This document shows, piece after piece, positions 1-64,000 of a DNA stretch of 64,000 nucleotides. The notes under the pieces are model-generated. The model ran no database searches and was not told the DNA's origin. It saw only the letters and a program-made list of their open reading frames with translations. Location: positions 2,068,768 through 2,132,767 of the forward strand of contig NZ_CP024866.1 in NCBI RefSeq assembly GCF_004136015.1, given 5' to 3'. The position numbers and the translations under genes are program-made. The stretch comes from Pseudomonas sp. ACM7 (GTDB lineage: Bacteria > Pseudomonadota > Gammaproteobacteria > Pseudomonadales > Pseudomonadaceae). Within the stretch, counting starts at the first letter, position 1, and each line of letters opens with the position of its first letter.

Positions 1-1473
1 CGCCACCGCCGTGTACCGATTGCATTACGCATCGCCAGCCATAACGTGATCCTGGTCGCTCTGGCCCTGGTGATCTATGCCTGCGTGATGGGTTTGCAGT
101 TCAAGCAGGCCATGCACGAGCAGGCGGATGCCCTGGGCGAAAGCCTGACCACCCAGACTGCCACGTCCGCCACGGAGCTGTTGGTGTCCAACGACATCCT
201 CAGCCTCAACGTGCTGCTCAACAACCTGACCAAAAACAAGCTGGTGGCTCATGCTGCCATCTACAGCGTGGATAACCGCATCCTCGCCGAAGCCGGTCAG
301 CGCCCCAAGCATAGCCTGCTGGGCGAAGCCGAAGGCATGTACCAGAGCAAGATCACTTTCCAGGATGTGACTGCCGGGCAACTGCGCATCAGCCTGGACA
401 TGGATCAGTTCCAGCAGCCGATGACCATCAGCCTGCAAAGCATGGGCATTTTGAGCGCGATTCTGCTGGCGCTGTCCCTGGCCTTGAGCCTGCGACTGGG
501 TCGGCACATCTCCACGCCGCTGCTGCAATTGCGGGTGTGGCTGCGCCATATCGACGAATACACCCCGGCCACCGAGCGTCAGGATGAGATCGGCGATCTG
601 GCTCGCCAGCTGCACGCCGACTTCGCGCCAGAGCCGGCTGAACCGGAACCCGCTCCCGAGCCTGAATACGACGAAAGCGACTACGAAGACGCCGACGACA
701 ACGAGCCGAGCTTCGAAGTGCGCAACCTGCGGGATCCGAGCTTCGATGAAAGCAAACCTGTGGCCGGCCTCAAGCCTGCGCCGCGGCGCAGTGTCAGCAC
801 CGTTGAAGACGACGATGACGATGATGCGTTTGCCGACTTGCGCGATGAATCGGCCGACGTTGCGCCTAAACCGGTAGCAAAACCGGTGATCTCGAATGTG
901 CCACAGCACAGCGCCGTCCTGGCCGTGCAACTGGGCGCCCAGGATCAGCTGCGTCGTCTGCCTCGCACCCGCCTGGAAGAATTGCTGAAACGCTATCGCG
1001 ATTGCCTTGATCAGGCGGCTTCGCTCTACCAGAGCGAACTGCATACCCTGAACGATGGCAGCACGCTGATGCTGTTCCACACCGAAGACAGCGGCGACGA
1101 CTACCTGACCAACGCCATCTGCTGCGGTGAGTTGTTGCGGGCTCTGGGCCATCAGTTGCAGATCGAAGTTGCGGACAGCGGCATCACCCTGCAGTTGCAG
1201 TTGGGCCTGACGCTGGGTGATGAGCTGTTCGGTCTGAGCCAGATTGACCTGCTGCTGACCGAAACGGCTCAGGATGCGCTGGCGCTGTCGCAACACAGTC
1301 GTAACCTGTTGCTGGTGGAGCGCAAGATCGGTGACGACGCGCTGATCCGCCAGCGCGCACGAATCCGACCGATCGCAAGCCCTGAGGGCGCGTGCTGCGT
1401 GGAGCGGTTGATGGAGCCTTATCCGTCGATGCTGGAGCGGCAACTGGCGCGGATGCATGAGCGTCGGGCGTAA
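1..1473 (+). CDS. AhpA/YtjB (SMP)-type membrane protein with HAMP-like region, 5' end missing
   Basis: The reading frame is open from base 1, so the N-terminus lies outside the window; a GTG at 46 is internal. The visible part starts with a transmembrane helix (codons about 15-35), then a periplasmic segment and a second helix (about 145-165). A HAMP-like stretch follows, ending with QDEIGDLARQL. A very acidic, proline-rich linker (about 210-295) leads to a C-terminal domain of about 175 residues. That domain has the layout of a degenerate class III cyclase (LEELLKRYRDCL, then LNDGSTLMLFH, then a GLTLG strand), but I see no metal-binding aspartate pair. The family is a conserved membrane protein encoded near serB in gamma-proteobacteria; its biochemical function is unknown to me. 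A strong terminator follows 15 bp after the stop. Confidence 0.75.
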   Translation, partial: RHRRVPIALRIASHNVILVALALVIYACVMGLQFKQAMHEQADALGESLTTQTATSATELLVSNDILSLNVLLNNLTKNKLVAHAAIYSVDNRILAEAGQRPKHSLLGEAEGMYQSKITFQDVTAGQLRISLDMDQFQQPMTISLQSMGILSAILLALSLALSLRLGRHISTPLLQLRVWLRHIDEYTPATERQDEIGDLARQLHADFAPEPAEPEPAPEPEYDESDYEDADDNEPSFEVRNLRDPSFDESKPVAGLKPAPRRSVSTVEDDDDDDAFADLRDESADVAPKPVAKPVISNVPQHSAVLAVQLGAQDQLRRLPRTRLEELLKRYRDCLDQAASLYQSELHTLNDGSTLMLFHTEDSGDDYLTNAICCGELLRALGHQLQIEVADSGITLQLQLGLTLGDELFGLSQIDLLLTETAQDALALSQHSRNLLLVERKIGDDALIRQRARIRPIASPEGACCVERLMEPYPSMLERQLARMHERRA

Positions 1474-1487
1474 ATAGCCCCGCTATG

Positions 1488-1525
1488 AAAAAGCCCGCAG
1501 ACGAGTAATCGTCTGCGGGCTTTTT
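1488..1525 (+). terminator. Rho-independent terminator after the AhpA-like gene
   Basis: A perfect 12-bp stem (1493-1504 with 1509-1520) encloses a GTAA loop and is followed by five T. Five A precede the stem, so it could also work in the opposite direction. Confidence 0.9.
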
Positions 1526-1534
1526 GTTGCCCGC

Positions 1535-1621
1535 CTTCGCGAGCAAGCCCGCTCCCACATTTAATCGCATTCCCTCTGAAGGAACTCAATCGAATGTGGG
1601 AGCGGGCTTGCTCGCGAAGGG
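1535..1621. repeat. Inverted REP pair (type 1)
   Basis: Two head-to-head copies of the GAGCAAGCCCGCTCCCACA core are separated by about 30 bp, as in a REPIN doublet. Both copies carry the flanking TTCGC. The pair sits just past the terminator. Confidence 0.9.
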
Positions 1622-1660
1622 GTCAGGACAGGCAACGGAGATTTCCAACCTGCAGAAACA

Positions 1661-1982
1661 ACAAAGCCCGCACATGGCGCAATGCTGTTCACTTTAAGAA
1701 AAGTTTGGGATGGGATGGGGTGGGGTACATATCCATTTCTGCGGTAGCGGCTGCTGGCGGTTTCGCTTTTACAGCGAGTCACTTGGAAATACGGAATGCC
1801 GCCCAACCCCAAGTAACCAAGGGCTCTTGCCCCGCCATTCGGTGCCTCGCTTAGGCTCGGCATGCCCTCACTCCGGCATTGCTCCGGGGGCCCGCCGCCA
1901 TCGGCCATCCATGGCCGGGGGCGGCTACCTCGGCATCCATGCCGAGGTGCCCCCTGCGCAACGCCTGCGTTCGGCCTCTGGA
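1661..1982. repeat. Long intergenic repeat, left copy
   Basis: About 320 bp that reappears in reverse complement at 2140-2452. The shared landmarks, read inward, are CAAAGCCCGC, ATGCTGTTCACTT, GGGGTACATATCC, TTTCTGCGGT, a long block at about 1786-1880 that includes CCAAGTAACCAAGGGCTC, and nested hairpins such as CGGCCATCCATGGCCG. Reading frames across it code for low-complexity Arg/Pro/Gly peptides and are not genes. It resembles the long high-copy intergenic repeats known from the P. fluorescens group. Confidence 0.8.
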
Positions 1983-2040
1983 AAAGGGGCGGCAGATCTG
2001 AAGCCAAAGCAAAGCAACAGCAACGGCAACAGCAAGATCA

Positions 2041-2080
2041 AAAGATCGCAGCCTCGCTTCGCTCGACAGCTCCTACAGGG
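2041..2080. repeat. Single REP of a second type
   Basis: A lone copy of the AGATCGCAGCCTCG...CTCGACAGCTCCTACAGG element. The same element occurs as inverted pairs at 18249-18341 and 59055-59150. Here it lies in the spacer between the two arms of the long inverted repeat. Confidence 0.8.
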
Positions 2081-2139
2081 AAATGCGTTCACTTGGAGTC
2101 AGGCCGGCCGGTAGGCCGCCTCGCTTTGGCGTTTGCGGT

Positions 2140-2452
2140 GCACGCCCCCTCGAGAGGCCGAGTGGAGGTTCTGCGCAGTGGGCAACCCGGCATGGATGCC
2201 GGGTTAGCCGCCCCCGGCCATGGATGGCCGATGGCGGCGGGCCCACGGAGCAGGACCGGAGCGCGGGCATGCCGAGCCTAAGCGAGGCACCGAACGAAAG
2301 GGGCAAGAGCCCTTGGTTACTTGGGGTTGGGCGGCATTCCGTATTTCCAAGTGACCCGCCGTAAGGGCGGAACCCTAGGCCGCCGTGACCGCAGAAACGG
2401 ATATGTACCCCAACCTTAAGTGAACAGCATTACGCACATGGCGGGCTTTGTT
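2140..2452. repeat. Long intergenic repeat, right copy (inverted)
   Basis: This is the reverse-complement partner of 1661-1982. It contains the hairpin CCCGGCATGGATGCCGGG and ends in GGCGGGCTTTGTT. Together the two copies fill nearly all of the 1-kb gap between the AhpA-like gene and the PqiC-like gene. Confidence 0.8.
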
Positions 2453-2469
2453 CTTGGATCAATCCAGGC

Positions 2470-3183
2470 TTAGAACCTGAACACTTCCATATCGGTCCGG
2501 ATCGGCGACGCCATAGGGATCTTCGGCTGTTTCTCTTGCTCGGCTGCCGGTGCCACAGGCTTGGTAGCCGGTTTTTTTGGCGCTTCGGCAATCGGCGGCT
2601 GATTAGCCAGCGGCTTGAGGGCCACCGAAAGCTGCTCGGCCAGACGCTGCAGCAATACACCCTGAGCCTGAACCTGAGCCGCCGTGCCACCGGCATGCTG
2701 TTCCTGCAGGTGAATGATGCGGTTATCACGAACCTGGCCACGACGGTCGATCAGACGCCATTGCGCATCAAGGATCGCCGGTTGCGCCTCACCCGAGTCC
2801 AGGCGAGTAATCGTCAGAAGAACCTGCACATCCGGCCTGAAGCCCACTGTCGCTGGCGCCAGCACTACGCGCTGGCTGTCCAGATGACCGGCGACCTGAC
2901 GCAGCAGCAACTGATCGATATCCGACGACAGGCTACCCGCCCAACGACCATCAACCGACGCTTGCAGGCTGCCATCCGGCTGTCGCTGCAACAACGTTTC
3001 GCGTTGCAGGTAATCAGCGACTGTTACCGGGCCCAGTAATACAGCCATGCCCGCGCTTTGCGCAGGCTGAGCCGGACTTCCGCTGTCCAGCTGATACAGC
3101 GACACCGGTTGGTGAACGCTGCAACCCGCCAGGCCAAGAACGCCAGCGAGCATCAAAATAAAAGGAAGGCGCAGAGCAGTCAT
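2470..3183 (-). CDS. PqiC/YmbA-type (DUF330) ABC-transport auxiliary lipoprotein
   Basis: A 237-residue protein with a short hydrophobic signal and lipobox LAGC, lipidated Cys21. The body fits the PqiC family, outer-membrane lipoproteins that work with MCE-type lipid transporters: YQLDSG near residue 30, a GPVTVADYLQR strand, and a long C-terminal helix LLQRLAEQLSVAL. The last 40 residues are a Pro/Ala/Lys-rich tail. No pqiA or pqiB partner is in the window. It lies 176 bp downstream of parC in the same direction. The family call is fairly secure; its partner is unknown. Confidence 0.8.
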   Translation of the reverse strand: MTALRLPFILMLAGVLGLAGCSVHQPVSLYQLDSGSPAQPAQSAGMAVLLGPVTVADYLQRETLLQRQPDGSLQASVDGRWAGSLSSDIDQLLLRQVAGHLDSQRVVLAPATVGFRPDVQVLLTITRLDSGEAQPAILDAQWRLIDRRGQVRDNRIIHLQEQHAGGTAAQVQAQGVLLQRLAEQLSVALKPLANQPPIAEAPKKPATKPVAPAAEQEKQPKIPMASPIRTDMEVFRF

Positions 3184-3313
3184 CGTCCCATCCAGGTGGT
3201 TGCCACAAGGCTAACCACAGTGAAAATACTCAATAAATATGAAGAACGCTCGGCCACGCCGGCGCTTGAAAGGCCATATCATCCGTGAATATGCGTTCCG
3301 ACTCCAGCGCCAA

Positions 3314-3350
3314 AGCGTCGATCTACGCGTTAAATCGTAGATCGAGCGCT
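3314..3350 (-). other. Hairpin between parC and the PqiC-like gene
   Basis: A 9-bp inverted repeat, CGATCTACG/CGTAGATCG (3319-3327 and 3336-3344), begins about 10 bp past the parC stop. No T-run follows in the minus direction, so I cannot call it an intrinsic terminator. Confidence 0.45.
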
Positions 3351-3359
3351 CTAGGACGC

Positions 3360-5627
3360 TTAATTGAGGTTTTCGACGAGCAGCGCATCTACCCTCTGAA
3401 AGCCACGTGGCAATTTGTTACCACGACGTCCACGCTCACCTTTGTAGTGTTCGAGGTCGTCTGCTTTCAGTGACAAGGTACGTTTTCCGGCCTGCAGCAC
3501 CAATGTGGCGCCATCCGGCAATACGGCGATGTCCGTGACATATTCTTCGCGACTGGCGACACGCTCACCGGAGATCCCGATGATCTTGTTGCCTTTGCCC
3601 TTACCTAATTGTGGCAGATCGCTGATCTTGAAGATCAGCAGGCGACCTTCGGTGGTCACCGAGGCCAGCCAGTTCTGCTCACGATCGGCCACCGGACGCG
3701 GCAGAATCACCTTGGCGTTGTTCGGCAGGCTCAACAGCGCCTTACCCGCCTTGTTCTTGGCCTGCAGGTCTTCACCCTTGACCACAAAACCGTAACCGGC
3801 GTCAGAAGCGATCACGTACAGCGAATCGTCTTCCGGCATCAGCACACATTCAAAGCTCGCCCCTGGTGGCGGCGTCAGACGGCCGGTCAACGGTTCGCCC
3901 TGGCCACGGGCCGATGGCAGCGTGTGCGCGGCCACCGAATAGCTGCGACCGGTGGAATCGATGAACACCGCAAACTGGTTGGAGCGGCCAGGCGCCAAGG
4001 CCTTGAAACCATCCCCGGCCTTGTAGGAAAGCCCGGTGGCGTCGATTTCGTGCCCCTTGGCAGAACGAACCCAACCTTTTTCCGACAGGACGACGGTCAC
4101 TTTCTCGTTCGGCAGCAGATCGTGCTCGGTCAAGGCCTTGGCTTCGGAACGCTCGACGATTGGCGAGCGGCGGTCGTCGCCGTAGGTTTCGGCATCCTTG
4201 ATCAGCTCGGTGCGGACCAGTTTTTTCAGCTTGGTTTCGCTGCCCAGCAGGGCTTGCAGCTTGGCCTGTTCCTTGAGCAGTTCATCCTGCTCGGCACGCA
4301 GCTTCATTTCTTCCAGTCGCGCCAACTGACGCAAACGGGTGTCGAGGATGTAGTCGGCCTGGATTTCGCTCAGGGCGAAACGCTCGATCAGCGCGGCTTT
4401 CGGGTGTTCCTCGGTGCGGATGATGTGAATCACTTCATCCAGGTTGAGGTAGGCAATCAACAAACCGTCCAACAGGTGCAGGCGACGCTCGACCTTGTCG
4501 AGGCGGAATTGCAGGCGACGACGCACGGTGTTGACGCGGAACTCAAGCCATTCCACCAGCAGCGCACGCAGATTTTTCAGCTGCGGCTTGCCGTCGAGGC
4601 CGATGATGTTGATGTTGACCCGGTAGCTCGACTCCAGCTCGGTGCTGGCGAACAGGTGTGTCATTAACGCATCGTGGTCAAAGTTTTTGCGTGCGCCCGG
4701 AATGATCACGATCCGGCACGGGTTTTCGTGGTCGGATTCGTCTCGCAGGTCAGCGATCTGCGGGGCTTTGGACGGTTTGGCCTGCATCATGGCCGCGATC
4801 TGCTCCAGCACCTTGGCGCCGGAGACCTGATGCGGCAGCGCGGTGACAATGATGTCGCCGTCTTCGATGTGGTAGACCGCGCGCATGCGCACCGAGCCCT
4901 TGCCGGTTTCGTAGATTTTCAGCAGATCGGCACGCGGCGTGATGATTTCTGCTTCGGTCGGGTAATCCGGGCCCTGGATGTGTTCGCAGAGCTGTTCGAC
5001 CGTTGCTTTGGGCTCATCGAGTAAACGCACGCACGCTGTTGCGACTTCGCGCAGGTTGTGCGGCGGCACGTCGGTGGCCATGCCCACGGCGATGCCGGTG
5101 GTGCCGTTGAGCAGGATGTTCGGCAAACGCGCCGGCAACACCAGCGGCTCGTCGAGCGTACCGTCGAAGTTCGGCCCCCAGTCCGCGGTGCCCTGGCCCA
5201 GTTCGCTGAGCAGCACTTCGGAATAACGCGACAGCCGCGCTTCGGTGTAACGCATCGCGGCGAAAGACTTGGGATCATCCGGCGCACCCCAGTTACCCTG
5301 GCCGTCGACCAGCGTGTAGCGGTAGCTGAACGGCTGGGCCATCAGGACCATGGCTTCGTAGCAGGCCGAGTCGCCGTGCGGGTGGAATTTACCGAGCACG
5401 TCACCGACGGTACGCGCCGATTTCTTGTGCTTGGAATCGGCGTCCAGCCCCAACTCGCTCATCGCATAGATAATGCGCCGCTGTACCGGTTTCAGGCCGT
5501 CGCCGATATGCGGCAAGGCACGGTCCATGATCACGTACATGGAGTAGTTGAGGTAGGCATTTTCGGTGAAGTCAGCCAGTGACCGGCGTTCTACACCGTC
5601 CAGGCTGAGATCAAGGGAGTCGCTCAT
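3360..5627 (-). CDS. parC: DNA topoisomerase IV subunit A
   Basis: ParC is the DNA-cleaving subunit that, with ParE, unlinks daughter chromosomes. I start it at ATG 5627 ([17 protein letters not shown]) because this gives 755 residues, the usual length; an in-frame ATG at 5690 would add 21 atypical residues overlapping the upstream gene. The active-site tyrosine is Tyr127 ([10 protein letters not shown]). The quinolone-resistance region [11 protein letters not shown] has Ser87 and Glu91, the susceptible-type residues in P. aeruginosa numbering. The C-terminal third is the beta-pinwheel. It starts 7 bp after the protease gene, so it is probably cotranscribed with parE. Confidence 0.97.
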
Positions 5628-5634
5628 GCGGGCC

Positions 5635-6159
5635 TCATCGGTTCGTTGTCTGGCGCAGCAGCATGGTGCCACCGCGCTGGGTAAATTCAAGTTTGTTCAG
5701 CGCGCTCATTCCGAGCAGCACTTGATGGCCATCCAGGCCTGGCACGACGAGGGCGCGCACATCACGCAGCACAATGTCACCCAGTTGCAGCCGGTCGATG
5801 CGGGTTCGGTAACCCTGGGTGCGACCGTTGGCTGTGCTCAGGGTCACCCCGAAGCCTTTTTCCAGCTTTAGCCGTTCGGCCATTTCCGCCGGGATCGACA
5901 CGTCGGTCGCCCCGGTATCGAGCATGAAATCCACTGGCTGGCCGTTGATCTGGCCGCTGGCGACGAAGTGACCCTGTGTGTTGCTGGCCAGTTTCACTTC
6001 GATAAAACCTTCGCCCTGCTCAGAGCTGACGACAGTGTTGGGGTTCTGCTGACGCGCCTCCCACTGACCGAAAAACCGCGTCGCCAGAAACAGCGCCGCG
6101 CACCAGGCCAGCACCATAAATACCCGACCGGCGCGTTTTCCCGGCGTTTGCTGGCTCAC
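5635..6159 (-). CDS. Membrane-anchored retropepsin-like aspartic protease (TIGR02281-type)
   Basis: A 174-residue protein with one N-terminal transmembrane helix (about residues 12-27) followed by a single retropepsin domain. The catalytic motif is [12 protein letters not shown]; later come the flap-like [10 protein letters not shown] region and the [13 protein letters not shown] strand typical of clan AA proteases. A single domain implies that the active enzyme is a dimer. The ATG overlaps the stop of the upstream gene by 4 bp (ATGA), so the two are translationally coupled between parE and parC. The substrate is unknown. Confidence 0.85.
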
Positions 6160-7145
6160 GGCTTGGCGCTCCAGCCGCCTTCAGGCGCGGCAAAGCGCCA
6201 GACGATCGGACGTTCCTCGCCATCGGCGCGGGCATCGTTGTTGTTGTCGGTGCCAATCCACGCGCCTTCGGCGTCAACAATCAATGCTTCGGTCAGGCCG
6301 TAAGGATTTGAATAGCGGCGATGCGCCTGCAAGGCTTCATTGGCAAACGACCAGCAGCGCTCGACCTTGGCCGTCACCGAATCACGGCGGCAGATCTGGT
6401 AAGCGTTGCGCTCAAGGGTAAACAGCTTGCCGTTGAACAGCGACAGGTCGGCAAAGTCTCGGGACACTGCTTTGGCTCGGGGAAACTGCGCCGGCTGCAT
6501 TTCTTTCCCGGCTTCGCTCAGCAACACACAGCCACCATCGCAATCCCATACCGTTTGTTTGCGTTTGATCAGCAACAATCCACGACTTTGACGCTCGGCG
6601 GCGAGCCACAATTGATCACCCGCCGGATTGATCGCCAAGCCCTCGAACAACGCATTGAAGTGCAGCAGCATGCCGCTGGCCCGGGCTTCGCGAATCAGAA
6701 TCGGCGAGATCTTCAGCCATGACGATGGCCCAACGGGTGGCACTTGCAGAATCGCAGCATGGGATTCGCTGACGATGTAGCGATTACCGGCGCTGTCGCA
6801 GGTGATGCCTTCAAAATCCAGATCCCCGCCACGAACAAACGACGCCACCCAGGTTCGCGAACGCAAGCCCCAGGGCAAACCGCTGTCTGGCACCGGTGGT
6901 ACGCCGATGCCCACGGTTTCGGCTTGCCATACCTTGTCGCGGGTATCGAGCCGGTAAATCTGATCGTCGTCGCGATCCGACACCGTCCACATATCCTTGC
7001 CACACTGGGCCAGCCCGGACAGGTTGCCGCCGCGCATACCGTCAACGGGATGCTCGGACAACAGGCGCAACTGCGGCACCGGTTCGGCAAACACCGAAAC
7101 CGAGGTCAGAAATAACGCACACGCCAGGGCAAAGCCAACCCGCAT
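6156..7145 (-). CDS. Secreted esterase-like/phytase-like beta-propeller protein
   Basis: A 329-residue protein with a cleavable signal peptide (cut near FAEP, residues 20-23). The rest fits the 'esterase-like activity of phytase' family: GNLSGLAQCG, DLDFEGITCD, FEGLAINPAGDQLWLAAER, and the C-terminal GLTEALIVDAEGAWIGTDN-type repeat with several Asp that could bind calcium. It shares one base with the parE stop and four with the protease start, so it is embedded in the topoisomerase IV operon. An actual enzymatic activity is not shown by the sequence. Confidence 0.78.
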   Translation of the reverse strand: MRVGFALACALFLTSVSVFAEPVPQLRLLSEHPVDGMRGGNLSGLAQCGKDMWTVSDRDDDQIYRLDTRDKVWQAETVGIGVPPVPDSGLPWGLRSRTWVASFVRGGDLDFEGITCDSAGNRYIVSESHAAILQVPPVGPSSWLKISPILIREARASGMLLHFNALFEGLAINPAGDQLWLAAERQSRGLLLIKRKQTVWDCDGGCVLLSEAGKEMQPAQFPRAKAVSRDFADLSLFNGKLFTLERNAYQICRRDSVTAKVERCWSFANEALQAHRRYSNPYGLTEALIVDAEGAWIGTDNNNDARADGEERPIVWRFAAPEGGWSAKP

Positions 7146-9049
7146 CAGCCAAGAACCTCGGCCAGGTTGCCTTTGGATTCCAACCAGGATTTGCGGTCAC
7201 CGGCGCGTTTCTTCGCCAGCAGCATGTCCATCATTTCCGAGGTCGCTTCGAAATCGTCCAGCGTCAGCTGCACCAGACGCCGAGTGTTCGGGTCCATGGT
7301 GGTTTCGCGCAGCTGCGGCGGGTTCATTTCACCCAGACCTTTGAATCGTGTGACCTGCGGCTTGCCGCGTTTCTTCTCGGCCACCAGACGATCGAGGATG
7401 CCATCGCGTTCGGCTTCGTCCAGGGCGTAGTAAATCTCTTTACCCAGGTCGATACGGTACAACGGCGGCATCGCGACGTAGACGTGACCGGCATCCACCA
7501 ACGGGCGGAAATGCTGGACGAACAACGCGCACAGCAACGTGGCGATGTGCAGACCGTCGGAGTCGGCGTCGGCGAGGATGCAGATCTTGCCGTAACGCAA
7601 CTGAGCGATGTCCGCCGAGCCCGGATCGACACCGATGGCCACGGCGATGTTGTGCACTTCCTGGCTGGCCAGCACTTCGCTGCCGTCGACTTCCCAGGTG
7701 TTCAGAATCTTGCCGCGCAACGGCAGGATCGCTTGAAATTCTTTATCCCGTGCCTGCTTGGCCGAACCGCCGGCGGAATCACCTTCCACCAGGAACAGCT
7801 CGGAACGCATCGGGTCTTGCCCGGCGCAGTCGGCGAGTTTGCCCGGCAATGCCGGCCCGGCGGTGATGCGCTTGCGCTCGACCTTTTTGCTGGCCTTGAG
7901 GCGACGGCCGGCGTTGTTGATCGCCAGTTCCGCCAGCAGCATGCCGGTTTCCGGGTTGGCGTTGAGCCACAGGCTGAAGGCATCTTTGACCACACCGGAA
8001 ACGAATGCAGCCGCTTCACGGGACGACAGGCGCTCTTTGGTCTGGCCGGAGAATTGCGGCTCCTGCATCTTCATCGACAGCACGAAAGCGATACGTTCCC
8101 AGACGTCTTCCGGCGCCAGTTTCACGCCACGAGGCAGCAGGCTGCGGAATTCGCAGAATTCGCGCATGGCATCGAGCAAGCCCTGACGCAGACCGTTGAC
8201 GTGGGTACCGCCCTGCGCCGTCGGGATCAGGTTGACGTAGCTTTCCTGCACGCTGTCGCCACCTTCCGGCAACCACAGCAGGGCCCAATCGACCGCTTCT
8301 TTGTTACCGGCCAGGCTGCCGCAGAACGGCTCGTCCGGCAGGCGTTCGAATCCGTTGACCGCGTCCACCAGGTAGGAGCGCAGGCCGTCTTCGTAATGCC
8401 ATTCGACTTTCTCGCCGGTGGCCTTGTCTTCAAAACTGACCAGCAGCCCCGGGCACAGAACGGCCTTGGCCTTGAGCACGTGCTTGAGTCGGCTGATGGA
8501 GAATTTCGGCGAGTCGAAGTATTTCGGGTCCGGCGCGAAGAATACGCTGGTACCCGTGTTGCGCTTGCCGACGGTACCAATGATTTCCAGCTCGGTTTTC
8601 TTGTAACCGTCGGCGAAGGTCATCTGGTATTCGTTGCCGTCACGCTTGACGCGTACCCGGACTTCGTTCGACAAGGCGTTGACCACGGAAATACCCACCC
8701 CGTGCAGACCGCCGGAGAACTGGTAGTTCTTGTTGGAAAACTTGCCGCCCGCGTGGAGCTTGGTGAGGATCAGCTCGACGCCCGACACGCCTTCTTCGGC
8801 GTGGATATCCACCGGCATGCCGCGGCCGTCATCGCTGACTTCCAGGGAGTGATCGGCGTGCAGGATGACCTGCACCGAGGTCGCGTGCCCGGCCAAGGCT
8901 TCGTCGACGCTGTTGTCGATGACTTCCTGGGCGAGGTGGTTCGGCCGACTGGTGTCGGTGTACATGCCGGGGCGTTTGCGCACCGGGTCGAGGCCCGAGA
9001 GGACTTCGATGGCGTCTGCGTTATAAGAGCTAGCGCTGGGAGTGGCCAT
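7145..9049 (-). CDS. parE: DNA topoisomerase IV subunit B
   Basis: A 634-residue GHKL-type ATPase subunit of topoisomerase IV. It shows the ATP-site residues NSVDEALAG and DDGRGMPVD, the lid GGLHGVGISVVNALS, and the TOPRIM motifs EGDSAGGSA and DADSDG that bind the catalytic metal. Its length is that of ParE (about 630), not GyrB (about 800), and parC lies two genes downstream, which settles the paralogue. The order parE, esterase-like, protease, parC matches P. aeruginosa as I recall it. Confidence 0.97.
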   Translation of the reverse strand: MATPSASSYNADAIEVLSGLDPVRKRPGMYTDTSRPNHLAQEVIDNSVDEALAGHATSVQVILHADHSLEVSDDGRGMPVDIHAEEGVSGVELILTKLHAGGKFSNKNYQFSGGLHGVGISVVNALSNEVRVRVKRDGNEYQMTFADGYKKTELEIIGTVGKRNTGTSVFFAPDPKYFDSPKFSISRLKHVLKAKAVLCPGLLVSFEDKATGEKVEWHYEDGLRSYLVDAVNGFERLPDEPFCGSLAGNKEAVDWALLWLPEGGDSVQESYVNLIPTAQGGTHVNGLRQGLLDAMREFCEFRSLLPRGVKLAPEDVWERIAFVLSMKMQEPQFSGQTKERLSSREAAAFVSGVVKDAFSLWLNANPETGMLLAELAINNAGRRLKASKKVERKRITAGPALPGKLADCAGQDPMRSELFLVEGDSAGGSAKQARDKEFQAILPLRGKILNTWEVDGSEVLASQEVHNIAVAIGVDPGSADIAQLRYGKICILADADSDGLHIATLLCALFVQHFRPLVDAGHVYVAMPPLYRIDLGKEIYYALDEAERDGILDRLVAEKKRGKPQVTRFKGLGEMNPPQLRETTMDPNTRRLVQLTLDDFEATSEMMDMLLAKKRAGDRKSWLESKGNLAEVLG

Positions 9050-9103
9050 GGGGTCTCGTCGTCCGCCTGAAAAAAGAGTGTTCTGTGAAAAAGAGGCGAT
9101 GGT

Positions 9104-9712
9104 TCACAGTGCTGTGAAATCAATCGCCTGATACAAATCTGCGCCGATGCTGGCAAAGCTCAACATTGCCGGAAGTTGCGCGGCAAAACCCTGGAAACTA
9201 TGGTCGCCGCCGGCCTGGATGCGCAAGGCACAGGCCCGGTAGTACTGCTGGGCGAGGCGATAGTCCAGCGTTTCGTCGCCGGTCTGCAACCACACCTGAT
9301 ACCGCTGCGGGTCCTGGGGCGCCGGCACTTCCAGCTCGGCCAGGGCCGTCACGTGGTCGTGGGTCAACTCCCAGGCCTCATCGGTATACAGGTTTTTCTG
9401 CGTCCCCAGATACCCGTCGAACATCCGGTGCGGACTGACGGCAGGGTTGATCAACAGGGCCTTGAGGCCATGGCGCTCGGCCAAGTGAGTCGCATAGTAG
9501 CCGCCGAGTGAGCTGCCGACCAGCAGTGGCCGCCCAAGCTCCTCAATCGCCTTGTTTAGCTGACCGATGGCCTCACGCGGATGGTGATGCAAGGCCGGGA
9601 CGCGCAACTGATCGCTCAAGCCCAGACGTTCCATCACATTGATCAACTGACAGGCCTTTTTGGAGGCAGGCGCGCTGTTGAAACCGTGGATATATAGGAT
9701 CGAACCGGACAT
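9104..9712 (-). CDS. yqiA: YqiA-type alpha/beta-hydrolase (esterase)
   Basis: A 202-residue hydrolase beginning MSGSILYIHGFNSAP. The oxyanion strand is followed by the nucleophile elbow GSSLGGYYA, and QAGGDHSFQGF supplies the catalytic His. The frame is open further upstream to 9952, but that part runs through a REP pair and encodes repeat-derived peptide, so I reject it. The E. coli order nudF-yqiB-cpdA-yqiA-parE is kept here, supporting the name. It lies 54 bp upstream of parE. Confidence 0.9.
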   Translation of the reverse strand: MSGSILYIHGFNSAPASKKACQLINVMERLGLSDQLRVPALHHHPREAIGQLNKAIEELGRPLLVGSSLGGYYATHLAERHGLKALLINPAVSPHRMFDGYLGTQKNLYTDEAWELTHDHVTALAELEVPAPQDPQRYQVWLQTGDETLDYRLAQQYYRACALRIQAGGDHSFQGFAAQLPAMLSFASIGADLYQAIDFTAL

Positions 9713-9804
9713 TTGAGCTCCCTGTGCGTCGGGTAAAGAGGCGCAGTTTACAGGGAGTCGAGTGGATCGGGGATATCCTCGGAATTCAAGGCGCCTGCAC
9801 TGAC

Positions 9805-9903
9805 GCCTTCGCGAGCAAGCCCGCTCCCACATTGGATCTCGGGTGCTCACAAATCTTATGTACGCTGCAGATCTCCTGTGGGAGCGGGCTTGCTCGCGAA
9901 GGC
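9805..9903. repeat. Inverted REP pair (type 1)
   Basis: Two inverted GAGCAAGCCCGCTCCCACA copies, each flanked by CCTTCGC, about 45 bp apart. They lie between cpdA and yqiA in the middle of a conserved operon. Confidence 0.9.
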
Positions 9904-9926
9904 CGCACTTCGGTCTTTCTGAGTGA

Positions 9927-10742
9927 TCAGTAGCCGTTCGAGCCGTAATCAACCTGAAAATCGAACCCGGTAACGCGTTCTACGCCGGTTTCGAGCTGGC
10001 CATCCGGCAACAGCCGCAACCAGCGGTACCCCGGCGCCTGGTCACTCACCTTGAAATCATCACTGCCCGGCTCGAACTGAATACACGTCGAAGGCGAAGC
10101 AATCAATCGCACGCCATTGCGATCCTGATCAATTTCCTGATGCACATGCCCCCACAAAACAGCTCGCACCTGCGGAAACCGATCCAGCACGGCAAACAAA
10201 GCGTCTGGATTGCGCAATCCAATGGGCTCCATCCACGCACAGCCAATCGACACCGGATGATGGTGAAAGCACACCAGATGATGGCGCTCCGGCGCCTCAC
10301 TCAACGAACGGGCCAGCAACTGTAGCTGCTCATCTTGCAAATACCCCGGCACCGACCCCGGTACGGCCGAATCAAGCAACGTGACGCGCCAGTTACCGAC
10401 ATCCACCACCGGCTCCAGCAACGCGCTCTGCACGGCAGCCTCCGCCATGATCCGCGGCTCATCATGATTACCGGGAATCCAGCGCGCCGGCGCATCGAGC
10501 TGTCGCGTCAGGTCGCGAAACTGCTGATAGGACTCCAGCGTCCCGTCCTGAGAAAGATCGCCACTGGCAATAATCAGGTCGATCTGCGGCTGCTGAAGCC
10601 GCACCAGCTCGATGACTTTTTGCAGGCTGTCCCGGGTATTCATGCCCAACAACGTCCCGTCCGTCTCGGCAAACAGATGACTGTCGGAAAGTTGCACCAG
10701 CAACGCCGAATCGGCGGTGGTCAAAATGGATACGCTCGGCAA
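9927..10742 (-). CDS. cpdA: 3',5'-cyclic AMP phosphodiesterase
   Basis: A class III cAMP phosphodiesterase that lowers cAMP and so damps Vfr/CRP signalling. The metallophosphatase ligands are all visible: QLSDSHLF, ASGDLSQDG, PGNHDE, FHHHPV and WGHVHQE. I chose TTG at 10742 (271 residues) because GGGAG sits 7 bases upstream. An in-frame ATG at 10766 would add eight residues and has no comparable site. The gene is the third of the nudF-yqiB-cpdA-yqiA group, but the 159-bp palindrome separates it from yqiB. Confidence 0.93.
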   Translation of the reverse strand: MPSVSILTTADSALLVQLSDSHLFAETDGTLLGMNTRDSLQKVIELVRLQQPQIDLIIASGDLSQDGTLESYQQFRDLTRQLDAPARWIPGNHDEPRIMAEAAVQSALLEPVVDVGNWRVTLLDSAVPGSVPGYLQDEQLQLLARSLSEAPERHHLVCFHHHPVSIGCAWMEPIGLRNPDALFAVLDRFPQVRAVLWGHVHQEIDQDRNGVRLIASPSTCIQFEPGSDDFKVSDQAPGYRWLRLLPDGQLETGVERVTGFDFQVDYGSNGY

Positions 10743-10842
10743 GGCGTTCTCCCAGGGCTGAATCACGGGATGGATGAGTGCCGCAATTATGCTGGGGGAC
10801 GATCAAAAGGGGAAACCTGTGAACCTGACGCAGTTCACACCT

Positions 10843-11001
10843 AGCGCCCTATCTCCCAAATATGCTCTTTTTTTGGCGAGTGGTCATTGTCGTCAGGCAA
10901 GGCGCCGCGACGACTCATAGCTAGCTATGGGGAGGAGCGGCAACGCAGCATGGCGACAATGAACACCGCCAAAAATGAGCATATTTGGGAGATAGGGCGC
11001 T
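10843..11001. repeat. 159-bp complete palindromic element
   Basis: The whole segment reads as one imperfect palindrome. The outer arms (AGCGCCCTATCTCCCAAATA and its complement) match perfectly for about 25 bp, then with a few mismatches down to a CATAGCTAGCTATG centre at about 10916-10929. It encodes no protein. It ends on the first base of the yqiB stop codon. The form is that of a MITE or an expanded REP-like element. Confidence 0.85.
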
Positions 11002-11453
11002 CAACGCACAACGGCGTACTCGTGCCCGCAGGCCAGGCAATGGCTCAGCCATTCGCCCAGAAACATATTCAGCTGGGCCTTTTCGTCCGGCTGATGCATT
11101 GAGGCGTTCGGGTAAGGATAGATGCCGCGAAAACGTCGCGCATGTTCGGCGCTGACGACTTCGGCCATGCACGCGTCGTGATAGACCTGGACTTCCAGTT
11201 GCGGCACCGGCAGCCACGGCAGGCTGTGTTCCTGGCGCACTTGCAGGGTTGTGGTGTATGGGCAGACCTGCAGCACTTCGAGGGCCAGCACGCCGAGCAT
11301 CTGGTCGCCGTGGGTCACGGCAATGCGCCGCGCCTCAGGCTCGTTGCGCATGTCCGGTAGCAGTCGCATCAGGCGCGCGTAGTTGGCCTCGCAGGAGGCT
11401 TGCAGCCCCACAAGGTCGACCCGATAGCGATCGCGCAGTTTGTTTACGACCAT
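11001..11453 (-). CDS. yqiB: YqiB-type DUF1249 protein
   Basis: A 150-residue cytosolic protein of the DUF1249 family, function unknown. It shows NYARLMRLLPD near the N-terminus, then ACMAEVV, and YPYPNASMHQPDEKAQLN near the C-terminus, ending with a CLACGHE motif. It overlaps the nudF end by 10 bp, so the two genes are coupled. The stop codon coincides with the edge of the 159-bp palindrome, so the last residues may have been set by insertion of that element. Confidence 0.88.
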   Translation of the reverse strand: MVVNKLRDRYRVDLVGLQASCEANYARLMRLLPDMRNEPEARRIAVTHGDQMLGVLALEVLQVCPYTTTLQVRQEHSLPWLPVPQLEVQVYHDACMAEVVSAEHARRFRGIYPYPNASMHQPDEKAQLNMFLGEWLSHCLACGHEYAVVR

Positions 11454-12061
11454 AACCCCCTCACTTCAGCGCGGTTCAAAGCTAGCCATTGCAAGGCAAT
11501 GATGCTGGCCGCGTTGGCAATTCGTCCGTCGCGTACGGCCTGCAGGGCATCTTCGAACGCCCAGACCGTGACGCGGATATCTTCTGCTTCTTCCTCCAGC
11601 CCATGCAGGCCGCCGACGCCGGTGCTGTCGCAACGCCCCAGGTACAAATGCACGAATTCATTGCTACCGCCCGGCGATGGAAAGTATTTGGTCATCGGCC
11701 AGAGCGCCCCGAACACAAGCCCAGCTTCCTCCTGCCCTTCGCGGTGAGCAACTTCTTCCGGCACTTCTTCCTTGTCGATCAGACCGGCGACCAGTTCGAT
11801 CAGCCATGGATTGTCAGTCTTGCCCATGGCGCCGACACGGAACTGCTCGATCAACACCACTTCATCGCGCAGCGGATCGTAAGGCAGTACGCACACCGCA
11901 TCGTGGCGAACGAACACTTCACGATTGATCTCGCGACTCATGCCACCGGCAAACAATTCGTGACGCAAGTGCACACGATCGAGCTTGTAGAAACCCTCGT
12001 AGCACTTTTCGCGCCGGACGATATCAACGGCTGTCGGAATGGCGTTGGCAAAATCAGTCAT
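11444..12061 (-). CDS. nudF: ADP-ribose diphosphatase (Nudix)
   Basis: A 205-residue Nudix hydrolase expected to split ADP-ribose into AMP and ribose-5-phosphate. The Nudix box is complete: G-L-I-D-K-E-E followed by REGQEEAGL, giving the GX5EX7REUXEEXGU pattern. The N-terminal FYKLDRVHLRHELFAGG strand region is typical of the ADP-ribose pyrophosphatase subgroup. It heads the nudF-yqiB-cpdA-yqiA-parE series and is divergent from the lipoprotein gene at 12290. Confidence 0.93.
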   Translation of the reverse strand: MTDFANAIPTAVDIVRREKCYEGFYKLDRVHLRHELFAGGMSREINREVFVRHDAVCVLPYDPLRDEVVLIEQFRVGAMGKTDNPWLIELVAGLIDKEEVPEEVAHREGQEEAGLVFGALWPMTKYFPSPGGSNEFVHLYLGRCDSTGVGGLHGLEEEAEDIRVTVWAFEDALQAVRDGRIANAASIIALQWLALNRAEVRGLWS

Positions 12062-12289
12062 GACAATCCTCTTTACTGCAAATCCGTTACGAGGCTCCTT
12101 TTTGTTACTTGCAACCTCGACTTCGCGCCATCCTAACGCGCCCGTGACCTTTGATGCAGCCCCTTTCCAGTCAGCGGGATAGACGGTGAGGGTGAAACCA
12201 ACTCTAATTAGCTTAGTGGCGAACTGACTGCTTCGTTGAGAGTCGAAGCGGATAACTTTTTGCCTTTCCCTGTTTTATGAAGGACGCCC

Positions 12290-13036
12290 ATGTCGCTTTT
12301 TAAAATCGCCTCCGCGGCCGCAATCGCCCTGACCCTGGGCGCCTGCCAGAGTTTGTTCCAACCCAACTACCGGACGCCGCTGGAAACCACCCGCGATGCT
12401 TCCGAACAGCTGAAACCGGGTTGCACAACACCTGACTGCCCGCTGGTGAACATCGATACGCTGCGCTTCCCGGCCGAACCGCAGTTGGACGGCATCGTCG
12501 AAAAACGCCTGCTGCAAATGACCCGCACTTCGCCCGACGCCCCGGTGGCGCCGACGCTGGCAGCGTATCGCGAGCAATTTTTGAGCAGTGCTGGCCCGCG
12601 TAACAGCAGTTACCTGCAAGCCAAGGTACGTGAGCAGCATGACGGCTTGGTGATCGTTGAATTTTCCAGCTACCTGGACACCGGCGGCGCCCATGGCACA
12701 CCGGGCCGCAGCTTCATCAACTATTCGCGCCAGCAACACAAAGTGCTGACGCTGTCGGACATGTTGGTGCCGGGGCAGGAAGAGGCGTTCTGGAAAGCCG
12801 CGCAGGTGGCGCACAACAGTTGGCTGATCAGCACCAAGCTCGACCAGGAGCCAGAGTTCGTGAAGAGCTGGCCCTTCGTCAAAACCCAGAACGTGGCGCT
12901 GACGTACGGCGGGGTGATCCTCAAGTACGAAGTGAGCACCATCGCGCCTTACGCGCTGGGTCACGTCGAACTGAAGATCCCTTACCCTCGCCTGAACGGC
13001 ATTATCAAACCCGAGCTGTTTCCTGGCCGTAACTGA
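12290..13036 (+). CDS. DUF3298/RsiV-type lipoprotein
   Basis: A 248-residue protein with signal peptide and lipobox LGAC, lipidated Cys19. The N-terminal half has paired cysteines (CTTPDCP). The C-terminal half matches the DUF3298 domain: LDTGGAHGTPGRSFINY, a LTLSDML segment, then the strand YEVSTIAPYALGHVELKIPY. Such domains occur in lysozyme-binding anti-sigma factors and in envelope lipoproteins; here no sigma factor is adjacent. Its 3' end overlaps the convergent cytX gene by 32 bp. Confidence 0.82.
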   Translation: MSLFKIASAAAIALTLGACQSLFQPNYRTPLETTRDASEQLKPGCTTPDCPLVNIDTLRFPAEPQLDGIVEKRLLQMTRTSPDAPVAPTLAAYREQFLSSAGPRNSSYLQAKVREQHDGLVIVEFSSYLDTGGAHGTPGRSFINYSRQQHKVLTLSDMLVPGQEEAFWKAAQVAHNSWLISTKLDQEPEFVKSWPFVKTQNVALTYGGVILKYEVSTIAPYALGHVELKIPYPRLNGIIKPELFPGRN

Positions 13037-14297
13037 AGGCCCGACCCAGCACGAGTTGCAGCAGCCCTGCCAGAATCAGTGACGGCAGGGTTGCGCCGAT
13101 GTCCGGATACAGATTAGCCAGCAAATGATAGGTGCTCACCCCGCCCAACCAGGCGAGCAGCGCCGGCCAGCGCAACGCGGCTGACGCCACGCGAGCACCG
13201 CGTTTGCGCAGGATGAAGTGATCCACCAGCACCACGCCGAACAGCGGCGCAAACACCGAACCGATCAACAGCAGGAAGTTTTGGTACTGGGCCAATGGCG
13301 CCAGACACGCGATCAGTGTGCAGATCACGCCGATGGCCAAGGCCAGATGCTCGACTTTCAAGCGCAGCAAAATCCCGCTGGAAACGGCTGCCGAGTGAAT
13401 GTCGGCGAAGGCATTTTCCGACTCGTCCAACAGGATCAGCAGCAGCGGAATCCCGAGGCCAGCACCAGCCAATGCCAACAGCAAGGCATTCACTTCACCG
13501 CTCGGCGCGAACGCCAGGGTGTAGGCCACGCCGAGGCTCATCAGCCAGAAGTTACCGATAAAGAAGCCCAGCGCCGTACCGCCAAACACGTTTTTCGCAC
13601 GCTTGCCGAAACGCGAGTAGTCGGCAATCAGTGGCAGCCAGGACAGCGGCATGGCGATGGCAATGTCGAAGCCCACGGCGAACGACATCGAACCGTCACC
13701 GGCCTGCGCCCATAATGCGGCCAGATCGGCTTTGGCGAACAGGTTCCAGGTCAGCCAAATGCACGCGGCCAGCAACAGCCAGATGCCCCATTTGCGCAGG
13801 ATCTGCCGCACAAATGTCAGCGGACCACTGACGGCCAGCAAAGTCGCCAAACCACCAAAGAACACGGTCCACAGCAGCGGATTCGACAGCAGACTGCCTT
13901 CGCTGAAGGCACGCGCGCCGAGCAGGCTGGCAGCGTCGCGCATGACGATGATTTCAAACGAGCCCCAACCGATCAGTTGCAGCAGGTTCAGCACCGCCGG
14001 CAGGCTCGCACCTTTTGCACCGAGGCTGAGTTTGAGCGCGGTCATCGATGACAGGCCGGTGTCGCTGCCGATCACGCCGACCGCGGCCAGCAGCAGAACG
14101 CCGACCAGCGTGCCGAGAAAGATCGCCAGCAACGAACCGGACAGGCCCAGACCTGGTGCGAGCAAAGCGCCGGTCTGCAGGACCATCAGGCCGATGCCGA
14201 GGGAGAACCACAGGGAAAACAGATCGCGGCCGCCGAAGACACGTTTGTCTTTGGGCACCGCGATATCAGGGGAATAAGTGCTGGGTTGAATGCTCAA
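13005..14297 (-). CDS. cytX: Hydroxymethylpyrimidine transporter CytX (NCS1 family)
   Basis: A 430-residue, very hydrophobic protein with about 12 transmembrane segments, opening with the NCS1 hallmark FSLWFSLGIGLMVLQTGALL. It carries WLPLIADYSRFG in the middle, a substrate-region motif of cytosine/HMP permeases. Position right after thiC, which makes HMP phosphate, supports HMP uptake rather than cytosine. The 160-bp gap to thiC contains an inverted REP pair. I see no second riboswitch, so it may rely on readthrough from the thiC riboswitch. Confidence 0.88.
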   Translation of the reverse strand: MSIQPSTYSPDIAVPKDKRVFGGRDLFSLWFSLGIGLMVLQTGALLAPGLGLSGSLLAIFLGTLVGVLLLAAVGVIGSDTGLSSMTALKLSLGAKGASLPAVLNLLQLIGWGSFEIIVMRDAASLLGARAFSEGSLLSNPLLWTVFFGGLATLLAVSGPLTFVRQILRKWGIWLLLAACIWLTWNLFAKADLAALWAQAGDGSMSFAVGFDIAIAMPLSWLPLIADYSRFGKRAKNVFGGTALGFFIGNFWLMSLGVAYTLAFAPSGEVNALLLALAGAGLGIPLLLILLDESENAFADIHSAAVSSGILLRLKVEHLALAIGVICTLIACLAPLAQYQNFLLLIGSVFAPLFGVVLVDHFILRKRGARVASAALRWPALLAWLGGVSTYHLLANLYPDIGATLPSLILAGLLQLVLGRAFSYGQETARV

Positions 14298-14349
14298 GGG
14301 TGTTATCTCAGAGGGATAAGTGTGTCATTGAGATACTCGGTGCCTGGTC

Positions 14350-14429
14350 TGCCGTCTTCGCGAGCAAGCCCGCTCCCACAGGAGGAATGCATTCCAAATG
14401 TGGGAGCGGGCTTGCTCGCGAAGACGGCA
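14350..14429. repeat. Inverted REP pair (type 1), nearly perfect hairpin
   Basis: TGCCGTCTTCGCGAGCAAGC and its complement bracket an 18-bp loop, giving arms of 31 bp with no mismatch. It lies between thiC and cytX and could form an RNA hairpin in a thiC-cytX transcript. Confidence 0.9.
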
Positions 14430-14457
14430 GCACAGGCGCCGTCAATCACAGGTCAGA

Positions 14458-16615
<2,158 letters not shown>

Positions 16616-16807
16616 CGGCCAGTCTAGACACAACTGGCAAAGAACGCCAACACCGCGGTAAACACCATGATGAATGGCGTAATTACAGGATTGTTGCCAT
16701 GCGGATGCCCAACTACACTCGCAACCCATACCCCGCCTTGACGCTGTGCGGGCTGCGCCGTACCTTTGGCGCTCAAATTATCAGCGTAATTTTTTAGGGA
16801 TCGCCTC

Positions 16808-18241
16808 ATGCTGCGCAAACTCTCACTGGCCCTTGCCGTGTCTTGTGCGTCTAACGGAATGGCCTGGGCAGCAGAAGCGCCCTTATCGACCAAGAACGAT
16901 CTGGTCAGCGTCTACCAGGAAGCGGTGGACAATAACGCCGACCTTGCTGCCGCCATCGCTCAATATGGCGCCCAGAAAGAAGTCGTGCCCCAGGCCCGCG
17001 CCGGGCTGCTGCCCAATCTCTCGGGCGGCGCTGAACTAGCCGCCGTGCGCACCGCGATCGATCAGCCATCGGCGACTGCCAACCGTAACGCTCATTCCTA
17101 TCAAGCGACCCTGGCTCAACCGCTGTTCCGTGCTGATCGCTGGTTCCAGTTCCAGGCCGCCAAAGACGTTAACGAACAGGCTGCGTTGCAGCTCTCGGCA
17201 ACCCAGCAAAACCTGATCCTGCAAACTGCCGTCAGCTACTTCGATGTCTTGCGAACCCAGGACAACCTGGCGTCAACCAAGGCCGAAGAAGCCGCGTTCA
17301 AACGCCAGCTCGATCAGTCCAACGAACGCTTCGACGTCGGACTCTCGGACAAAACTGATGTGCTGCAATCGCAAGCCAGCTACGACACTGCACGAGCCAA
17401 CCGAATCGTCGCGCAGCGCCAGGTAGATGATGCGTTCGAAGCCCTGATCACCCTGACCAACCGTCAGTACAACTCGATCTGGGGCATTTCCCATACCTTG
17501 CCGATCCTGCCGCCAGCACCGAATGACGCCAAGGCCTGGGTCGATACGGCAGCCAAACAGAACCTCAATCTGCTCGCGAGCAACTACGCCGTCAGCGCCG
17601 CCGAAGAAACCCTCAAGCAGCGCAAGGCCGGCCACGCGCCCACCGTGGATGCCGTGGCGAAATACGAGAAGGGTGACAACGATGCCTTGGGCTTCAGCAA
17701 CCCGAACGCCTTCGGCCAGCCATACAGTGGCAACGTCGAGCAAACGACCGTGGGCCTGCAGCTGAACATCCCGATCTATAGCGGCGGGCTGATCAACTCC
17801 CAGGTGCGCCAATCGTACGCACAACTGGATCAGTCCGAGCAGCAACGCGAATCCCTGCGCCGGCAAGTGGTGGAAAGCACCCGCAACCTGCATCGCGCGG
17901 TGAACACCGACGTCGAGCAGGTGCAGGCGCGCAAGCAGTCGATCATCTCCAACCAAAGCGCCGTGGAAGCGACCGAAATCGGTTATCAGGTGGGCACACG
18001 AAACATCGTCGACGTACTGGATGCGCAGCGTCAGCTGTACACCTCGGTGCGCAACTACAACAACACTCGCTACGACTACATCCTCGACAACCTGCGTTTG
18101 AAACAGGCCGCGGGTACCTTGAACCCGGGGGATTTGCAGGACCTGGCGCGTTACCTCAAGGCTGATTACAACCCGGATAAAGACTTCCTGCCGCCGGATC
18201 TGGCCAAGGCTGCGGCGGAACAGCTCAAAGCCAGACCGTAA
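16808..18241 (+). CDS. opmH: TolC-family outer-membrane efflux/secretion channel (OpmH-type)
   Basis: A 477-residue protein with signal peptide (cleavage near AWAAEAP, residues 18-24) and two OEP repeats. Coiled-coil helices contain YFDVLRTQDNLASTKAE in the first half and QARKQSIISNQSAVEATEIG in the second, each followed by a G-T/L-S-D/N turn (GLSDKTDVLQSQ; GTRNIVDVLDAQRQLY). This is the TolC signature. By position it corresponds to P. aeruginosa opmH (PA4974). No inner-membrane pump lies beside it, so it probably serves several transporters. REP pairs follow it. Confidence 0.9.
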   Translation: MLRKLSLALAVSCASNGMAWAAEAPLSTKNDLVSVYQEAVDNNADLAAAIAQYGAQKEVVPQARAGLLPNLSGGAELAAVRTAIDQPSATANRNAHSYQATLAQPLFRADRWFQFQAAKDVNEQAALQLSATQQNLILQTAVSYFDVLRTQDNLASTKAEEAAFKRQLDQSNERFDVGLSDKTDVLQSQASYDTARANRIVAQRQVDDAFEALITLTNRQYNSIWGISHTLPILPPAPNDAKAWVDTAAKQNLNLLASNYAVSAAEETLKQRKAGHAPTVDAVAKYEKGDNDALGFSNPNAFGQPYSGNVEQTTVGLQLNIPIYSGGLINSQVRQSYAQLDQSEQQRESLRRQVVESTRNLHRAVNTDVEQVQARKQSIISNQSAVEATEIGYQVGTRNIVDVLDAQRQLYTSVRNYNNTRYDYILDNLRLKQAAGTLNPGDLQDLARYLKADYNPDKDFLPPDLAKAAAEQLKARP

Positions 18242-18248
18242 AAAGCGA

Positions 18249-18341
18249 AAGATCGCAGCCTCGTTTCACTCGACAGCTCCTACAGGATGAATACGAATCC
18301 CGTGTAGGAGCTGTCGAGTGAAACGAGGCTGCGATCTTTTT
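18249..18341. repeat. Inverted REP pair (type 2)
   Basis: AGATCGCAGCCTCGTTTCAC and its reverse complement form arms of about 38 bp around a short loop, ending in TTTTT. It lies between the convergent opmH and waaA genes and could terminate transcription from the opmH side. Confidence 0.9.
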
Positions 18342-18355
18342 ACTCTCAAGCGATG

Positions 18356-18387
18356 CGGTCTAGCGGTCTAGCGGTCTAGCGGTCTAG
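18356..18387. repeat. 8-bp tandem repeat (CGGTCTAG x4) at the waaA stop codon
   Basis: Four perfect copies of CGGTCTAG, followed by the start of a fifth (CGGTCGAT). The last copy includes the waaA TAG stop, so each unit carries an in-register TAG beyond the gene end. Confidence 0.9.
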
Positions 18388-19661
18388 CGGTCGATCAACC
18401 GCCCCAACCCATCCAGCAACCGCTGCAACGCGCCCTGATTGGTGCGCATCACCTTCAACCCCGCCTCCGCCATCCGCTGCGCATCCCGTGGCAACTCGAA
18501 CAGCCGCTGCACCGCCAGCGCCAGACCTTCGGCATCCTCCACTTCCTGCAACGCCTCGGCACTGCGCAGTTGCGCGGCGATTTCGAGGAAGTTAAACAGG
18601 TGCGGTCCGCTCAACACCGGTTTGGCCAGAGCCGCCGGTTCCAGCAGGTTATGCCCGCCGTTCGGCACCAGACTGCCCCCAACAAAAGCGCTATCAGCCA
18701 AGGCATACAGAAACAGCAACTCACCCATGGTGTCGCCCAGCAGTACCGACGTACCGGCGGTGACGGGTTCGCCAGTGGAACGACGGACCGTGGCGAAACC
18801 CTGCTGCCGACACAACTCGAACACCGGGTTGAAACGCTCTGGATGGCGCGGCACCAGAATCAGCAACGCATCGGGATGATTGGCCAGCAATTGACGATGA
18901 GCCGCCAGCACCACCTCGTCTTCGCCTTCATGCGTACTGGCCGCGATCCACACCGGGCGCTCCTGGGTTTGCCATTGCGCACGCAACTCGGCGGCACGCT
19001 GAAGCAGTGCCGGGTCGATAGTCAGATCAAACTTGATAGAGCCAGTCACTTCCACGGTTTGCGAACGCGCACCCAAATCGCGGAAGCGCTGGGCCTCGGC
19101 CTCGGTCTGCACCGCGAACAGGCTCATCTCGGCGAGCATCGGCTGGGTCAGTTTGCCGAAGCGGCCATAGCCCTTGGCAGAACGTTCGGACAGTCGAGCG
19201 TTCGCCAGGGCCACGGGAATCCCGCGCTTGGCGCACTGATGGATATGGTTCGGCCAGAGTTCGGTCTCCATGATCACCGCCAGTTTCGGCTGGACCCGAT
19301 CAAGGAATCGCTTCGCTGCGCAAGGCAAGTCGTAAGGCAAATAGCAGTGCTGGATGCGCGGCTCATTGGCGAACAGCGCGTGGATGCGCTCCGAACCGGT
19401 CGGGGTCATGCAGGTCACGGTAATGGGCAACTGTGGATAACGTTGCAGCAAGGCGCGAATCATCGGCGCCGCGGCAATGCTTTCGCCCACCGACACCGCG
19501 TGCACCCAGATGCCGCCCGTTTTCATCGCCGGTAACCCGACGGAGAAACGTTCGCCAACGCGTTTGGCGTACGCTGGCGCCTTGCGCGCCCGCAGCCAAA
19601 GCCGAATCGCTACCAATGGCAGCCCCAGGTAAAACAGCGCGGTGTAGAGAGTTCTATTCAT
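18384..19661 (-). CDS. waaA: Kdo transferase
   Basis: WaaA adds Kdo residues to the lipid A precursor at the inner face of the membrane. The 425-residue protein has an N-terminal membrane anchor (about residues 4-25), the acceptor-side motif WVHAVSVGES with the catalytic Glu, and the donor-side signature GGSLVPNGGHNLLEP. Its stop codon lies within an 8-bp tandem repeat. The neighbouring LysR gene starts 914 bp upstream in the same direction and ends 11 bp before this start, so cotranscription is possible. Confidence 0.95.
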   Translation of the reverse strand: MNRTLYTALFYLGLPLVAIRLWLRARKAPAYAKRVGERFSVGLPAMKTGGIWVHAVSVGESIAAAPMIRALLQRYPQLPITVTCMTPTGSERIHALFANEPRIQHCYLPYDLPCAAKRFLDRVQPKLAVIMETELWPNHIHQCAKRGIPVALANARLSERSAKGYGRFGKLTQPMLAEMSLFAVQTEAEAQRFRDLGARSQTVEVTGSIKFDLTIDPALLQRAAELRAQWQTQERPVWIAASTHEGEDEVVLAAHRQLLANHPDALLILVPRHPERFNPVFELCRQQGFATVRRSTGEPVTAGTSVLLGDTMGELLFLYALADSAFVGGSLVPNGGHNLLEPAALAKPVLSGPHLFNFLEIAAQLRSAEALQEVEDAEGLALAVQRLFELPRDAQRMAEAGLKVMRTNQGALQRLLDGLGRLIDR

Positions 19662-19672
19662 GGCGGCGGAGT

Positions 19673-20575
19673 TTATCGGCTTTTTTCACCGATCGTCTGC
19701 AAGTGCACGGCAAAACGTTCGGCCAACCAACGAGCTGCCGGACCCAGAGGTTCATCGCGGCGCCAGACCAGCTCCACCACCAGCGCTGGCGGGGTCCATT
19801 CGCTGACCAGTTCGACCATCAGATCCTGATACGCCGGGTACTGCACCACGTGGCGCGGTAGCCAGGCCCAGCCGAGTCCGCGCACCAGCCATTCAGCCAT
19901 CACGTAAAAACTGTCGGCCCGCCAGACTTGCGGGCTGGCGGGCTCGCTTCCGGGATAAACGCTGGACTGTGTAGACATCAGCAGCTGTCGATGCTGCGCC
20001 AGTTGCTGACAGTCGACCTGAGCCTGTTTCGCCAGTGGGTGGCCGACGCCGCACACCGTGACCATTTCGACGCTGCCCAACACCCGCCGCTCGAGCGCTT
20101 CAGGAATCTGGTCGTGATAAAACAGCAGCCCCAGATCGGCCCGACGCTCCACCAGTTTGCGCGCAACATCGCCCTGGGCGGCGCTGGTCAGCTGCACTTC
20201 AAGGCTGGGAAATTGCTGAGCCAGGGCTTCGAAGCTTTCGATAATCGGTTGATAGGGCATCGCCTCATCCTGAGCCACACGCAAACGCGCCTCCTGGCCG
20301 CGCATCATGGCCAGCGCCCGACCGTTAAGGCGTTCGCATTGGCGCAGCACTTCCCGCGCCTCGTCCAGCAATGCGCTGCCGGCCTCGGTGAGTTTCGGCT
20401 GGCGGCCGCTGCTACGGTCGAACAGGCTGACGCCCAGGTCCTCTTCCAGCAGCGCAATCGAACTGCTGACCGCCGACTGCGCCTTGCGCTGATCCCGCGC
20501 CACCGCGGAAAACGAACGCTGCTCCGCGACGCTGACAAACAAGCGCAGCTGCTCCAGATTCCATTGCGTATTCAT
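19673..20575 (-). CDS. LysR-type transcriptional regulator
   Basis: A 300-residue LTTR with an N-terminal winged helix (LRLFVSVAEQRSFSAVARDQ, then SAVSSSIALLEEDLG) and a C-terminal effector domain. It is divergent from the SMR exporter gene at 20679 with about 100 bp between the starts, the classic layout for a regulator and its target. The ligand is not evident. It corresponds by order to PA4989. Confidence 0.9.
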   Translation of the reverse strand: MNTQWNLEQLRLFVSVAEQRSFSAVARDQRKAQSAVSSSIALLEEDLGVSLFDRSSGRQPKLTEAGSALLDEAREVLRQCERLNGRALAMMRGQEARLRVAQDEAMPYQPIIESFEALAQQFPSLEVQLTSAAQGDVARKLVERRADLGLLFYHDQIPEALERRVLGSVEMVTVCGVGHPLAKQAQVDCQQLAQHRQLLMSTQSSVYPGSEPASPQVWRADSFYVMAEWLVRGLGWAWLPRHVVQYPAYQDLMVELVSEWTPPALVVELVWRRDEPLGPAARWLAERFAVHLQTIGEKSR

Positions 20576-20678
20576 GGCTCAACCCATCTTCAGAACAGAT
20601 AGGTAATGACTTTACCGCATCTGGAGAATCTCTAAAATGCCGACCTCAGAAAGCAACACTTCACACGAGGATGCACCT

Positions 20679-21011
20679 ATGACCGCTTACTACTACCTGG
20701 CCATTGCCATCTGCGCCGAAGTGATCGCCACCGTTTCGATGAAAGCGGTCAAAGGTTTCAGCACGCCACTGCCGCTGATTCTGGTTATTGTCGGCTACGG
20801 CATTGCCTTCTGGATGCTCACGCTGGTGGTGCGCAGCGTTCCGGTGGGCGTGGCTTACGCGGTGTGGGCCGGTATGGGAATCGTGATGGTCAGCGTCGCG
20901 GCGCTGTTTATCTACGGGCAGAAACTGGATGTGCCGGCAATGCTGGGGATGGCGTTGATTGTGCTCGGCGTTGTCGTCATTCAGCTGTTCTCCAAAACCG
21001 CCGGCCACTAA
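20679..21011 (+). CDS. Small multidrug resistance (SMR/EmrE-type) exporter
   Basis: A 110-residue, four-helix membrane protein. I use ATG 20679 (MTAYYYLAIAICAEVIAT) with GAGG 8 bases upstream, because it places the essential proton/drug-coupling glutamate at position 14 as in EmrE; an ATG at 20637 would put 14 extra residues in front. PVGVAYAVWAGMG is the conserved helix-3 segment. It is likely to export quaternary ammonium or similar cations. Probable control by the divergent LysR gene is inference. Confidence 0.92.
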   Translation: MTAYYYLAIAICAEVIATVSMKAVKGFSTPLPLILVIVGYGIAFWMLTLVVRSVPVGVAYAVWAGMGIVMVSVAALFIYGQKLDVPAMLGMALIVLGVVVIQLFSKTAGH

Positions 21012-21031
21012 CACCCGAAACACAATCCCAC

Positions 21032-21122
21032 TGTGGGAGCGGGCTTGCTCGCGAAAGCGGTGTGTCAGGCAACGCTGATGCCGACTGATACGGCCTCTTC
21101 GCGAGCAAGCCCGCTCCCACAG
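21032..21122. repeat. Inverted REP pair (type 1)
   Basis: TGTGGGAGCGGGCTTGCTCG and its complement, about 40 bp apart, follow the SMR gene and precede the promoter region of the oxidoreductase gene. Confidence 0.9.
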
Positions 21123-21213
21123 TTTTTTTGCATCCAGCCGATTGTTCACCAACAAATCCCCTCTTCGTCGAGTCTGTATACTGCGCCCTCGTCTTGAACA
21201 CTGAGGTCGCTGC

Positions 21214-22389
21214 ATGCCATCCGTTATTTCCACCGACGTTCTGATTGTCGGCGCTGGTGTCGCCGGCCTCTGGCTGAATGCGCGCCTGCGCCGCCAGGGT
21301 TTTTCGACCGTGCTGGTGGAAAGTGCCAGCCTCGGTGGCGGGCAAAGCGTGAAATCCCAAGGCATCATCCATGGCGGCGCCAAGTACGCATTGCATGGCG
21401 CCCTGACCGGTGCCTCGGAAGCCATCGCCGACATGCCGCGTCGCTGGCGTGAAGCCTTGGCCGGTGACGGCGAACTGGATCTGACCGGCGTGCGCCTGCT
21501 GTCCGAAGCCCATTACCTCTGGTCCCCCGGCACGATCGCTGGCAACCTCACCAGTTTCTTCGCTAGCAAAGCGGTGCGCGGCCGTGTCGATCAGGTCAAG
21601 GGCGATCAACTGCCGCCAGCCCTGCAAGACAAGCGCTTCAAGGGCAAGGTCTATCGCCTGGCGGAACTGGTGATCGACGTGCCGAGCCTGATCCAGCGCC
21701 TGGCCGATCTGGCGGGTGATGGTTTGCTCGCCGGCCAAAAAATCGAACCGTTGCTGGAAGGTGGCGCTTTGGTCGGCCTCAAAGTCGACGAGCGCGAAAT
21801 CCGCGCCCAACGCATCGTATTGAGCGCCGGCGCCGGTACGACAGCGCTGCTCGAAGCGCTGGGGCTGAGTCAGCCCGCCATGCAACGCCGGCCACTGCAC
21901 ATGATCATCGCCAAAGGTCCGGGCCTCAAACCACTGTATGCGCACTGCCTGGGCGGCGGCACCAAGCCGCGCATTACCGTGACGACCCATCCGGCCGCCG
22001 ATGGTCAATGGGTCTGGTATCTGGGCGGTGATATCGCCGAAGCCGAGGGTGTTGCCCGTACCCCAGCCGAGCAAATCGCCACGGCGCAGAAAGAACTCGG
22101 CCAGCTGCTGCCATGGATCGACCTGAGCACAGCACAATGGGCCACTCTTCGAGTGGATCGCGCCGAGCCACTGCAATCGGGACTGACCCGTCCTGACAAT
22201 GCATTCCTTGCCGAAGAAGGCCGGCTGCTGGTCGGTTGGCCAACCAAACTGGCGCTGGCTCCGGACTTTGCTGATCGCGTCATCGCGTCCTTGCAGCGCG
22301 ACGGCATCCAGCCAAGCAATTCTGCCCCGCTGCCCGACCTGCCAAAACCGCCGATGGGCATCCCTGCCTGGGAGCAACTGCTGCCATGA
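21214..22389 (+). CDS. FAD-dependent oxidoreductase (DAO family)
   Basis: A 391-residue flavoprotein with the N-terminal dinucleotide-binding motif VGAGVAGLWLNARL, an acidic end to strand 2 (VLVES), and the FAD-contact stretch GIIHGGAKYALHG. The later VLSAGAGT is the second FAD motif. This is the layout of glycine oxidase and related DAO enzymes; the substrate cannot be read. Its stop overlaps the aldo/keto reductase start (ATGA), so the two redox enzymes are made together. A TATACT hexamer at about 21176 may be its -10. Confidence 0.85.
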   Translation: MPSVISTDVLIVGAGVAGLWLNARLRRQGFSTVLVESASLGGGQSVKSQGIIHGGAKYALHGALTGASEAIADMPRRWREALAGDGELDLTGVRLLSEAHYLWSPGTIAGNLTSFFASKAVRGRVDQVKGDQLPPALQDKRFKGKVYRLAELVIDVPSLIQRLADLAGDGLLAGQKIEPLLEGGALVGLKVDEREIRAQRIVLSAGAGTTALLEALGLSQPAMQRRPLHMIIAKGPGLKPLYAHCLGGGTKPRITVTTHPAADGQWVWYLGGDIAEAEGVARTPAEQIATAQKELGQLLPWIDLSTAQWATLRVDRAEPLQSGLTRPDNAFLAEEGRLLVGWPTKLALAPDFADRVIASLQRDGIQPSNSAPLPDLPKPPMGIPAWEQLLP

Positions 22390-23198
22390 GCCAACCCACT
22401 TTGCACGATCTGCATCGCCCGCTGGGCAGCACCGGCCTGCTGGTTTCGCCACTGGGCCTGGGCACGGTAAAACTCGGCCGCGACCAAGGCGTGAAATATC
22501 CCAACGGTTTTCAGATTCCCGATGACGACGAAGCGCGCATGCTGCTCAAACTCGCGCGCGACATGGGCATCAACCTGATCGACACTGCCCCGGCCTACGG
22601 CCGCAGCGAAGAACGCCTCGGTCCATTGCTGCGGGGTCAGCGTCAGGATTGGGTGATCGTCAGCAAGGTCGGCGAAGAGTTTGCCGACGGCCAGTCCCGT
22701 CACGACTTCAGCGCCGCTCATACCCGGCTGTCGGTGGAACGTAGTCTGCAACGGCTGGAAACGGACTTCATCGATCTGGTGCTGGTGCACTCCGACGGCA
22801 ACGACCTGGCGATCCTCAACGACAGCGAAGTCTATGCGACCCTCGCGGCGTTGAAGACTGAAGGCAAGATTCGCGGCTTCGGTTTTTCCGGCAAAACCGT
22901 CGAAGGTGGTTTGAAGGCTCTGGAACAAGGTGATTGCGCGATGGTCACCTACAATCTGAACGAGCAGAACGAGAAGCCGGTCATTGACTATGCTGCTGCC
23001 CACGGCAAAGCCATTCTGGTCAAAAAAGCCCTCGCCAGCGGCCACGTATGCCTGAGTCCGGGTGTGGACCCTGTTCGCGCCAGCTTCGAGTTGTTGTTTG
23101 AACATCCGGGTGTTGCCAGTGCTATTGTCGGGACCATTAATCCGCTGCACCTCGCCCACAACGTCGCGACCGTTGCCCAGGTCCTACGTAGAAACTGA
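22386..23198 (+). CDS. Aldo/keto reductase
   Basis: A 270-residue AKR-fold oxidoreductase. The conserved Asp and Tyr of the catalytic tetrad appear in LIDTAPAYGRSEERLG, the Lys in VSKVGEEF and the His in VLVHSDGND. The C-terminal SAIVGTINPLHLAHN is the NADPH-binding end. It is shorter than typical AKRs (about 320), as in the L-galactose-dehydrogenase-like bacterial group. It is translationally coupled to the FAD enzyme upstream. Confidence 0.88.
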   Translation: MSQPTLHDLHRPLGSTGLLVSPLGLGTVKLGRDQGVKYPNGFQIPDDDEARMLLKLARDMGINLIDTAPAYGRSEERLGPLLRGQRQDWVIVSKVGEEFADGQSRHDFSAAHTRLSVERSLQRLETDFIDLVLVHSDGNDLAILNDSEVYATLAALKTEGKIRGFGFSGKTVEGGLKALEQGDCAMVTYNLNEQNEKPVIDYAAAHGKAILVKKALASGHVCLSPGVDPVRASFELLFEHPGVASAIVGTINPLHLAHNVATVAQVLRRN

Positions 23199-23230
23199 TG
23201 CCGCCCACGCGGCCTTAAGCAGGAGCCGAC

Positions 23231-24187
23231 ATGCCGCGTACGCTCATAAGAAAGAACCCGAGCAACTTCAAGACCCTGCCGTTATTCGTCGAAGCGACTC
23301 CCGAAGGCCTGAGTTATCAAAGCGTCGGGATGCCGCTCAATTTCTCCCAGACGCTGCAACGTCGCCGCCCGGTGACGGTAGCCGACACACAGCGGTTTTC
23401 GCTTGAGTTGGCCAACCTCGGGGTTTCGGTGCGCCTGACCCTGCATTGGCAGAATCGCGATTACTGGGTGTTGGTGCGTCAACGTCGGCAAGACCGCGGC
23501 GACGTGGTGCTCAAACTGATCTCCGGTTACGTGCCCGCCCATGAGCTGAACCTGCCGCTGCACACCGCGATTCAGGAAATTGCCGAAGAGTGCCTGCTGG
23601 AAACCCCGGAAGGCTGGCTCGGCGGGCGTTTCAACGACACTTGGCTGCCGGCGCCCTACTCGTCCGCGCTGCATTATCGCGAAGCCCTGCCGTTTCGCCT
23701 GACGCCGCTGTCCGGCTCGGCGCGGCCGGTGCGTTGCGCCAAGATGCAGCTGATCGAACGCCCGCGGGCTTACGTGCATTTACCGACGGCCTCGCTGCAA
23801 TTGATCTATGACCTGCGCCTGGACGTGCCCAAGGAGGCCAAATCCCTGAGCCTGTTCCATGTCGACGAACGACTGGAAGGCGATCAACTGGTGGCCCGGC
23901 TCGATCGAAAACGTCCTGATCTGTATCTGATGCCGCTTGAAGATGGTGTGCCTTTTCCCGAGCTCTATACCCTCAAGCGTGACCAGTTGTTGCCGGCCAG
24001 CACCCGAGGACTGTACCTGGCGGAAAGCTTTGCCACCCAGGAAGGTTGGGTGGTCCGTGAAGAACGTATTCGCTGGAAAGACTGGGTCGCACAACAGGGG
24101 CTAGGGGTGCCAAAAACTCAACGACAAGGACTGATTAAACTCGGCGCCAAGGCACTGCAACTAGTGCGATTGGTACGAAGACGCTAG
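23231..24187 (+). CDS. Conserved hypothetical protein with Nudix-like motif
   Basis: I do not recognise this 318-residue soluble protein. It follows the aldo/keto reductase by 32 bp and is probably in the same operon; the counterpart in P. aeruginosa is next to PA4992. Residues 99-105 (GYVPAHE) and 115-123 (QEIAEECLL) match the start and the REUXEE core of a Nudix box, with a three-residue insertion between them and Gln replacing the Arg. The preceding DYWVLVRQRRQD could be the strand of a Nudix fold. The C-terminus is basic. Some databases call similar proteins 'metal ABC transporter ATPase', which nothing here supports. Confidence 0.7.
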   Translation: MPRTLIRKNPSNFKTLPLFVEATPEGLSYQSVGMPLNFSQTLQRRRPVTVADTQRFSLELANLGVSVRLTLHWQNRDYWVLVRQRRQDRGDVVLKLISGYVPAHELNLPLHTAIQEIAEECLLETPEGWLGGRFNDTWLPAPYSSALHYREALPFRLTPLSGSARPVRCAKMQLIERPRAYVHLPTASLQLIYDLRLDVPKEAKSLSLFHVDERLEGDQLVARLDRKRPDLYLMPLEDGVPFPELYTLKRDQLLPASTRGLYLAESFATQEGWVVREERIRWKDWVAQQGLGVPKTQRQGLIKLGAKALQLVRLVRRR

Positions 24188-24221
24188 CGCACGATGAGCT
24201 GACGTCCTATCCCCCTTCGGC

Positions 24222-25028
24222 CTAATCTGATCGCCGCTTGTCCATGAGAGTACGTAACCGCGCAAACAGGTGGAAGTAGCGATTCTCTCGCTTGCCCATG
24301 CCTCGCTTGGGAGAGAACGACTCATCAGCGAATGCACTGGTGATACGAACACGCGAAGCCGTGGTGTCCATGGTGCAAACTTTGGTTCCGGCCTGTTGCA
24401 GTACGTATTTGAGCAGCCGCTCGGAATGCAGCTTTCTTCCCGTCGCCTTACAAAAATCGAAGATGTGCTCGATCCTTTTGCCATAGGCCTGGTAAGCATC
24501 ACGCCCACAGATGGCAAACCGATCGTTCAGCCCTCCCCACCACTGCCAATCGGGAATGTAGACATTCAGCCGCCTGGTTTCAGGGTGCTTGAACACATAA
24601 GCGGGAAGCGGTGTGTGATAGAAGTTATCGGGGCGCACGAAGACGACGAAATCAGGATTGAAGGACCCCATCATGGCCGTGACAGTGTGCAGCGAATTGA
24701 GCTGATAGATCAGGTTCCTGAGGGACACGTGCTCATCAGCCCAAGTATCGCCTTGTGCTTTCACTCGCTCGAAGTCCCAGCGGTCCAGAACGCCTTCCGT
24801 CGAGGCAAGCACGCCGGTCATGGACTGGAAGACCTCGTAGTTGTCCGCGCTCAACTCACCTGTTTCACCTGAACGCGAGTTCTGGATTTCGTCGATTTTA
24901 TAGAGATGGTAGAAGTACTTTACGTTGCTGTCCGCAGGGAGCTGCGCAAGCACGTTTTCTTGAATGGACGGAAAGCAGATTTCCGAATTTCTTGGAATAC
25001 CAAAAAACGCCACCGCAACATTTAACAC
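24222..25028 (-). CDS. Putative glycosyltransferase-like protein of the LPS locus
   Basis: A 268-residue soluble protein with the look of a GT-A-like sugar transferase. It has an N-terminal strand MLNVAVAFFGIPR, a central FVVFVRPDNFYHT (a possible substitute for a DXD metal site) and PDWQWWGGLNDRFAIC, typical of LPS glycosyltransferases that recognise a display motif before an invariant aspartate. GC content is visibly lower than in the surrounding genes. It is the last gene of the hldE-linked minus-strand group; its sugar is unknown. Confidence 0.55.
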   Translation of the reverse strand: MLNVAVAFFGIPRNSEICFPSIQENVLAQLPADSNVKYFYHLYKIDEIQNSRSGETGELSADNYEVFQSMTGVLASTEGVLDRWDFERVKAQGDTWADEHVSLRNLIYQLNSLHTVTAMMGSFNPDFVVFVRPDNFYHTPLPAYVFKHPETRRLNVYIPDWQWWGGLNDRFAICGRDAYQAYGKRIEHIFDFCKATGRKLHSERLLKYVLQQAGTKVCTMDTTASRVRITSAFADESFSPKRGMGKRENRYFHLFARLRTLMDKRRSD

Positions 25029-25098
25029 TTAACTGCTCCCTGGAAAATAATCGACCTCTTCACGGCGCCATATTGGTATCCGTGCCGCACCTGATCAT

Positions 25099-25806
25099 TC
25101 ATTTGCGACGAAACACCACTTGCCACCAACGCCGACGCCGCAAAGGTACGAGGATGACATCTGACTTGAGCAGCCAGTCTCGCTCATAGTCCCAGGCGTG
25201 ACCGCCCCAGAACTTTCCTGCTTCGTTGGAAAACCCCAGCGTCATTAGCTGGTAGGTGTAACCGGCATGGCTGCGCAGCCAGTCAAACAACACCAGCGCA
25301 TTGAAACCCGTGGAAGGTCCGACGTAACGTTTGCCCCCCGGCCGGTCGACCGGGTAATTCCACAGCGGCGGCAGCGGAATGCGCTCCCAATAAAGCGCCA
25401 CGCGCGGTAAAGCACACATCGCTGCAGTGCTGCCCACCAGCATCGTGAAACAACGGGCGTCGGGGCATTCGAACAGTTGCTGCACTTGCGGCCCATAGGG
25501 AAGGCCGAAAAAGTAAGCGTCCGGCGCATTAAAACCATGCACGAACACATTGACGCTCTGCGGGCACAGTAGTGCAGATTTCACACAGCTATTGAAGCTG
25601 ACAACCACGTCATCGGTGCCGATATTCAGCGCCTGGAAATCGGCCGTCGTGATCGCCGGATTATTGGCCACCAACACCACGCGGACCGCGTTGCGCAAGC
25701 ACTCTTTCAGCTCCGGCGGCAGTCCATCGATGACAGACTGATGACCGCCAGGCATCGTATCCAGCGCCATCTTCTCGCTGGCTTGCGGCTGTTGAGAATC
25801 GGCCAT
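25099..25806 (-). CDS. Sialyltransferase-like (GT29-like) protein
   Basis: A 235-residue soluble protein. Residues 41-50 (VRVVLVANNP) and 66-72 (DVVVSFN) resemble the large sialylmotif of GT29 enzymes (nucleotide-sugar side, ending in a V-x-R-F-N-like strand). Residues 162-172 (VGPSTGFNALV) match the small sialylmotif (P-S-T-G), and GHAWDYE (202-208) supplies a His/Glu pair where that family keeps its catalytic His. It begins immediately at the stop of the GT4 gene. Transfer of sialic or another nonulosonic acid is inference. Confidence 0.55.
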   Translation of the reverse strand: MADSQQPQASEKMALDTMPGGHQSVIDGLPPELKECLRNAVRVVLVANNPAITTADFQALNIGTDDVVVSFNSCVKSALLCPQSVNVFVHGFNAPDAYFFGLPYGPQVQQLFECPDARCFTMLVGSTAAMCALPRVALYWERIPLPPLWNYPVDRPGGKRYVGPSTGFNALVLFDWLRSHAGYTYQLMTLGFSNEAGKFWGGHAWDYERDWLLKSDVILVPLRRRRWWQVVFRRK

Positions 25807-26781
25807 TTACCCTGGAACCTTCATCCCGTGGCGTAACTTGACCCACAGGCGAATGAACGCTGAAGGCGGTTGCCAAGGACGCATTTCACGCTGTATTTCA
25901 GCGGCGAGGGCACATCCCACACGAGCGAAGGAATACTGGTTCTCCGCGAACGCCTGCCCATTGCTGGCGATGCGAGACGCCAACTCGGGATCACTTTCCA
26001 ACAGCTTGAGTTTTTCCACGGCTTCATCTTCGGAGCGGTAGAACACAGTGTTGTGCATATCCTGGAAACCCAGCAGCCCGTCTTCTTCACCCTGACTCCA
26101 GGCCAGCAGGACACAGCCACACGCCATGGCTTCGAAGTTCTTGATCATGAATTCGCCCATGCCGATATCGGCACTGACAAAAATCTTGATGCGATTAAGT
26201 GTTTCCAGATATTCGGCGCCGGACTTGGTCCGGGTCACCAGCATGCCGGTCCGCCGAGCCAAGGATTCAAGGACCGCCTTGCGCTGCGCATATTCGGTAC
26301 TTTTCAGACTGCCCAGAAAGCCGATAGGAATGTCGCGAGTACCGCCGACATTGCGCAGCATTTGTTCGTCATATCCCTTGGACACGAACACCGCGTCAAT
26401 ATTTTCAGCTTGCATCCGACGCGCGACAACAGCGCCCGACACCAGCACACGAGCGCTGGGAAGACGGCTGTACAGGCGCGAATAGACACGCCGGTACTTA
26501 CTGCCGGGCATGTAGTTCTGATAGGCGTCATGCTCAAGAAAGATCAGCCTGGGAATACACTTCAGCACACTGAGTTGAGTGACGAGGCGCTTTACCCTCG
26601 AGAAAATCACGACTCGGTCAAAATCCTGATAATTGACCGAGGCGAGAAACGGACCGAGATTCATCTGTTGCAGTTTGCTTAGGCGATAGACAACGCAATC
26701 AGTGCAATTCTGCTGCACGATTTCATACAGGCGATCCAATATGACGCGCTGCTCGTCCATCACCAAGAGCATGACTTTCAT
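25807..26781 (-). CDS. Glycosyltransferase (GT-B, GT4-like)
   Basis: A 324-residue protein with a C-terminal GT-B domain: IGFLGSLKSTEYAQR, then KIFVSADIGMGEFMIKNFEAMACGCVLLA, where Glu in the FEAMACG segment sits at the nucleotide-sugar ribose. The N-terminal half is a divergent Rossmann-like domain with no signal peptide. It lies 124 bp downstream of hldE and joins the GT29-like gene without a gap, so it probably adds a core or O-chain sugar. Confidence 0.75.
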   Translation of the reverse strand: MKVMLLVMDEQRVILDRLYEIVQQNCTDCVVYRLSKLQQMNLGPFLASVNYQDFDRVVIFSRVKRLVTQLSVLKCIPRLIFLEHDAYQNYMPGSKYRRVYSRLYSRLPSARVLVSGAVVARRMQAENIDAVFVSKGYDEQMLRNVGGTRDIPIGFLGSLKSTEYAQRKAVLESLARRTGMLVTRTKSGAEYLETLNRIKIFVSADIGMGEFMIKNFEAMACGCVLLAWSQGEEDGLLGFQDMHNTVFYRSEDEAVEKLKLLESDPELASRIASNGQAFAENQYSFARVGCALAAEIQREMRPWQPPSAFIRLWVKLRHGMKVPG

Positions 26782-26905
26782 AAATTAGTGTACCAAGAGA
26801 CAAAAACAGGTGATCGGATCGGGTATGTACTGGGCAATAGGTACGGGCGCTGGCGTATAGCCAAGCCCGTTCCCACGCCATACATGAAGGGAGTCGTTCA
26901 TCCCG

Positions 26906-28327
26906 TCAACGGCTGCGGATCTTCTCGACAATCGCCGTTGTCGAGCTGTTTTCCACCAACCCCAGTACTTTCACCGTCCCGCCGTAAGCGGTCACGATGT
27001 CAGCGCCGACTACCTGGTTGATCCCGTAGTCCCCCCCCTTCACCAGCACGTCCGGCTTAACCTCACGCAACAGATTTTCCGGTGTTCCTTCAGGGAAACT
27101 GATCACCCAATCCACCGCCCCCAGACCCGCCAGCACCGCCATGCGACGGTCGACACTGTTGATCGGACGACCCGGCCCTTTCAGACGGCTCACCGACGCA
27201 TCATCGTTGACTGCAACGATCAAACGATCGCCATGGGCACGTGCCTGCTCGAGGTAGGTCACGTGGCCGGCATGCAGAATGTCGAAGCAACCGTTGGTGA
27301 AGACGATCTTCTCTTTATGCGCACGCGCGTCGTCGACCGCCAGTAACAACTGCTCAAGGCCCAGCACGCCGCGCTCGGACCCTTCTTCACGCTGGATGGC
27401 GCGACGCAGCTCGGGGGCACTGATGGCCGCCGTACCGAGCTTGCCGACCACGATGCCAGCCGCCAGATTGGCCAGTGCTACCGCGTGCGGCAGCTCTTCG
27501 CCGGCGGCGATCGCTGCCGCCAGGGTCGAAATCACCGTGTCGCCGGCACCGGTTACGTCAAACACTTCACGGGCCCGAGCGGGCAGGTGCAGCGCCGGAT
27601 GATCAGGGCGCAGCAACGTCATGCCGTGCTCGCCACGGGTCACCAGCAACGCGCCAAGGTCCAGATCGTGCATCAGCTGTGCGCCCTTGCTCACCAACTC
27701 GTGCTCATCGGCGCAACCGCCGACGATGGTCTCGAATTCACTGAGGTTCGGGGTAATCAGGCTCGCACCACGGTAGATGGAGAAATCCTTGCCCTTGGGA
27801 TCGGCCAGCACTGGAATGCCACGAGCACGGGCGGCCTGAATCAGCACCTGATGGTTTTTCAACGCGCCTTTGCCGTAATCGGAAAGGACCAGCACCTTGA
27901 TGCCTTCAAGCAGTTCTTCGACCTGCCCCGTCAACGCCAGAGCGTCGGTGGCGAACGGCTCTTCGAAGTCGATACGCAGCAATTGCTGGTGACGGCTCAT
28001 GACCCGCAGCTTGACGATGGTTGGCTGATGCGCGATGCGCTGGAACAACGCCCGCACGCCAGCACCCTTGAGGCTATTGACCAGGCTGTTGGCGGCTTCA
28101 TCGTCGCCGGTCACACCGACCAGCGAGGCAGGCGCGCCGAGGGCGGCAATGTTCAACGCAACGTTCGCGGCACCGCCCGGGCGGTCCTCGATTTGCTCGA
28201 CCTTGACTACCGGAACAGGTGCCTCAGGAGAAATCCGAGAGGTACCACCATGCCAATAACGGTCGAGCATGACATCGCCGACTACCAAGACAGGGGCTTG
28301 ATCGAATCGCGGCATGGACAACTTCAT
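26906..28327 (-). CDS. hldE: Bifunctional heptose-7-phosphate kinase / heptose-1-phosphate adenylyltransferase
   Basis: HldE makes ADP-heptose for the LPS core in two steps. The N-terminal ribokinase-like domain (about 1-320) shows GGAANVALNIAALG and the catalytic DVTGAGDTVIS. The C-terminal nucleotidyltransferase domain (about 340-473) shows FTNGCFDILHAGH and VKGGDY. I start it at ATG 28327 (MKLSMPRFDQAPVLVVGD), giving 473 residues, because six further N-terminal residues from 28345 are atypical. The product feeds waaC and waaF elsewhere in the window. Confidence 0.97.
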   Translation of the reverse strand: MKLSMPRFDQAPVLVVGDVMLDRYWHGGTSRISPEAPVPVVKVEQIEDRPGGAANVALNIAALGAPASLVGVTGDDEAANSLVNSLKGAGVRALFQRIAHQPTIVKLRVMSRHQQLLRIDFEEPFATDALALTGQVEELLEGIKVLVLSDYGKGALKNHQVLIQAARARGIPVLADPKGKDFSIYRGASLITPNLSEFETIVGGCADEHELVSKGAQLMHDLDLGALLVTRGEHGMTLLRPDHPALHLPARAREVFDVTGAGDTVISTLAAAIAAGEELPHAVALANLAAGIVVGKLGTAAISAPELRRAIQREEGSERGVLGLEQLLLAVDDARAHKEKIVFTNGCFDILHAGHVTYLEQARAHGDRLIVAVNDDASVSRLKGPGRPINSVDRRMAVLAGLGAVDWVISFPEGTPENLLREVKPDVLVKGGDYGINQVVGADIVTAYGGTVKVLGLVENSSTTAIVEKIRSR

Positions 28328-28397
28328 GGAGCAACCCGCATACAAAATTAACAGGGGCGCGATACTAACACATGGAAAAGCGCCGTCCGCCTCAATC

Positions 28398-29792
28398 TCA
28401 AAGGTCGCGCACCCAGAACAATTCGTGACGCCGCACCGCCTTGCGGAAAAACTCGTTGCTGCCTGTGGCGGGCCAGCGCCGACCGGCCAATGCCTGCTGA
28501 ATCAGACGTCGCAACTGACGTTTGAAAACCGGAGCCTCCTGCAGGTCATGCTCCATTGCCAGCGCCATGGCCTTATCCAGTTGCTCGTCAGAGGACAGCT
28601 GCGGGCTCCACAGCTTGTCGACAGGCAATGGTTCGATGGCCGGCGGCAAGGCGATACCGGCACCAGCCGCCCCCATGGGCCAGCGGTCGTTGTCATGTAG
28701 ATGATTGGCGTACATCAGCAGGGTCCCAGGCTTCCAGGCGCTGGCGGCGATGGCTTCAAGAACCGCGCCGGTTGACGCGACGTGATCGCTGTGAGGGTCC
28801 AGTTCGGGATGGGGAGTCACCACCACCTCGGGACGGAAATGTTCCAGTAGCGCTACCAGGTCGGCGATCAAGTTTTGCCAGGTCGGTGCCCCGTCGATAT
28901 CAGCGGGCAAAATCATCGGGTTTTGCCGGCGTACAGGGCGAACATCGCTGTCCCCGGACTCGCGCGAGCCAAACGACTTGGCAGGCTCCTCGGCCATCAA
29001 CGGCAATTGAAGGCAGTAATAGCCCAATTGCACGCAGCGGTTGACGGGCACGCCACCCCACAGCGGAATGGCCAGGCTGTCCCAGCTGCGCAGACGCCCT
29101 TTCAGACGCGCCGCCTGAGACTCGCTCAGCCCCAGGCGCTGAAAATTCTCGGCCTCGATTTCGCCCTGAGTCAAGGTGACGATGCTGACCTCTTCACTGC
29201 GACTGTAAAGGCCGAACGCGGCCAGCTCAGCATCATCGGCGTGGGGCGCCATAATCATCACGCGCTGCTGCGCATAATCGGGATTGGCCATGACCCACAG
29301 CGCCCCCGTGGCAGCCAGGGTGCAATAGCGTCCACGCACCGCCAGCGAACCCTGGGCAAGCATCGCGCCCTGCCCTGAGAGATTAAGGAAACGCCGCCCT
29401 TTTACGCCGCGCTCGAACTCCTGACGATCATCACCAACCTCGACAAACGGATCCAGCCAGCGACCCAGCCAAGTGGTTTTCACTTCCAGTTCGAGTATGA
29501 GTGTTTCGCCATCAGCCAGCGGCTCGCTCAGACGTACCAAGTCAGCTTCAAGATTCACCGTTTGATGCGCGGTACCGCCGGGAAAGCCGTACTGGTAATC
29601 GTCAGAGGCCCGGTAAAATAGGTGATCGGCAAACCACGCCTCGTGAGCCACCCAAGCCAGCACCAGCAGCAATGGCACCATCCACCACCCCAGCCAGAAA
29701 CCGAGTACCGCCAGTGTCAGCAGGAAAGCAACGAGAAACACTCGCTTATTGCGCCGATGAGCCTTGAGAAGCCGTTGTTTGCGAGCACTCAT
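28398..29792 (-). CDS. PIG-L family de-N-acetylase (DnpA-like)
   Basis: A 464-residue protein with two hydrophobic segments at the N-terminus (about 15-50) and a zinc-dependent deacetylase domain. The metal motif is APHADDAELAAFG, where family members usually have HPDDE, and the late PHPELDPHSDHVA gives the third ligand. It starts 3 bp after the mig-14-like gene. P. aeruginosa DnpA (PA5002), which affects persistence to fluoroquinolones, has the same neighbours as I recall, and a role in LPS sugar deacetylation is suspected. Confidence 0.85.
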   Translation of the reverse strand: MSARKQRLLKAHRRNKRVFLVAFLLTLAVLGFWLGWWMVPLLLVLAWVAHEAWFADHLFYRASDDYQYGFPGGTAHQTVNLEADLVRLSEPLADGETLILELEVKTTWLGRWLDPFVEVGDDRQEFERGVKGRRFLNLSGQGAMLAQGSLAVRGRYCTLAATGALWVMANPDYAQQRVMIMAPHADDAELAAFGLYSRSEEVSIVTLTQGEIEAENFQRLGLSESQAARLKGRLRSWDSLAIPLWGGVPVNRCVQLGYYCLQLPLMAEEPAKSFGSRESGDSDVRPVRRQNPMILPADIDGAPTWQNLIADLVALLEHFRPEVVVTPHPELDPHSDHVASTGAVLEAIAASAWKPGTLLMYANHLHDNDRWPMGAAGAGIALPPAIEPLPVDKLWSPQLSSDEQLDKAMALAMEHDLQEAPVFKRQLRRLIQQALAGRRWPATGSNEFFRKAVRRHELFWVRDL

Positions 29793-29795
29793 GAA

Positions 29796-30692
29796 TTAGA
29801 CCTGATAGACCGGCACCTTATGGCACCAGCGATCCTTATATTCGCGGTCGGCACGACCGAATGAATAACGCAGAACTTTACCCAACGCCCGCGCGTCTTC
29901 CCAGGCCTGCTGAGTGTTGACGAAACTGAGCACGCTACCCGGGCTGAACTCGCGATTCTGAGGGTCGACACCGCCGTTTATGTATTCCAGGGAAACCCAT
30001 TGGGGCGCTTCGACGCGATACAGAATCTGGGTCGCGATGGGCACCGAGTCCAACATCACCACAGAGCCGGTCATGAACTCACGCAGCAAAGTGAACACCT
30101 CTGCCAGTCCTGCCTTGCCGGGGACTGCAAACCCCCAGCGGCGCTGAAACAGCTCGCCATACGCAGCCGCTTGCTCCTGCGCTGACAGCCGGGACATCGG
30201 AATCAACTCGCCGCCCGCTTCTTCCAGCAGGCGCTGTTCACGCCGCTGGTTGTAGCGGAATTTTTTCGAATAGTCTTCAGGCGCTCGCGCCAGCGCCAGC
30301 CCTTGGGGGAGTTCGCGCAAGGTGCTGATCTGTCGGACATTGAGCTCCGAAACATACGCCATGCGCTGACGCACCGGTACCTCGACGTCCGGGGCGATAG
30401 GCAGAATAATCTCCGCATTGCCCATGTCCAGCAACCCGCGCTTGCCCTCGCGCTTCAGCACTTCCTTGGACAAGGCGATGTGGCGCCCCCAGCAAGGAAC
30501 GGCTGCCACGACAGCACCGTCCACGATCCAGCCCAGATAACGCAGCTTGATGCCGACAAATGTCGACAAGCGCTCTACCACCTGCGGGTGAGTGGCGAAG
30601 CTGCCGCCAAAACGCTGCCAGGCCTGCTCGTAAGCGTTACGGTCGATCTCGGTCCAGCCACGTTCGCGCCAGCTTCGAAGCAGCCTCAGCAT
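29796..30692 (-). CDS. Mig-14 family protein
   Basis: A 298-residue protein matching the Mig-14 family, inner-membrane-associated GNAT-fold proteins linked to resistance against antimicrobial peptides in Salmonella and P. aeruginosa. The second half carries YSKKFRYNQRREQRLLEEAGG and the end RYSFGRADREYKDRWCH, family features. It overlaps msbA by 7 bp and precedes the PIG-L gene by 3 bp, which ties it to LPS export and modification. Confidence 0.85.
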   Translation of the reverse strand: MLRLLRSWRERGWTEIDRNAYEQAWQRFGGSFATHPQVVERLSTFVGIKLRYLGWIVDGAVVAAVPCWGRHIALSKEVLKREGKRGLLDMGNAEIILPIAPDVEVPVRQRMAYVSELNVRQISTLRELPQGLALARAPEDYSKKFRYNQRREQRLLEEAGGELIPMSRLSAQEQAAAYGELFQRRWGFAVPGKAGLAEVFTLLREFMTGSVVMLDSVPIATQILYRVEAPQWVSLEYINGGVDPQNREFSPGSVLSFVNTQQAWEDARALGKVLRYSFGRADREYKDRWCHKVPVYQV

Positions 30693-32506
30693 GCGCCAAT
30701 CACGTGTGTCGATTGCACCTCGTCACCCTCTTGAAACTCTTTGGCGTGCAGACGGGAGTAGTAGCCGTTGAGCGCCAGAAGTTCTACATGAGTGCCGCGC
30801 TCGACGATCCGGCCTTCATCCATGACCAAAATCAGGTCGGCCTTCTCGATGGTGGTCAAACGGTGGGCAATCACCAGGGTCGTACGGTTCTTCACCACTT
30901 GATCCAAGGCTGCCTGGATATGACGCTCGGACTCGGTGTCGAGGGCAGAAGTCGCCTCATCGAGAATCAGGAGCGGTGCATCCTTGAGTAAGGCCCGGGC
31001 AATGGCGATACGCTGGCGCTGGCCGCCGGACAGCAGCACGCCATTTTCACCCACCATGGTTTCGTAGCCCTGGGGCATCTTGGCGATGAACTCGTCGGCA
31101 TAGGCTTCCAAAGCCGCCCTGCGCACTTCTTCAACGGGCGCACCAGCGAGGTCACCGTAGGCTATGTTGTTGGACACGGTGTCGTTAAACAGGGTGACCT
31201 GCTGGGTCACCAGGGCAATCTGCCGACGAAGGCTGCGCAAGGTGAAATCCTGGACCTTCACACCGTCGAGCAGAATCTGCCCCTGTTCGTGCTGATAGAA
31301 GCGTGGAATCAGGCTAGCCAGTGTGGACTTGCCACTGCCCGAGCGTCCGACCAATGCGACCATCTGACCGGGCTCCACGATAAAGCTGATGTCGTTGAGC
31401 ACCTGCTTGTCGCTTTCCGGGTACTGGAAGCTGAGGTTGCGCACTTCCAGACGCCCCTCAAGGCGGTCATATTCAACCGTGCCCTGATCGACTTCCGCGG
31501 GCTCATCCAACTGTTCGAAAATACTCTCGGCACCCGCCACTCCCTTCTGGATGGTGGAGCTGACTTCAGAGAGCTGACGAATCGGCTTGGGCAGCAGACC
31601 CGCCATGGTGATGTAGGCCACCAGATCGCCAGGCGATGCGTCGCCGCGCAGATACAGCACCAGAAACATGACCACGGCCATGGCGCTATAGGTCACCAGT
31701 TGCAGCATCGGTGTGTACACCGCGCCGGTCTTGGTCATCGCTAGTTGCTTGTCAGTATTGCTCTGGCTGGCATCCTTGAAGCGGACCTTTTCATCGGTTT
31801 CGCCGCCGAAGCTGCGCACCACGCGATAGCCATGGATGGTCTCGGATGCAACGTGAGTGACGTTGCCCATCGAAACCTGAATCTTTTTGCTTTGCTTGCG
31901 AAATTTACGGCTGGTGCTGTTCACCATCATGCCAATCAACGGCAGGATGGCCAGCATCACCAGCGTAAGTTTCCAGTTCATCCACAGCAGCGTGCAGAAG
32001 AGGAAAATCACGGTCATGCCTTCACGAATCACCACTTTGATGGCATCGGTAGCAGCACCGGTGACCATGGTGACGTTAAAGGTGATACGAGAAATCAGGT
32101 GGCCGGAATTGTTCTTGTCGAAGAAGCGGTTCGGCAGCTCCAGCAACTTATTGAACAGAACTACCCGCAAATCGTGAACCAGGCCCAGGGAAACCCGCGC
32201 CAGGAAGAAGTTACCCAAATAAGACCCCACACCCTGCCAGACCGCGATCACGACAATCATCAACGGTACGGTTTCCAGCAATTGCAACTTGCCCAGGTAA
32301 GGGTTTCCAGGAAACAGACTGGCTTCCGGGTTGGCGAGCCCGTCGACGAAGTACTTGAGGATATAAGCGAGCATCGGCTGGGTCGATGCGAAGATCAGAA
32401 ACCCTACGATGCTCAGTATGAACAGGCCCACGTAAGGCTTTACGTAAGCCAAAAGGCGGAAATAGATCGCCAGCGTAGACTGGGCTTTCGGTTCAGGACT
32501 GCTCAT
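30686..32506 (-). CDS. msbA: Lipid A/LPS flippase ABC exporter
   Basis: MsbA moves lipid A-core across the inner membrane. The 606-residue half-transporter has six transmembrane helices (about 1-330) and a nucleotide-binding domain with Walker A GRSGSGKST, signature LSGGQRQRIAIARALL, Walker B LLILDEATSALD and the switch His in VIAHRLTTIEKAD. A Glu follows the Walker B Asp, so it is ATPase-competent. It starts the minus-strand group msbA-mig14-dnpA and is divergent from the kinase-like gene at 32633. Confidence 0.96.
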   Translation of the reverse strand: MSSPEPKAQSTLAIYFRLLAYVKPYVGLFILSIVGFLIFASTQPMLAYILKYFVDGLANPEASLFPGNPYLGKLQLLETVPLMIVVIAVWQGVGSYLGNFFLARVSLGLVHDLRVVLFNKLLELPNRFFDKNNSGHLISRITFNVTMVTGAATDAIKVVIREGMTVIFLFCTLLWMNWKLTLVMLAILPLIGMMVNSTSRKFRKQSKKIQVSMGNVTHVASETIHGYRVVRSFGGETDEKVRFKDASQSNTDKQLAMTKTGAVYTPMLQLVTYSAMAVVMFLVLYLRGDASPGDLVAYITMAGLLPKPIRQLSEVSSTIQKGVAGAESIFEQLDEPAEVDQGTVEYDRLEGRLEVRNLSFQYPESDKQVLNDISFIVEPGQMVALVGRSGSGKSTLASLIPRFYQHEQGQILLDGVKVQDFTLRSLRRQIALVTQQVTLFNDTVSNNIAYGDLAGAPVEEVRRAALEAYADEFIAKMPQGYETMVGENGVLLSGGQRQRIAIARALLKDAPLLILDEATSALDTESERHIQAALDQVVKNRTTLVIAHRLTTIEKADLILVMDEGRIVERGTHVELLALNGYYSRLHAKEFQEGDEVQSTHVIGAC

Positions 32507-32632
32507 AAGAATCCGCGCAAATCAGTGAGGAGCGGATGATATCACACGCCCCTTTTTCCCCAATGAACATGACGCAGGCCAGCCTCTGGCCAAGTCGGTT
32601 AAGATAGCCGGCTTATGATGGGGGAGTCAGGC

Positions 32633-33286
32633 ATGCAAGCGATTGATCACAGCACCTACGAGGCATTGCGCGAAGGCGCGCACGTACTGGAAGCTGACGG
32701 CTCCGGCGACAAGGTGCTCAGATTGGCCGACGGACGCATGCTCAAGCTGTTTCGCCGCAAGCGCCTGCTCAGTTCCGCGCTGTTTTACCCCTACGCTCAA
32801 CGCTTTGCCAACAACACTCGGGCCCTGGAGCTGCGCGACATTCCCTGCCCGAAAATTATCGCGGTGTATCGCATCCCCAGCATCCAGCGCGATGGCGTCT
32901 ATTACAGCCCCCTTGAAGGTACAACGGTACGTCAGCTGCAAACCACGACCGAAGAGGCCAACGCCTTGAGATCCCAACTTGGGGGTTTCATTGCCCGCCT
33001 GCACGAGAAAGGGGTGTACTTTCGGTCGCTGCATTTTGGCAACGTGGTGCTGACACCTGAAAACACCCTGGGGTTGATCGACATCGCGGACTTGCGCTGC
33101 CAAAAAAGCGCCCTGGGCGACAGCAAACGGCTGCGCAATTTTGCCCATCTGTTGCGTTACAACGAAGATCGGCAGTGGTTGCTGGGCCAGGATGCCGGCG
33201 ACACCTTCCTTGAAGGTTATCGCCAAGGTCTGCCTACTCATCGGCAGACCCCAATGATCGAGCGTCTGCGCCAGCTGCTGGACTAA
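32633..33286 (+). CDS. WaaP/InaA-type LPS kinase-like protein ('toluene tolerance')
   Basis: A 217-residue protein with a protein-kinase-like fold, related to PA4998. I start it at ATG 32633, which has GGGGGAG six bases upstream. The ATP-binding Lys is in MLKLFRRKR. The catalytic loop reads FRSLHFGNVVL, in which the usual HGD/HRD Asp is replaced by Ser, though His and Asn are kept; IDIADLR follows in the metal position. It may therefore be weakly active or a pseudokinase. It is the only plus-strand gene within the LPS region and ends 3 bp from the convergent membrane-protein gene. Confidence 0.75.
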   Translation: MQAIDHSTYEALREGAHVLEADGSGDKVLRLADGRMLKLFRRKRLLSSALFYPYAQRFANNTRALELRDIPCPKIIAVYRIPSIQRDGVYYSPLEGTTVRQLQTTTEEANALRSQLGGFIARLHEKGVYFRSLHFGNVVLTPENTLGLIDIADLRCQKSALGDSKRLRNFAHLLRYNEDRQWLLGQDAGDTFLEGYRQGLPTHRQTPMIERLRQLLD

Positions 33287-33289
33287 ACG

Positions 33290-34750
33290 CTACTGGCCGA
33301 TCACCAATACGGTGGCGCCTTTGCGATTGGCGAAACGGGCAATAACGCGCTGCTTGTGCTCCGCCAGCCATCCACTTAGCCAAGGCTCGTCGCCACGCGC
33401 ATCGATCAGGAAATAGCGAAAATCGCCCGCGTGCTCCGAGGACATCGCTTCCTCCCGGGTCAGGCTATTGAGCACATAGCCACGACCGGCGTAATAACCA
33501 ATGCGACCATCTTCGAAGTAAGCCGGTGCGTCCGGCTCAATATGGGCGGCCACCCAGTGGCCTGCCTCGACATAATGAGTCTTCCCCGGACTGGTGGAAA
33601 CCACGTTAGACAGCATCACCAACAAACCCAGCACCACCAGCGCCTTGCCCCAGCGCGGAAACTGACGGACAAAGACCGCCAACGCCGCCGCTAGCACAGG
33701 AACGAACAACAAGTTCAGGAAACTCAAGTAGCGAGTGTTCATGAACTGCTGCTTCAAATAGAACAGAACCAGCACTACTCCATACAGCAAAGCGGCCCAG
33801 GCAAACGGGCGATAGTCGCGCCAGTAAGCCCGCAAAACACTCCAGTTGCTTCGCAAAACAAACGGAACAGCGAAAGGCCCCATCAGTTTCACGATGCTAA
33901 TCAACATGGATGCCAGGATGCCAAAGAAAATGATTCGCCCGGCCTCGTCCTGCGAGTACTTATTGATCAGCGATCTGGAAAACTGCCCGGACAACTGATC
34001 GAACGACGCAAACACATTGTGCGGATTGAGCATATCCAGATAGATCGATACACGTGCAGCCGAAAAAGCGCCCGAAACCGCGACCACAACCAACCCCAGC
34101 GCGGGCAACAGCATAAACTGCAGGAACTGCTTGCGCCGCGTGGGCGACCAAAGATTCGATACTTGCCAAAGCCCCAACGCAGGTATCAACAGTAAGGCTT
34201 CAAGGCGAAACAACGCGGCCGCCACGATTGCCAAGTGGATGAACGCCGCACGAAGCCAGCCGCCACGCGCCTGCCATCGCAAAGCAAGCCAGAGCGTCAG
34301 GGTGCAGAAAAACCAGAAACCATATTCGCGAATGATGTCGTTTCGAAAAGCATTGACTGCGGGCATTGCCAGAACCACCAGGCAGGCCCACCGAGCGTTG
34401 TCCGCAGAGCGCTGGCGGACACAATCAACCATCAACGCGCAGGTGCCGGCGAGAAAGATGCCACACCATAAATAGGCGCTCAGCTCCAACGGCAAATGCA
34501 GGGCGATATGAGTACCGGCCAGGAGATAGGAGAACCAGGGCCAGTCGAAGGTCTGCCAGGCCACTTTTGGCCCGTTATCCGTGATCTGCTGAGCAATATC
34601 GATGTAAAACGCAGCATCACGTCCGACAGTCGCCGTTCCCAGCACCGCAATCAGGGAAAGCAGCAAGCTACCCCAGAACGCCAACCTGACCGGATATTCA
34701 CCAATAATCCTCGAGATCAGAGCCCCCGCCTTACTGCCAGTATCTAACAT
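33290..34750 (-). CDS. Polytopic membrane protein, GT-C glycosyltransferase-like
   Basis: A 486-residue membrane protein with about 11 hydrophobic segments and a soluble C-terminal tail of about 95 residues. After the first helix it has VGRDAAFYIDIAQQ, an acidic loop 1 motif as in GT-C enzymes (ArnT/PMT type) that take sugars from polyprenyl phosphate. This suggests a late LPS-core or lipid-linked sugar transfer at the periplasmic side. I see no WaaL-type O-antigen ligase in the window, and this gene occupies about the place where waaL lies in P. aeruginosa. Confidence 0.65.
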   Translation of the reverse strand: MLDTGSKAGALISRIIGEYPVRLAFWGSLLLSLIAVLGTATVGRDAAFYIDIAQQITDNGPKVAWQTFDWPWFSYLLAGTHIALHLPLELSAYLWCGIFLAGTCALMVDCVRQRSADNARWACLVVLAMPAVNAFRNDIIREYGFWFFCTLTLWLALRWQARGGWLRAAFIHLAIVAAALFRLEALLLIPALGLWQVSNLWSPTRRKQFLQFMLLPALGLVVVAVSGAFSAARVSIYLDMLNPHNVFASFDQLSGQFSRSLINKYSQDEAGRIIFFGILASMLISIVKLMGPFAVPFVLRSNWSVLRAYWRDYRPFAWAALLYGVVLVLFYLKQQFMNTRYLSFLNLLFVPVLAAALAVFVRQFPRWGKALVVLGLLVMLSNVVSTSPGKTHYVEAGHWVAAHIEPDAPAYFEDGRIGYYAGRGYVLNSLTREEAMSSEHAGDFRYFLIDARGDEPWLSGWLAEHKQRVIARFANRKGATVLVIGQ

Positions 34751-34921
34751 CCGCCCCCCTCAACTACGCGCACAACGCTTGGCGCAAATCAGTCCAATAA
34801 ATAGCTTGCGACAGTCTCAAGTAGCGTCTGCCCGATCAACTTCAAGCCTTGTCATCAGCCATTAACACTGAACAATATGCTCGAAGACAGCACAATGAGT
34901 TGTCATCACGGTCTCGACTAC

Positions 34922-35827
34922 TTACCTGAACAGCAGACGCGCCGCCTTGCGTGTGTAGGACCAGCGTGTGAGCGTTCGCCAGTCTGCGCGTAAAGCCTGA
35001 AGATAGAACTTCTTGGCCAGTGCATATTCGCCCCCGACGTAACAATCGCGAAACAACGACAGACAACGCTGCACCAAAAACGCCTGACGCAAATCATGCA
35101 ACTCTTCAGGCATGCGCTCGAAAGAAAAAACCTCTCCGACCATTCCCGTGCCCGCCGCAAGGCTTTGGGTCAAATCATGTCGCATGCTGTCGGCGTGCTT
35201 ATAGATGAGCGCCAGAGGCTGATCGAGAACGCTGCAGGGAAACCGCGCCAACACCTGAGCGAATACTGGAATGTCTTCAACATTGCGCAAATGTTCGGGG
35301 TAGTTGCCTGGTGCGAAGACATCACGATGCATCGCGCAAGCACCGTTGGAAATCGACACAGTCTTGTCCAGCAAGTAGCCGCGCACGAGCTGCCGCGCAC
35401 TGGCCGGCAACGGCTTTACGGTCTGCAAACTGCGCTTGCCGTCAGCAAACACCGACCAATGTCCGCCAATGATCAAACGGCTCTCAGGGTTGTTCGCAAT
35501 GTGATGAATCAACGCCGCCAGCGCGCCCGGGGCCATCTCGTCATCCGCGTCGAGAAAGATCAGAAAACGCCCGCTCGTCTCTTCGATCCCTAGATTGCGA
35601 ACAGAAGAAAGCCCTCCGTTGGTTTTACGCAAAGCACGGAAGCGCCCGACGTGAACCGCCAAAAGCTTTTCGACCACCTCAGGCGTTGCGTCGGTGGAGC
35701 CGTCATCAATGACCAACAGCTCCGTCCGCCCCTCAACCAACTGCGCCAGTACTGACTCCACTGCCCGCGGCAGGGTCTGGGAATAGTTGTAGGCTGGAAT
35801 AACGACGCTGATCAGTGTTTCAGTCAA
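34922..35827 (-). CDS. Family 2 glycosyltransferase (WapR-like)
   Basis: A 301-residue GT2 enzyme: ISVVIPAYNYSQTLPRAVES, then LLVIDDGSTD, the metal-binding IFLDADDEM, and NVEDIPVFAQVL where GT2 enzymes have the ED catalytic-base motif. It overlaps the carbamoyltransferase end by 8 bp. The counterpart by position in P. aeruginosa is wapR, a rhamnosyltransferase of the outer core. The exact sugar cannot be read from sequence. Confidence 0.82.
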   Translation of the reverse strand: MTETLISVVIPAYNYSQTLPRAVESVLAQLVEGRTELLVIDDGSTDATPEVVEKLLAVHVGRFRALRKTNGGLSSVRNLGIEETSGRFLIFLDADDEMAPGALAALIHHIANNPESRLIIGGHWSVFADGKRSLQTVKPLPASARQLVRGYLLDKTVSISNGACAMHRDVFAPGNYPEHLRNVEDIPVFAQVLARFPCSVLDQPLALIYKHADSMRHDLTQSLAAGTGMVGEVFSFERMPEELHDLRQAFLVQRCLSLFRDCYVGGEYALAKKFYLQALRADWRTLTRWSYTRKAARLLFR

Positions 35828-37574
35828 AACCGTACCCTTCCGCGCCCTCTTTGACCACCAGGATGTCTTCCATGATCAGATACTGTAGATCGGAACCGAA
35901 GAACATGTTCAGGGCATCCGTCGGCGAGCAGATCATGGGTTCGCCACGACGGTTGAGCGAGGTGTTCAGCGACACGCCGTTACCGGTCAGCACTTCCAGC
36001 GCCTTCATCATGTCGTAGTAGCGCGGGTTGTATTCGCGCTTGAGCACCTGGGCCCGCGATGTACCGTCTTCATGGACGACTTCCGGCACGCGGGTCTTCC
36101 ACTCTTCCGCCACTTCAAAGGTGAAGGTCATGAACGGCGCCGGGTGATCGATCTTGATCATCTGCGGTGCAACGGTGTCGAGCATCGACGGGCAGAAAGG
36201 CCTCCAGCGCTCGCGGAACTTGATCTGGTGGTTGATGCGATCAGCCACGCCAGTCGCACTCGGGCAACCAATGATCGAACGACCGCCCAAGGCCCGCGGA
36301 CCGAACTCCATGCGGCCCTGGAACCAGGCCACCGGGTTGCCATCGACCATGATTTTGGCGATGTTTTCCGGCATGTTCTCAAGCTTGCGCCATACCGGCT
36401 TGCTCGGGTGACGGGCGCATGCAGCGAGGACGTCTTCGTTGGTGTACGACGGGCCGAGGTAAACGTGTTCCATCTTCTCGACCGGCACACCACGGGCGTG
36501 GGACACATAGGCCGCCGCGCCGACCGCGGTGCCGGCATCGCCGGACGCAGGTTGCACGAACAGTTCTTTAACGTCATCGCGGGCGATGATTTTCTGGTTC
36601 AGCTTGACGTTCAACGCACAGCCACCGGCGAAGGCCAGCTTGCCGGTTTCCTTGAGCACGTCACCCAGGTAATGGTCGATCATCTGCAGCGAGATCTTTT
36701 CGAACAGCGCTTGCATGCTCGCGGCGTAGTGGATGTACGGCTCGTCGGCGATGTCGCCTTCGCGCTTGGGACCCAGCCACTCGATCAGCTTCGGCGAGAA
36801 GTAGAAACCCTTGCCCTTCTCTTTATAACGACGCAGGCCGATGACGTTGGCGTAGTCGGTGTTGATCACCAGCTCGCCGTTCTCGAACGAAGCCAGGCGC
36901 GAGAAATCGTATTTGCTGGCATCGCCGTACGGCGCCATGCCCATGACCTTGAACTCACCGTCGAGCATCTCGAAACCGAGGAACTCGGTGATCGCGCCGT
37001 ACAGGCCGCCGAGGGAGTCCGGATCGAAGAATTCCTTGATCTTGTGGATCTTGCCGTTTTCGCCGTAACCGAAAAAGGTCGTGGCGTACTCACCCTTGCC
37101 GTCGATCCCGAGGATCGCGGTTTTCTCTTTGAAACCGGAACAGTGGTAAGCGCTGGAGGCGTGGGCCAGGTGATGCTCGACCGGTTCGATCTTGATTTTC
37201 TTCGGATCGAAACCCAATTGCTCGAGGCACCAGACAATCTTGTTGCGATAGCGTTTGTAGCGACGGTTACCCATCAGGATCGCGTCGAGCGCGCGGTCCG
37301 GGGCGTACCAGTAACGCTTGGCGTAATGCCAGCGAGCCTTGCCGAACAGGCTGATCGGCGCGAACGGAATCGCTACCACATCAACGTCGGATGGCTTGAT
37401 GCCGGCCTGCTCGAGACAGAACTTCGCCGACTCGTAAGGCATGCGGTTCTTTGCATGTTTATCGCGCACAAAGCGCTCTTCCTCAGCCGCCGCGACCAGC
37501 TTGCCGTCGATGTACAAAGCTGCGGAAGGATCATGGCTAAGGGCGCCGGACAGGCCAAGAATCGTCAATGCCAC
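35820..37574 (-). CDS. Carbamoyltransferase (NodU/CmcH type) of LPS core
   Basis: A 584-residue carbamoyltransferase. The N-terminal ASKHA-fold part shows GLSGALSHDPSAALYIDGKL, and AAAEEERFVRDKHAKN carries conserved charged residues. The metal/nucleotide-site His motif is EHHLAHASSAYH, and the C-terminal part has FQGRMEFGPRALGGRSI. P. aeruginosa LPS core carries an O-carbamoyl group on heptose II and the orthologue there is PA5005; I infer the same job here. It heads the CTase-GT2 pair. Confidence 0.9.
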   Translation of the reverse strand: MALTILGLSGALSHDPSAALYIDGKLVAAAEEERFVRDKHAKNRMPYESAKFCLEQAGIKPSDVDVVAIPFAPISLFGKARWHYAKRYWYAPDRALDAILMGNRRYKRYRNKIVWCLEQLGFDPKKIKIEPVEHHLAHASSAYHCSGFKEKTAILGIDGKGEYATTFFGYGENGKIHKIKEFFDPDSLGGLYGAITEFLGFEMLDGEFKVMGMAPYGDASKYDFSRLASFENGELVINTDYANVIGLRRYKEKGKGFYFSPKLIEWLGPKREGDIADEPYIHYAASMQALFEKISLQMIDHYLGDVLKETGKLAFAGGCALNVKLNQKIIARDDVKELFVQPASGDAGTAVGAAAYVSHARGVPVEKMEHVYLGPSYTNEDVLAACARHPSKPVWRKLENMPENIAKIMVDGNPVAWFQGRMEFGPRALGGRSIIGCPSATGVADRINHQIKFRERWRPFCPSMLDTVAPQMIKIDHPAPFMTFTFEVAEEWKTRVPEVVHEDGTSRAQVLKREYNPRYYDMMKALEVLTGNGVSLNTSLNRRGEPMICSPTDALNMFFGSDLQYLIMEDILVVKEGAEGYGFD

Positions 37575-37747
37575 AGGGGTCTAGCCTCTTTAGTCTGCAT
37601 GCAGGCGCAAGGCGCCTCAAAGATTAATGTGCCCTCGCAAAGGGCGAGTGGCAGCTAAAGGGCGGGATTATAGCGTAAACATGGCGGGAATGACCCAGCG
37701 CATATTGCCCCCGTAAAGATCATCCGGGCGAAAGCATGCGGCATTGC

Positions 37748-38083
37748 TCATCCGCGGCCTGACCTCCAGTAAATACTGATATTGCCGTCGGCAGCTTGGC
37801 GGTAAACCGTATAGGGCAGGAGGACGGTGTCGAAAACACCCGAGAGGGTGAAATCCACCAATACGAACGGCAAAAGAATACCCGTGGGATCAGGCGCTGC
37901 GTTTAATACGCAAAAGTCGTACGCCAAGCCGCTGTAGATACGAGGGATGGACTGACAGTAGGTCTTTTGCTTTCTAAGGCTACGCGCCGCGTCTTCGTCA
38001 TCCTGCAGCACCGTGACAGCGGTCCCGCAGCCTGATAAAACCAGTGCAAAAGTGCTCAGTAACACCGTCATTTTTATCGTCAA
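37748..38083 (-). CDS. YceK/YidQ-type (DUF1375) lipoprotein
   Basis: A small lipoprotein with lipobox LSGC. I choose the TTG start at 38083 (111 residues, MTIKMTVLLSTFALVLSGC) because GGAGG lies 7 bases upstream; ATG 38071 is 19 bases from that site, and ATG 38173 would bury the signal peptide behind 34 residues. The mature part has YCQSIPRIYSGLAYDF and a hydrophobic segment LVDFTLSGVFDTVLLPYTV, as in the YceK family. Function unknown. The window's kinase operon ends downstream after a REP pair. Confidence 0.8.
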   Translation of the reverse strand: MTIKMTVLLSTFALVLSGCGTAVTVLQDDEDAARSLRKQKTYCQSIPRIYSGLAYDFCVLNAAPDPTGILLPFVLVDFTLSGVFDTVLLPYTVYRQAADGNISIYWRSGRG

Positions 38084-38212
38084 CGTCTGCCCTCCGTGAA
38101 CGTCAGGCAAACTAGCATCGCGGCCATTCAGGGCACAGTTCATGGGGTCTGTGGATCGTGTAGGACGATTCACAAGAATGTGTCCCCTTAATCTCGGGTG
38201 ACTCGTCTGGCC

Positions 38213-38302
38213 CCTTCGCGAGCAAGCCCCACATTGTTTTGGTGTCGCACACTTAATTTGTGTGCGACTGAGAACTATTGTGGGAGCGGGCTTGCTCGCG
38301 AT
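38213..38302. repeat. REP pair (type 1), left copy truncated
   Basis: The left copy reads CTTCGCGAGCAAGCCCCACA, lacking the GCTC step of the standard core. The right copy is complete. Between them CGCACACTTAATTTGTGTGCG forms a small hairpin. Confidence 0.8.
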
Positions 38303-38319
38303 AGGACCGAAGGTCCGAT

Positions 38320-39771
38320 TCAGGCAGCGCTAGAGATATCTTTGGGAAGACGCTGATCAATGACCCGATATAGCGCACTGCTCTCAGGCCAGTTACGCAT
38401 GAACCTTGCCCGATCCCGCGCGTAGGCCGGGGCGAAGCTGCTGAGCGAGGCGTGCTGACACATCGAGTCCAGATCAATCAGCGCCCAGCGATCGTGCTGC
38501 CAGAACAGGTTATGCCCCTTGAAATCCCCGTGACTGATCCGCTCGCCAATCAGCTCGGCAAACAAATGATCCAGCGCCAGCAATTCGGCTTCCGGTGCCT
38601 CACCGCTTTCAACATAAGGCGCAAACCGCTCGATGATGTCCGGTCCCGGCAAATACTCGGTCACCAGATAAGCCCGACTGCGCAACCAGAGAAAACGCTT
38701 CTCCAGCAATGCCAACGGTTTGGGTGTGGCGATGCCGAGAAACGCCAGGCGATTGCCTTCACGCCAGGAGTGCCAGGCACGGCTCGGGCGCCAGAAGCGT
38801 TTGAGCCAGTGGGCAAAACCTTTGATGTTGTAGCGCTTGATCACCAGCGTACGACCAGCCACCTCGACCTTGCCGACGCTCGCCGCGCCGCCGGTCTTGT
38901 ACAGATGGCCCTGATCGAGCAACGCATCGGCCTGCGCCAGCACCGGCAGCATCGCCGCCTCTTCCTCGCGGCGAATCGCCCGCAAGCCGGACGCTCCGCG
39001 CTGGACACTGAACAGCGTGCACTCGCGGCCGACCTTGATCAGGAAGTCCTTCAGGCGCCAGCTGCGCACCTTGCTCATCTGCTTCTGCAACGCTTCCATC
39101 GGTAAGGCATGCTCGCCGTTGCTCAGCAGGTAATACACCAGCAACTCTTCGGTGTAGGGCTCCAGTGTCTTGGGCAACTGGGCAAAAAATACCCCGAGGT
39201 TTTCCAGGACTTTCTGCCGCGAGAGCGGCTGGCCCGGCGTCTCCGTGCGGATTCCGGCGCCGTCGATCAAATACAGCCGACCGCCCTGGCGCAGCAGGTT
39301 GTCCAGATGCAGGTCTTCCTGCCACAGGCCCTTGCGGTGCAATTGACCGATCGCACCCAGCGCATCGGCCAATACCGCCGATTGCTCATCCGCCAGCATC
39401 GGCAAGTGCTCGACCCGTTTCCAGGCATCCCCAAGGCTTTCAGCGCCTTCAAGGAAATCGAATAGCAGCCAACCGCCCTCGCCGTCCTTCAGGCCATCAG
39501 CCAGCAACAACGGCGTGGTCAACCCCTGAGCCGCCAGCAACCGCACGCCGTCCAGCTCACGCTGGAAATGCCGCGCCGCTTTGCTGCCGACCAACAACTT
39601 GGCCAGCACCGGCCGCCCGCGCCAGACACCGGCACCGACATAACGCTGCCCCGGCAACACCCGCAACAGACTCAGCAACTGCAACTCGGCAGGGCCGGCG
39701 GCATCGGCCAGTGGAATGTTCAGCGGCAGGCTCGGGCTGCGGCCAGCGTTTTTCAGTTCGGACAAACGCAT
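38320..39771 (-). CDS. Tandem two-domain WaaP/InaA-type kinase
   Basis: A 483-residue protein with two kinase-like domains in a row. Domain 1 has Lys58 (PVLAKLL), Glu72 (QRELDGVRLL), catalytic loop QEDLHLDNLL (Asp153, Asn158) and metal Asp170 (LYLIDGAG). Domain 2 has Lys312 (LVIKRYN), catalytic loop SHGDFKGHNLF (Asp416, Asn421) and LIDLDS (Asp433). Both look catalytically complete. It is the last gene of the waaF-waaC-waaG-waaP-kinase operon and overlaps the upstream kinase gene by one base. The likely role is phosphorylation of core heptoses. Confidence 0.85.
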   Translation of the reverse strand: MRLSELKNAGRSPSLPLNIPLADAAGPAELQLLSLLRVLPGQRYVGAGVWRGRPVLAKLLVGSKAARHFQRELDGVRLLAAQGLTTPLLLADGLKDGEGGWLLFDFLEGAESLGDAWKRVEHLPMLADEQSAVLADALGAIGQLHRKGLWQEDLHLDNLLRQGGRLYLIDGAGIRTETPGQPLSRQKVLENLGVFFAQLPKTLEPYTEELLVYYLLSNGEHALPMEALQKQMSKVRSWRLKDFLIKVGRECTLFSVQRGASGLRAIRREEEAAMLPVLAQADALLDQGHLYKTGGAASVGKVEVAGRTLVIKRYNIKGFAHWLKRFWRPSRAWHSWREGNRLAFLGIATPKPLALLEKRFLWLRSRAYLVTEYLPGPDIIERFAPYVESGEAPEAELLALDHLFAELIGERISHGDFKGHNLFWQHDRWALIDLDSMCQHASLSSFAPAYARDRARFMRNWPESSALYRVIDQRLPKDISSAA

Positions 39772-40523
39772 CAGCGCGCCTCCTTATGACTACGCCGCGC
39801 GGTCAGACGCGCAAGCCAGCTGTCGATCAGCGAACTGTCTTGCGATTGATCCAGATAGGCGGCCAGCAGCTCGCGCAACTGCGCTTCGCTCCACTCAGGC
39901 GCCCGACGCAGCAACGGCTCCAGATCTTTGGCCCGATCACGCAGACCAAACAGCAACGGCCGGGTCTTTTCCAGGTCGATCAGCTGGGCCAGGTAACCGT
40001 CGCCGGTGGCCTGGAGAAAAATGTGCTTGGGGTAGAAGCAACCGTGAATCTGACGCGCGCCGTGCAGGCACCGAGCCAGTTGCCCACAGGCCTGCAGAAT
40101 GGCCGAATGCTGCGCCGAACTCAGGTCCGACCAGCGCTGCAACAGCGAATCCAGGTCATCCCAACCGTCCAGGGCACGGGTCAGCAGAATCGCTCGGACT
40201 TCGCCGTCGACTTTGCGCTCACCGAAAAACGCCGCTTTCAACGCCGGAATACCGAACTTTTCATAGCGACTGATATTACGAAATTCACGGGCAAAGCTCG
40301 GCTCGCCAAAGGGCGCATGCAAGGTGCGCGTCTGGTAGTTGCTCTGGCGTTTCAGGTAGTAGCCATGGCCTTCCAGATCCAGCCGAAACACGCTGCTCCA
40401 GCCACCGCGAGCGGTATTGGGCTCGTCCACAGCGTCGAGCTGCTTGACCCAGAGTGCGTCAAAGGTGCCGAGGCCGTGACGCTCAAGCAGCGCACGGTCT
40501 TCAGCCGCCAGAAAATCAGTCAT
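39771..40523 (-). CDS. WaaP/InaA-type LPS kinase-like protein
   Basis: A 250-residue kinase-fold protein (compare P. aeruginosa PA5007). It has the Lys strand YYLKRQSNYQTRT, FAREFRNISRYEKFGIP around the helix-C Glu, and a degenerate catalytic loop IHGCFYPKHIFL in which the Asp of HGD is Cys; LIDLEKTR follows in the metal position. The loss of the catalytic Asp suggests an altered mechanism or a structural role beside WaaP. It overlaps its neighbours at both ends (4 bp and 1 bp). Confidence 0.82.
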   Translation of the reverse strand: MTDFLAAEDRALLERHGLGTFDALWVKQLDAVDEPNTARGGWSSVFRLDLEGHGYYLKRQSNYQTRTLHAPFGEPSFAREFRNISRYEKFGIPALKAAFFGERKVDGEVRAILLTRALDGWDDLDSLLQRWSDLSSAQHSAILQACGQLARCLHGARQIHGCFYPKHIFLQATGDGYLAQLIDLEKTRPLLFGLRDRAKDLEPLLRRAPEWSEAQLRELLAAYLDQSQDSSLIDSWLARLTARRSHKEAR

Positions 40524-41254
40524 TCGCGCCCCTCGAAAAATCTCACCACGTGCCGGATCCGTTTTTTGTCGGCGGCATTCAGCCGATCACGCTGGCGGTA
40601 TTGCAGGTAAAAGCGCAGGCGCTGGGTAGCCGACAAGTGATACTTGGCGACCTTGTCCAGACAGGCCAGGTCCTTGGTGATCCGGTATTTGAGCCAGAAG
40701 CCGCGCCAGAAATCACCATTGGGGCAGTCGATCAAAAACAGCCGGGCCTCATCGTCGATCAGCAGGTTGCGCCACTTCAAATCGTTATGGGTAAAACGAT
40801 GGTCGTGCATGGTCCGGGTATAACCCGCCAGCTGGCGGCTGACGTTGTCGACCCAGGCGCGGTCCGCCAGTTTAGGATCATGCCGCTCGGCCAAAGCCGA
40901 CAAGTCTTCGGTATGCGGCAGCTCACGGGTGATCATTGCCCCGCGATCGTACGCCGCACCGCGACGTTCCAGGCCCCAAGCCACCACTTCGGCGGTAGGA
41001 ATGCCCCACTTGGCAAAGCGCTTGAGATTTTGCCACTCGGCTTTCACCCGAGGCTTGCCCAGGTAACGGCGCAGACCTTTGCCAGCACCCACGTAGCGTT
41101 TGACGTAATAGTTGACGCCATTGCGCTGGACGCGAATGACCTCGGACAACAGGTCGCGCGTCAGGCGTTCGCCCTCAAGCGCAAACACAGCCTCAAGACT
41201 GCCGAAATCTTCTGCAAGATCACTGTACGCAGGCTCCAGTTTCCAACCCGCCAT
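40520..41254 (-). CDS. WaaP/InaA-type LPS kinase
   Basis: A 244-residue kinase-fold protein (compare PA5008). It shows NYYVKRYVGAGKGLRRYLG with the ATP Lys, EWQNLKRFAKWGIP, and a complete catalytic loop THNDLKWRNLLI with Asp and Asn, followed by LFLIDCPNGDF. Among the three consecutive accessory kinases this one keeps the Asp, unlike the next gene. Its start shares one base with the waaP stop. Confidence 0.85.
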   Translation of the reverse strand: MAGWKLEPAYSDLAEDFGSLEAVFALEGERLTRDLLSEVIRVQRNGVNYYVKRYVGAGKGLRRYLGKPRVKAEWQNLKRFAKWGIPTAEVVAWGLERRGAAYDRGAMITRELPHTEDLSALAERHDPKLADRAWVDNVSRQLAGYTRTMHDHRFTHNDLKWRNLLIDDEARLFLIDCPNGDFWRGFWLKYRITKDLACLDKVAKYHLSATQRLRFYLQYRQRDRLNAADKKRIRHVVRFFEGRE

Positions 41255-42060
41255 CAGAGCGCATCTCCGTATCGCTGTTTACGGTCGTAGAGTTTGTTGG
41301 CCTTGCCTTCGAGCCAGGCGAGCAACCCGGCTTCCTCGCCCAGAATCTGGCGCAGGGGCTGCTGGAAATAACCCTTGAGGAAACGCAACTTGTCACGACG
41401 GGTCAAGCCGATGTCCAGTGCCGAAAAGTACAGCGCCGCCAGGTCCTTGTTACGCCAGCGTTGGGTAATCGTCGAACGGGTCTGGGCGCGGTGTAGGTCG
41501 ATCACCGAGAGCCTGAAATCGTCGGCCGTCACCGGTTTGTCGGTGTGCAGCAGAAAGTGACAGATGTAGCAGTCGCGATGGTTGACCCCGGCACGGTGCA
41601 TCATGCCGGTCATGCGCGCGACCTCGGCGATCAGTGCACGCTTGAGTTTGGGCTCGGGCGGATGCTTGATCCAGTCGATGCTGAAATCTTCAAGGCTGAC
41701 AGTGGGCGCCAGCTCTTCGGTGACGATGAACGAATGCTGGTCCGCCGGGTTGCTGCCCTTCTCGCCGTAAGCCACGGCGGTCATGGTCGGCACGCCGACC
41801 TCTTGCAGGCGCTGGATGGCCTTCCATTCCTGGCCGGCACCGAGCACCGGCAGTTTGGCAGTGAGCAGGTTCTTGAAGATCTCGCCCCAGCCAATGCCAC
41901 GGTGGATCTTCACGAAAAAGCCATTGCCATCGACTTCGGTACGCAGGGTTCGGCGCGCTTCAAGTTCGCGGTATACCTCGCCCTGGAGGCCCTCGACTTC
42001 AGCGAACGGGTCACGTCCGGCCCAGAGGCTCTTGAACGGTTCAGCCAGCATCAACTTCAT
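41254..42060 (-). CDS. waaP: LPS core heptose I kinase
   Basis: WaaP phosphorylates heptose I of the inner core, which is essential in P. aeruginosa. I start it at ATG 42060 (MKLMLAEPFKSLWAGRDPF), giving 268 residues, the length of the P. aeruginosa protein; the frame is open to 42276 but that overlaps waaG coding. The ATP-binding Lys51 is in FFVKIHRG, and the catalytic loop NHRDCYICHF puts Asp at position 163, the known catalytic residue in P. aeruginosa. Stop and start of waaG and waaP share one base (TAATG). Confidence 0.96.
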   Translation of the reverse strand: MKLMLAEPFKSLWAGRDPFAEVEGLQGEVYRELEARRTLRTEVDGNGFFVKIHRGIGWGEIFKNLLTAKLPVLGAGQEWKAIQRLQEVGVPTMTAVAYGEKGSNPADQHSFIVTEELAPTVSLEDFSIDWIKHPPEPKLKRALIAEVARMTGMMHRAGVNHRDCYICHFLLHTDKPVTADDFRLSVIDLHRAQTRSTITQRWRNKDLAALYFSALDIGLTRRDKLRFLKGYFQQPLRQILGEEAGLLAWLEGKANKLYDRKQRYGDAL

Positions 42061-43181
42061 TAAGCGTGCTCCGCCAGAATCACATCGGCCGCGTGCTGCG
42101 GCATGCTGTAGAGGTCGGCCGTCTCGGCAAAGGCCAGACCATTGCGGCTCCAGGCCGCCCGTGCTTGAGCGTCGTTCAACATACCGGTCAGGTACTGAGT
42201 CAGTTGCGCCTGATCGAAAGGCTCTTCCAGCACCAGACCGGCGTCGGCCTCGGCGATGTAATGGGCGTAACCACACACCGCACTCACCAGCACCGGCAAC
42301 CCGGCCACCAGGGCTTCGAGCAACACGGTTCCGGTGTTTTCGTTGTACGCCGGGTGAATCAACAGATCGGCGCCGAGCAGAAAACGCGGGATGTCGCTGC
42401 GGCCCTTGAGGAACGTCACGTTATCGCCGAGCCCCAATGTGGCGCTCTGCATCTGGAATAATTTGGGGTCGTCCTGGCCAATTACAAACAGCCGGGTGCG
42501 TTTCTTCAGATCGGCGGGCAATGCGGCCAGCGCCTTGAGGCTGCGATCCACACCTTTGGTCTTAAACCCGGAGCCGATTTGCACCAGCAGCAGATCATCG
42601 TCTTTCAGGTTGAATTCGCGACGGAATTCGGCACGGATCTCGGCGGCATTCGCCGGCGCGCGACGGTCCTGAGAGATACCCGGCGGCAGCAAATGGAAGC
42701 GCTCAAGCGGCGTGTCGTAATGCTTGATGAACAGTGGCTGCTGAACTTCGGAAATCATCAGCACTTCGGTCTTGGCATCCTTGGCGAACACCGCGCGTTC
42801 GTACTCGGCGAAGTGCCGGTAGCGGCCCCAACGGCGGTACAGCGAGTTGCGCAGGTTTTGCGCCTTGTCTTCGAAGCAGCCGTCGGCGGCGTAGTAGACG
42901 TCCAGACCCGGCATTTTGTTGAAGCCGATCAAACGGTCCACCGGACGCTTGGCCAGATCCGCTTCCATCCATTCGCTGAGTTTCTCGTTGCGTCGATGAT
43001 TGAAGAACGCCTTGACCGGCGCCACCAACACTTCGAAGCCCGGTGGAATGTCGCCTTCCCAGATCAGCGTGTAGACCCGAATCTGATGGCCGCGTTGCTG
43101 ACATTCCAGGGCGATGCGCATGAAATCGCGCTGCAAGCCCCCGAATGGAAAGTACTTGTACAAGACGAATGCCAATTGCAT
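42060..43181 (-). CDS. waaG: LPS core glucosyltransferase I-type (WaaG)
   Basis: A 373-residue GT4 enzyme that adds the first outer-core hexose to heptose II (galactosamine in Pseudomonas). It has the N-terminal YKYFPFGGLQRDFMRIA acceptor loop, then LVQIGSGFKTKGVDRSL and the C-terminal HPAYNENTGTVLLEALVAG, where the EX7E-type glutamates bind the nucleotide sugar. It sits between waaC and waaP, sharing single bases with both. Confidence 0.95.
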   Translation of the reverse strand: MQLAFVLYKYFPFGGLQRDFMRIALECQQRGHQIRVYTLIWEGDIPPGFEVLVAPVKAFFNHRRNEKLSEWMEADLAKRPVDRLIGFNKMPGLDVYYAADGCFEDKAQNLRNSLYRRWGRYRHFAEYERAVFAKDAKTEVLMISEVQQPLFIKHYDTPLERFHLLPPGISQDRRAPANAAEIRAEFRREFNLKDDDLLLVQIGSGFKTKGVDRSLKALAALPADLKKRTRLFVIGQDDPKLFQMQSATLGLGDNVTFLKGRSDIPRFLLGADLLIHPAYNENTGTVLLEALVAGLPVLVSAVCGYAHYIAEADAGLVLEEPFDQAQLTQYLTGMLNDAQARAAWSRNGLAFAETADLYSMPQHAADVILAEHA

Positions 43182-44242
43182 CAGCGCAGCTCCTCAGCCA
43201 GTAACAACGTGCTCAGTCGGGTCGCGACACGCTCGGGATTCAGACGCGTGAAGCACAGGGGCCACTCGCGTTTAAGGTCAAACTGACGGGCATCTTGGGC
43301 CGTCGGTTGATACGTACATTTCTTTTGCAGACACGGCGCGCAAGGGAAATCGCTGGCGATGTGAATCTGCGCTTTACCGTAGGCACCGGTCAGGCCCGGG
43401 TTGGTCGGGCCGAACAACGATATCGTCGGCACGTCTAGCGCAGCGGCGAGGTGACCGAGGCCGGTGTCCACCGCCACGCAGGCTTGCGCGCCGGCCAGCA
43501 CTTTGCCGACACCCGCAAGATTCAGCTTGGGCAGCACTTCGACGTGCCTCATGTCTTTGGCGATGCGTTCAGCCCGGGCTTTCTCGATCGGATTACCCCA
43601 CGGCAGCTTCACCGCGACACCGAGATAGCCGACGCGCTCGGCCAACTCGCGCCAGTAGGCTTCAGGCCAGTGTTTGGTGTCCCACGTGGTGCCGTGCAGG
43701 AACACCACATAAGGATTCTTGCGCGGCAATTCCACCAGTCGCTCGACGTTCAGGCCGTAATCGCCCAAGCCTTTGGGCAAGTCGTAACCCAGGGCCACGG
43801 CAAACAGCTGACGCACCCGCTCCACCGCGTGTTGCCCACGGGCCACGGCCAGACGCCGGGAATAAAAGCGTGCGGCAATCGGCTCACGGGCCGAGTTTTT
43901 ATCCAGCCCGGCCACCGGGGCTTTGGCGTATCGGGTCAGCAACGCACTTTTCAGCAAGCCCTGGGCATCGATCACCAAATCATATTTGTTAGCGCGAACG
44001 CTTTGCTTGAAGCGCTTCCACTCGCCACTCTTGATGGTCTGCCAGATGTTTTTGCGCCAGCGACGGATCGCGACGGGAATCACCTTGTCCACGGCCGGGT
44101 GCCAGGTCGGGATTTCGGCGAAGCCTTCTTCCACCACCCAGTCGAACTGGATGCCGGGGATCGCCCGTGCCGCGTCGGTCAGCGCCGGCAACGCGTGAAT
44201 CACGTCGCCCAGCGAAGAAGTCTTGATCAGCAGTACCCGCAA
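43181..44242 (-). CDS. waaC: Heptosyltransferase I
   Basis: A 353-residue GT9 enzyme that attaches the first heptose to Kdo. It starts with MRVLLIKTSSLGDVIHALPA, which contains the catalytic-base Asp, and the ADP-heptose site reads FGPTNPGLTGAYG preceded by DTGLGHLAAALDVP. Its start lies 2 bp after the waaF stop. It takes ADP-heptose made by HldE. Confidence 0.96.
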   Translation of the reverse strand: MRVLLIKTSSLGDVIHALPALTDAARAIPGIQFDWVVEEGFAEIPTWHPAVDKVIPVAIRRWRKNIWQTIKSGEWKRFKQSVRANKYDLVIDAQGLLKSALLTRYAKAPVAGLDKNSAREPIAARFYSRRLAVARGQHAVERVRQLFAVALGYDLPKGLGDYGLNVERLVELPRKNPYVVFLHGTTWDTKHWPEAYWRELAERVGYLGVAVKLPWGNPIEKARAERIAKDMRHVEVLPKLNLAGVGKVLAGAQACVAVDTGLGHLAAALDVPTISLFGPTNPGLTGAYGKAQIHIASDFPCAPCLQKKCTYQPTAQDARQFDLKREWPLCFTRLNPERVATRLSTLLLAEELR

Positions 44243-44243
44243 A

Positions 44244-45278
44244 CTATTTGACCTCGACCACAGTGCCTTGCAAACGCTGCAAGGCTTCGTTCACCGCTTG
44301 CGGCATGAGCTGGCGCAGGCAGTTGTAATGACCGAAACGGCACGTGCGATCGAAGCAGGGGCTGCATTCGATGCCCAGGCGCACGATCTCGACGTGCTCG
44401 GCCAGTGGCGGCGTGAAACCCGGCGACGTCGAGCCGTAGACTGCCACCAACGGGCGATTCAGCGCAGCGGCGACGTGCATCAGGCCGGAGTCGTTGGACA
44501 CCACCGCATCGGCGCAGGACATCAGATCGATGGCTTCGGCCAGGGAGGTGCCGCCGCTGAGGTTCACCGACTCTTCACGCAAACCGGGAATCAGCCGCGA
44601 ACGGATGTCTTCGCCGACGGCGTGATCGTTTTTCGAACCGAACAGCCAGACTTGCCAGCCTTCGCGGATCTTCGCTTCGGCAACCTTGGCATAGTGCTCG
44701 GACGGCCAGCGCTTGGACTCGCCGAACTCGGCACCGGGGCACAGCGCCAACACCGGGCGGTCGAGGGCCAGGCCGAACTTGGCCATTGCCGCCTCGCGCG
44801 TGACCGGGTCAATCTGCAGGCTCGGCCGTGGATAAGGTGTCGGCAGCTCGGCACCGGGCTCGTAAGCCAGGGCCATGAAGCGTTCGATCATCAGCGGGTA
44901 ACGTTCTTTATCCAGTGTGCGCACGTCATTGAGCAGGCCGTAGCGGAACTCGCCACGCCAGCCGGTGCGTTTCGGGATGCCGGCGAAGAACGGCACCAAT
45001 GCCGACTTCAGGGAATTGGGCAGCAGGATCGCCTGGTCGTACTGGCCAGCCAGGGATTTGCCGATGCGCCGACGCGTCGCCAGCTCCAAAGCCCCGTGAC
45101 CGAGCGGAAAGCTCAAGGCCTGGCGTACTTCGGGCATGCGCTCAAGAATCGGCCGGCTCCACTCGGGGGCCAGCACGTCGATTTCGCATTGCGGGTGGCG
45201 CTGCTTGAGACACTGAAACAGTGTCTGCGCCATCACCATGTCACCGACCCAACTGGGCCCAACGATCAGAATTTTCAT
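44244..45278 (-). CDS. waaF: Heptosyltransferase II
   Basis: A 344-residue GT9 enzyme adding heptose II. I start it at ATG 45278 (MKILIVGPSWVGDMVMAQTL), the canonical N-terminus; an upstream in-frame start at 45332 encodes atypical residues. The donor site is YGSTSPGFTPPL, with SNDSGLMHVAAALNRP before it and a late cysteine cluster CSPCFDRTC. It is the first gene of the minus-strand waaF-waaC-waaG-waaP-kinase operon. Confidence 0.96.
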   Translation of the reverse strand: MKILIVGPSWVGDMVMAQTLFQCLKQRHPQCEIDVLAPEWSRPILERMPEVRQALSFPLGHGALELATRRRIGKSLAGQYDQAILLPNSLKSALVPFFAGIPKRTGWRGEFRYGLLNDVRTLDKERYPLMIERFMALAYEPGAELPTPYPRPSLQIDPVTREAAMAKFGLALDRPVLALCPGAEFGESKRWPSEHYAKVAEAKIREGWQVWLFGSKNDHAVGEDIRSRLIPGLREESVNLSGGTSLAEAIDLMSCADAVVSNDSGLMHVAAALNRPLVAVYGSTSPGFTPPLAEHVEIVRLGIECSPCFDRTCRFGHYNCLRQLMPQAVNEALQRLQGTVVEVK

Positions 45279-45330
45279 GTGGTTTCCATAAACGAGCCGG
45301 GGAGGCATACGCCTCCCCGCCTCGAGAATC

Positions 45331-45558
45331 ACTGCGGGAGCAAGGCTGCTTGCGATGGGTCATCACCTTCAACATTATTGTCGACTGTCATTCCGCTATC
45401 GCGAGCAAGCTCGCTCCCACATTGGGATTTGGTGTACATCGATCTGCGAAACAATGCAGATCTACTGTGGGAGCGGGCTTGCTCGCGAAGGCGCAGTGTC
45501 AGTCACTATAGAGGCTGAATGTGACGGCCTCTTCGCGAGCAAGCCCGCTCCCACATTT
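45331..45558. repeat. Cluster of four REP elements (type 1)
   Basis: Four copies in alternating orientation: a degenerate one (CTGCGGGAGCAAGGCTGCTT), then GCGAGCAAGCTCGCTCCCAC at about 45400, TGTGGGAGCGGGCTTGCTCG at about 45466, and its inverse at about 45532. They fill the gap between waaF and glnE, where P. aeruginosa has ilvE as I recall. Confidence 0.88.
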
Positions 45559-45570
45559 GAATTGTGTCGC

Positions 45571-48510
45571 TTAACTCAATCCCAGCTCGCGCCAGATCCG
45601 CACTACCTGCCGCCGTTCGTCCACGAACTGGTCGCCCGGTATCACCCCGGCGTCCTTCTGCAAGGCCTGCCGGTGAGCGGCTGAACGGTAGGCTTTATAG
45701 GCCTCGCGCAACAGGCTGGCATCTTCGGCGGGCATCAGCCCTTCCTCCTCCAGCCCTTCCAGAATGCGGATATTGTCAGTCCAGCGCAGCAATGGCGGGT
45801 GCGATTCGGACCACGCCAGGGCCGCGTATTGCACCATAAATTCAATATCGACGATACCTCCGGCGTCCTGCTTGAGATCGAACGGCGCCGTGGCCTCGAA
45901 GGCATTTGCCCCGGTGCCCGCCGCGGTGCTCTTGCTGCCAAGGTTATCGCGCATTTTGGCGCGCATCTCACTGACCTCCTGGCGCAAGGTTGCAAGGTCC
46001 CGCGACTTGCCCAATACCGCCGCGCGGACTTTCTCGAACGCCTGGCCGACGTCCGGACTGCCCACCAGCACCCGCGCCCGCACCAGCGCCTGATGTTCCC
46101 AGGTCCAGGCTTCATTTTCCTGATACCGGGCAAACGCACCGAGCGAACTCACCAGCAACCCCGACGCACCGGAAGGTCGCAGGCGCATATCGACTTCATA
46201 CAGCTGACCGGAGTTGGTCTGGGCCGTGAGCAAGTGAATGATCCGCTGCCCCAGCCGAGTGAAAAATTGCGCACCGTCGATAGGTTTCGGCCCGTCGGTT
46301 TCCGCCTGCGGATCGCCATCGTGAATGAACACCAGGTCCAGGTCCGAACCATGCCCCAGTTCCAGACCGCCGACTTTCCCATAACCGACAATGATGAAGC
46401 CGGGATCGCACAAGGTGCCGTCGGTACGCAGCGGCGTGCCGTATTTGGCCACGGTCTGGCGCCAGGCCAGGGCCAGCACTTGTTCCAGGATCGCTTCGGC
46501 GAGCCAGGTCAGGTAATCACTGACCTTCATCAACGGCAGGCTGCCGGCGATTTCCGAAGCGGCGACCCGTAAACGGTGCGCCAGTTTGAAATGCCGCAGG
46601 GCTTCCATTTGCTGTTCGAGGTCGTCTTCGGGAATCCGCGTCAAACGCTCGCGTAACTCGGCAGCCAGTTCCGGCGCCAGCGGCGGCTTGAACAGCCGAC
46701 CTTCGTTGAGCAATTCGTCGAGCAGCAGCGGGAAGCGGGTGATCTGTTCGGCGATCCACGGGCTCGCGGCGCACAAGGTCAACAAACGTCGCAGCGCGCC
46801 GGGATTCTCGGTCAGCAACACCAGATACGCGGAACGACGGGCCACGGCTTCCACCAGCGGCAATACTCTTTCCAGCACCAGATCCGGATTGGCGTGCTCC
46901 ACGGCCTGAGCCAGCAACCGCGGAATAAAGGCATCAAGGCGCTCACGCCCCAAGCGCTGCATCGCCCGCAACTGCGGGCTGCTGCGCAAACCGGCCAACG
47001 CTTTCAGGGCTTTGGTGGCATCAGCGAAACCGCCCTCTTCCAACTGACGGCAAGCGGCCTCTTCATCCTGAGCCTCTTCCCACAACGGCAGCCATTCGCC
47101 ACCGACCACCACTTCGCTTTCGGTGCCTTCCTCTTCGTCGGGATCGGCGATCACCTGACCAAAGTGCCAAGCCACGCGGCCACGCCAATACATCAGCTGC
47201 TCATGGAAAGCCTCCCAGTCGGCGAAGCCCAACATAAAGGCAATGCGCGCCTGATCCTGAGCACCGTCGGGCAGCATCTGGGTCTGGCGGTCGGCAATCG
47301 CCTGGATCGCGTGCTCGGTGTAACGCAAGAATTCGTAGCCTTCGCGCAGTTCGCTGATCACCGCCGGCGGCAGGTAACCCTGACCTTCCAGCGTGCTCAG
47401 TACTTTTAATAGAGGACGTTGCTGCAGACTCAGGTCGCGGCCACCGTGGATCAACTGGAACGCCTGGGCGATAAATTCGACTTCACGAATGCCACCGGAG
47501 CCGAGCTTGATGTTGTCGGCCATGCCCTTGCGTCGGACTTCTTGCTGAATCAGCTGCTTCATGGTGCGCAGCGCTTCGATGGCCGAGAAGTCGAGGTAAC
47601 GCCGGTAAACGAACGGCCGCAGCATCTCTTGCAATTGCGCGCCGGCCACTTGATCGCCGGCCACCACCCGCGACTTGATCATCGCATAGCGTTCCCAGTC
47701 GCGACCCTGATCCTGGTAATACTGCTCCAGCGCGTTGAAGCTCAGCACCAATGCGCCGGCCGAACCGTAAGGCCGCAGGCGCATGTCGACGCGGAATACA
47801 AAACCGTCGACGGTCATCGGGTCCAACGCCTTGATCAGGCGCTGGCCGAGACGAATGAAAAATTCCTGGTTATCCAGCGAGCGTTTGACGCCGACGGTTT
47901 CGCCGCCCTCGGGATAGGCGAAGATCAGGTCGATGTCCGACGACAGATTGAGTTCCACCGCGCCGAGCTTGCCCATGCCGAGAATGACCATCTGCTGCGG
48001 CTCGCCGCTGCGCCGGCCAGTCGGCACGCCGAACTGCTGACAATGCCGCGAGTACAACCACTGATAAGCCTGATCGATGCTGGCATCGGCCATGTCCGAG
48101 AGGTCGCGACAGGTCTGGGTCAGATCGCACTGACGCGTCAGGTCGCGCCAGATGATCCGCACTTGATGGCGGGTACGTTGACGACGCAGGGCGCGACCGA
48201 GCCCATCGTCGGTTTCTGCTGCATTCACCGCTGCCGCAATCTGTGCGCACAGCTCGCCGGGCGCAAAACGTCGGTCCAGCTCACCGGACTGCACCAGCTC
48301 CAGCAACATCAGTGGGTCGCGCACACTCTGTTCAATCACGAAGTCGCTGGCAGCGGTGACGCGGGCAAATTGCGCCCAGCGTTCAGGCGTCCAGTTGGAC
48401 AGACCATGGTCATTGTCCAGCCCGGCGACGGCCGTACGGAACGACTGCTCGGCACGGGTGACAAACGGCAGGAGGATGCCAGGCAGTTCGGCAAGCGAAG
48501 GGAGGCTCAT
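45571..48510 (-). CDS. glnE: Bifunctional glutamine synthetase adenylyltransferase/adenylyl-removing enzyme
   Basis: GlnE adds and removes AMP on glutamine synthetase according to nitrogen status relayed by PII. The 979-residue protein has two nucleotidyltransferase domains: the N-terminal removing domain with GMGKLGAVELNLSSDIDLIF and the C-terminal adenylylating domain with GYGKVGGLELGHGSDLDLVF. Each keeps the paired metal-binding Asp residues. It is divergent from aceE, separated by 383 bp. Confidence 0.97.
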   Translation of the reverse strand: MSLPSLAELPGILLPFVTRAEQSFRTAVAGLDNDHGLSNWTPERWAQFARVTAASDFVIEQSVRDPLMLLELVQSGELDRRFAPGELCAQIAAAVNAAETDDGLGRALRRQRTRHQVRIIWRDLTRQCDLTQTCRDLSDMADASIDQAYQWLYSRHCQQFGVPTGRRSGEPQQMVILGMGKLGAVELNLSSDIDLIFAYPEGGETVGVKRSLDNQEFFIRLGQRLIKALDPMTVDGFVFRVDMRLRPYGSAGALVLSFNALEQYYQDQGRDWERYAMIKSRVVAGDQVAGAQLQEMLRPFVYRRYLDFSAIEALRTMKQLIQQEVRRKGMADNIKLGSGGIREVEFIAQAFQLIHGGRDLSLQQRPLLKVLSTLEGQGYLPPAVISELREGYEFLRYTEHAIQAIADRQTQMLPDGAQDQARIAFMLGFADWEAFHEQLMYWRGRVAWHFGQVIADPDEEEGTESEVVVGGEWLPLWEEAQDEEAACRQLEEGGFADATKALKALAGLRSSPQLRAMQRLGRERLDAFIPRLLAQAVEHANPDLVLERVLPLVEAVARRSAYLVLLTENPGALRRLLTLCAASPWIAEQITRFPLLLDELLNEGRLFKPPLAPELAAELRERLTRIPEDDLEQQMEALRHFKLAHRLRVAASEIAGSLPLMKVSDYLTWLAEAILEQVLALAWRQTVAKYGTPLRTDGTLCDPGFIIVGYGKVGGLELGHGSDLDLVFIHDGDPQAETDGPKPIDGAQFFTRLGQRIIHLLTAQTNSGQLYEVDMRLRPSGASGLLVSSLGAFARYQENEAWTWEHQALVRARVLVGSPDVGQAFEKVRAAVLGKSRDLATLRQEVSEMRAKMRDNLGSKSTAAGTGANAFEATAPFDLKQDAGGIVDIEFMVQYAALAWSESHPPLLRWTDNIRILEGLEEEGLMPAEDASLLREAYKAYRSAAHRQALQKDAGVIPGDQFVDERRQVVRIWRELGLS

Positions 48511-48716
48511 GGTCTATCCTTGATCGGCGTGTAGAGGGCTGCATGTAGTGATTCGCCAGAATGCACTACGTGATCGACTGTCGAACAAAGGTTAGAAATA
48601 GCTGAAATTTCTTTATTTTTGGCAGACAGCATCAAGCTTTCACCTTTTCTGGTTGGCAAAAGACCAACCTTAACGATTATTCTCACAACGCAGCTGGAGG
48701 CCACAAGCCGTTCATC

Positions 48717-48731
48717 TGTAGTTTTACTACT
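48717..48731. promoter_or_regulatory. Operator-like palindrome 1 upstream of aceE (RccR-type?)
   Basis: TGTAGTTTTACTACT: half-sites TGTAGT and ACTAC[A/T] around three bases, with one mismatch in the last base. A second, perfect copy lies 52 bp downstream on the same helical face. Confidence 0.6.
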
Positions 48732-48768
48732 CGTATATACATTCGAAAGGCTGAAATGCCCGAAGATT

Positions 48769-48783
48769 TGTAGTAAAACTACA
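48769..48783. promoter_or_regulatory. Operator-like palindrome 2 upstream of aceE (RccR-type?)
   Basis: TGTAGTAAAACTACA is a perfect inverted repeat of 6 bp with a 3-bp spacer, about 110 bp before the aceE ATG. RpiR-family regulators RccR and HexR of Pseudomonas use sites of this kind, and RccR is reported to control aceE in P. fluorescens; assigning the protein here is inference. Confidence 0.62.
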
Positions 48784-48893
48784 CGCCGCCGGAACAACCT
48801 CTCGGCAATCCAAGAATTTATATCGTCTGCCCACAAGGCCAGTCGCAAACTCAGGCAACCGATTCTGGAAGCCTTTCCGCCCTGGAGCAAGCC

Positions 48894-51539
48894 ATGCAAG
48901 ACCTCGATCCCGTCGAAACCCAGGAATGGCTGGACGCCCTGGAATCGGTTCTCGACAAAGAAGGCGAAGACCGCGCTCACTATCTGATGACCCGTATGGG
49001 CGAACTCGCAACCCGTAGCGGTTCGCAATTGCCTTACGCCATCACCACGCCATACCGCAACACGATCCCTGTCACCCACGAAGCACGCATGCCTGGCGAC
49101 CTGTTCATGGAACGCCGCATTCGCTCGTTGGTACGCTGGAACGCGATGGCCATGGTGATGCGTACGAACCTGAAAGATTCTGACCTGGGCGGTCACATCT
49201 CCAGCTTCGCCTCCAGCGCAACGCTGTATGACATCGGCTTCAACTATTTCTTCCAGGCCCCGACCGACGAACACGGCGGCGACCTGATCTACTTCCAGGG
49301 TCACACCTCGCCAGGCGTTTACGCCCGTGCGTTCATGGAAGGCCGCATCACCGAAGACCAGATGAACAACTTCCGTCAGGAAGTCGACGGTCAGGGCCTG
49401 TCGTCCTATCCGCACCCGTGGCTGATGCCTGATTTCTGGCAGTTCCCGACCGTATCCATGGGTCTGGGCCCTATCCAGGCGATCTACCAGGCACGCTTCA
49501 TGAAGTACCTGGAAGCCCGTGGTTTCATCCCTGAAGGCAAGCAAAAAGTCTGGTGCTTCCTGGGCGACGGCGAGTGCGACGAGCCGGAATCCCTGGGCGC
49601 GATCTCGCTGGCTGGCCGCGAGAAGCTCGACAACCTGATCTTCGTTATTAACTGCAACCTGCAGCGCCTTGATGGCCCGGTTCGCGGCAACGGCAAGATC
49701 ATCCAGGAACTCGAAGGCGTGTTCCGCGGTGCTCAGTGGAACGTGACCAAAGTCATCTGGGGCCGTTTCTGGGACCCACTGTTGGCCAAAGACGTCGACG
49801 GTATCCTGCAACGCCGCATGGACGAAGTCATCGACGGCGAGTACCAGAACTACAAAGCCAAAGACGGCGCGTTCGTACGTGAACACTTCTTCAACTCGCC
49901 AGAACTCAAGGCGATGGTTGCTGATCTGTCCGACGACGAGATCTGGAAACTCAACCGTGGCGGTCACGACCCGTACAAGGTCTACGCGGCGTACCACGAA
50001 GCGGTCAACCACAAAGAACAACCGACCGTCATCCTGGCCAAGACCATCAAAGGTTATGGCACCGGTGCCGGCGAAGCGAAGAACACTGCGCACAACACCA
50101 AGAAAGTTGATGTTGAAAGCCTGAAGCTGTTCCGCGATCGTTTCGACATTCCGGTCAAAGACGAAGAACTGGAAAACCTGCCGTTCTTCAAACCGGAACC
50201 AAACAGCGCTGAAGCCCGTTACCTGAGCGAGCGCCGCACTGCACTGGGCGGTTTCGTGCCACAGCGCCGTGCCAAAAGCTTCGACATCCCGACGCCATCG
50301 CTGGATACCCTCAAGGCAATCCTGGACGGCTCGGGCGACCGTGAAATTTCCACCACCATGGCGTTCGTGCGGATCCTCGCGCAACTGGTCAAGGACAAGG
50401 AAATCGGTCCGCGCATCGTCCCGATCATCCCGGACGAAGCCCGTACCTTCGGTATGGAAGGCATGTTCCGTCAGTTGGGCATCTACTCCTCCGTCGGCCA
50501 GCTCTACGAGCCAGTCGATAAAGACCAGGTGATGTTCTACAAGGAAGACAAGAAGGGCCAGATCCTCGAAGAAGGCATCAACGAAGCGGGCGCCATGAGC
50601 TCCTTCATCGCTGCCGGTACTTCGTACTCCAGCCACAACCAGCCAATGCTGCCGTTCTACATCTTCTACTCGATGTTCGGCTTCCAGCGTATCGGCGACC
50701 TCGCCTGGGCCGCTGGCGACAGCCGTACCCGTGGCTTCCTGATCGGCGGCACCGCCGGCCGGACCACGCTGAACGGCGAAGGCCTGCAACACGAAGACGG
50801 TCACAGCCACATCCTGGCTGCCACCATCCCGAACTGCCGCACCTTTGATCCAACCTACGGCTACGAGCTGGCGGTGATCATCCAGGACGGCATGAAGAAG
50901 ATGACCGAACAGCAGCAGGACGTTTTCTACTACATCACCGTGATGAACGAGTCCTACCAGCAGCCAGCCATGCCGGCCGGTGTCGAGGAAGGCATCATCA
51001 AGGGCATGTACCTGCTCGAGGAAGACACCCGCGAAGCGGCGCACCACGTTCAGCTGATGGGCTCCGGCACCATCCTGCGCGAAGTTCGCGAAGCGGCGAA
51101 AATCCTGCGTGAACAGTTCAACGTCGGCGCTGACGTGTGGAGCGTTACCAGCTTCAACGAACTGCGTCGCGATGGCCTGGCCGTAGAGCGCAGCAACCGT
51201 CTGCACCCGGGCCAGAAGCCAAAACTGAGCTATGTCGAAGAGTGCCTGAACGGCCGTCAAGGTCCGGTCATCGCGTCTACCGACTACATGAAGCTGTTCG
51301 CTGAGCAAATTCGTCAGTGGGTCCCGTCCAAGGAATTCAAAGTCCTGGGCACCGACGGTTTCGGCCGCAGTGACAGCCGCAAGAAGCTGCGTCACTTCTT
51401 CGAAGTCGACCGTCATTTCGTGGTGTTGGCAGCCCTGGAAGCCTTGGCTGACCGTGGTGATATCGAACCTAAAGTGGTGGCTGAAGCCATCGCCAAGTTC
51501 GGGATCAACCCGGAAAAACGCAACCCACTGGACTGCTGA
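48894..51539 (+). CDS. aceE: Pyruvate dehydrogenase E1 component (homodimeric type)
   Basis: AceE decarboxylates pyruvate with thiamine diphosphate and passes the acetyl group to AceF. The 881-residue length fits the homodimeric E1 of gamma-proteobacteria. The ThDP motif runs GDGECDEPESLG to INCNLQRL, with SSFASSATLYDIGFNYFF in the N-terminal part. ATG 48894 has GGAG upstream. aceF starts 11 bp after the stop. No lpd gene follows, so E3 is encoded elsewhere. Confidence 0.98.
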   Translation: MQDLDPVETQEWLDALESVLDKEGEDRAHYLMTRMGELATRSGSQLPYAITTPYRNTIPVTHEARMPGDLFMERRIRSLVRWNAMAMVMRTNLKDSDLGGHISSFASSATLYDIGFNYFFQAPTDEHGGDLIYFQGHTSPGVYARAFMEGRITEDQMNNFRQEVDGQGLSSYPHPWLMPDFWQFPTVSMGLGPIQAIYQARFMKYLEARGFIPEGKQKVWCFLGDGECDEPESLGAISLAGREKLDNLIFVINCNLQRLDGPVRGNGKIIQELEGVFRGAQWNVTKVIWGRFWDPLLAKDVDGILQRRMDEVIDGEYQNYKAKDGAFVREHFFNSPELKAMVADLSDDEIWKLNRGGHDPYKVYAAYHEAVNHKEQPTVILAKTIKGYGTGAGEAKNTAHNTKKVDVESLKLFRDRFDIPVKDEELENLPFFKPEPNSAEARYLSERRTALGGFVPQRRAKSFDIPTPSLDTLKAILDGSGDREISTTMAFVRILAQLVKDKEIGPRIVPIIPDEARTFGMEGMFRQLGIYSSVGQLYEPVDKDQVMFYKEDKKGQILEEGINEAGAMSSFIAAGTSYSSHNQPMLPFYIFYSMFGFQRIGDLAWAAGDSRTRGFLIGGTAGRTTLNGEGLQHEDGHSHILAATIPNCRTFDPTYGYELAVIIQDGMKKMTEQQQDVFYYITVMNESYQQPAMPAGVEEGIIKGMYLLEEDTREAAHHVQLMGSGTILREVREAAKILREQFNVGADVWSVTSFNELRRDGLAVERSNRLHPGQKPKLSYVEECLNGRQGPVIASTDYMKLFAEQIRQWVPSKEFKVLGTDGFGRSDSRKKLRHFFEVDRHFVVLAALEALADRGDIEPKVVAEAIAKFGINPEKRNPLDC

Positions 51540-51550
51540 GGAGACACTCT

Positions 51551-53524
51551 GTGAGCGAACTCATTCGCGTACCTGACATCGGCAGCGGTGAAGGTGAAGT
51601 AATCGAACTATTTGTGAAGGTCGGCGACCGTGTGGAAGCCGACCAAAGCATCCTGACGCTTGAGTCGGACAAGGCGAGCATGGAAATCCCTGCGCCCAAG
51701 GCTGGCATCGTCAAGAGCATCAAAGTGAAGCTGGGCGATCGCCTGAAAGAAGGCGACGAACTGCTGGAGCTGGAAGTCGAAGGTGCCGCTGCTGCGGCCC
51801 CTGCGGCTGCCGCTGCGCCGGCGGCCAAAGCTGAAGCGAAACCGGCTGCTGCTCCTGCTCCGGCAGCAGCTGCACCGGCCGCTGCTCCCGCTGCTGCAAC
51901 TACCCAGCAAGTGCACGTGCCGGACATCGGCTCGTCGGGCAAGGCCCAGATCATCGAGATCCAGGTCAAGGTCGGCGACACCGTCGAGGCTGATCAGTCG
52001 CTGATCACCCTGGAATCCGACAAGGCCAGCATGGAAATCCCATCGCCTGCCGCTGGCGTGGTCAAGAGCATCAGCGTCAAGCTCAACGACGAAGTCGGCA
52101 CTGGCGACCTGATTCTGGATCTGGAAGTGGCGGGTGCTGCGGCCCCTGCTGCTGCCGCGCCAGCCAAGGCTGCTGCGCCTGCTGCCGCTGCTCCAGCGCC
52201 AGCCGCTGCGGCTCCGGCTGCACCGGTTGCTGACAGCGTTCAGGACATTCATGTCCCGGACATCGGTTCGGCAGGCAAGGCCAAGATCATCGAAGTCCTG
52301 GTCAAGGCCGGCGACACCGTTGAAGCCGACCAGTCGCTGATCACCCTGGAATCCGACAAGGCGAGCATGGAAATTCCATCGCCTGCCGCTGGCGTGGTGG
52401 AAAGCGTTTCCATCAAGCTGGATGACGAAGTCGGTACCGGCGACCTGATCCTGAAGCTGAAAGTCAAAGGCGTTGCGCCTGCTGCCCCGGCTCCGGCCGC
52501 TGCTGCACCTGCACCAGCACCTGCGGCTGCCAAGGCTGAAGCTGCTCCTGCAGCCGCCGCTCCGGCACCGGCCGTACCGGCTGCTGTACCGGCTAAACCT
52601 GGCGCCAAGGTTCACGCTGGCCCGGCTGTACGCCAACTGGCTCGTGAGTTCGGCGTCGAGCTGAACGCCGTCGGCGCCAGTGGTCCGCACGGCCGCATCC
52701 TGAAAGAAGACGTGCAGGTTTACGTCAAAGCCATGATGCAGAAGGCCAAGGAAGCACCGGCCGCTGCTGCTGGCGCAACCGGTGGCGCAGGCATCCCGCC
52801 GATTCCGGTCGTGGACTTCAGCCGCTTCGGTGAAACCGAAGAAGTGCCGATGACACGCCTGATGCAAATCGGCGCGTCGAGCCTGCATCGCAGCTGGCTG
52901 AACATTCCGCACGTGACTCAGTTCGATTCGGCTGATATCACCGACCTGGAAGCGTTCCGTATCGCTCAGAAAGCCGTTGCAGAGAAGGCTGGCGTCAAGC
53001 TGACCATCCTGCCACTGCTGCTCAAATCCTGCGCACACCTGCTCAAGGAACTGCCGGACTTCAACAGTTCGCTGGCACCAAGCGGCAAGGCGATCATCCG
53101 CAAGAAGTACGTGAACATCGGCTTCGCAGTCGACACCCCTGAAGGCCTGTTGGTACCGGTCATCAAGAACGTCGATCAGAAGAGCCTGTTGCAACTGGCA
53201 GCCGAAGCCGCCGTGCTGGCCGCCAAGGCCCGCGACAAAAAGCTCACCGCTGACGACATGCAAGGCGCCTGCTTCACCATTTCCAGCCTCGGCCACATTG
53301 GCGGCACCGGCTTCACGCCGATCGTCAACGCGCCGGAAGTGGCGATCCTCGGTGTTTCCAAGGCAACCATCCAGCCAGTCTGGGATGGCAAAGCCTTCCA
53401 GCCGAAACTGATGCTGCCACTGTCGCTGTCCTACGATCACCGTGTGATCAACGGCGCCGCTGCTGCACGCTTCACCAAGCGTCTGAGCGACCTGCTGGCG
53501 GACATCCGCACCATCCTGCTGTAA
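51551..53524 (+). CDS. aceF: Pyruvate dehydrogenase E2 (dihydrolipoyl acetyltransferase) with three lipoyl domains
   Basis: A 657-residue E2 with three lipoyl domains at about 2-75, 118-190 and 231-303, each with an ESDKASMEIP hairpin; the lipoylated lysines are Lys41, Lys158 and Lys270. Ala/Pro-rich flexible linkers separate them. A subunit-binding domain (AVRQLAREFGVELNAVGAS) and the catalytic acetyltransferase domain follow, with His630 in SYDHRVINGA. Domains 2 and 3 are almost identical, also in DNA, which points to a recent duplication or gene conversion. P. aeruginosa AceF is shorter, with two lipoyl domains as I recall. Confidence 0.97.
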   Translation: MSELIRVPDIGSGEGEVIELFVKVGDRVEADQSILTLESDKASMEIPAPKAGIVKSIKVKLGDRLKEGDELLELEVEGAAAAAPAAAAAPAAKAEAKPAAAPAPAAAAPAAAPAAATTQQVHVPDIGSSGKAQIIEIQVKVGDTVEADQSLITLESDKASMEIPSPAAGVVKSISVKLNDEVGTGDLILDLEVAGAAAPAAAAPAKAAAPAAAAPAPAAAAPAAPVADSVQDIHVPDIGSAGKAKIIEVLVKAGDTVEADQSLITLESDKASMEIPSPAAGVVESVSIKLDDEVGTGDLILKLKVKGVAPAAPAPAAAAPAPAPAAAKAEAAPAAAAPAPAVPAAVPAKPGAKVHAGPAVRQLAREFGVELNAVGASGPHGRILKEDVQVYVKAMMQKAKEAPAAAAGATGGAGIPPIPVVDFSRFGETEEVPMTRLMQIGASSLHRSWLNIPHVTQFDSADITDLEAFRIAQKAVAEKAGVKLTILPLLLKSCAHLLKELPDFNSSLAPSGKAIIRKKYVNIGFAVDTPEGLLVPVIKNVDQKSLLQLAAEAAVLAAKARDKKLTADDMQGACFTISSLGHIGGTGFTPIVNAPEVAILGVSKATIQPVWDGKAFQPKLMLPLSLSYDHRVINGAAAARFTKRLSDLLADIRTILL

Positions 53525-53596
53525 CACCGATCGGCCCTCCTTCACCGGAGGGCCCGTCGCGTTCCACGTTTTCCGAGCGCCACGCTCGTACCTCAA

Positions 53597-53623
53597 CCCC
53601 GCCAGTTTGGCGGGGCTTTTTTT
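53597..53623 (+). terminator. Rho-independent terminator after aceEF
   Basis: The 8-bp stem CCCCGCCA/TGGCGGGG with a GTT loop is followed by C and seven T. A second hairpin without a T-run (GGCCCTCC/GGAGGGCC, about 53532-53553) precedes it. Confidence 0.92.
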
Positions 53624-53793
53624 GCCTGGAAGAAAGTCACCCAACACCCCTTTCCTACATTCGCGGCTTACGTCGCCCACAACTCCAGTCCACTTCTGCT
53701 CGATATTTTTTGCGAACCCATAACTAAGCTTATTTCAACTAATTGTCGCTAGAACCCCTATCAACTTATTTTGCTTAGTTAGCATTACTTCGA

Positions 53794-55200
53794 ATGGATT
53801 CGAACATGTTTAAACCGACTGTTGGCCCTATTATTGGCCACACAACAACTAACCACACACGCATCTTTTTGCGTGGAGAACTTCAAAACAATGCGCCGGC
53901 ATTTGCAGGTATTCGTTATCGCCGGCCTGGCGAAGAGCGCTGGTCCCAAGGTGTATTTGCAAAGTTGACGATCTTGCGTGATATGTCCGATGTCATAGCG
54001 CTCAACGACCTTGTCACCGATACCGAGTACGAATACCAGGCGGGCTGGTTCAGCCCCATGAGCCCGGTGCACACCGTGGAGACGATTCAGGAACTGCCGC
54101 TGCAATGGCCGCGCGATATCTACCGGTTTCGCACACAGTCCAGCAAAGCCACGATTCCACGGGCCTATATCGTCGGTTCATGTCGTTACCTGCGCATGAC
54201 CGCTGGCGTCCCGTCTGCACCGCATCTGGGGGACAGGATTTTCGCCTCGATCACGAATCTGGCGCAGCAGGCCGAACCGCCCATCAGCGCCATGTTGATG
54301 ACCGGCGATCAAATCTATGTCGATGACCTGAACGTCATTGCTCCCGACCGGGAATACAAGGAAATACTCAGTAAGTACCGCGCAGCTTTTTCCCAACCCA
54401 ATATTGGCAAGTTAATGTCCGGCGTGCCGACTTACATGATCCTCGATGATCATGAAATTGAAGACAACTGGCCCGCCAACAAAAATAAGGCCGACGCCTA
54501 TTTATACAAAAACGCCATCGCGGCGTATGAGTTGTATCAAGCCAGTCATAGCCCGGCGCATACACTTCTTGCCAGCGGGCAAATAAATAGAAAACTGGAA
54601 CAGTATTGGTATCAGTACGCCGAAGGTGATATCGAATGGTTTGTCACTGACAGTCGAACCCGACGCAACCTGTCGGCCAATGATCGACGCATCCTCGATG
54701 AAGAGCAGGAACAGGTCTTGTGCAAATGGTTGATTCACAACCCGGCCAGGGTCAAATTCGTGGTCACCAGCGTGATGTTCTACCCCGACCGCAAAGCCCA
54801 TGGTGATGACGCGTGGAAGGCCTTTCCCGAACAGCGTCTGCGGCTGCTGGAGACAATTCGTACACACCGCATCAAGAACGTCTTCTTCGTTTCCGGTGAT
54901 GTCCATGGCTCCCTGACCAGTCGCCTGACCCACAGCGAGGACCCGGACTTCGAGGTGCACACCATCGTCTCCTCACCCTTGTGCAACAGCAAACTGCTGC
55001 CGTACGCCAAGGCATCCACCTTCATCCTCGATCAACCGTTGGCGCGAACAGCCGCTGGCGACTATCAGCATGAACTGACCAGCCAGGTGGTCAGTCAGGA
55101 CAACTTTGCCCATTTGATCGTCGATGCCGAACAGGTTCGTGTCAGTTATCACGACCGGGACGGCAAGCCTTTGCAGTCGACCAGCATCCCGCTCCGGTAA
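53794..55200 (+). CDS. PhoD-like alkaline phosphatase D family protein
   Basis: A 468-residue metallophosphatase-fold protein. It shows IVGSCRYLR, MTGDQIYVDDL, the metal motif DDHEIEDNW and the C-terminal VSGDVHGSLTSRL, as in the PhoD/phospholipase D-like family. Unlike typical PhoD there is no Tat signal peptide, so it probably acts in the cytosol. I see no strong SD before ATG 53794; a second ATG lies four codons in. The 270 bp upstream are AT-rich, and the gene interrupts the aceF-dipA order of P. aeruginosa, so it may be an addition. Confidence 0.85.
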   Translation: MDSNMFKPTVGPIIGHTTTNHTRIFLRGELQNNAPAFAGIRYRRPGEERWSQGVFAKLTILRDMSDVIALNDLVTDTEYEYQAGWFSPMSPVHTVETIQELPLQWPRDIYRFRTQSSKATIPRAYIVGSCRYLRMTAGVPSAPHLGDRIFASITNLAQQAEPPISAMLMTGDQIYVDDLNVIAPDREYKEILSKYRAAFSQPNIGKLMSGVPTYMILDDHEIEDNWPANKNKADAYLYKNAIAAYELYQASHSPAHTLLASGQINRKLEQYWYQYAEGDIEWFVTDSRTRRNLSANDRRILDEEQEQVLCKWLIHNPARVKFVVTSVMFYPDRKAHGDDAWKAFPEQRLRLLETIRTHRIKNVFFVSGDVHGSLTSRLTHSEDPDFEVHTIVSSPLCNSKLLPYAKASTFILDQPLARTAAGDYQHELTSQVVSQDNFAHLIVDAEQVRVSYHDRDGKPLQSTSIPLR

Positions 55201-55202
55201 AA

Positions 55203-55295
55203 AGCAAAAGCTCGCAGCCTGCGGCAGCTCCTACAAGGAAATGGCGTACACCCAAGGAGCTGCCGAAGGCTCGGGCCGCGTTCGGACGAGCTTTT
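55203..55295. repeat. REP pair (type 2 variant)
   Basis: AAAGCTCGCAGCCTGCGGCA and its partner CCAAGGAGCTGCCGAAGGCT...GAGCTTTT form a divergent version of the second REP type, in the gap between the PhoD-like gene and dipA. Confidence 0.75.
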
Positions 55296-55481
55296 CGGTC
55301 AAAAACATTACTTTCGGCCCTACGCTGGAGAATTCTTCGCGCCGGCCGACATATTCTTATAGCACTTGGCCTTCATGTCTCTTGTCAGTCAGTGTCGCAA
55401 TGATGCAACCTTGCCGCTGGTAACAGTAAAGAGGGCGAGAGCCCGGCGCGATCAGTTTATTCGAAGTGAGTTTCCCTCCAT

Positions 55482-58175
55482 ATGAAGAGCCAACCCGATG
55501 CCGCCAGCCGTATGGTGGCCGAGGTAGTGACGCAGTTGCCTGTGCCCTCGCGGCTCGGCATGCTTCGTTTCGAACGGCTGAATGAAGCGAGTTGGGCGCT
55601 GCTGTTTCTCGATCCTAATTGCGAACGACAGTTCGGCCTGCCGGCTGTGGAGCTCTGCGCTCTGGTCGGCTCGCCCTACGCCAGCCTGATGGAGCCCGAA
55701 GCGCGCTATCAGCTGCATGACGCGGTTCAGCAGCAACTCACCGAAAGCCCGCATTACCTGATCCGCTACACCCTGCACACCGCCGCCGGCTCCTTGAACC
55801 TGCTGGAACTGGGCGAAGCCTACAAACAACATAATCGACACCTGCTGCGCGGCTACCTGCTGGTGGTCGACGGCCTGTTCGATGGCGAGCAACTGCTGCC
55901 GGCCCTGGACCTCGAAACCCAGAACTCTCGCCTGCAAATCGCCCTGGAACTCAATCAGCGCGCCCAGCAGGAACAGCTTCTGCACCTGGACCGGGTGCGC
56001 GCCCAGCAAGACTTGATCCTGCTGCTGACCCGCCAGCGCTATAGCAGCAACAAATCCCTGCAAGAAGCCGCCGAACTGATCACTCGCAGCGCCTGTGACA
56101 TTTACGAAATCGACTGCGCCAGCCTGTGGAACCTCGAAGGTTCACTGCTCGTGCCGATTTCGGCCTATCACCGCGCCAGCCAGGAATACCTGCTGCCGGA
56201 GCCGATTGACGTCAGTCTCTTCCCTGATTATCTGGATGCCTTGCACACCGGCCGCGCCATCGACGCCCACAACGCCATGCGCGACCCGCGCACCCGGGAA
56301 ATGGCCGAACATCTGCGCTCGCGTGATGTGAACGCCATGCTCGACGCCAGTATCCGCGTCGACGGCCAAGTGGTCGGCGTACTCTGCCTGGAGCAGACCG
56401 GTACGACCCGCGCCTGGCAATCGGACGAAATTGCTTTCGCCGGTGAGTTGGCGGATCAGTTTGCCCAAGTCATCAACAACCACAACCGCCGCACCGCCAC
56501 CAGCGCCCTGCACCTGTTCCAGCGTGCGGTAGAGCAAAGCGCCAACGCCTTTTTGCTGGTTAATTGCGATGGCGTGGTGGAATACGTCAACCCGAGTTTC
56601 ACGGCGATCACCCAGTACACCACCGAAGAAGTCCACGGCCAGCGGCTGTCGGAACTGCCGGCACTGGAAAACCTCAGCGAGCTGTTGTTCGACGCGCCCT
56701 CGGCGCTGGCCAAGAGCAACAGTTGGCAAGGCGAATTCAAAAGCCGCCGCAAAAATCTCGAACCCTACTGGGGCCAGTTGTCGATTTCCAAGGTTTACGG
56801 CGACAACCGCGAGCTGACGCATTACATCGGCATCTACGAAGACATCACCCAGACCAAGCTCGCTCAGCAGCGCATTGAGCGTCTGGCTTACACCGATAAC
56901 CTGACCAACCTCGGCAACCGTCCGGCCTTCATCCGCAACCTCGATGAACGTTTCGCCCGAGACAGCGATACCCCGATCAGCTTGTTGCTGGTGGACATCG
57001 ACAATTTCAAGCGGATCAACGACAGCCTCGGCCACCAGACCGGCGACAAACTGCTGATCAGCCTGGCCCGACGCCTGCGCAACAGCCTGAGCCCGAGTGG
57101 CAGCCTGGCGCGGTTCGCCAGTAACGAATTCGCCGTGCTGCTGGACGACACCGATCTGCGTGCGGGCCAACAGATTGCCAATCAATTGCTGGCGACCCTC
57201 GACAAGCCGATGTTCGTCGACAACCAGCTGATCAGCGTCACCGGCTCCGTGGGCCTGGCCTGCGCACCGTTGCACGGTCGCGATCCGCAAACCCTGATGC
57301 GCAACGCCGGCCTCGCGCTGCACAAGGCCAAGGCCAACGGTAAACATCAGGTCCAAGTGTTCACCGAAGCGCTGAACGCAGAAGCCAGCTACAAACTGTT
57401 CGTCGAAAACAACCTGCGTCGCGCCCTGACCCAGAATGAGCTGGACGTGTTCTACCAGCCCAAGCTTTGCCTGCGCAGCGGTCGCCTGTTGGGGATGGAA
57501 GCGCTGCTGCGCTGGAACCATCCGGAAAAAGGCATGATCCGCCCGGACCAGTTCATCAGCGTCGCCGAAGAAACCGGCCTGATCATCCCCATCGGCAAAT
57601 GGATCGCCCGCCAGGCCTGCCGCATGAGCAAAGACCTGACCGCCGCTGGCCTGGGCAATCTTCAGGTGGCAATCAACCTGTCGCCTAAGCAGTTCTCCGA
57701 CCCGGACCTGGTGTCGTCCATCGCCAACATCCTCAAAGAAGAAGCGCTGCCGGCAAACCTGCTGGAGCTCGAACTCACCGAAGGCCTGCTGCTGGAAGCC
57801 ACCGAAGACACCCACTTGCAGCTCGATCAGCTCAAGCGCCTGGGCCTGACCCTGGCCATGGATGACTTTGGCACCGGTTACTCGTCGCTCAGTTACTTGA
57901 AAAAATTCCCGATCGACATCATTAAGATTGATCGAAGCTTCATCCACGAAATCCCCGACAACCAGGACGACATGGAAATCACCTCCGCGGTGATCGCCAT
58001 GGCCCACAACCTGAAACTCAAGGTCGTGGCTGAAGGCATCGAAACCGCCGAGCAGTTGGCTTTCCTGCGCCGTCACCGCTGCGACGTCGGCCAGGGTTAC
58101 CTGTTCGACCGACCGATCCCGGGCACCGAGCTGATCGAAAAGCTCAAGCGCTATCCGCGTGGCCCGATCGCCTGA
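55482..58175 (+). CDS. dipA: Cyclic-di-GMP phosphodiesterase (GAF-PAS-GGDEF-EAL)
   Basis: An 897-residue signalling protein without transmembrane helices. It has an N-terminal region (1-160), a GAF-like domain (about 185-340), PAS (about 350-470, EYVNPSFTAITQYTTEE), GGDEF (about 480-645) and EAL (about 655-890). The GGDEF motif is degenerate (A-S-N-E-F, residues 546-550), so it should not synthesise c-di-GMP. The EAL site is intact: EALLRW (Glu673), INLSPKQF and DDFGTGYSSLSYLKKF. Size, motif and place between aceF and msrA match P. aeruginosa DipA (PA5017), needed for biofilm dispersal. Confidence 0.94.
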   Translation: MKSQPDAASRMVAEVVTQLPVPSRLGMLRFERLNEASWALLFLDPNCERQFGLPAVELCALVGSPYASLMEPEARYQLHDAVQQQLTESPHYLIRYTLHTAAGSLNLLELGEAYKQHNRHLLRGYLLVVDGLFDGEQLLPALDLETQNSRLQIALELNQRAQQEQLLHLDRVRAQQDLILLLTRQRYSSNKSLQEAAELITRSACDIYEIDCASLWNLEGSLLVPISAYHRASQEYLLPEPIDVSLFPDYLDALHTGRAIDAHNAMRDPRTREMAEHLRSRDVNAMLDASIRVDGQVVGVLCLEQTGTTRAWQSDEIAFAGELADQFAQVINNHNRRTATSALHLFQRAVEQSANAFLLVNCDGVVEYVNPSFTAITQYTTEEVHGQRLSELPALENLSELLFDAPSALAKSNSWQGEFKSRRKNLEPYWGQLSISKVYGDNRELTHYIGIYEDITQTKLAQQRIERLAYTDNLTNLGNRPAFIRNLDERFARDSDTPISLLLVDIDNFKRINDSLGHQTGDKLLISLARRLRNSLSPSGSLARFASNEFAVLLDDTDLRAGQQIANQLLATLDKPMFVDNQLISVTGSVGLACAPLHGRDPQTLMRNAGLALHKAKANGKHQVQVFTEALNAEASYKLFVENNLRRALTQNELDVFYQPKLCLRSGRLLGMEALLRWNHPEKGMIRPDQFISVAEETGLIIPIGKWIARQACRMSKDLTAAGLGNLQVAINLSPKQFSDPDLVSSIANILKEEALPANLLELELTEGLLLEATEDTHLQLDQLKRLGLTLAMDDFGTGYSSLSYLKKFPIDIIKIDRSFIHEIPDNQDDMEITSAVIAMAHNLKLKVVAEGIETAEQLAFLRRHRCDVGQGYLFDRPIPGTELIEKLKRYPRGPIA

Positions 58176-58210
58176 ATAAGGCTGAAGGCTCTTTCTGCCA
58201 AGACACAAAA

Positions 58211-58320
58211 CCCTGTGGGAGCGAGCTTGCTCGCGATGAGGCCGTGTCAGTCAGCATTGATGTCGACTGATACTGCTATCGTCGGAACGACGCCCGGAGC
58301 AAGCTCGCTCCCACAGGAGT
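58211..58320. repeat. Inverted REP pair (type 1)
   Basis: TGTGGGAGCGAGCTTGCTCG and CGGAGCAAGCTCGCTCCCAC, about 65 bp apart, lie between dipA and msrA. These carry GAGCTTGCTC in place of the more common GGGCTTGCTC. Confidence 0.88.
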
Positions 58321-58394
58321 AGTGATTAACTTGGCATCATTGGGCACACTGGTGGTCTGTTTATTTACATCCAACCTGACTGAGAGGACTGATG

Positions 58395-59042
58395 ATGGTT
58401 CTGCGCTCGGAAATCCTGGTGAACAAAAACGTGCTCCCGACTAAAGAACAAGCTCTGCCTGGCCGTGAAACCCCAATGAACCTGCCGGAAAAACACTTCG
58501 TCCACGACGCCCCGCTGCTGGGCCCGTTCGCGATGGACGTGGATTTCGCGATCTTCGGCCTGGGCTGCTTCTGGGGCGCGGAACGCAAGTTCTGGCAGCG
58601 CGAAGGCGTGGTCAGCACGGTGGTGGGTTATGCCGGCGGCTTTACGCCGAACCCGACGTATGAAGAAGTCTGCTCGGGCCTGACCGGCCACAGCGAAGTG
58701 GTACTGGTGGTCTACGACCCGGCGAAAGTCAGCTACGAAGAACTGCTGAAGATGTTCTGGGAACTGCACAACCCGACCCAGGGCATGCGTCAGGGCAACG
58801 ACATCGGCACCCAATACCGCTCGGTGATCTACGCCACCAACCCGACTCAGTTGGCAGCCGCCAAGCACAGCGAGCAAGTGTTCCAGGCTGAGCTGACCAA
58901 GGCTGGCAAAGGCACGATCACCACTGAAATCGACGAAGCCCCGACGGTCTATTTCGCCGAGGCGTATCACCAGCAATACCTGGCGAAAAACCCTGAAGGG
59001 TATTGCGGGATTGGCGGTACAGGCGTGACTTGCCCGATCTGA
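58395..59042 (+). CDS. msrA: Peptide-methionine (S)-S-oxide reductase
   Basis: MsrA repairs methionine sulfoxide (S-form) in proteins. The catalytic motif GCFWGAE places the nucleophile at Cys58. The C-terminal end [14 protein letters not shown] carries the resolving cysteines. I take the second of two consecutive ATGs (58395, [14 protein letters not shown], 215 residues), with GAGAGG 8 bases upstream, since this matches the usual Pseudomonas N-terminus; 58392 is the alternative. Confidence 0.95.
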
Positions 59043-59054
59043 ATCCCAAAAAGC

Positions 59055-59150
59055 AAAAGATCGCAGCCTCGTTTCACTCGACAGCTCCTACAGAGAAATG
59101 CATTCCCCCTGTAGGAGCTGTCGAGTGAAACGAGGCTGCGATCTTTTGAT
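59055..59150. repeat. Inverted REP pair (type 2)
   Basis: AAAAGATCGCAGCCTCGTTT and its complement form arms of about 40 bp around an 18-bp loop, between the convergent msrA and rlmJ genes. It is nearly identical to the pair at 18249. Confidence 0.9.
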
Positions 59151-59168
59151 CTTGCTCGTCAATTGACC

Positions 59169-60005
59169 CTATTCGGCAATCAACCAATCCATCTGCCAAC
59201 CACCCTGGGTCTGCCCCAGCTTCTTGGACAACCACGGCAGCAACTCACGCAATTCCTCTTCCAGACCCCACGGCGGATTCGCAATCGCCAGCCCCGAACC
59301 ATTCAGACTGTTCGGCGTATCCAACGGATGCACCAGCAACTCGACGCGCAACAACTTCGGCGCGCCCGTGCCCGCCAGATCCTGATAAAAACGACGCAAC
59401 ATGCGCTGGTCCTTCACCGGGTACCAGATCGCCGCCACGGTTTGCCGCATCCGGCCAATCGCCTCTTTCAGCGACGCCGCACAGCGCTGCATCTCATCCA
59501 GCTGCTCGAACGGCGGATCGATCAACATCACCGCACGCTTCTCCTGCACCGGCAACATCGCACGCGGCACATGCCAGCCTTCACCCAGATGCACCTTCAC
59601 CCGACGGTCGCCCGCCATGTTGTCCTTGAGCAACACACCGTCTTGCGGGTGTTTCTCGTTGAGCATCACCCGATCCTGCGGCCGCGTCAGACGCCGCGCC
59701 AACTCCGGCGAACCCGGGTAATAGCGCAACTGGCCATCCGGGTTCATGTCGTGCAGCACCTTCATGTAATCCGCGGTCAACGCCGGCAGATCCGGCTGAT
59801 CCCACAAACGCGCAATACCTTCCAGGTACTCACCGGTACGGCTCGCCTGATCACCCTGCAGGTCATACAGACCAATGCCGGCGTGAGTGTCGAGATAGGC
59901 AAACGGCTGCTCCTTGCGCGACATCAAGGCGATGATGCGGGTCAAAGTCAGGTGTTTGAACACATCGGCGTGATTGCCGGCATGGAAGGCGTGACGATAA
60001 TTCAT
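59169..60005 (-). CDS. rlmJ: 23S rRNA (adenine-2030-N6)-methyltransferase
   Basis: A 278-residue SAM-dependent methyltransferase. The N-terminal MNYRHAFHAGNHADVFKHLT is diagnostic for RlmJ, followed by the SAM-binding YLDTHAGIGLY and the catalytic motif IDPPFEQ (N6-adenine D/N-P-P-F type). The start ATG 60005 gives the family length. It is convergent with msrA; the 12-bp gap after the REP pair leaves little room for other signals. Confidence 0.94.
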   Translation of the reverse strand: MNYRHAFHAGNHADVFKHLTLTRIIALMSRKEQPFAYLDTHAGIGLYDLQGDQASRTGEYLEGIARLWDQPDLPALTADYMKVLHDMNPDGQLRYYPGSPELARRLTRPQDRVMLNEKHPQDGVLLKDNMAGDRRVKVHLGEGWHVPRAMLPVQEKRAVMLIDPPFEQLDEMQRCAASLKEAIGRMRQTVAAIWYPVKDQRMLRRFYQDLAGTGAPKLLRVELLVHPLDTPNSLNGSGLAIANPPWGLEEELRELLPWLSKKLGQTQGGWQMDWLIAE

Positions 60006-60092
60006 GGCTGCTCCTGCGAAGGGCGGGAAGTTTACCTTGTACCGAGGCGAACGTCAGGGCCTCACGGCCGAGCGGCCAAGCTGCCACACAAC

Positions 60093-60221
60093 TAGCAGCT
60101 GGCGAAGCCTGCGTCCGGCTGCGCAGCAGTCGTAAACCCTGCTTGCACGGTGTGTCTGAAAAATCGCGAGTGCTGATTTGACGACTGCTGCGCAGCCGGA
60201 CGCAGGCTTCGCCAGCTGCTA
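60093..60221. repeat. Perfect 41-bp inverted repeat (third REP-like type)
   Basis: Arms 60093-60133 and 60181-60221 are exact reverse complements, beginning TAGCAGCTGGCGAAGCCTGC. The loop is 47 bp. It lies between rlmJ and the small hypothetical gene and does not share the core of the other two REP types. Confidence 0.92.
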
Positions 60222-60281
60222 CAACTCGTGCGACTCAGCCAAAGTTGTTTGACCGAATCGCATCAGGGAAAGCGTCCGGCC

Positions 60282-60605
60282 CTACTCCGAAGGCCGAGCC
60301 TTCAATCGTCGCCCTAACACATCCAGCACATCACACCCATCCCGCAACGGAATGGCACAGAGCAAAGCAAAATCACTAAGGATGAAGGACTGACACTCGA
60401 TCGAACCGCGCATGGACAGGTTCTCCATCACTTGGGTGACGGCGCGAATTCGATAGCTGGCAGCGTCATACAAAACATCCAGCGGCGCTTGGGTGTCGAC
60501 GAACAGGGTAGGCATGTCGTCGCAATTGCTGGTGAGCGCCATGAAGCGGTTTTTGGGGTGGGGGATTGGTTTTTCGTAGGGTGGATCGGGTGTAAATGTT
60601 TTCAT
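60282..60605 (-). CDS. Small hypothetical protein (DUF3077/DUF6124-like)
   Basis: A 107-residue soluble protein beginning MKTFTPDPPYEKPIPHPKNR. The start (TPDPP) and the helical second half (ASYRIRAVTQVMENLSMRG, then DFALLCAIPLRDGCDVLDVL) resemble the small DUF3077/DUF6124 proteins found in many copies in Pseudomonas; the function is unknown. The SD GGAGC lies 7 bases before ATG 60605. It is preceded by a strongly structured leader that may control access to this SD. Confidence 0.65.
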   Translation of the reverse strand: MKTFTPDPPYEKPIPHPKNRFMALTSNCDDMPTLFVDTQAPLDVLYDAASYRIRAVTQVMENLSMRGSIECQSFILSDFALLCAIPLRDGCDVLDVLGRRLKARPSE

Positions 60606-60745
60606 TTGAATTGCTCCAAGGAAAAAATGGAGCTGCCTTAGGCCTTCCTACAGGCTAGGGTGGCAGCTATGCACGGGGTAGGAATATCGAGACCCTTAGA
60701 GCAAAACTCGACCACGCCGAAGCGTGCCCGCGCATAGCCGCCGCA
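60606..60745 (-). promoter_or_regulatory. Candidate structured RNA leader of the small hypothetical gene
   Basis: Read on the minus strand, 60727-60742 pairs with 60662-60677 over 16 consecutive pairs; two of these are G-U wobbles that exist only in the minus-strand RNA. Inside are two hairpins: 60713-60717/60722-60726 with a cUUCGg tetraloop, and 60687-60691/60707-60711. Nearer the gene, 60628-60633 can pair with 60613-60618 and cover the SD. A competing 7-bp stem, 60631-60637 with 60662-60668, would break both of these. Confidence 0.65.
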
Positions 60746-61094
60746 ACTGATCTTACGGACGCACGTTAACGGCCGCAAACCAAGCATCGACGCCAATGTA
60801 GCTCTAACGGTTTCGAAGGGTTCCTACACCCTGCCACTGGAATTTCAGTGACCGCCAAAGACTATCGATGGAGCTCATTTCATACCAGTTCATGGAAACC
60901 GCTACGACTTGAAGGAAACTTCCGACAACATTGCCCAGAAATTTCGCTCAAAAAAGCAAACGTGGCGAAAAACTTCACTGAAGCTTGGCTTGATTTCGCC
61001 ACCTGTTGAATCCACATCCTATAGCTGCCACTCAGCAAAGACAGAATTCGGCCCAGAGTGTGTAAAAACGCCTGCCACCCCCTTGCCGCCGACT
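60746..61094. other. Non-coding stretch upstream of the structured leader
   Basis: About 350 bp without a convincing gene. A plus-strand frame starting at 60909 runs into the antisense ORF at 61095 and has no SD or recognisable product. TGGCGAAAAACTTCACTGAA followed by GCTTGGCTTGATTTCGCCA (about 60962-61001) forms an imperfect hairpin. The promoter of the leader RNA should lie in 60746-60830, but I cannot point to clear -35/-10 boxes. Confidence 0.5.
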
Positions 61095-61394
61095 TCAGAC
61101 GGAGCAGAATGCCAAGCTATCAAGATCGATCTCGGCGTAGCTCCCAAAATCGCCTTTGTAGAGATAGATCTTGGACACTCCTAGCTCGGATTGTAAGAAC
61201 TCAACAAGCTTTCTAAGGCTACCGTTTTTAGACATTGCAGTCGGACGTACTACCGTTGCCTGTCCGGGTTCGTCATCGTAAATTCTGATCAGAAACACAT
61301 CCTCTTCGTTCTGTATGTCGTAGTTATAACCACGGTACTCATACCCAAAATCGTGGTCGACATCATCAAAGCGAGTAGATTTCACTATCTTCAA
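61095..61394 (-). CDS. Small hypothetical protein, possible orphan immunity protein
   Basis: A 99-residue acidic protein, low in GC, with alternating strands and helices (YEYRGYNYDIQNEEDVFLIR, then LRKLVEFLQSELGV). The only start is TTG 61394, right after an in-frame TAA and without a good SD, so expression is doubtful. I do not recognise the family. Its size, charge and position downstream of an Rhs tip and its immunity gene fit a left-over immunity gene; that is inference. Confidence 0.45.
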   Translation of the reverse strand: MKIVKSTRFDDVDHDFGYEYRGYNYDIQNEEDVFLIRIYDDEPGQATVVRPTAMSKNGSLRKLVEFLQSELGVSKIYLYKGDFGSYAEIDLDSLAFCSV

Positions 61395-61413
61395 AGTAGC
61401 AGCCCGTTAAACC

Positions 61414-61692
61414 TCACTGATAAACGTGGATGGATATACTTATTTTGTAAGTATACTTACAGGTTAGCCTTTTCGCCGTATAACCACTGGCCACTATCAT
61501 CAAAACAACATAACTGTCGCGAGCACAGGCAAAGCAGTAGCTAGTTCCTACTTTCGAAACATCGATCAAAGCCAATTCATTTGACAAGGCCGTACCGTCC
61601 TCCACAAGCATCTCTGACACCTCAGTGCCTACTGCCCCTAAAGACTTACAATCCAATACGTCATTAAAGGTAATTAGCCAAAGCTCCTCCCG
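61414..61692 (-). pseudogene. Remnant of an unrecognised gene
   Basis: The open frame between an upstream TAG and a stop at 61414 encodes EELWLITFNDVLDCKSLGA and then a protein-like sequence of about 80 residues with cysteines (YCFACARDS). No plausible start with an SD exists near its beginning, so it looks like the 3' part of a gene that lost its 5' end. An 8-bp hairpin TATACTTA/TAAGTATA lies inside it. It could be an immunity or toxin fragment. Confidence 0.35.
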
Positions 61693-61778
61693 CTAACCCA
61701 AGCATAAAGGGGACGTATTTATTACTCTTGAGAATGCCGACGTGTGGGAGTCCAGACTGACAGGCACCACCTTATCCA

Positions 61779-62198
61779 TCACCAACTGGACCGATCTTCA
61801 AGACTCGCTAAAAGAAGATCTTCCTTCCAGGTCTCCTGAGCCAACGAATAGACATCTTGAAGAAATCCACGGGGATCTTCCAATGCATACCACTCGCCAC
61901 GCGGCCAACTCCCTGCATCTTCTTCATCTATATCAAACAAACTCTGAAAATCATAAGACGCATCGCTTAGCTTTTCCGCTAGAAAATCCAGCAGCACGAG
62001 CTTATGTCGATAGGACAGATAACCTAGATTCAAGCTGTATCTTTTGATCAGCTCCGCTCTGTCAAAACGATCATTAGGATTAAATACTTCCAGTTCTGCA
62101 CCCCGAGTTTCCTCGCGATCATAGACATCAAAGACGCCGATAAACCACATCAAATCGGGTTGAAATTCTTCATTTGAAAATGGATCTCGCAACATCAT
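61779..62198 (-). CDS. Probable immunity protein for the Rhs toxin tip
   Basis: A 139-residue, strongly acidic protein (LSDASYDFQSLFDIDEEDAG near residue 90). Its ATG overlaps the stop of the rhs gene by 4 bp (62195-62198) and GGAGAG precedes it, so it is translated with the toxin. No known family is recognised by eye. Position, size, acidity and low GC are the standard marks of cognate immunity proteins of Rhs/CDI toxins. Confidence 0.7.
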   Translation of the reverse strand: MMLRDPFSNEEFQPDLMWFIGVFDVYDREETRGAELEVFNPNDRFDRAELIKRYSLNLGYLSYRHKLVLLDFLAEKLSDASYDFQSLFDIDEEDAGSWPRGEWYALEDPRGFLQDVYSLAQETWKEDLLLASLEDRSSW

Positions 62199-64000
62199 TT
62201 TCTCTCCGAAGGAAAAGCAGTAAAAGGCCGCAGCACATTATCCTTATCGAACTTAACTTCAAACCAATTCAGATCTTCATTTAGTGTCGGGTTACGAGCG
62301 TCTTTCTTGTTCGGTTTATAACCACGCCCGGCCCCAGGAAGCTCCATCCTTACGATCGGATTTTTATTGTGGTCCTTCCCTGTATGCGGGCTCAAACCTA
62401 ACGCCTCCCTTGTCATAGCTTTATTCAATGCCCCCAAATGCATACGCCAGTTTCTGAATTGAGAGCTCAAGTTCCCTCTAGCGCCTTTCGGAACCTCACC
62501 GGTATGAGGATCGGCCCCATTATCTGCTCGTTGTTTGAGCGCTTGGTCAGATATTTCTGAGCTGTGTTTTTTTACTGTGTGCATATCATATTTTGCTTCC
62601 ATTTCTTTAACACGCCGCTTCGCGTTCGCCTCAGCCAACTCATCAATCCGCGCCCTCCGCTGATCACCTGTCAGCTTCGGCAGCGCTGGCTCACCCTCAT
62701 CAACCCTAACGCCTGCCGTATCATCCGGCGCCCCACACCCAGGCTTGTTCGGTGGCGGGCAATTCCCGCTCAACCCCAACGGATCAACCCACCCCGTCGG
62801 ATTCGGCGTGTACTGATACTGGTTCAGCCCGCCCGCCAACTTGATCGGATCTGGCGTCAGATACCGTCCAACCTCCGGATCATAGTACCGATGCCGGTTG
62901 TAATGCAGACCACTCTCGGCGTCGAAGTACTGCCCCTGAAACCGCAACGGTTGCTCGAGCTGCTCTCCCCCGCCGAACGCCAGGCGGGTGACCTTGCCGT
63001 AGGCGTTGTACTTCGCCGACCACACAATCTCGCCACCAAAATCCGTCAGTTCCTGCGGCGTGCCCAGGTGATCGAGCTGGTAGTAAAACGGGCAAGCCTT
63101 GCGTGGGCCTTTGCCGTCGAGCATGGCCAGTGGGCGGAAGCTGCCCGGTTCGTAGAGGTAGCTGCGGTAGTGCTCGCGGCTGCTTTCGGCGACGAGGTTG
63201 TCGCCTTGCCAGAAGAACTCGGTGGTGTGGCCGTCGACGGTTTTGGCGATGCGGCGGCCGAAGGCGTCGTAGCGGTAGTTGGCGCTGCGGCCGTCAGGGG
63301 TCGTGACGCCGACCAAGCGGTGCTGGCAGTCGTAGCGGTATTCGGTGACGAGTTTTTGCCCGGTGCCGCGGCGTTCGCGGATGAGGTTGCCGAAGGCGTC
63401 GTAGTCGTAGTGGCGGTCGCTTTGCATCAGCAGGCGGTTGCCTTTGACGGTCGCGGCGCCGGGGCGGTCCTGCATCAGCAGGTTGCCGGCGGGGTCGTGG
63501 GCGAAGCTTTCCGGTGGGTCGTCTCGGGTGTGGCGCACGCGAGTCAGGCGATTGAGCGGGTCGTACTGGTAATTGCGTTGGCCGTGACGGGTGTCGGCGA
63601 TGCTGTCGAGATTGCCGTTGGCGCTGTAGGCATAGTCGCGGCGATACAGCGGTTGGTGCTGTTGACTGACAGCGTGGGCTTTCAATCGGCCCTGATCGTC
63701 GTAGGCATATTCGCTGAGCAGTTGCCCCTGCTGGCGTTGCTGTTCGCGGCCGAAGGCAAATTGGTGGGTGGTGAGTCGCGCGCCGTTGAGGTCGATGGCC
63801 GTGAGTGCGCCGCCCTTGGCGTGGTGGTAATCGAGTTTGCTGCCGTCCGGCAGGCGCAGGCGATTGAGTTGGCCGCAGGCGTCGTAGCCATAGCGCAAGG
63901 TGCCCCAGCCCTGATGCTCGGTGATCAGGCGGTCCTGTCGGTCGTATTCGAACTCCAGCGGATGATCGTGACCGTCATCGACGCTGACCAGCCGGCCGAG
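62195..64000 (-). CDS. Rhs-repeat protein, 3' part with polymorphic toxin tip
   Basis: The frame stays open to base 64000, so the N-terminus is outside the window. The visible part has many YD repeats (YRYDAFGRRIAKTVDG, YDYDAFGNLIRERRG, YQYDPLNRLTRVRH) and the core-closing region RYYDPEVGRYLTPDPIKLAG ending in GWVDPLGLSG, near 62765-62785. About 195 residues follow as the tip. The tip shows MHTVKKHSS near its middle and ends with WFEVKFDKDN and PFTAFPSERK. A His-x-x-x-Lys-His motif with a terminal Thr-Ala-Phe strand recalls bacterial RNase A-like CDI toxins. GC content falls sharply in the tip. Confidence 0.9.
   Translation of the reverse strand, partial: LGRLVSVDDGHDHPLEFEYDRQDRLITEHQGWGTLRYGYDACGQLNRLRLPDGSKLDYHHAKGGALTAIDLNGARLTTHQFAFGREQQRQQGQLLSEYAYDDQGRLKAHAVSQQHQPLYRRDYAYSANGNLDSIADTRHGQRNYQYDPLNRLTRVRHTRDDPPESFAHDPAGNLLMQDRPGAATVKGNRLLMQSDRHYDYDAFGNLIRERRGTGQKLVTEYRYDCQHRLVGVTTPDGRSANYRYDAFGRRIAKTVDGHTTEFFWQGDNLVAESSREHYRSYLYEPGSFRPLAMLDGKGPRKACPFYYQLDHLGTPQELTDFGGEIVWSAKYNAYGKVTRLAFGGGEQLEQPLRFQGQYFDAESGLHYNRHRYYDPEVGRYLTPDPIKLAGGLNQYQYTPNPTGWVDPLGLSGNCPPPNKPGCGAPDDTAGVRVDEGEPALPKLTGDQRRARIDELAEANAKRRVKEMEAKYDMHTVKKHSSEISDQALKQRADNGADPHTGEVPKGARGNLSSQFRNWRMHLGALNKAMTREALGLSPHTGKDHNKNPIVRMELPGAGRGYKPNKKDARNPTLNEDLNWFEVKFDKDNVLRPFTAFPSERK

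Follow-up and report, generated by a model that had tools for sequence, protein, structure and literature searches.

C4 antisense RNA is a type of regulator first known from the immunity of phage P1. The P1 record annotates, in this order, a1, b1, C4, the a2 and b2 target sites, and the genes icd, ant1 and ant2, and its C4 scores 68.8 bits. P1 genetics are treated in the P1 record and in two papers (PMC12197685; PMC8201110), and C4 acts in trans in P1/P7 immunity (PMC12197685; PMC5320573). Both c4 antisense RNA and c4-a1b1 are motifs of Proteobacteria and phages (PMC2864571). Acinetobacter baumannii has many C4-like sRNAs, with processing at a GG motif reported for those of Group 1, and C4 motifs have been predicted in Pseudomonadales among others (PMC5320573). 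C4 and isrK are reported as one transcriptional unit in Burkholderia (PMC4603805) and are listed side by side for Xylella (PMC12189769). Mutational work on the isrK leader of prophage Gifsy-1 found that two folds exclude each other and that the short IsrK activates in trans (PMC4825925).

A search by title and abstract, with subscription journals mostly beyond its reach, returned no paper on chromosomal C4 units with DUF6124 or DUF3077 genes. The leader described here lies in the window, the whole stretch of 64,000 nucleotides of Pseudomonas DNA that was analysed. As read from its sequence, it is very probably part of a C4 antisense unit that lies on the chromosome and is of the same kind as phage P1 immI, likely repressing the neighbouring gene.

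A C4 antisense RNA in the leader of a small gene

An Rfam scan of the window (4227 families), the kind of search advised in the original prediction, gave a sole match at the site, C4 antisense RNA (RF01695), at 60748-60656 on the minus strand with 57.1 bits (gathering cut-off 45). The earlier statement that no known class fits this fold is wrong because RF01695 matches over its cut-off. The fold belongs to the C4 antisense RNA family, an assignment that is well supported; it is a real structure and no new class. The unit is a new chromosomal variant of a known RNA family, a known device used unusually. For its genome the window C4 is low-scoring (others reach up to 89 bits), and many of these C4 loci may already be in Rfam. 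Searching a longer stretch with a looser threshold placed c4-a1b1 (RF03163) at 60865-60813 on the minus strand (37.3 bits, E 5.6e-8), below its gathering cut-off of 46.7. In 60560-61000, C4 and c4-a1b1 were the only matches up to E 5, one of the grounds on which a metabolite riboswitch was rejected; isrK (RF01394) gave no match over the same interval and threshold. The parts of the unit are as follows.

60861-60866, minus strand: putative -10 box GATAGT (weak; a similar hexamer stands at the same place in other units, by eye)
60813-60865, minus strand: c4-a1b1 element, comprising a 5' hairpin (60851-60834) and the a1 hairpin (RF03163, below gathering)
60821-60827, minus strand: a1 (GTAGGAA), complementary to a' in C4
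60801-60808, minus strand: b1 (GTTAGAGC), complementary to the P3 loop of C4
60656-60748, minus strand: C4 antisense RNA (RF01695)
60727-60742, minus strand: 5' strand of C4 stem P1 (fold; covariation in 30 units)
60662-60677, minus strand: 3' strand of C4 stem P1, which can also pair with anti-P1 (fold)
60713-60726, minus strand: P2 hairpin with cUUCGg loop (fold, covariation)
60687-60711, minus strand: P3 hairpin, whose loop carries b' (fold, RF01695 alignment)
60694-60704, minus strand: b' (UUGCUCUAAGG), antisense to the ribosome site (11 pairs, one G-U)
60678-60684, minus strand: a' (UUCCUAC), the 3' junction strand, antisense to a1 and a2 (7 pairs)
60642-60655, minus strand: a2 hairpin GCC-UGUAGGAA-GGC, with a2 (60651-60645) in the loop
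60631-60637, minus strand: anti-P1 (GGCAGCU), which can pair with the P1 3' strand; its 3' end is shared with the Shine-Dalgarno hairpin
60611-60621, minus strand: b2 target (CCUUGGAGCAA), complementary to b' and containing the Shine-Dalgarno GGAG (60617-60614)
60282-60605, minus strand: putatively controlled gene, 107 aa, no family, start codon at 60605

The naming of the 3' junction strand as a' and of the second hairpin's loop as b' follows the P1 record by analogy. The stretch originally marked out was too short, as the unit extends up to about 60866 on the promoter side, where a1/b1 lie, and down through the gene to 60282. Evidence for the -10 box is weak because a generic sigma-70 scan of the unit found no promoter match; the box adjoins the start of the RF03163 match, and the a1b1 hairpin begins about 10 nt downstream of it. 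Other units of this genome, such as L002, L004, L008 and L020, are preceded by a long promoter region that is conserved and contains the inverted repeat GTAGGCAACG...CGTTGTAGC, which may be an operator common to them. Between a1/b1 and C4 the window unit has no terminator-like hairpin; such a terminator occurs in phage P1 and in 7 of the 30 C4 units of the genome (own units hereafter), where shuffles predict 1.55 of 31.

A structured minus-strand leader RNA before a small gene had been predicted, and it is borne out, direction included. The 16-bp stem P1 joins 60742-60727 to 60677-60662, with G-U at the fourth and twelfth pairs, and closes a junction that holds the cUUCGg hairpin P2 (60726-60713) and a second hairpin, P3 (60711-60687), so that every element of the described fold is present on the minus strand. 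The 181-nt RNA reaches -71.6 kcal/mol; dinucleotide shuffles average -52.07 (sd 4.02), which gives a z of -4.86, and 0 of 200 did as well. Across the 30 own units, 13 of the 23 predicted pairs of stem P1 and P2 are changed on both sides with pairing kept, and P3 is absent from their consensus fold. Downstream, a small hairpin (60633-60629 with 60617-60613, minus strand) covers the Shine-Dalgarno GGAG.

Complementarity of C4 to the ribosome site

The b' loop (60704-60694) is complementary over 11 bp, one of them G-U, to 60621-60611, across the Shine-Dalgarno. This main pairing, of the P3 loop with the Shine-Dalgarno region, was missed by the original prediction, whose mutually exclusive Shine-Dalgarno pairings stand. 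At -19.3 kcal/mol, the b'/b2 duplex of the window is the best among 30 C4 RNAs tried on the window target.

Is this complementarity specific to each unit? Permutation over the 30 own units gave -14.4 kcal/mol for the loop with its own ribosome site and -9.0 with foreign ones, and -12.0 against -9.3 for the junction strand with its own and foreign post-stem hairpins (p<=0.00005 for both); the upstream a1 and b1 copies likewise prefer their own C4 (p<=0.00005 each). The crossed controls were null in the same units, both for the loop with the post-stem hairpin (p 0.83) and for the junction strand with the ribosome site (p 0.75). The test was widened to 57 units, namely the 30 own units (the window unit being L028), 16 units of relatives, phage P1 and another 10 units homologous to that of the window. 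Twelve of the 28 loci L034-L061 were omitted from the pairing tests (orientation not found in 2, start codon not found in 10), L071 was set aside because its type duplicates that of L070, and L062 and L076 are copies of own units. Over the 57, own pairs reached -15.3 kcal/mol against -9.5 for foreign pairs at the loop and ribosome site and -10.3 against -6.8 for a'/a2, with 0 of 20000 permutations as good in either case, and the crossed controls were again negative.

The strongest test of target-specific pairing is the set of ten homologues, window included, which are about 70-80% identical to the window over alignable parts. Seven lie at rlmJ (the window unit, L064-L067, L069 and L070) and three (L063, L077 and L079) elsewhere, in one genome; the C4 segment of L070 gives no blastn alignment to the window C4. 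In this set the loop varies widely and the ribosome site varies with it (own -16.0, foreign -9.5 kcal/mol; 0 of 20000 permutations), the own partner being best in 8 of 10. The a'/a2 pairing is too uniform among the ten to separate own from foreign (1254 of 20000).

The own a' ranks only tenth of 30 on the window a2. When b'/b2 and a'/a2 energies are summed, the own C4 is among the top five of 30 for 28 targets; cross-talk is possible because the sum makes it the best for only 17 of the 30. Judged from sequence, insulation between units is good, if imperfect. The window target is best served by its own C4, both on the loop and on summed energy.

Alternatively, the C4 could act in trans on a main target elsewhere, in an incoming phage or another unit, with the neighbouring gene as a relic. 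Such an action has its precedent in P1/P7 immunity (PMC12197685; PMC5320573), the own C4 falls short of the best match for 13 of the 30 own targets, and a C4-like pattern appears in 112 stretches of viral contigs, some without the C4 fold; in 34 of the 79 examined (drawn from 80 of the 112), the protein that comes next resembles those of own units. However, the loop and the neighbouring Shine-Dalgarno change together in homologous units, and no other C4 of the 30 serves the window target better on the loop or on the sum. We regard this alternative as unlikely and favor repression of the neighbouring gene.

Predicted alternative folds of the leader

The original prediction also paired the 3' strand of the closing stem, GCTGCC (60667-60662; with its neighbour, AGCUGCC at 60668-60662), with GGCAGCU (60637-60631). 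This pairing can form and overlaps the Shine-Dalgarno hairpin. The P1 3' strand favors its own leader over foreign ones by a small difference over the 57 units (-13.1 against -12.0; 0 of 20000), and the 30 own units by themselves show the same preference (8 of 20000 permutations reach it). Counted as better than shuffles when no more than 10 of 200 match it, anti-P1 passes in 17 of the 30 own units, including the window unit (1 of 200); for phage P1, 94 of 1000 shuffles are as good. With the P1 3' strand available, predicted Shine-Dalgarno accessibility rises from 0.26 to 0.39 (p 2.8e-6), a gain that holds against shuffled strands (p 4.6e-7) and foreign strands (p 0.009). It goes up by more than 0.2 in 19 units and down by that much in 3, with the window unit at 0.00 to 0.12. 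The proposed alternative is therefore upheld in part: it covaries over the 57 units and opens the ribosome site in predictions, but the ten homologues are too uniform to discriminate (5025 of 20000).

The upstream a1/b1 copy bears on the same fold. When each unit is folded together with its own 140 nt of upstream sequence, the C4 stem becomes less likely in prediction, with a chance of 0.57 compared with 0.94 without that sequence; foreign pieces (six per unit) leave it at 0.88 (p 8.5e-6). The chance falls below 0.5 in 23 of 57 units with own and 3 of 57 with foreign upstream sequence. For the window unit it falls from 1.00 to 0.61; phage P1 (0.97 to 0.96) and many units show no such effect. 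In the window unit the predicted chance of stem P1 varies with the assumed 5' end: it is 0.00 from 60858, 0.05 from 60852 and 0.99 from 60812, which leaves out a1, and for longer 5' ends 0.36 from 60870 and 0.74 from 60888, equilibrium folding of 270 nt being a guide only. In the best fold from 60856 (-112.3 kcal/mol), a1/b1 hold b'/a'.

In these models the sequence carries two coherent states. In the first, C4 would be folded and anti-P1 free to hide the Shine-Dalgarno; in the second, C4 would be opened by a1/b1, and the P1 3' strand would be able to hold anti-P1. An extra RNA switch of this sort is plausible, if tentative, and its input would be RNA and no metabolite.

The gene, its sister units and their spread

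The 107-aa window protein has no Pfam or NCBIfam match. The gene had been taken as DUF3077/DUF6124-like, which applies to many sister units, where such genes are present, and is unsupported for the window protein, with no Pfam match and weak profile comparisons. At E<=0.001, 436 proteins are related to it, and among the 120 listed those with a species name are from Pseudomonas. Its AlphaFold2 model (pLDDT 74.4, pTM 0.57) consists of two long helices, with no PDB match at E below 0.001. Eight unit proteins were scanned: two are DUF6124, one DUF3077 and one Bro-N (L024), and four, the window's included, have no significant family. A single superfamily for the unit proteins was unsupported by profile comparison, made with shallow alignments of 3 to 8 sequences.

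One sister protein (L014; own genome 1431647-1431734) is 95% identical to that of the window, and its C4 loop and ribosome site differ. Its loop reaches -6.2 kcal/mol on the window ribosome site, against -19.3 for the window's own C4, and its a' reaches -15.9 on the window post-stem region, against -9.2 for the own a'. It looks as if genes and regulators had been exchanged between units.

Several other features of the window surround the unit or lie farther off. An RHS-repeat protein is encoded at 62195-63898 (minus strand), and downstream of it, just upstream of the C4 unit, stand two small ORFs without a family, possibly immunity genes. On the other side, a REP-like inverted repeat lies at 60093-60221; it matches itself in reverse complement and is found again in L065, L077 and L079. 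A TPP riboswitch lies at 16511-16616 (minus strand, 84.3 bits), and two TwoAYGGAY RNA matches occupy opposite strands within about 360 bases (2180-2244, plus; 1888-1952, minus).

The own genome (6.60 Mb, one contig) holds 30 C4 units, 29 over the cut-off and one at 42.2 bits; two further matches (L031 and L032; E 6.87 and 9.11) were treated as noise. RF03163 matches at E<=0.01 in 25 of the 30, all except L005, L011, L013, L015 and L025. In every unit an ORF starts 132-149 nt downstream of where the C4 match begins, and in 27, the window unit among them, it runs for 82-173 codons. The ORF of L001 is cut to 22 codons, and L003 and L009 have a leader ORF of 28 and 34 codons, respectively, with a stop codon that shares one base with the start codon of a DUF3077 gene (ATGA). 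This overlap in L003 (own genome 2326028-2326114) and L009 (1504802-1504888) suggests translational coupling. A C4 unit lies upstream of 15 of the 20 DUF6124 genes of the genome and of three of the five DUF3077 matches. Among six DUF6124/DUF3077 genes without C4, L100 retains a stem remnant (by eye) and L101 a weak a1b1-like element (24.2 bits). A PrrF RNA match (L099 1643-1791, 156.3 bits) adjoins a DUF6124/DUF3077 gene without C4.

Copy number reaches up to 42 among the 38 genomes searched, own included. At least 230 of 249 same-genus genomes have one C4 or more, the counts over the 249 being floors with at most 16 candidates scored per genome. At the rlmJ site, the 1500 nt upstream were inspected in the 29 of 37 relatives with an rlmJ match: 7 hold a C4 over the cut-off, 1 the gene without C4 and 21 neither, so the unit at this site is of limited age. 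No nucleotide match to the leader was found in 50,697 phage records and no match to the window protein in 72,556 plasmid records; 15 IMG/VR contigs, of viral or flanking host DNA, encode a relative of it, 64-74% identical in the best segment. Many C4 units on viral contigs (L122, L138, L148 and others in L104-L183) precede a conserved protein, about 52 aa long, with no counterpart among the 30 own-unit proteins.

Could the unit be a decayed prophage remnant with no present function? The C4 family is known from phages, the window unit scores well below the best of its genome, genes without C4 exist, among them L100 and L101 with their traces, and few relatives carry C4 at rlmJ. A remnant is nevertheless very unlikely: pairing between loop and Shine-Dalgarno is kept in homologues despite sequence change, frames of at least 82 codons stand at the expected start in nearly all own units, and the protein has its hundreds of relatives. 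A metabolite-binding riboswitch, in which the three-way junction would bind a ligand and shift between two folds, accounts for the junction, the mutually exclusive pairing and the Shine-Dalgarno hairpin, and is extremely improbable for an RNA that scores as C4 with no riboswitch-family match up to E 5, whose P3 loop and junction strand differ from unit to unit and match their own target by complementarity, where a binding pocket would be conserved, and whose sister units precede different protein families.

How the unit may work

The favored reading, a C4 unit that represses its neighbouring gene, would operate as follows. One transcript, with a probable start near 60858, would carry a1/b1, C4, a2, b2 and the 107-aa gene. 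The C4 segment, which folds in silico with covariation, would probably be excised by RNase P, by analogy with the P1 and Acinetobacter papers. By sequence complementarity, b' would pair with the b2 Shine-Dalgarno region and a' with the a2 hairpin just past the stem, and translation of the gene would thereby be blocked. A second layer is plausible, in which a1/b1 would take hold of b'/a' within one RNA molecule and C4 would be opened; the freed P1 3' strand would then pair with anti-P1 and expose the Shine-Dalgarno. As predicted by folding, capture by a1/b1 together with release through anti-P1 would give the leader an RNA-controlled on/off choice.

A bolder reading, which we consider quite unlikely, is that such units are domesticated phage-immunity RNA switches, present by the dozen on Pseudomonas chromosomes, with fast-diverging specificities and with bistable leaders that form a self-reinforcing, RNA-only memory. 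Without free C4, a1/b1 would capture b'/a', C4 would stay unformed and the gene would be read; existing C4 would occupy the a1/b1 of a new transcript, allowing a new C4 to fold, so that more C4 accumulates and the gene stays off. If this were true, a foreign C4 target, such as that of an entering phage, could trip the memory.

With repression of the neighbouring gene, the units would link many small, uncharacterised genes of Pseudomonas (DUF6124, DUF3077 and others) to a single known regulatory RNA and give a rule testable unit by unit, that a loop change goes with a ribosome-site change. They would also provide, within one cell, a natural collection of antisense pairs that number in the dozens and are partly insulated, and offer a way to probe the purpose of the upstream a1/b1 copy in P1-type immunity regions.

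Comparison with known systems

The closest system is immI of phages P1 and P7, with the same RNA family and the same order of a1, b1, C4, a2, b2/ribosome site and gene. Differently to P1 immI, the window unit is chromosomal, one of about 30 copies, and has the gene of a 107-aa protein in place of icd/ant. P1-type control of icd and the antirepressor ant was not found: the window gene has no family match, and Bro-N occurs once, in L024, among the eight unit proteins scanned. The anti-P1 pairing and the a1/b1 competition are predicted in own units and absent in P1. The overlap of leader ORF and gene in L003 and L009 recalls icd/ant in P1 and orf45/anrP in Gifsy-1.

The isrK-orf45-anrP leader of Gifsy-1 (RF01394) has two exclusive folds, and its short upstream RNA acts on the read-through mRNA (PMC4825925). 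In P1 and in 11 own units, matches to the isrK model fall on the a1/b1 region, none of them reaching the cut-off; unlike Gifsy-1, the window unit has no isrK match and no terminator-like hairpin. Mapped by nucleotide numbers, Gifsy-1 fold A looks like a1/b1 capture and fold B like a C4-type stem. Fold A is the silent one in Gifsy-1 (PMC4825925), the opposite sign to the switch proposed for the window unit. The CI RNA of phage P4 with seqA/seqC, likened here by description only, is a processed RNA flanked on both sides by target sites in its own transcript, and it acts by transcription termination (PMC4825925).

The Group 1 C4-like sRNAs of Acinetobacter baumannii are likewise present in many copies per genome and have a variable target-specific segment (PMC5320573). 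Their targets are left open in the accessible parts of that paper, whereas most copies in the present genome match the ribosome site of the next ORF downstream.
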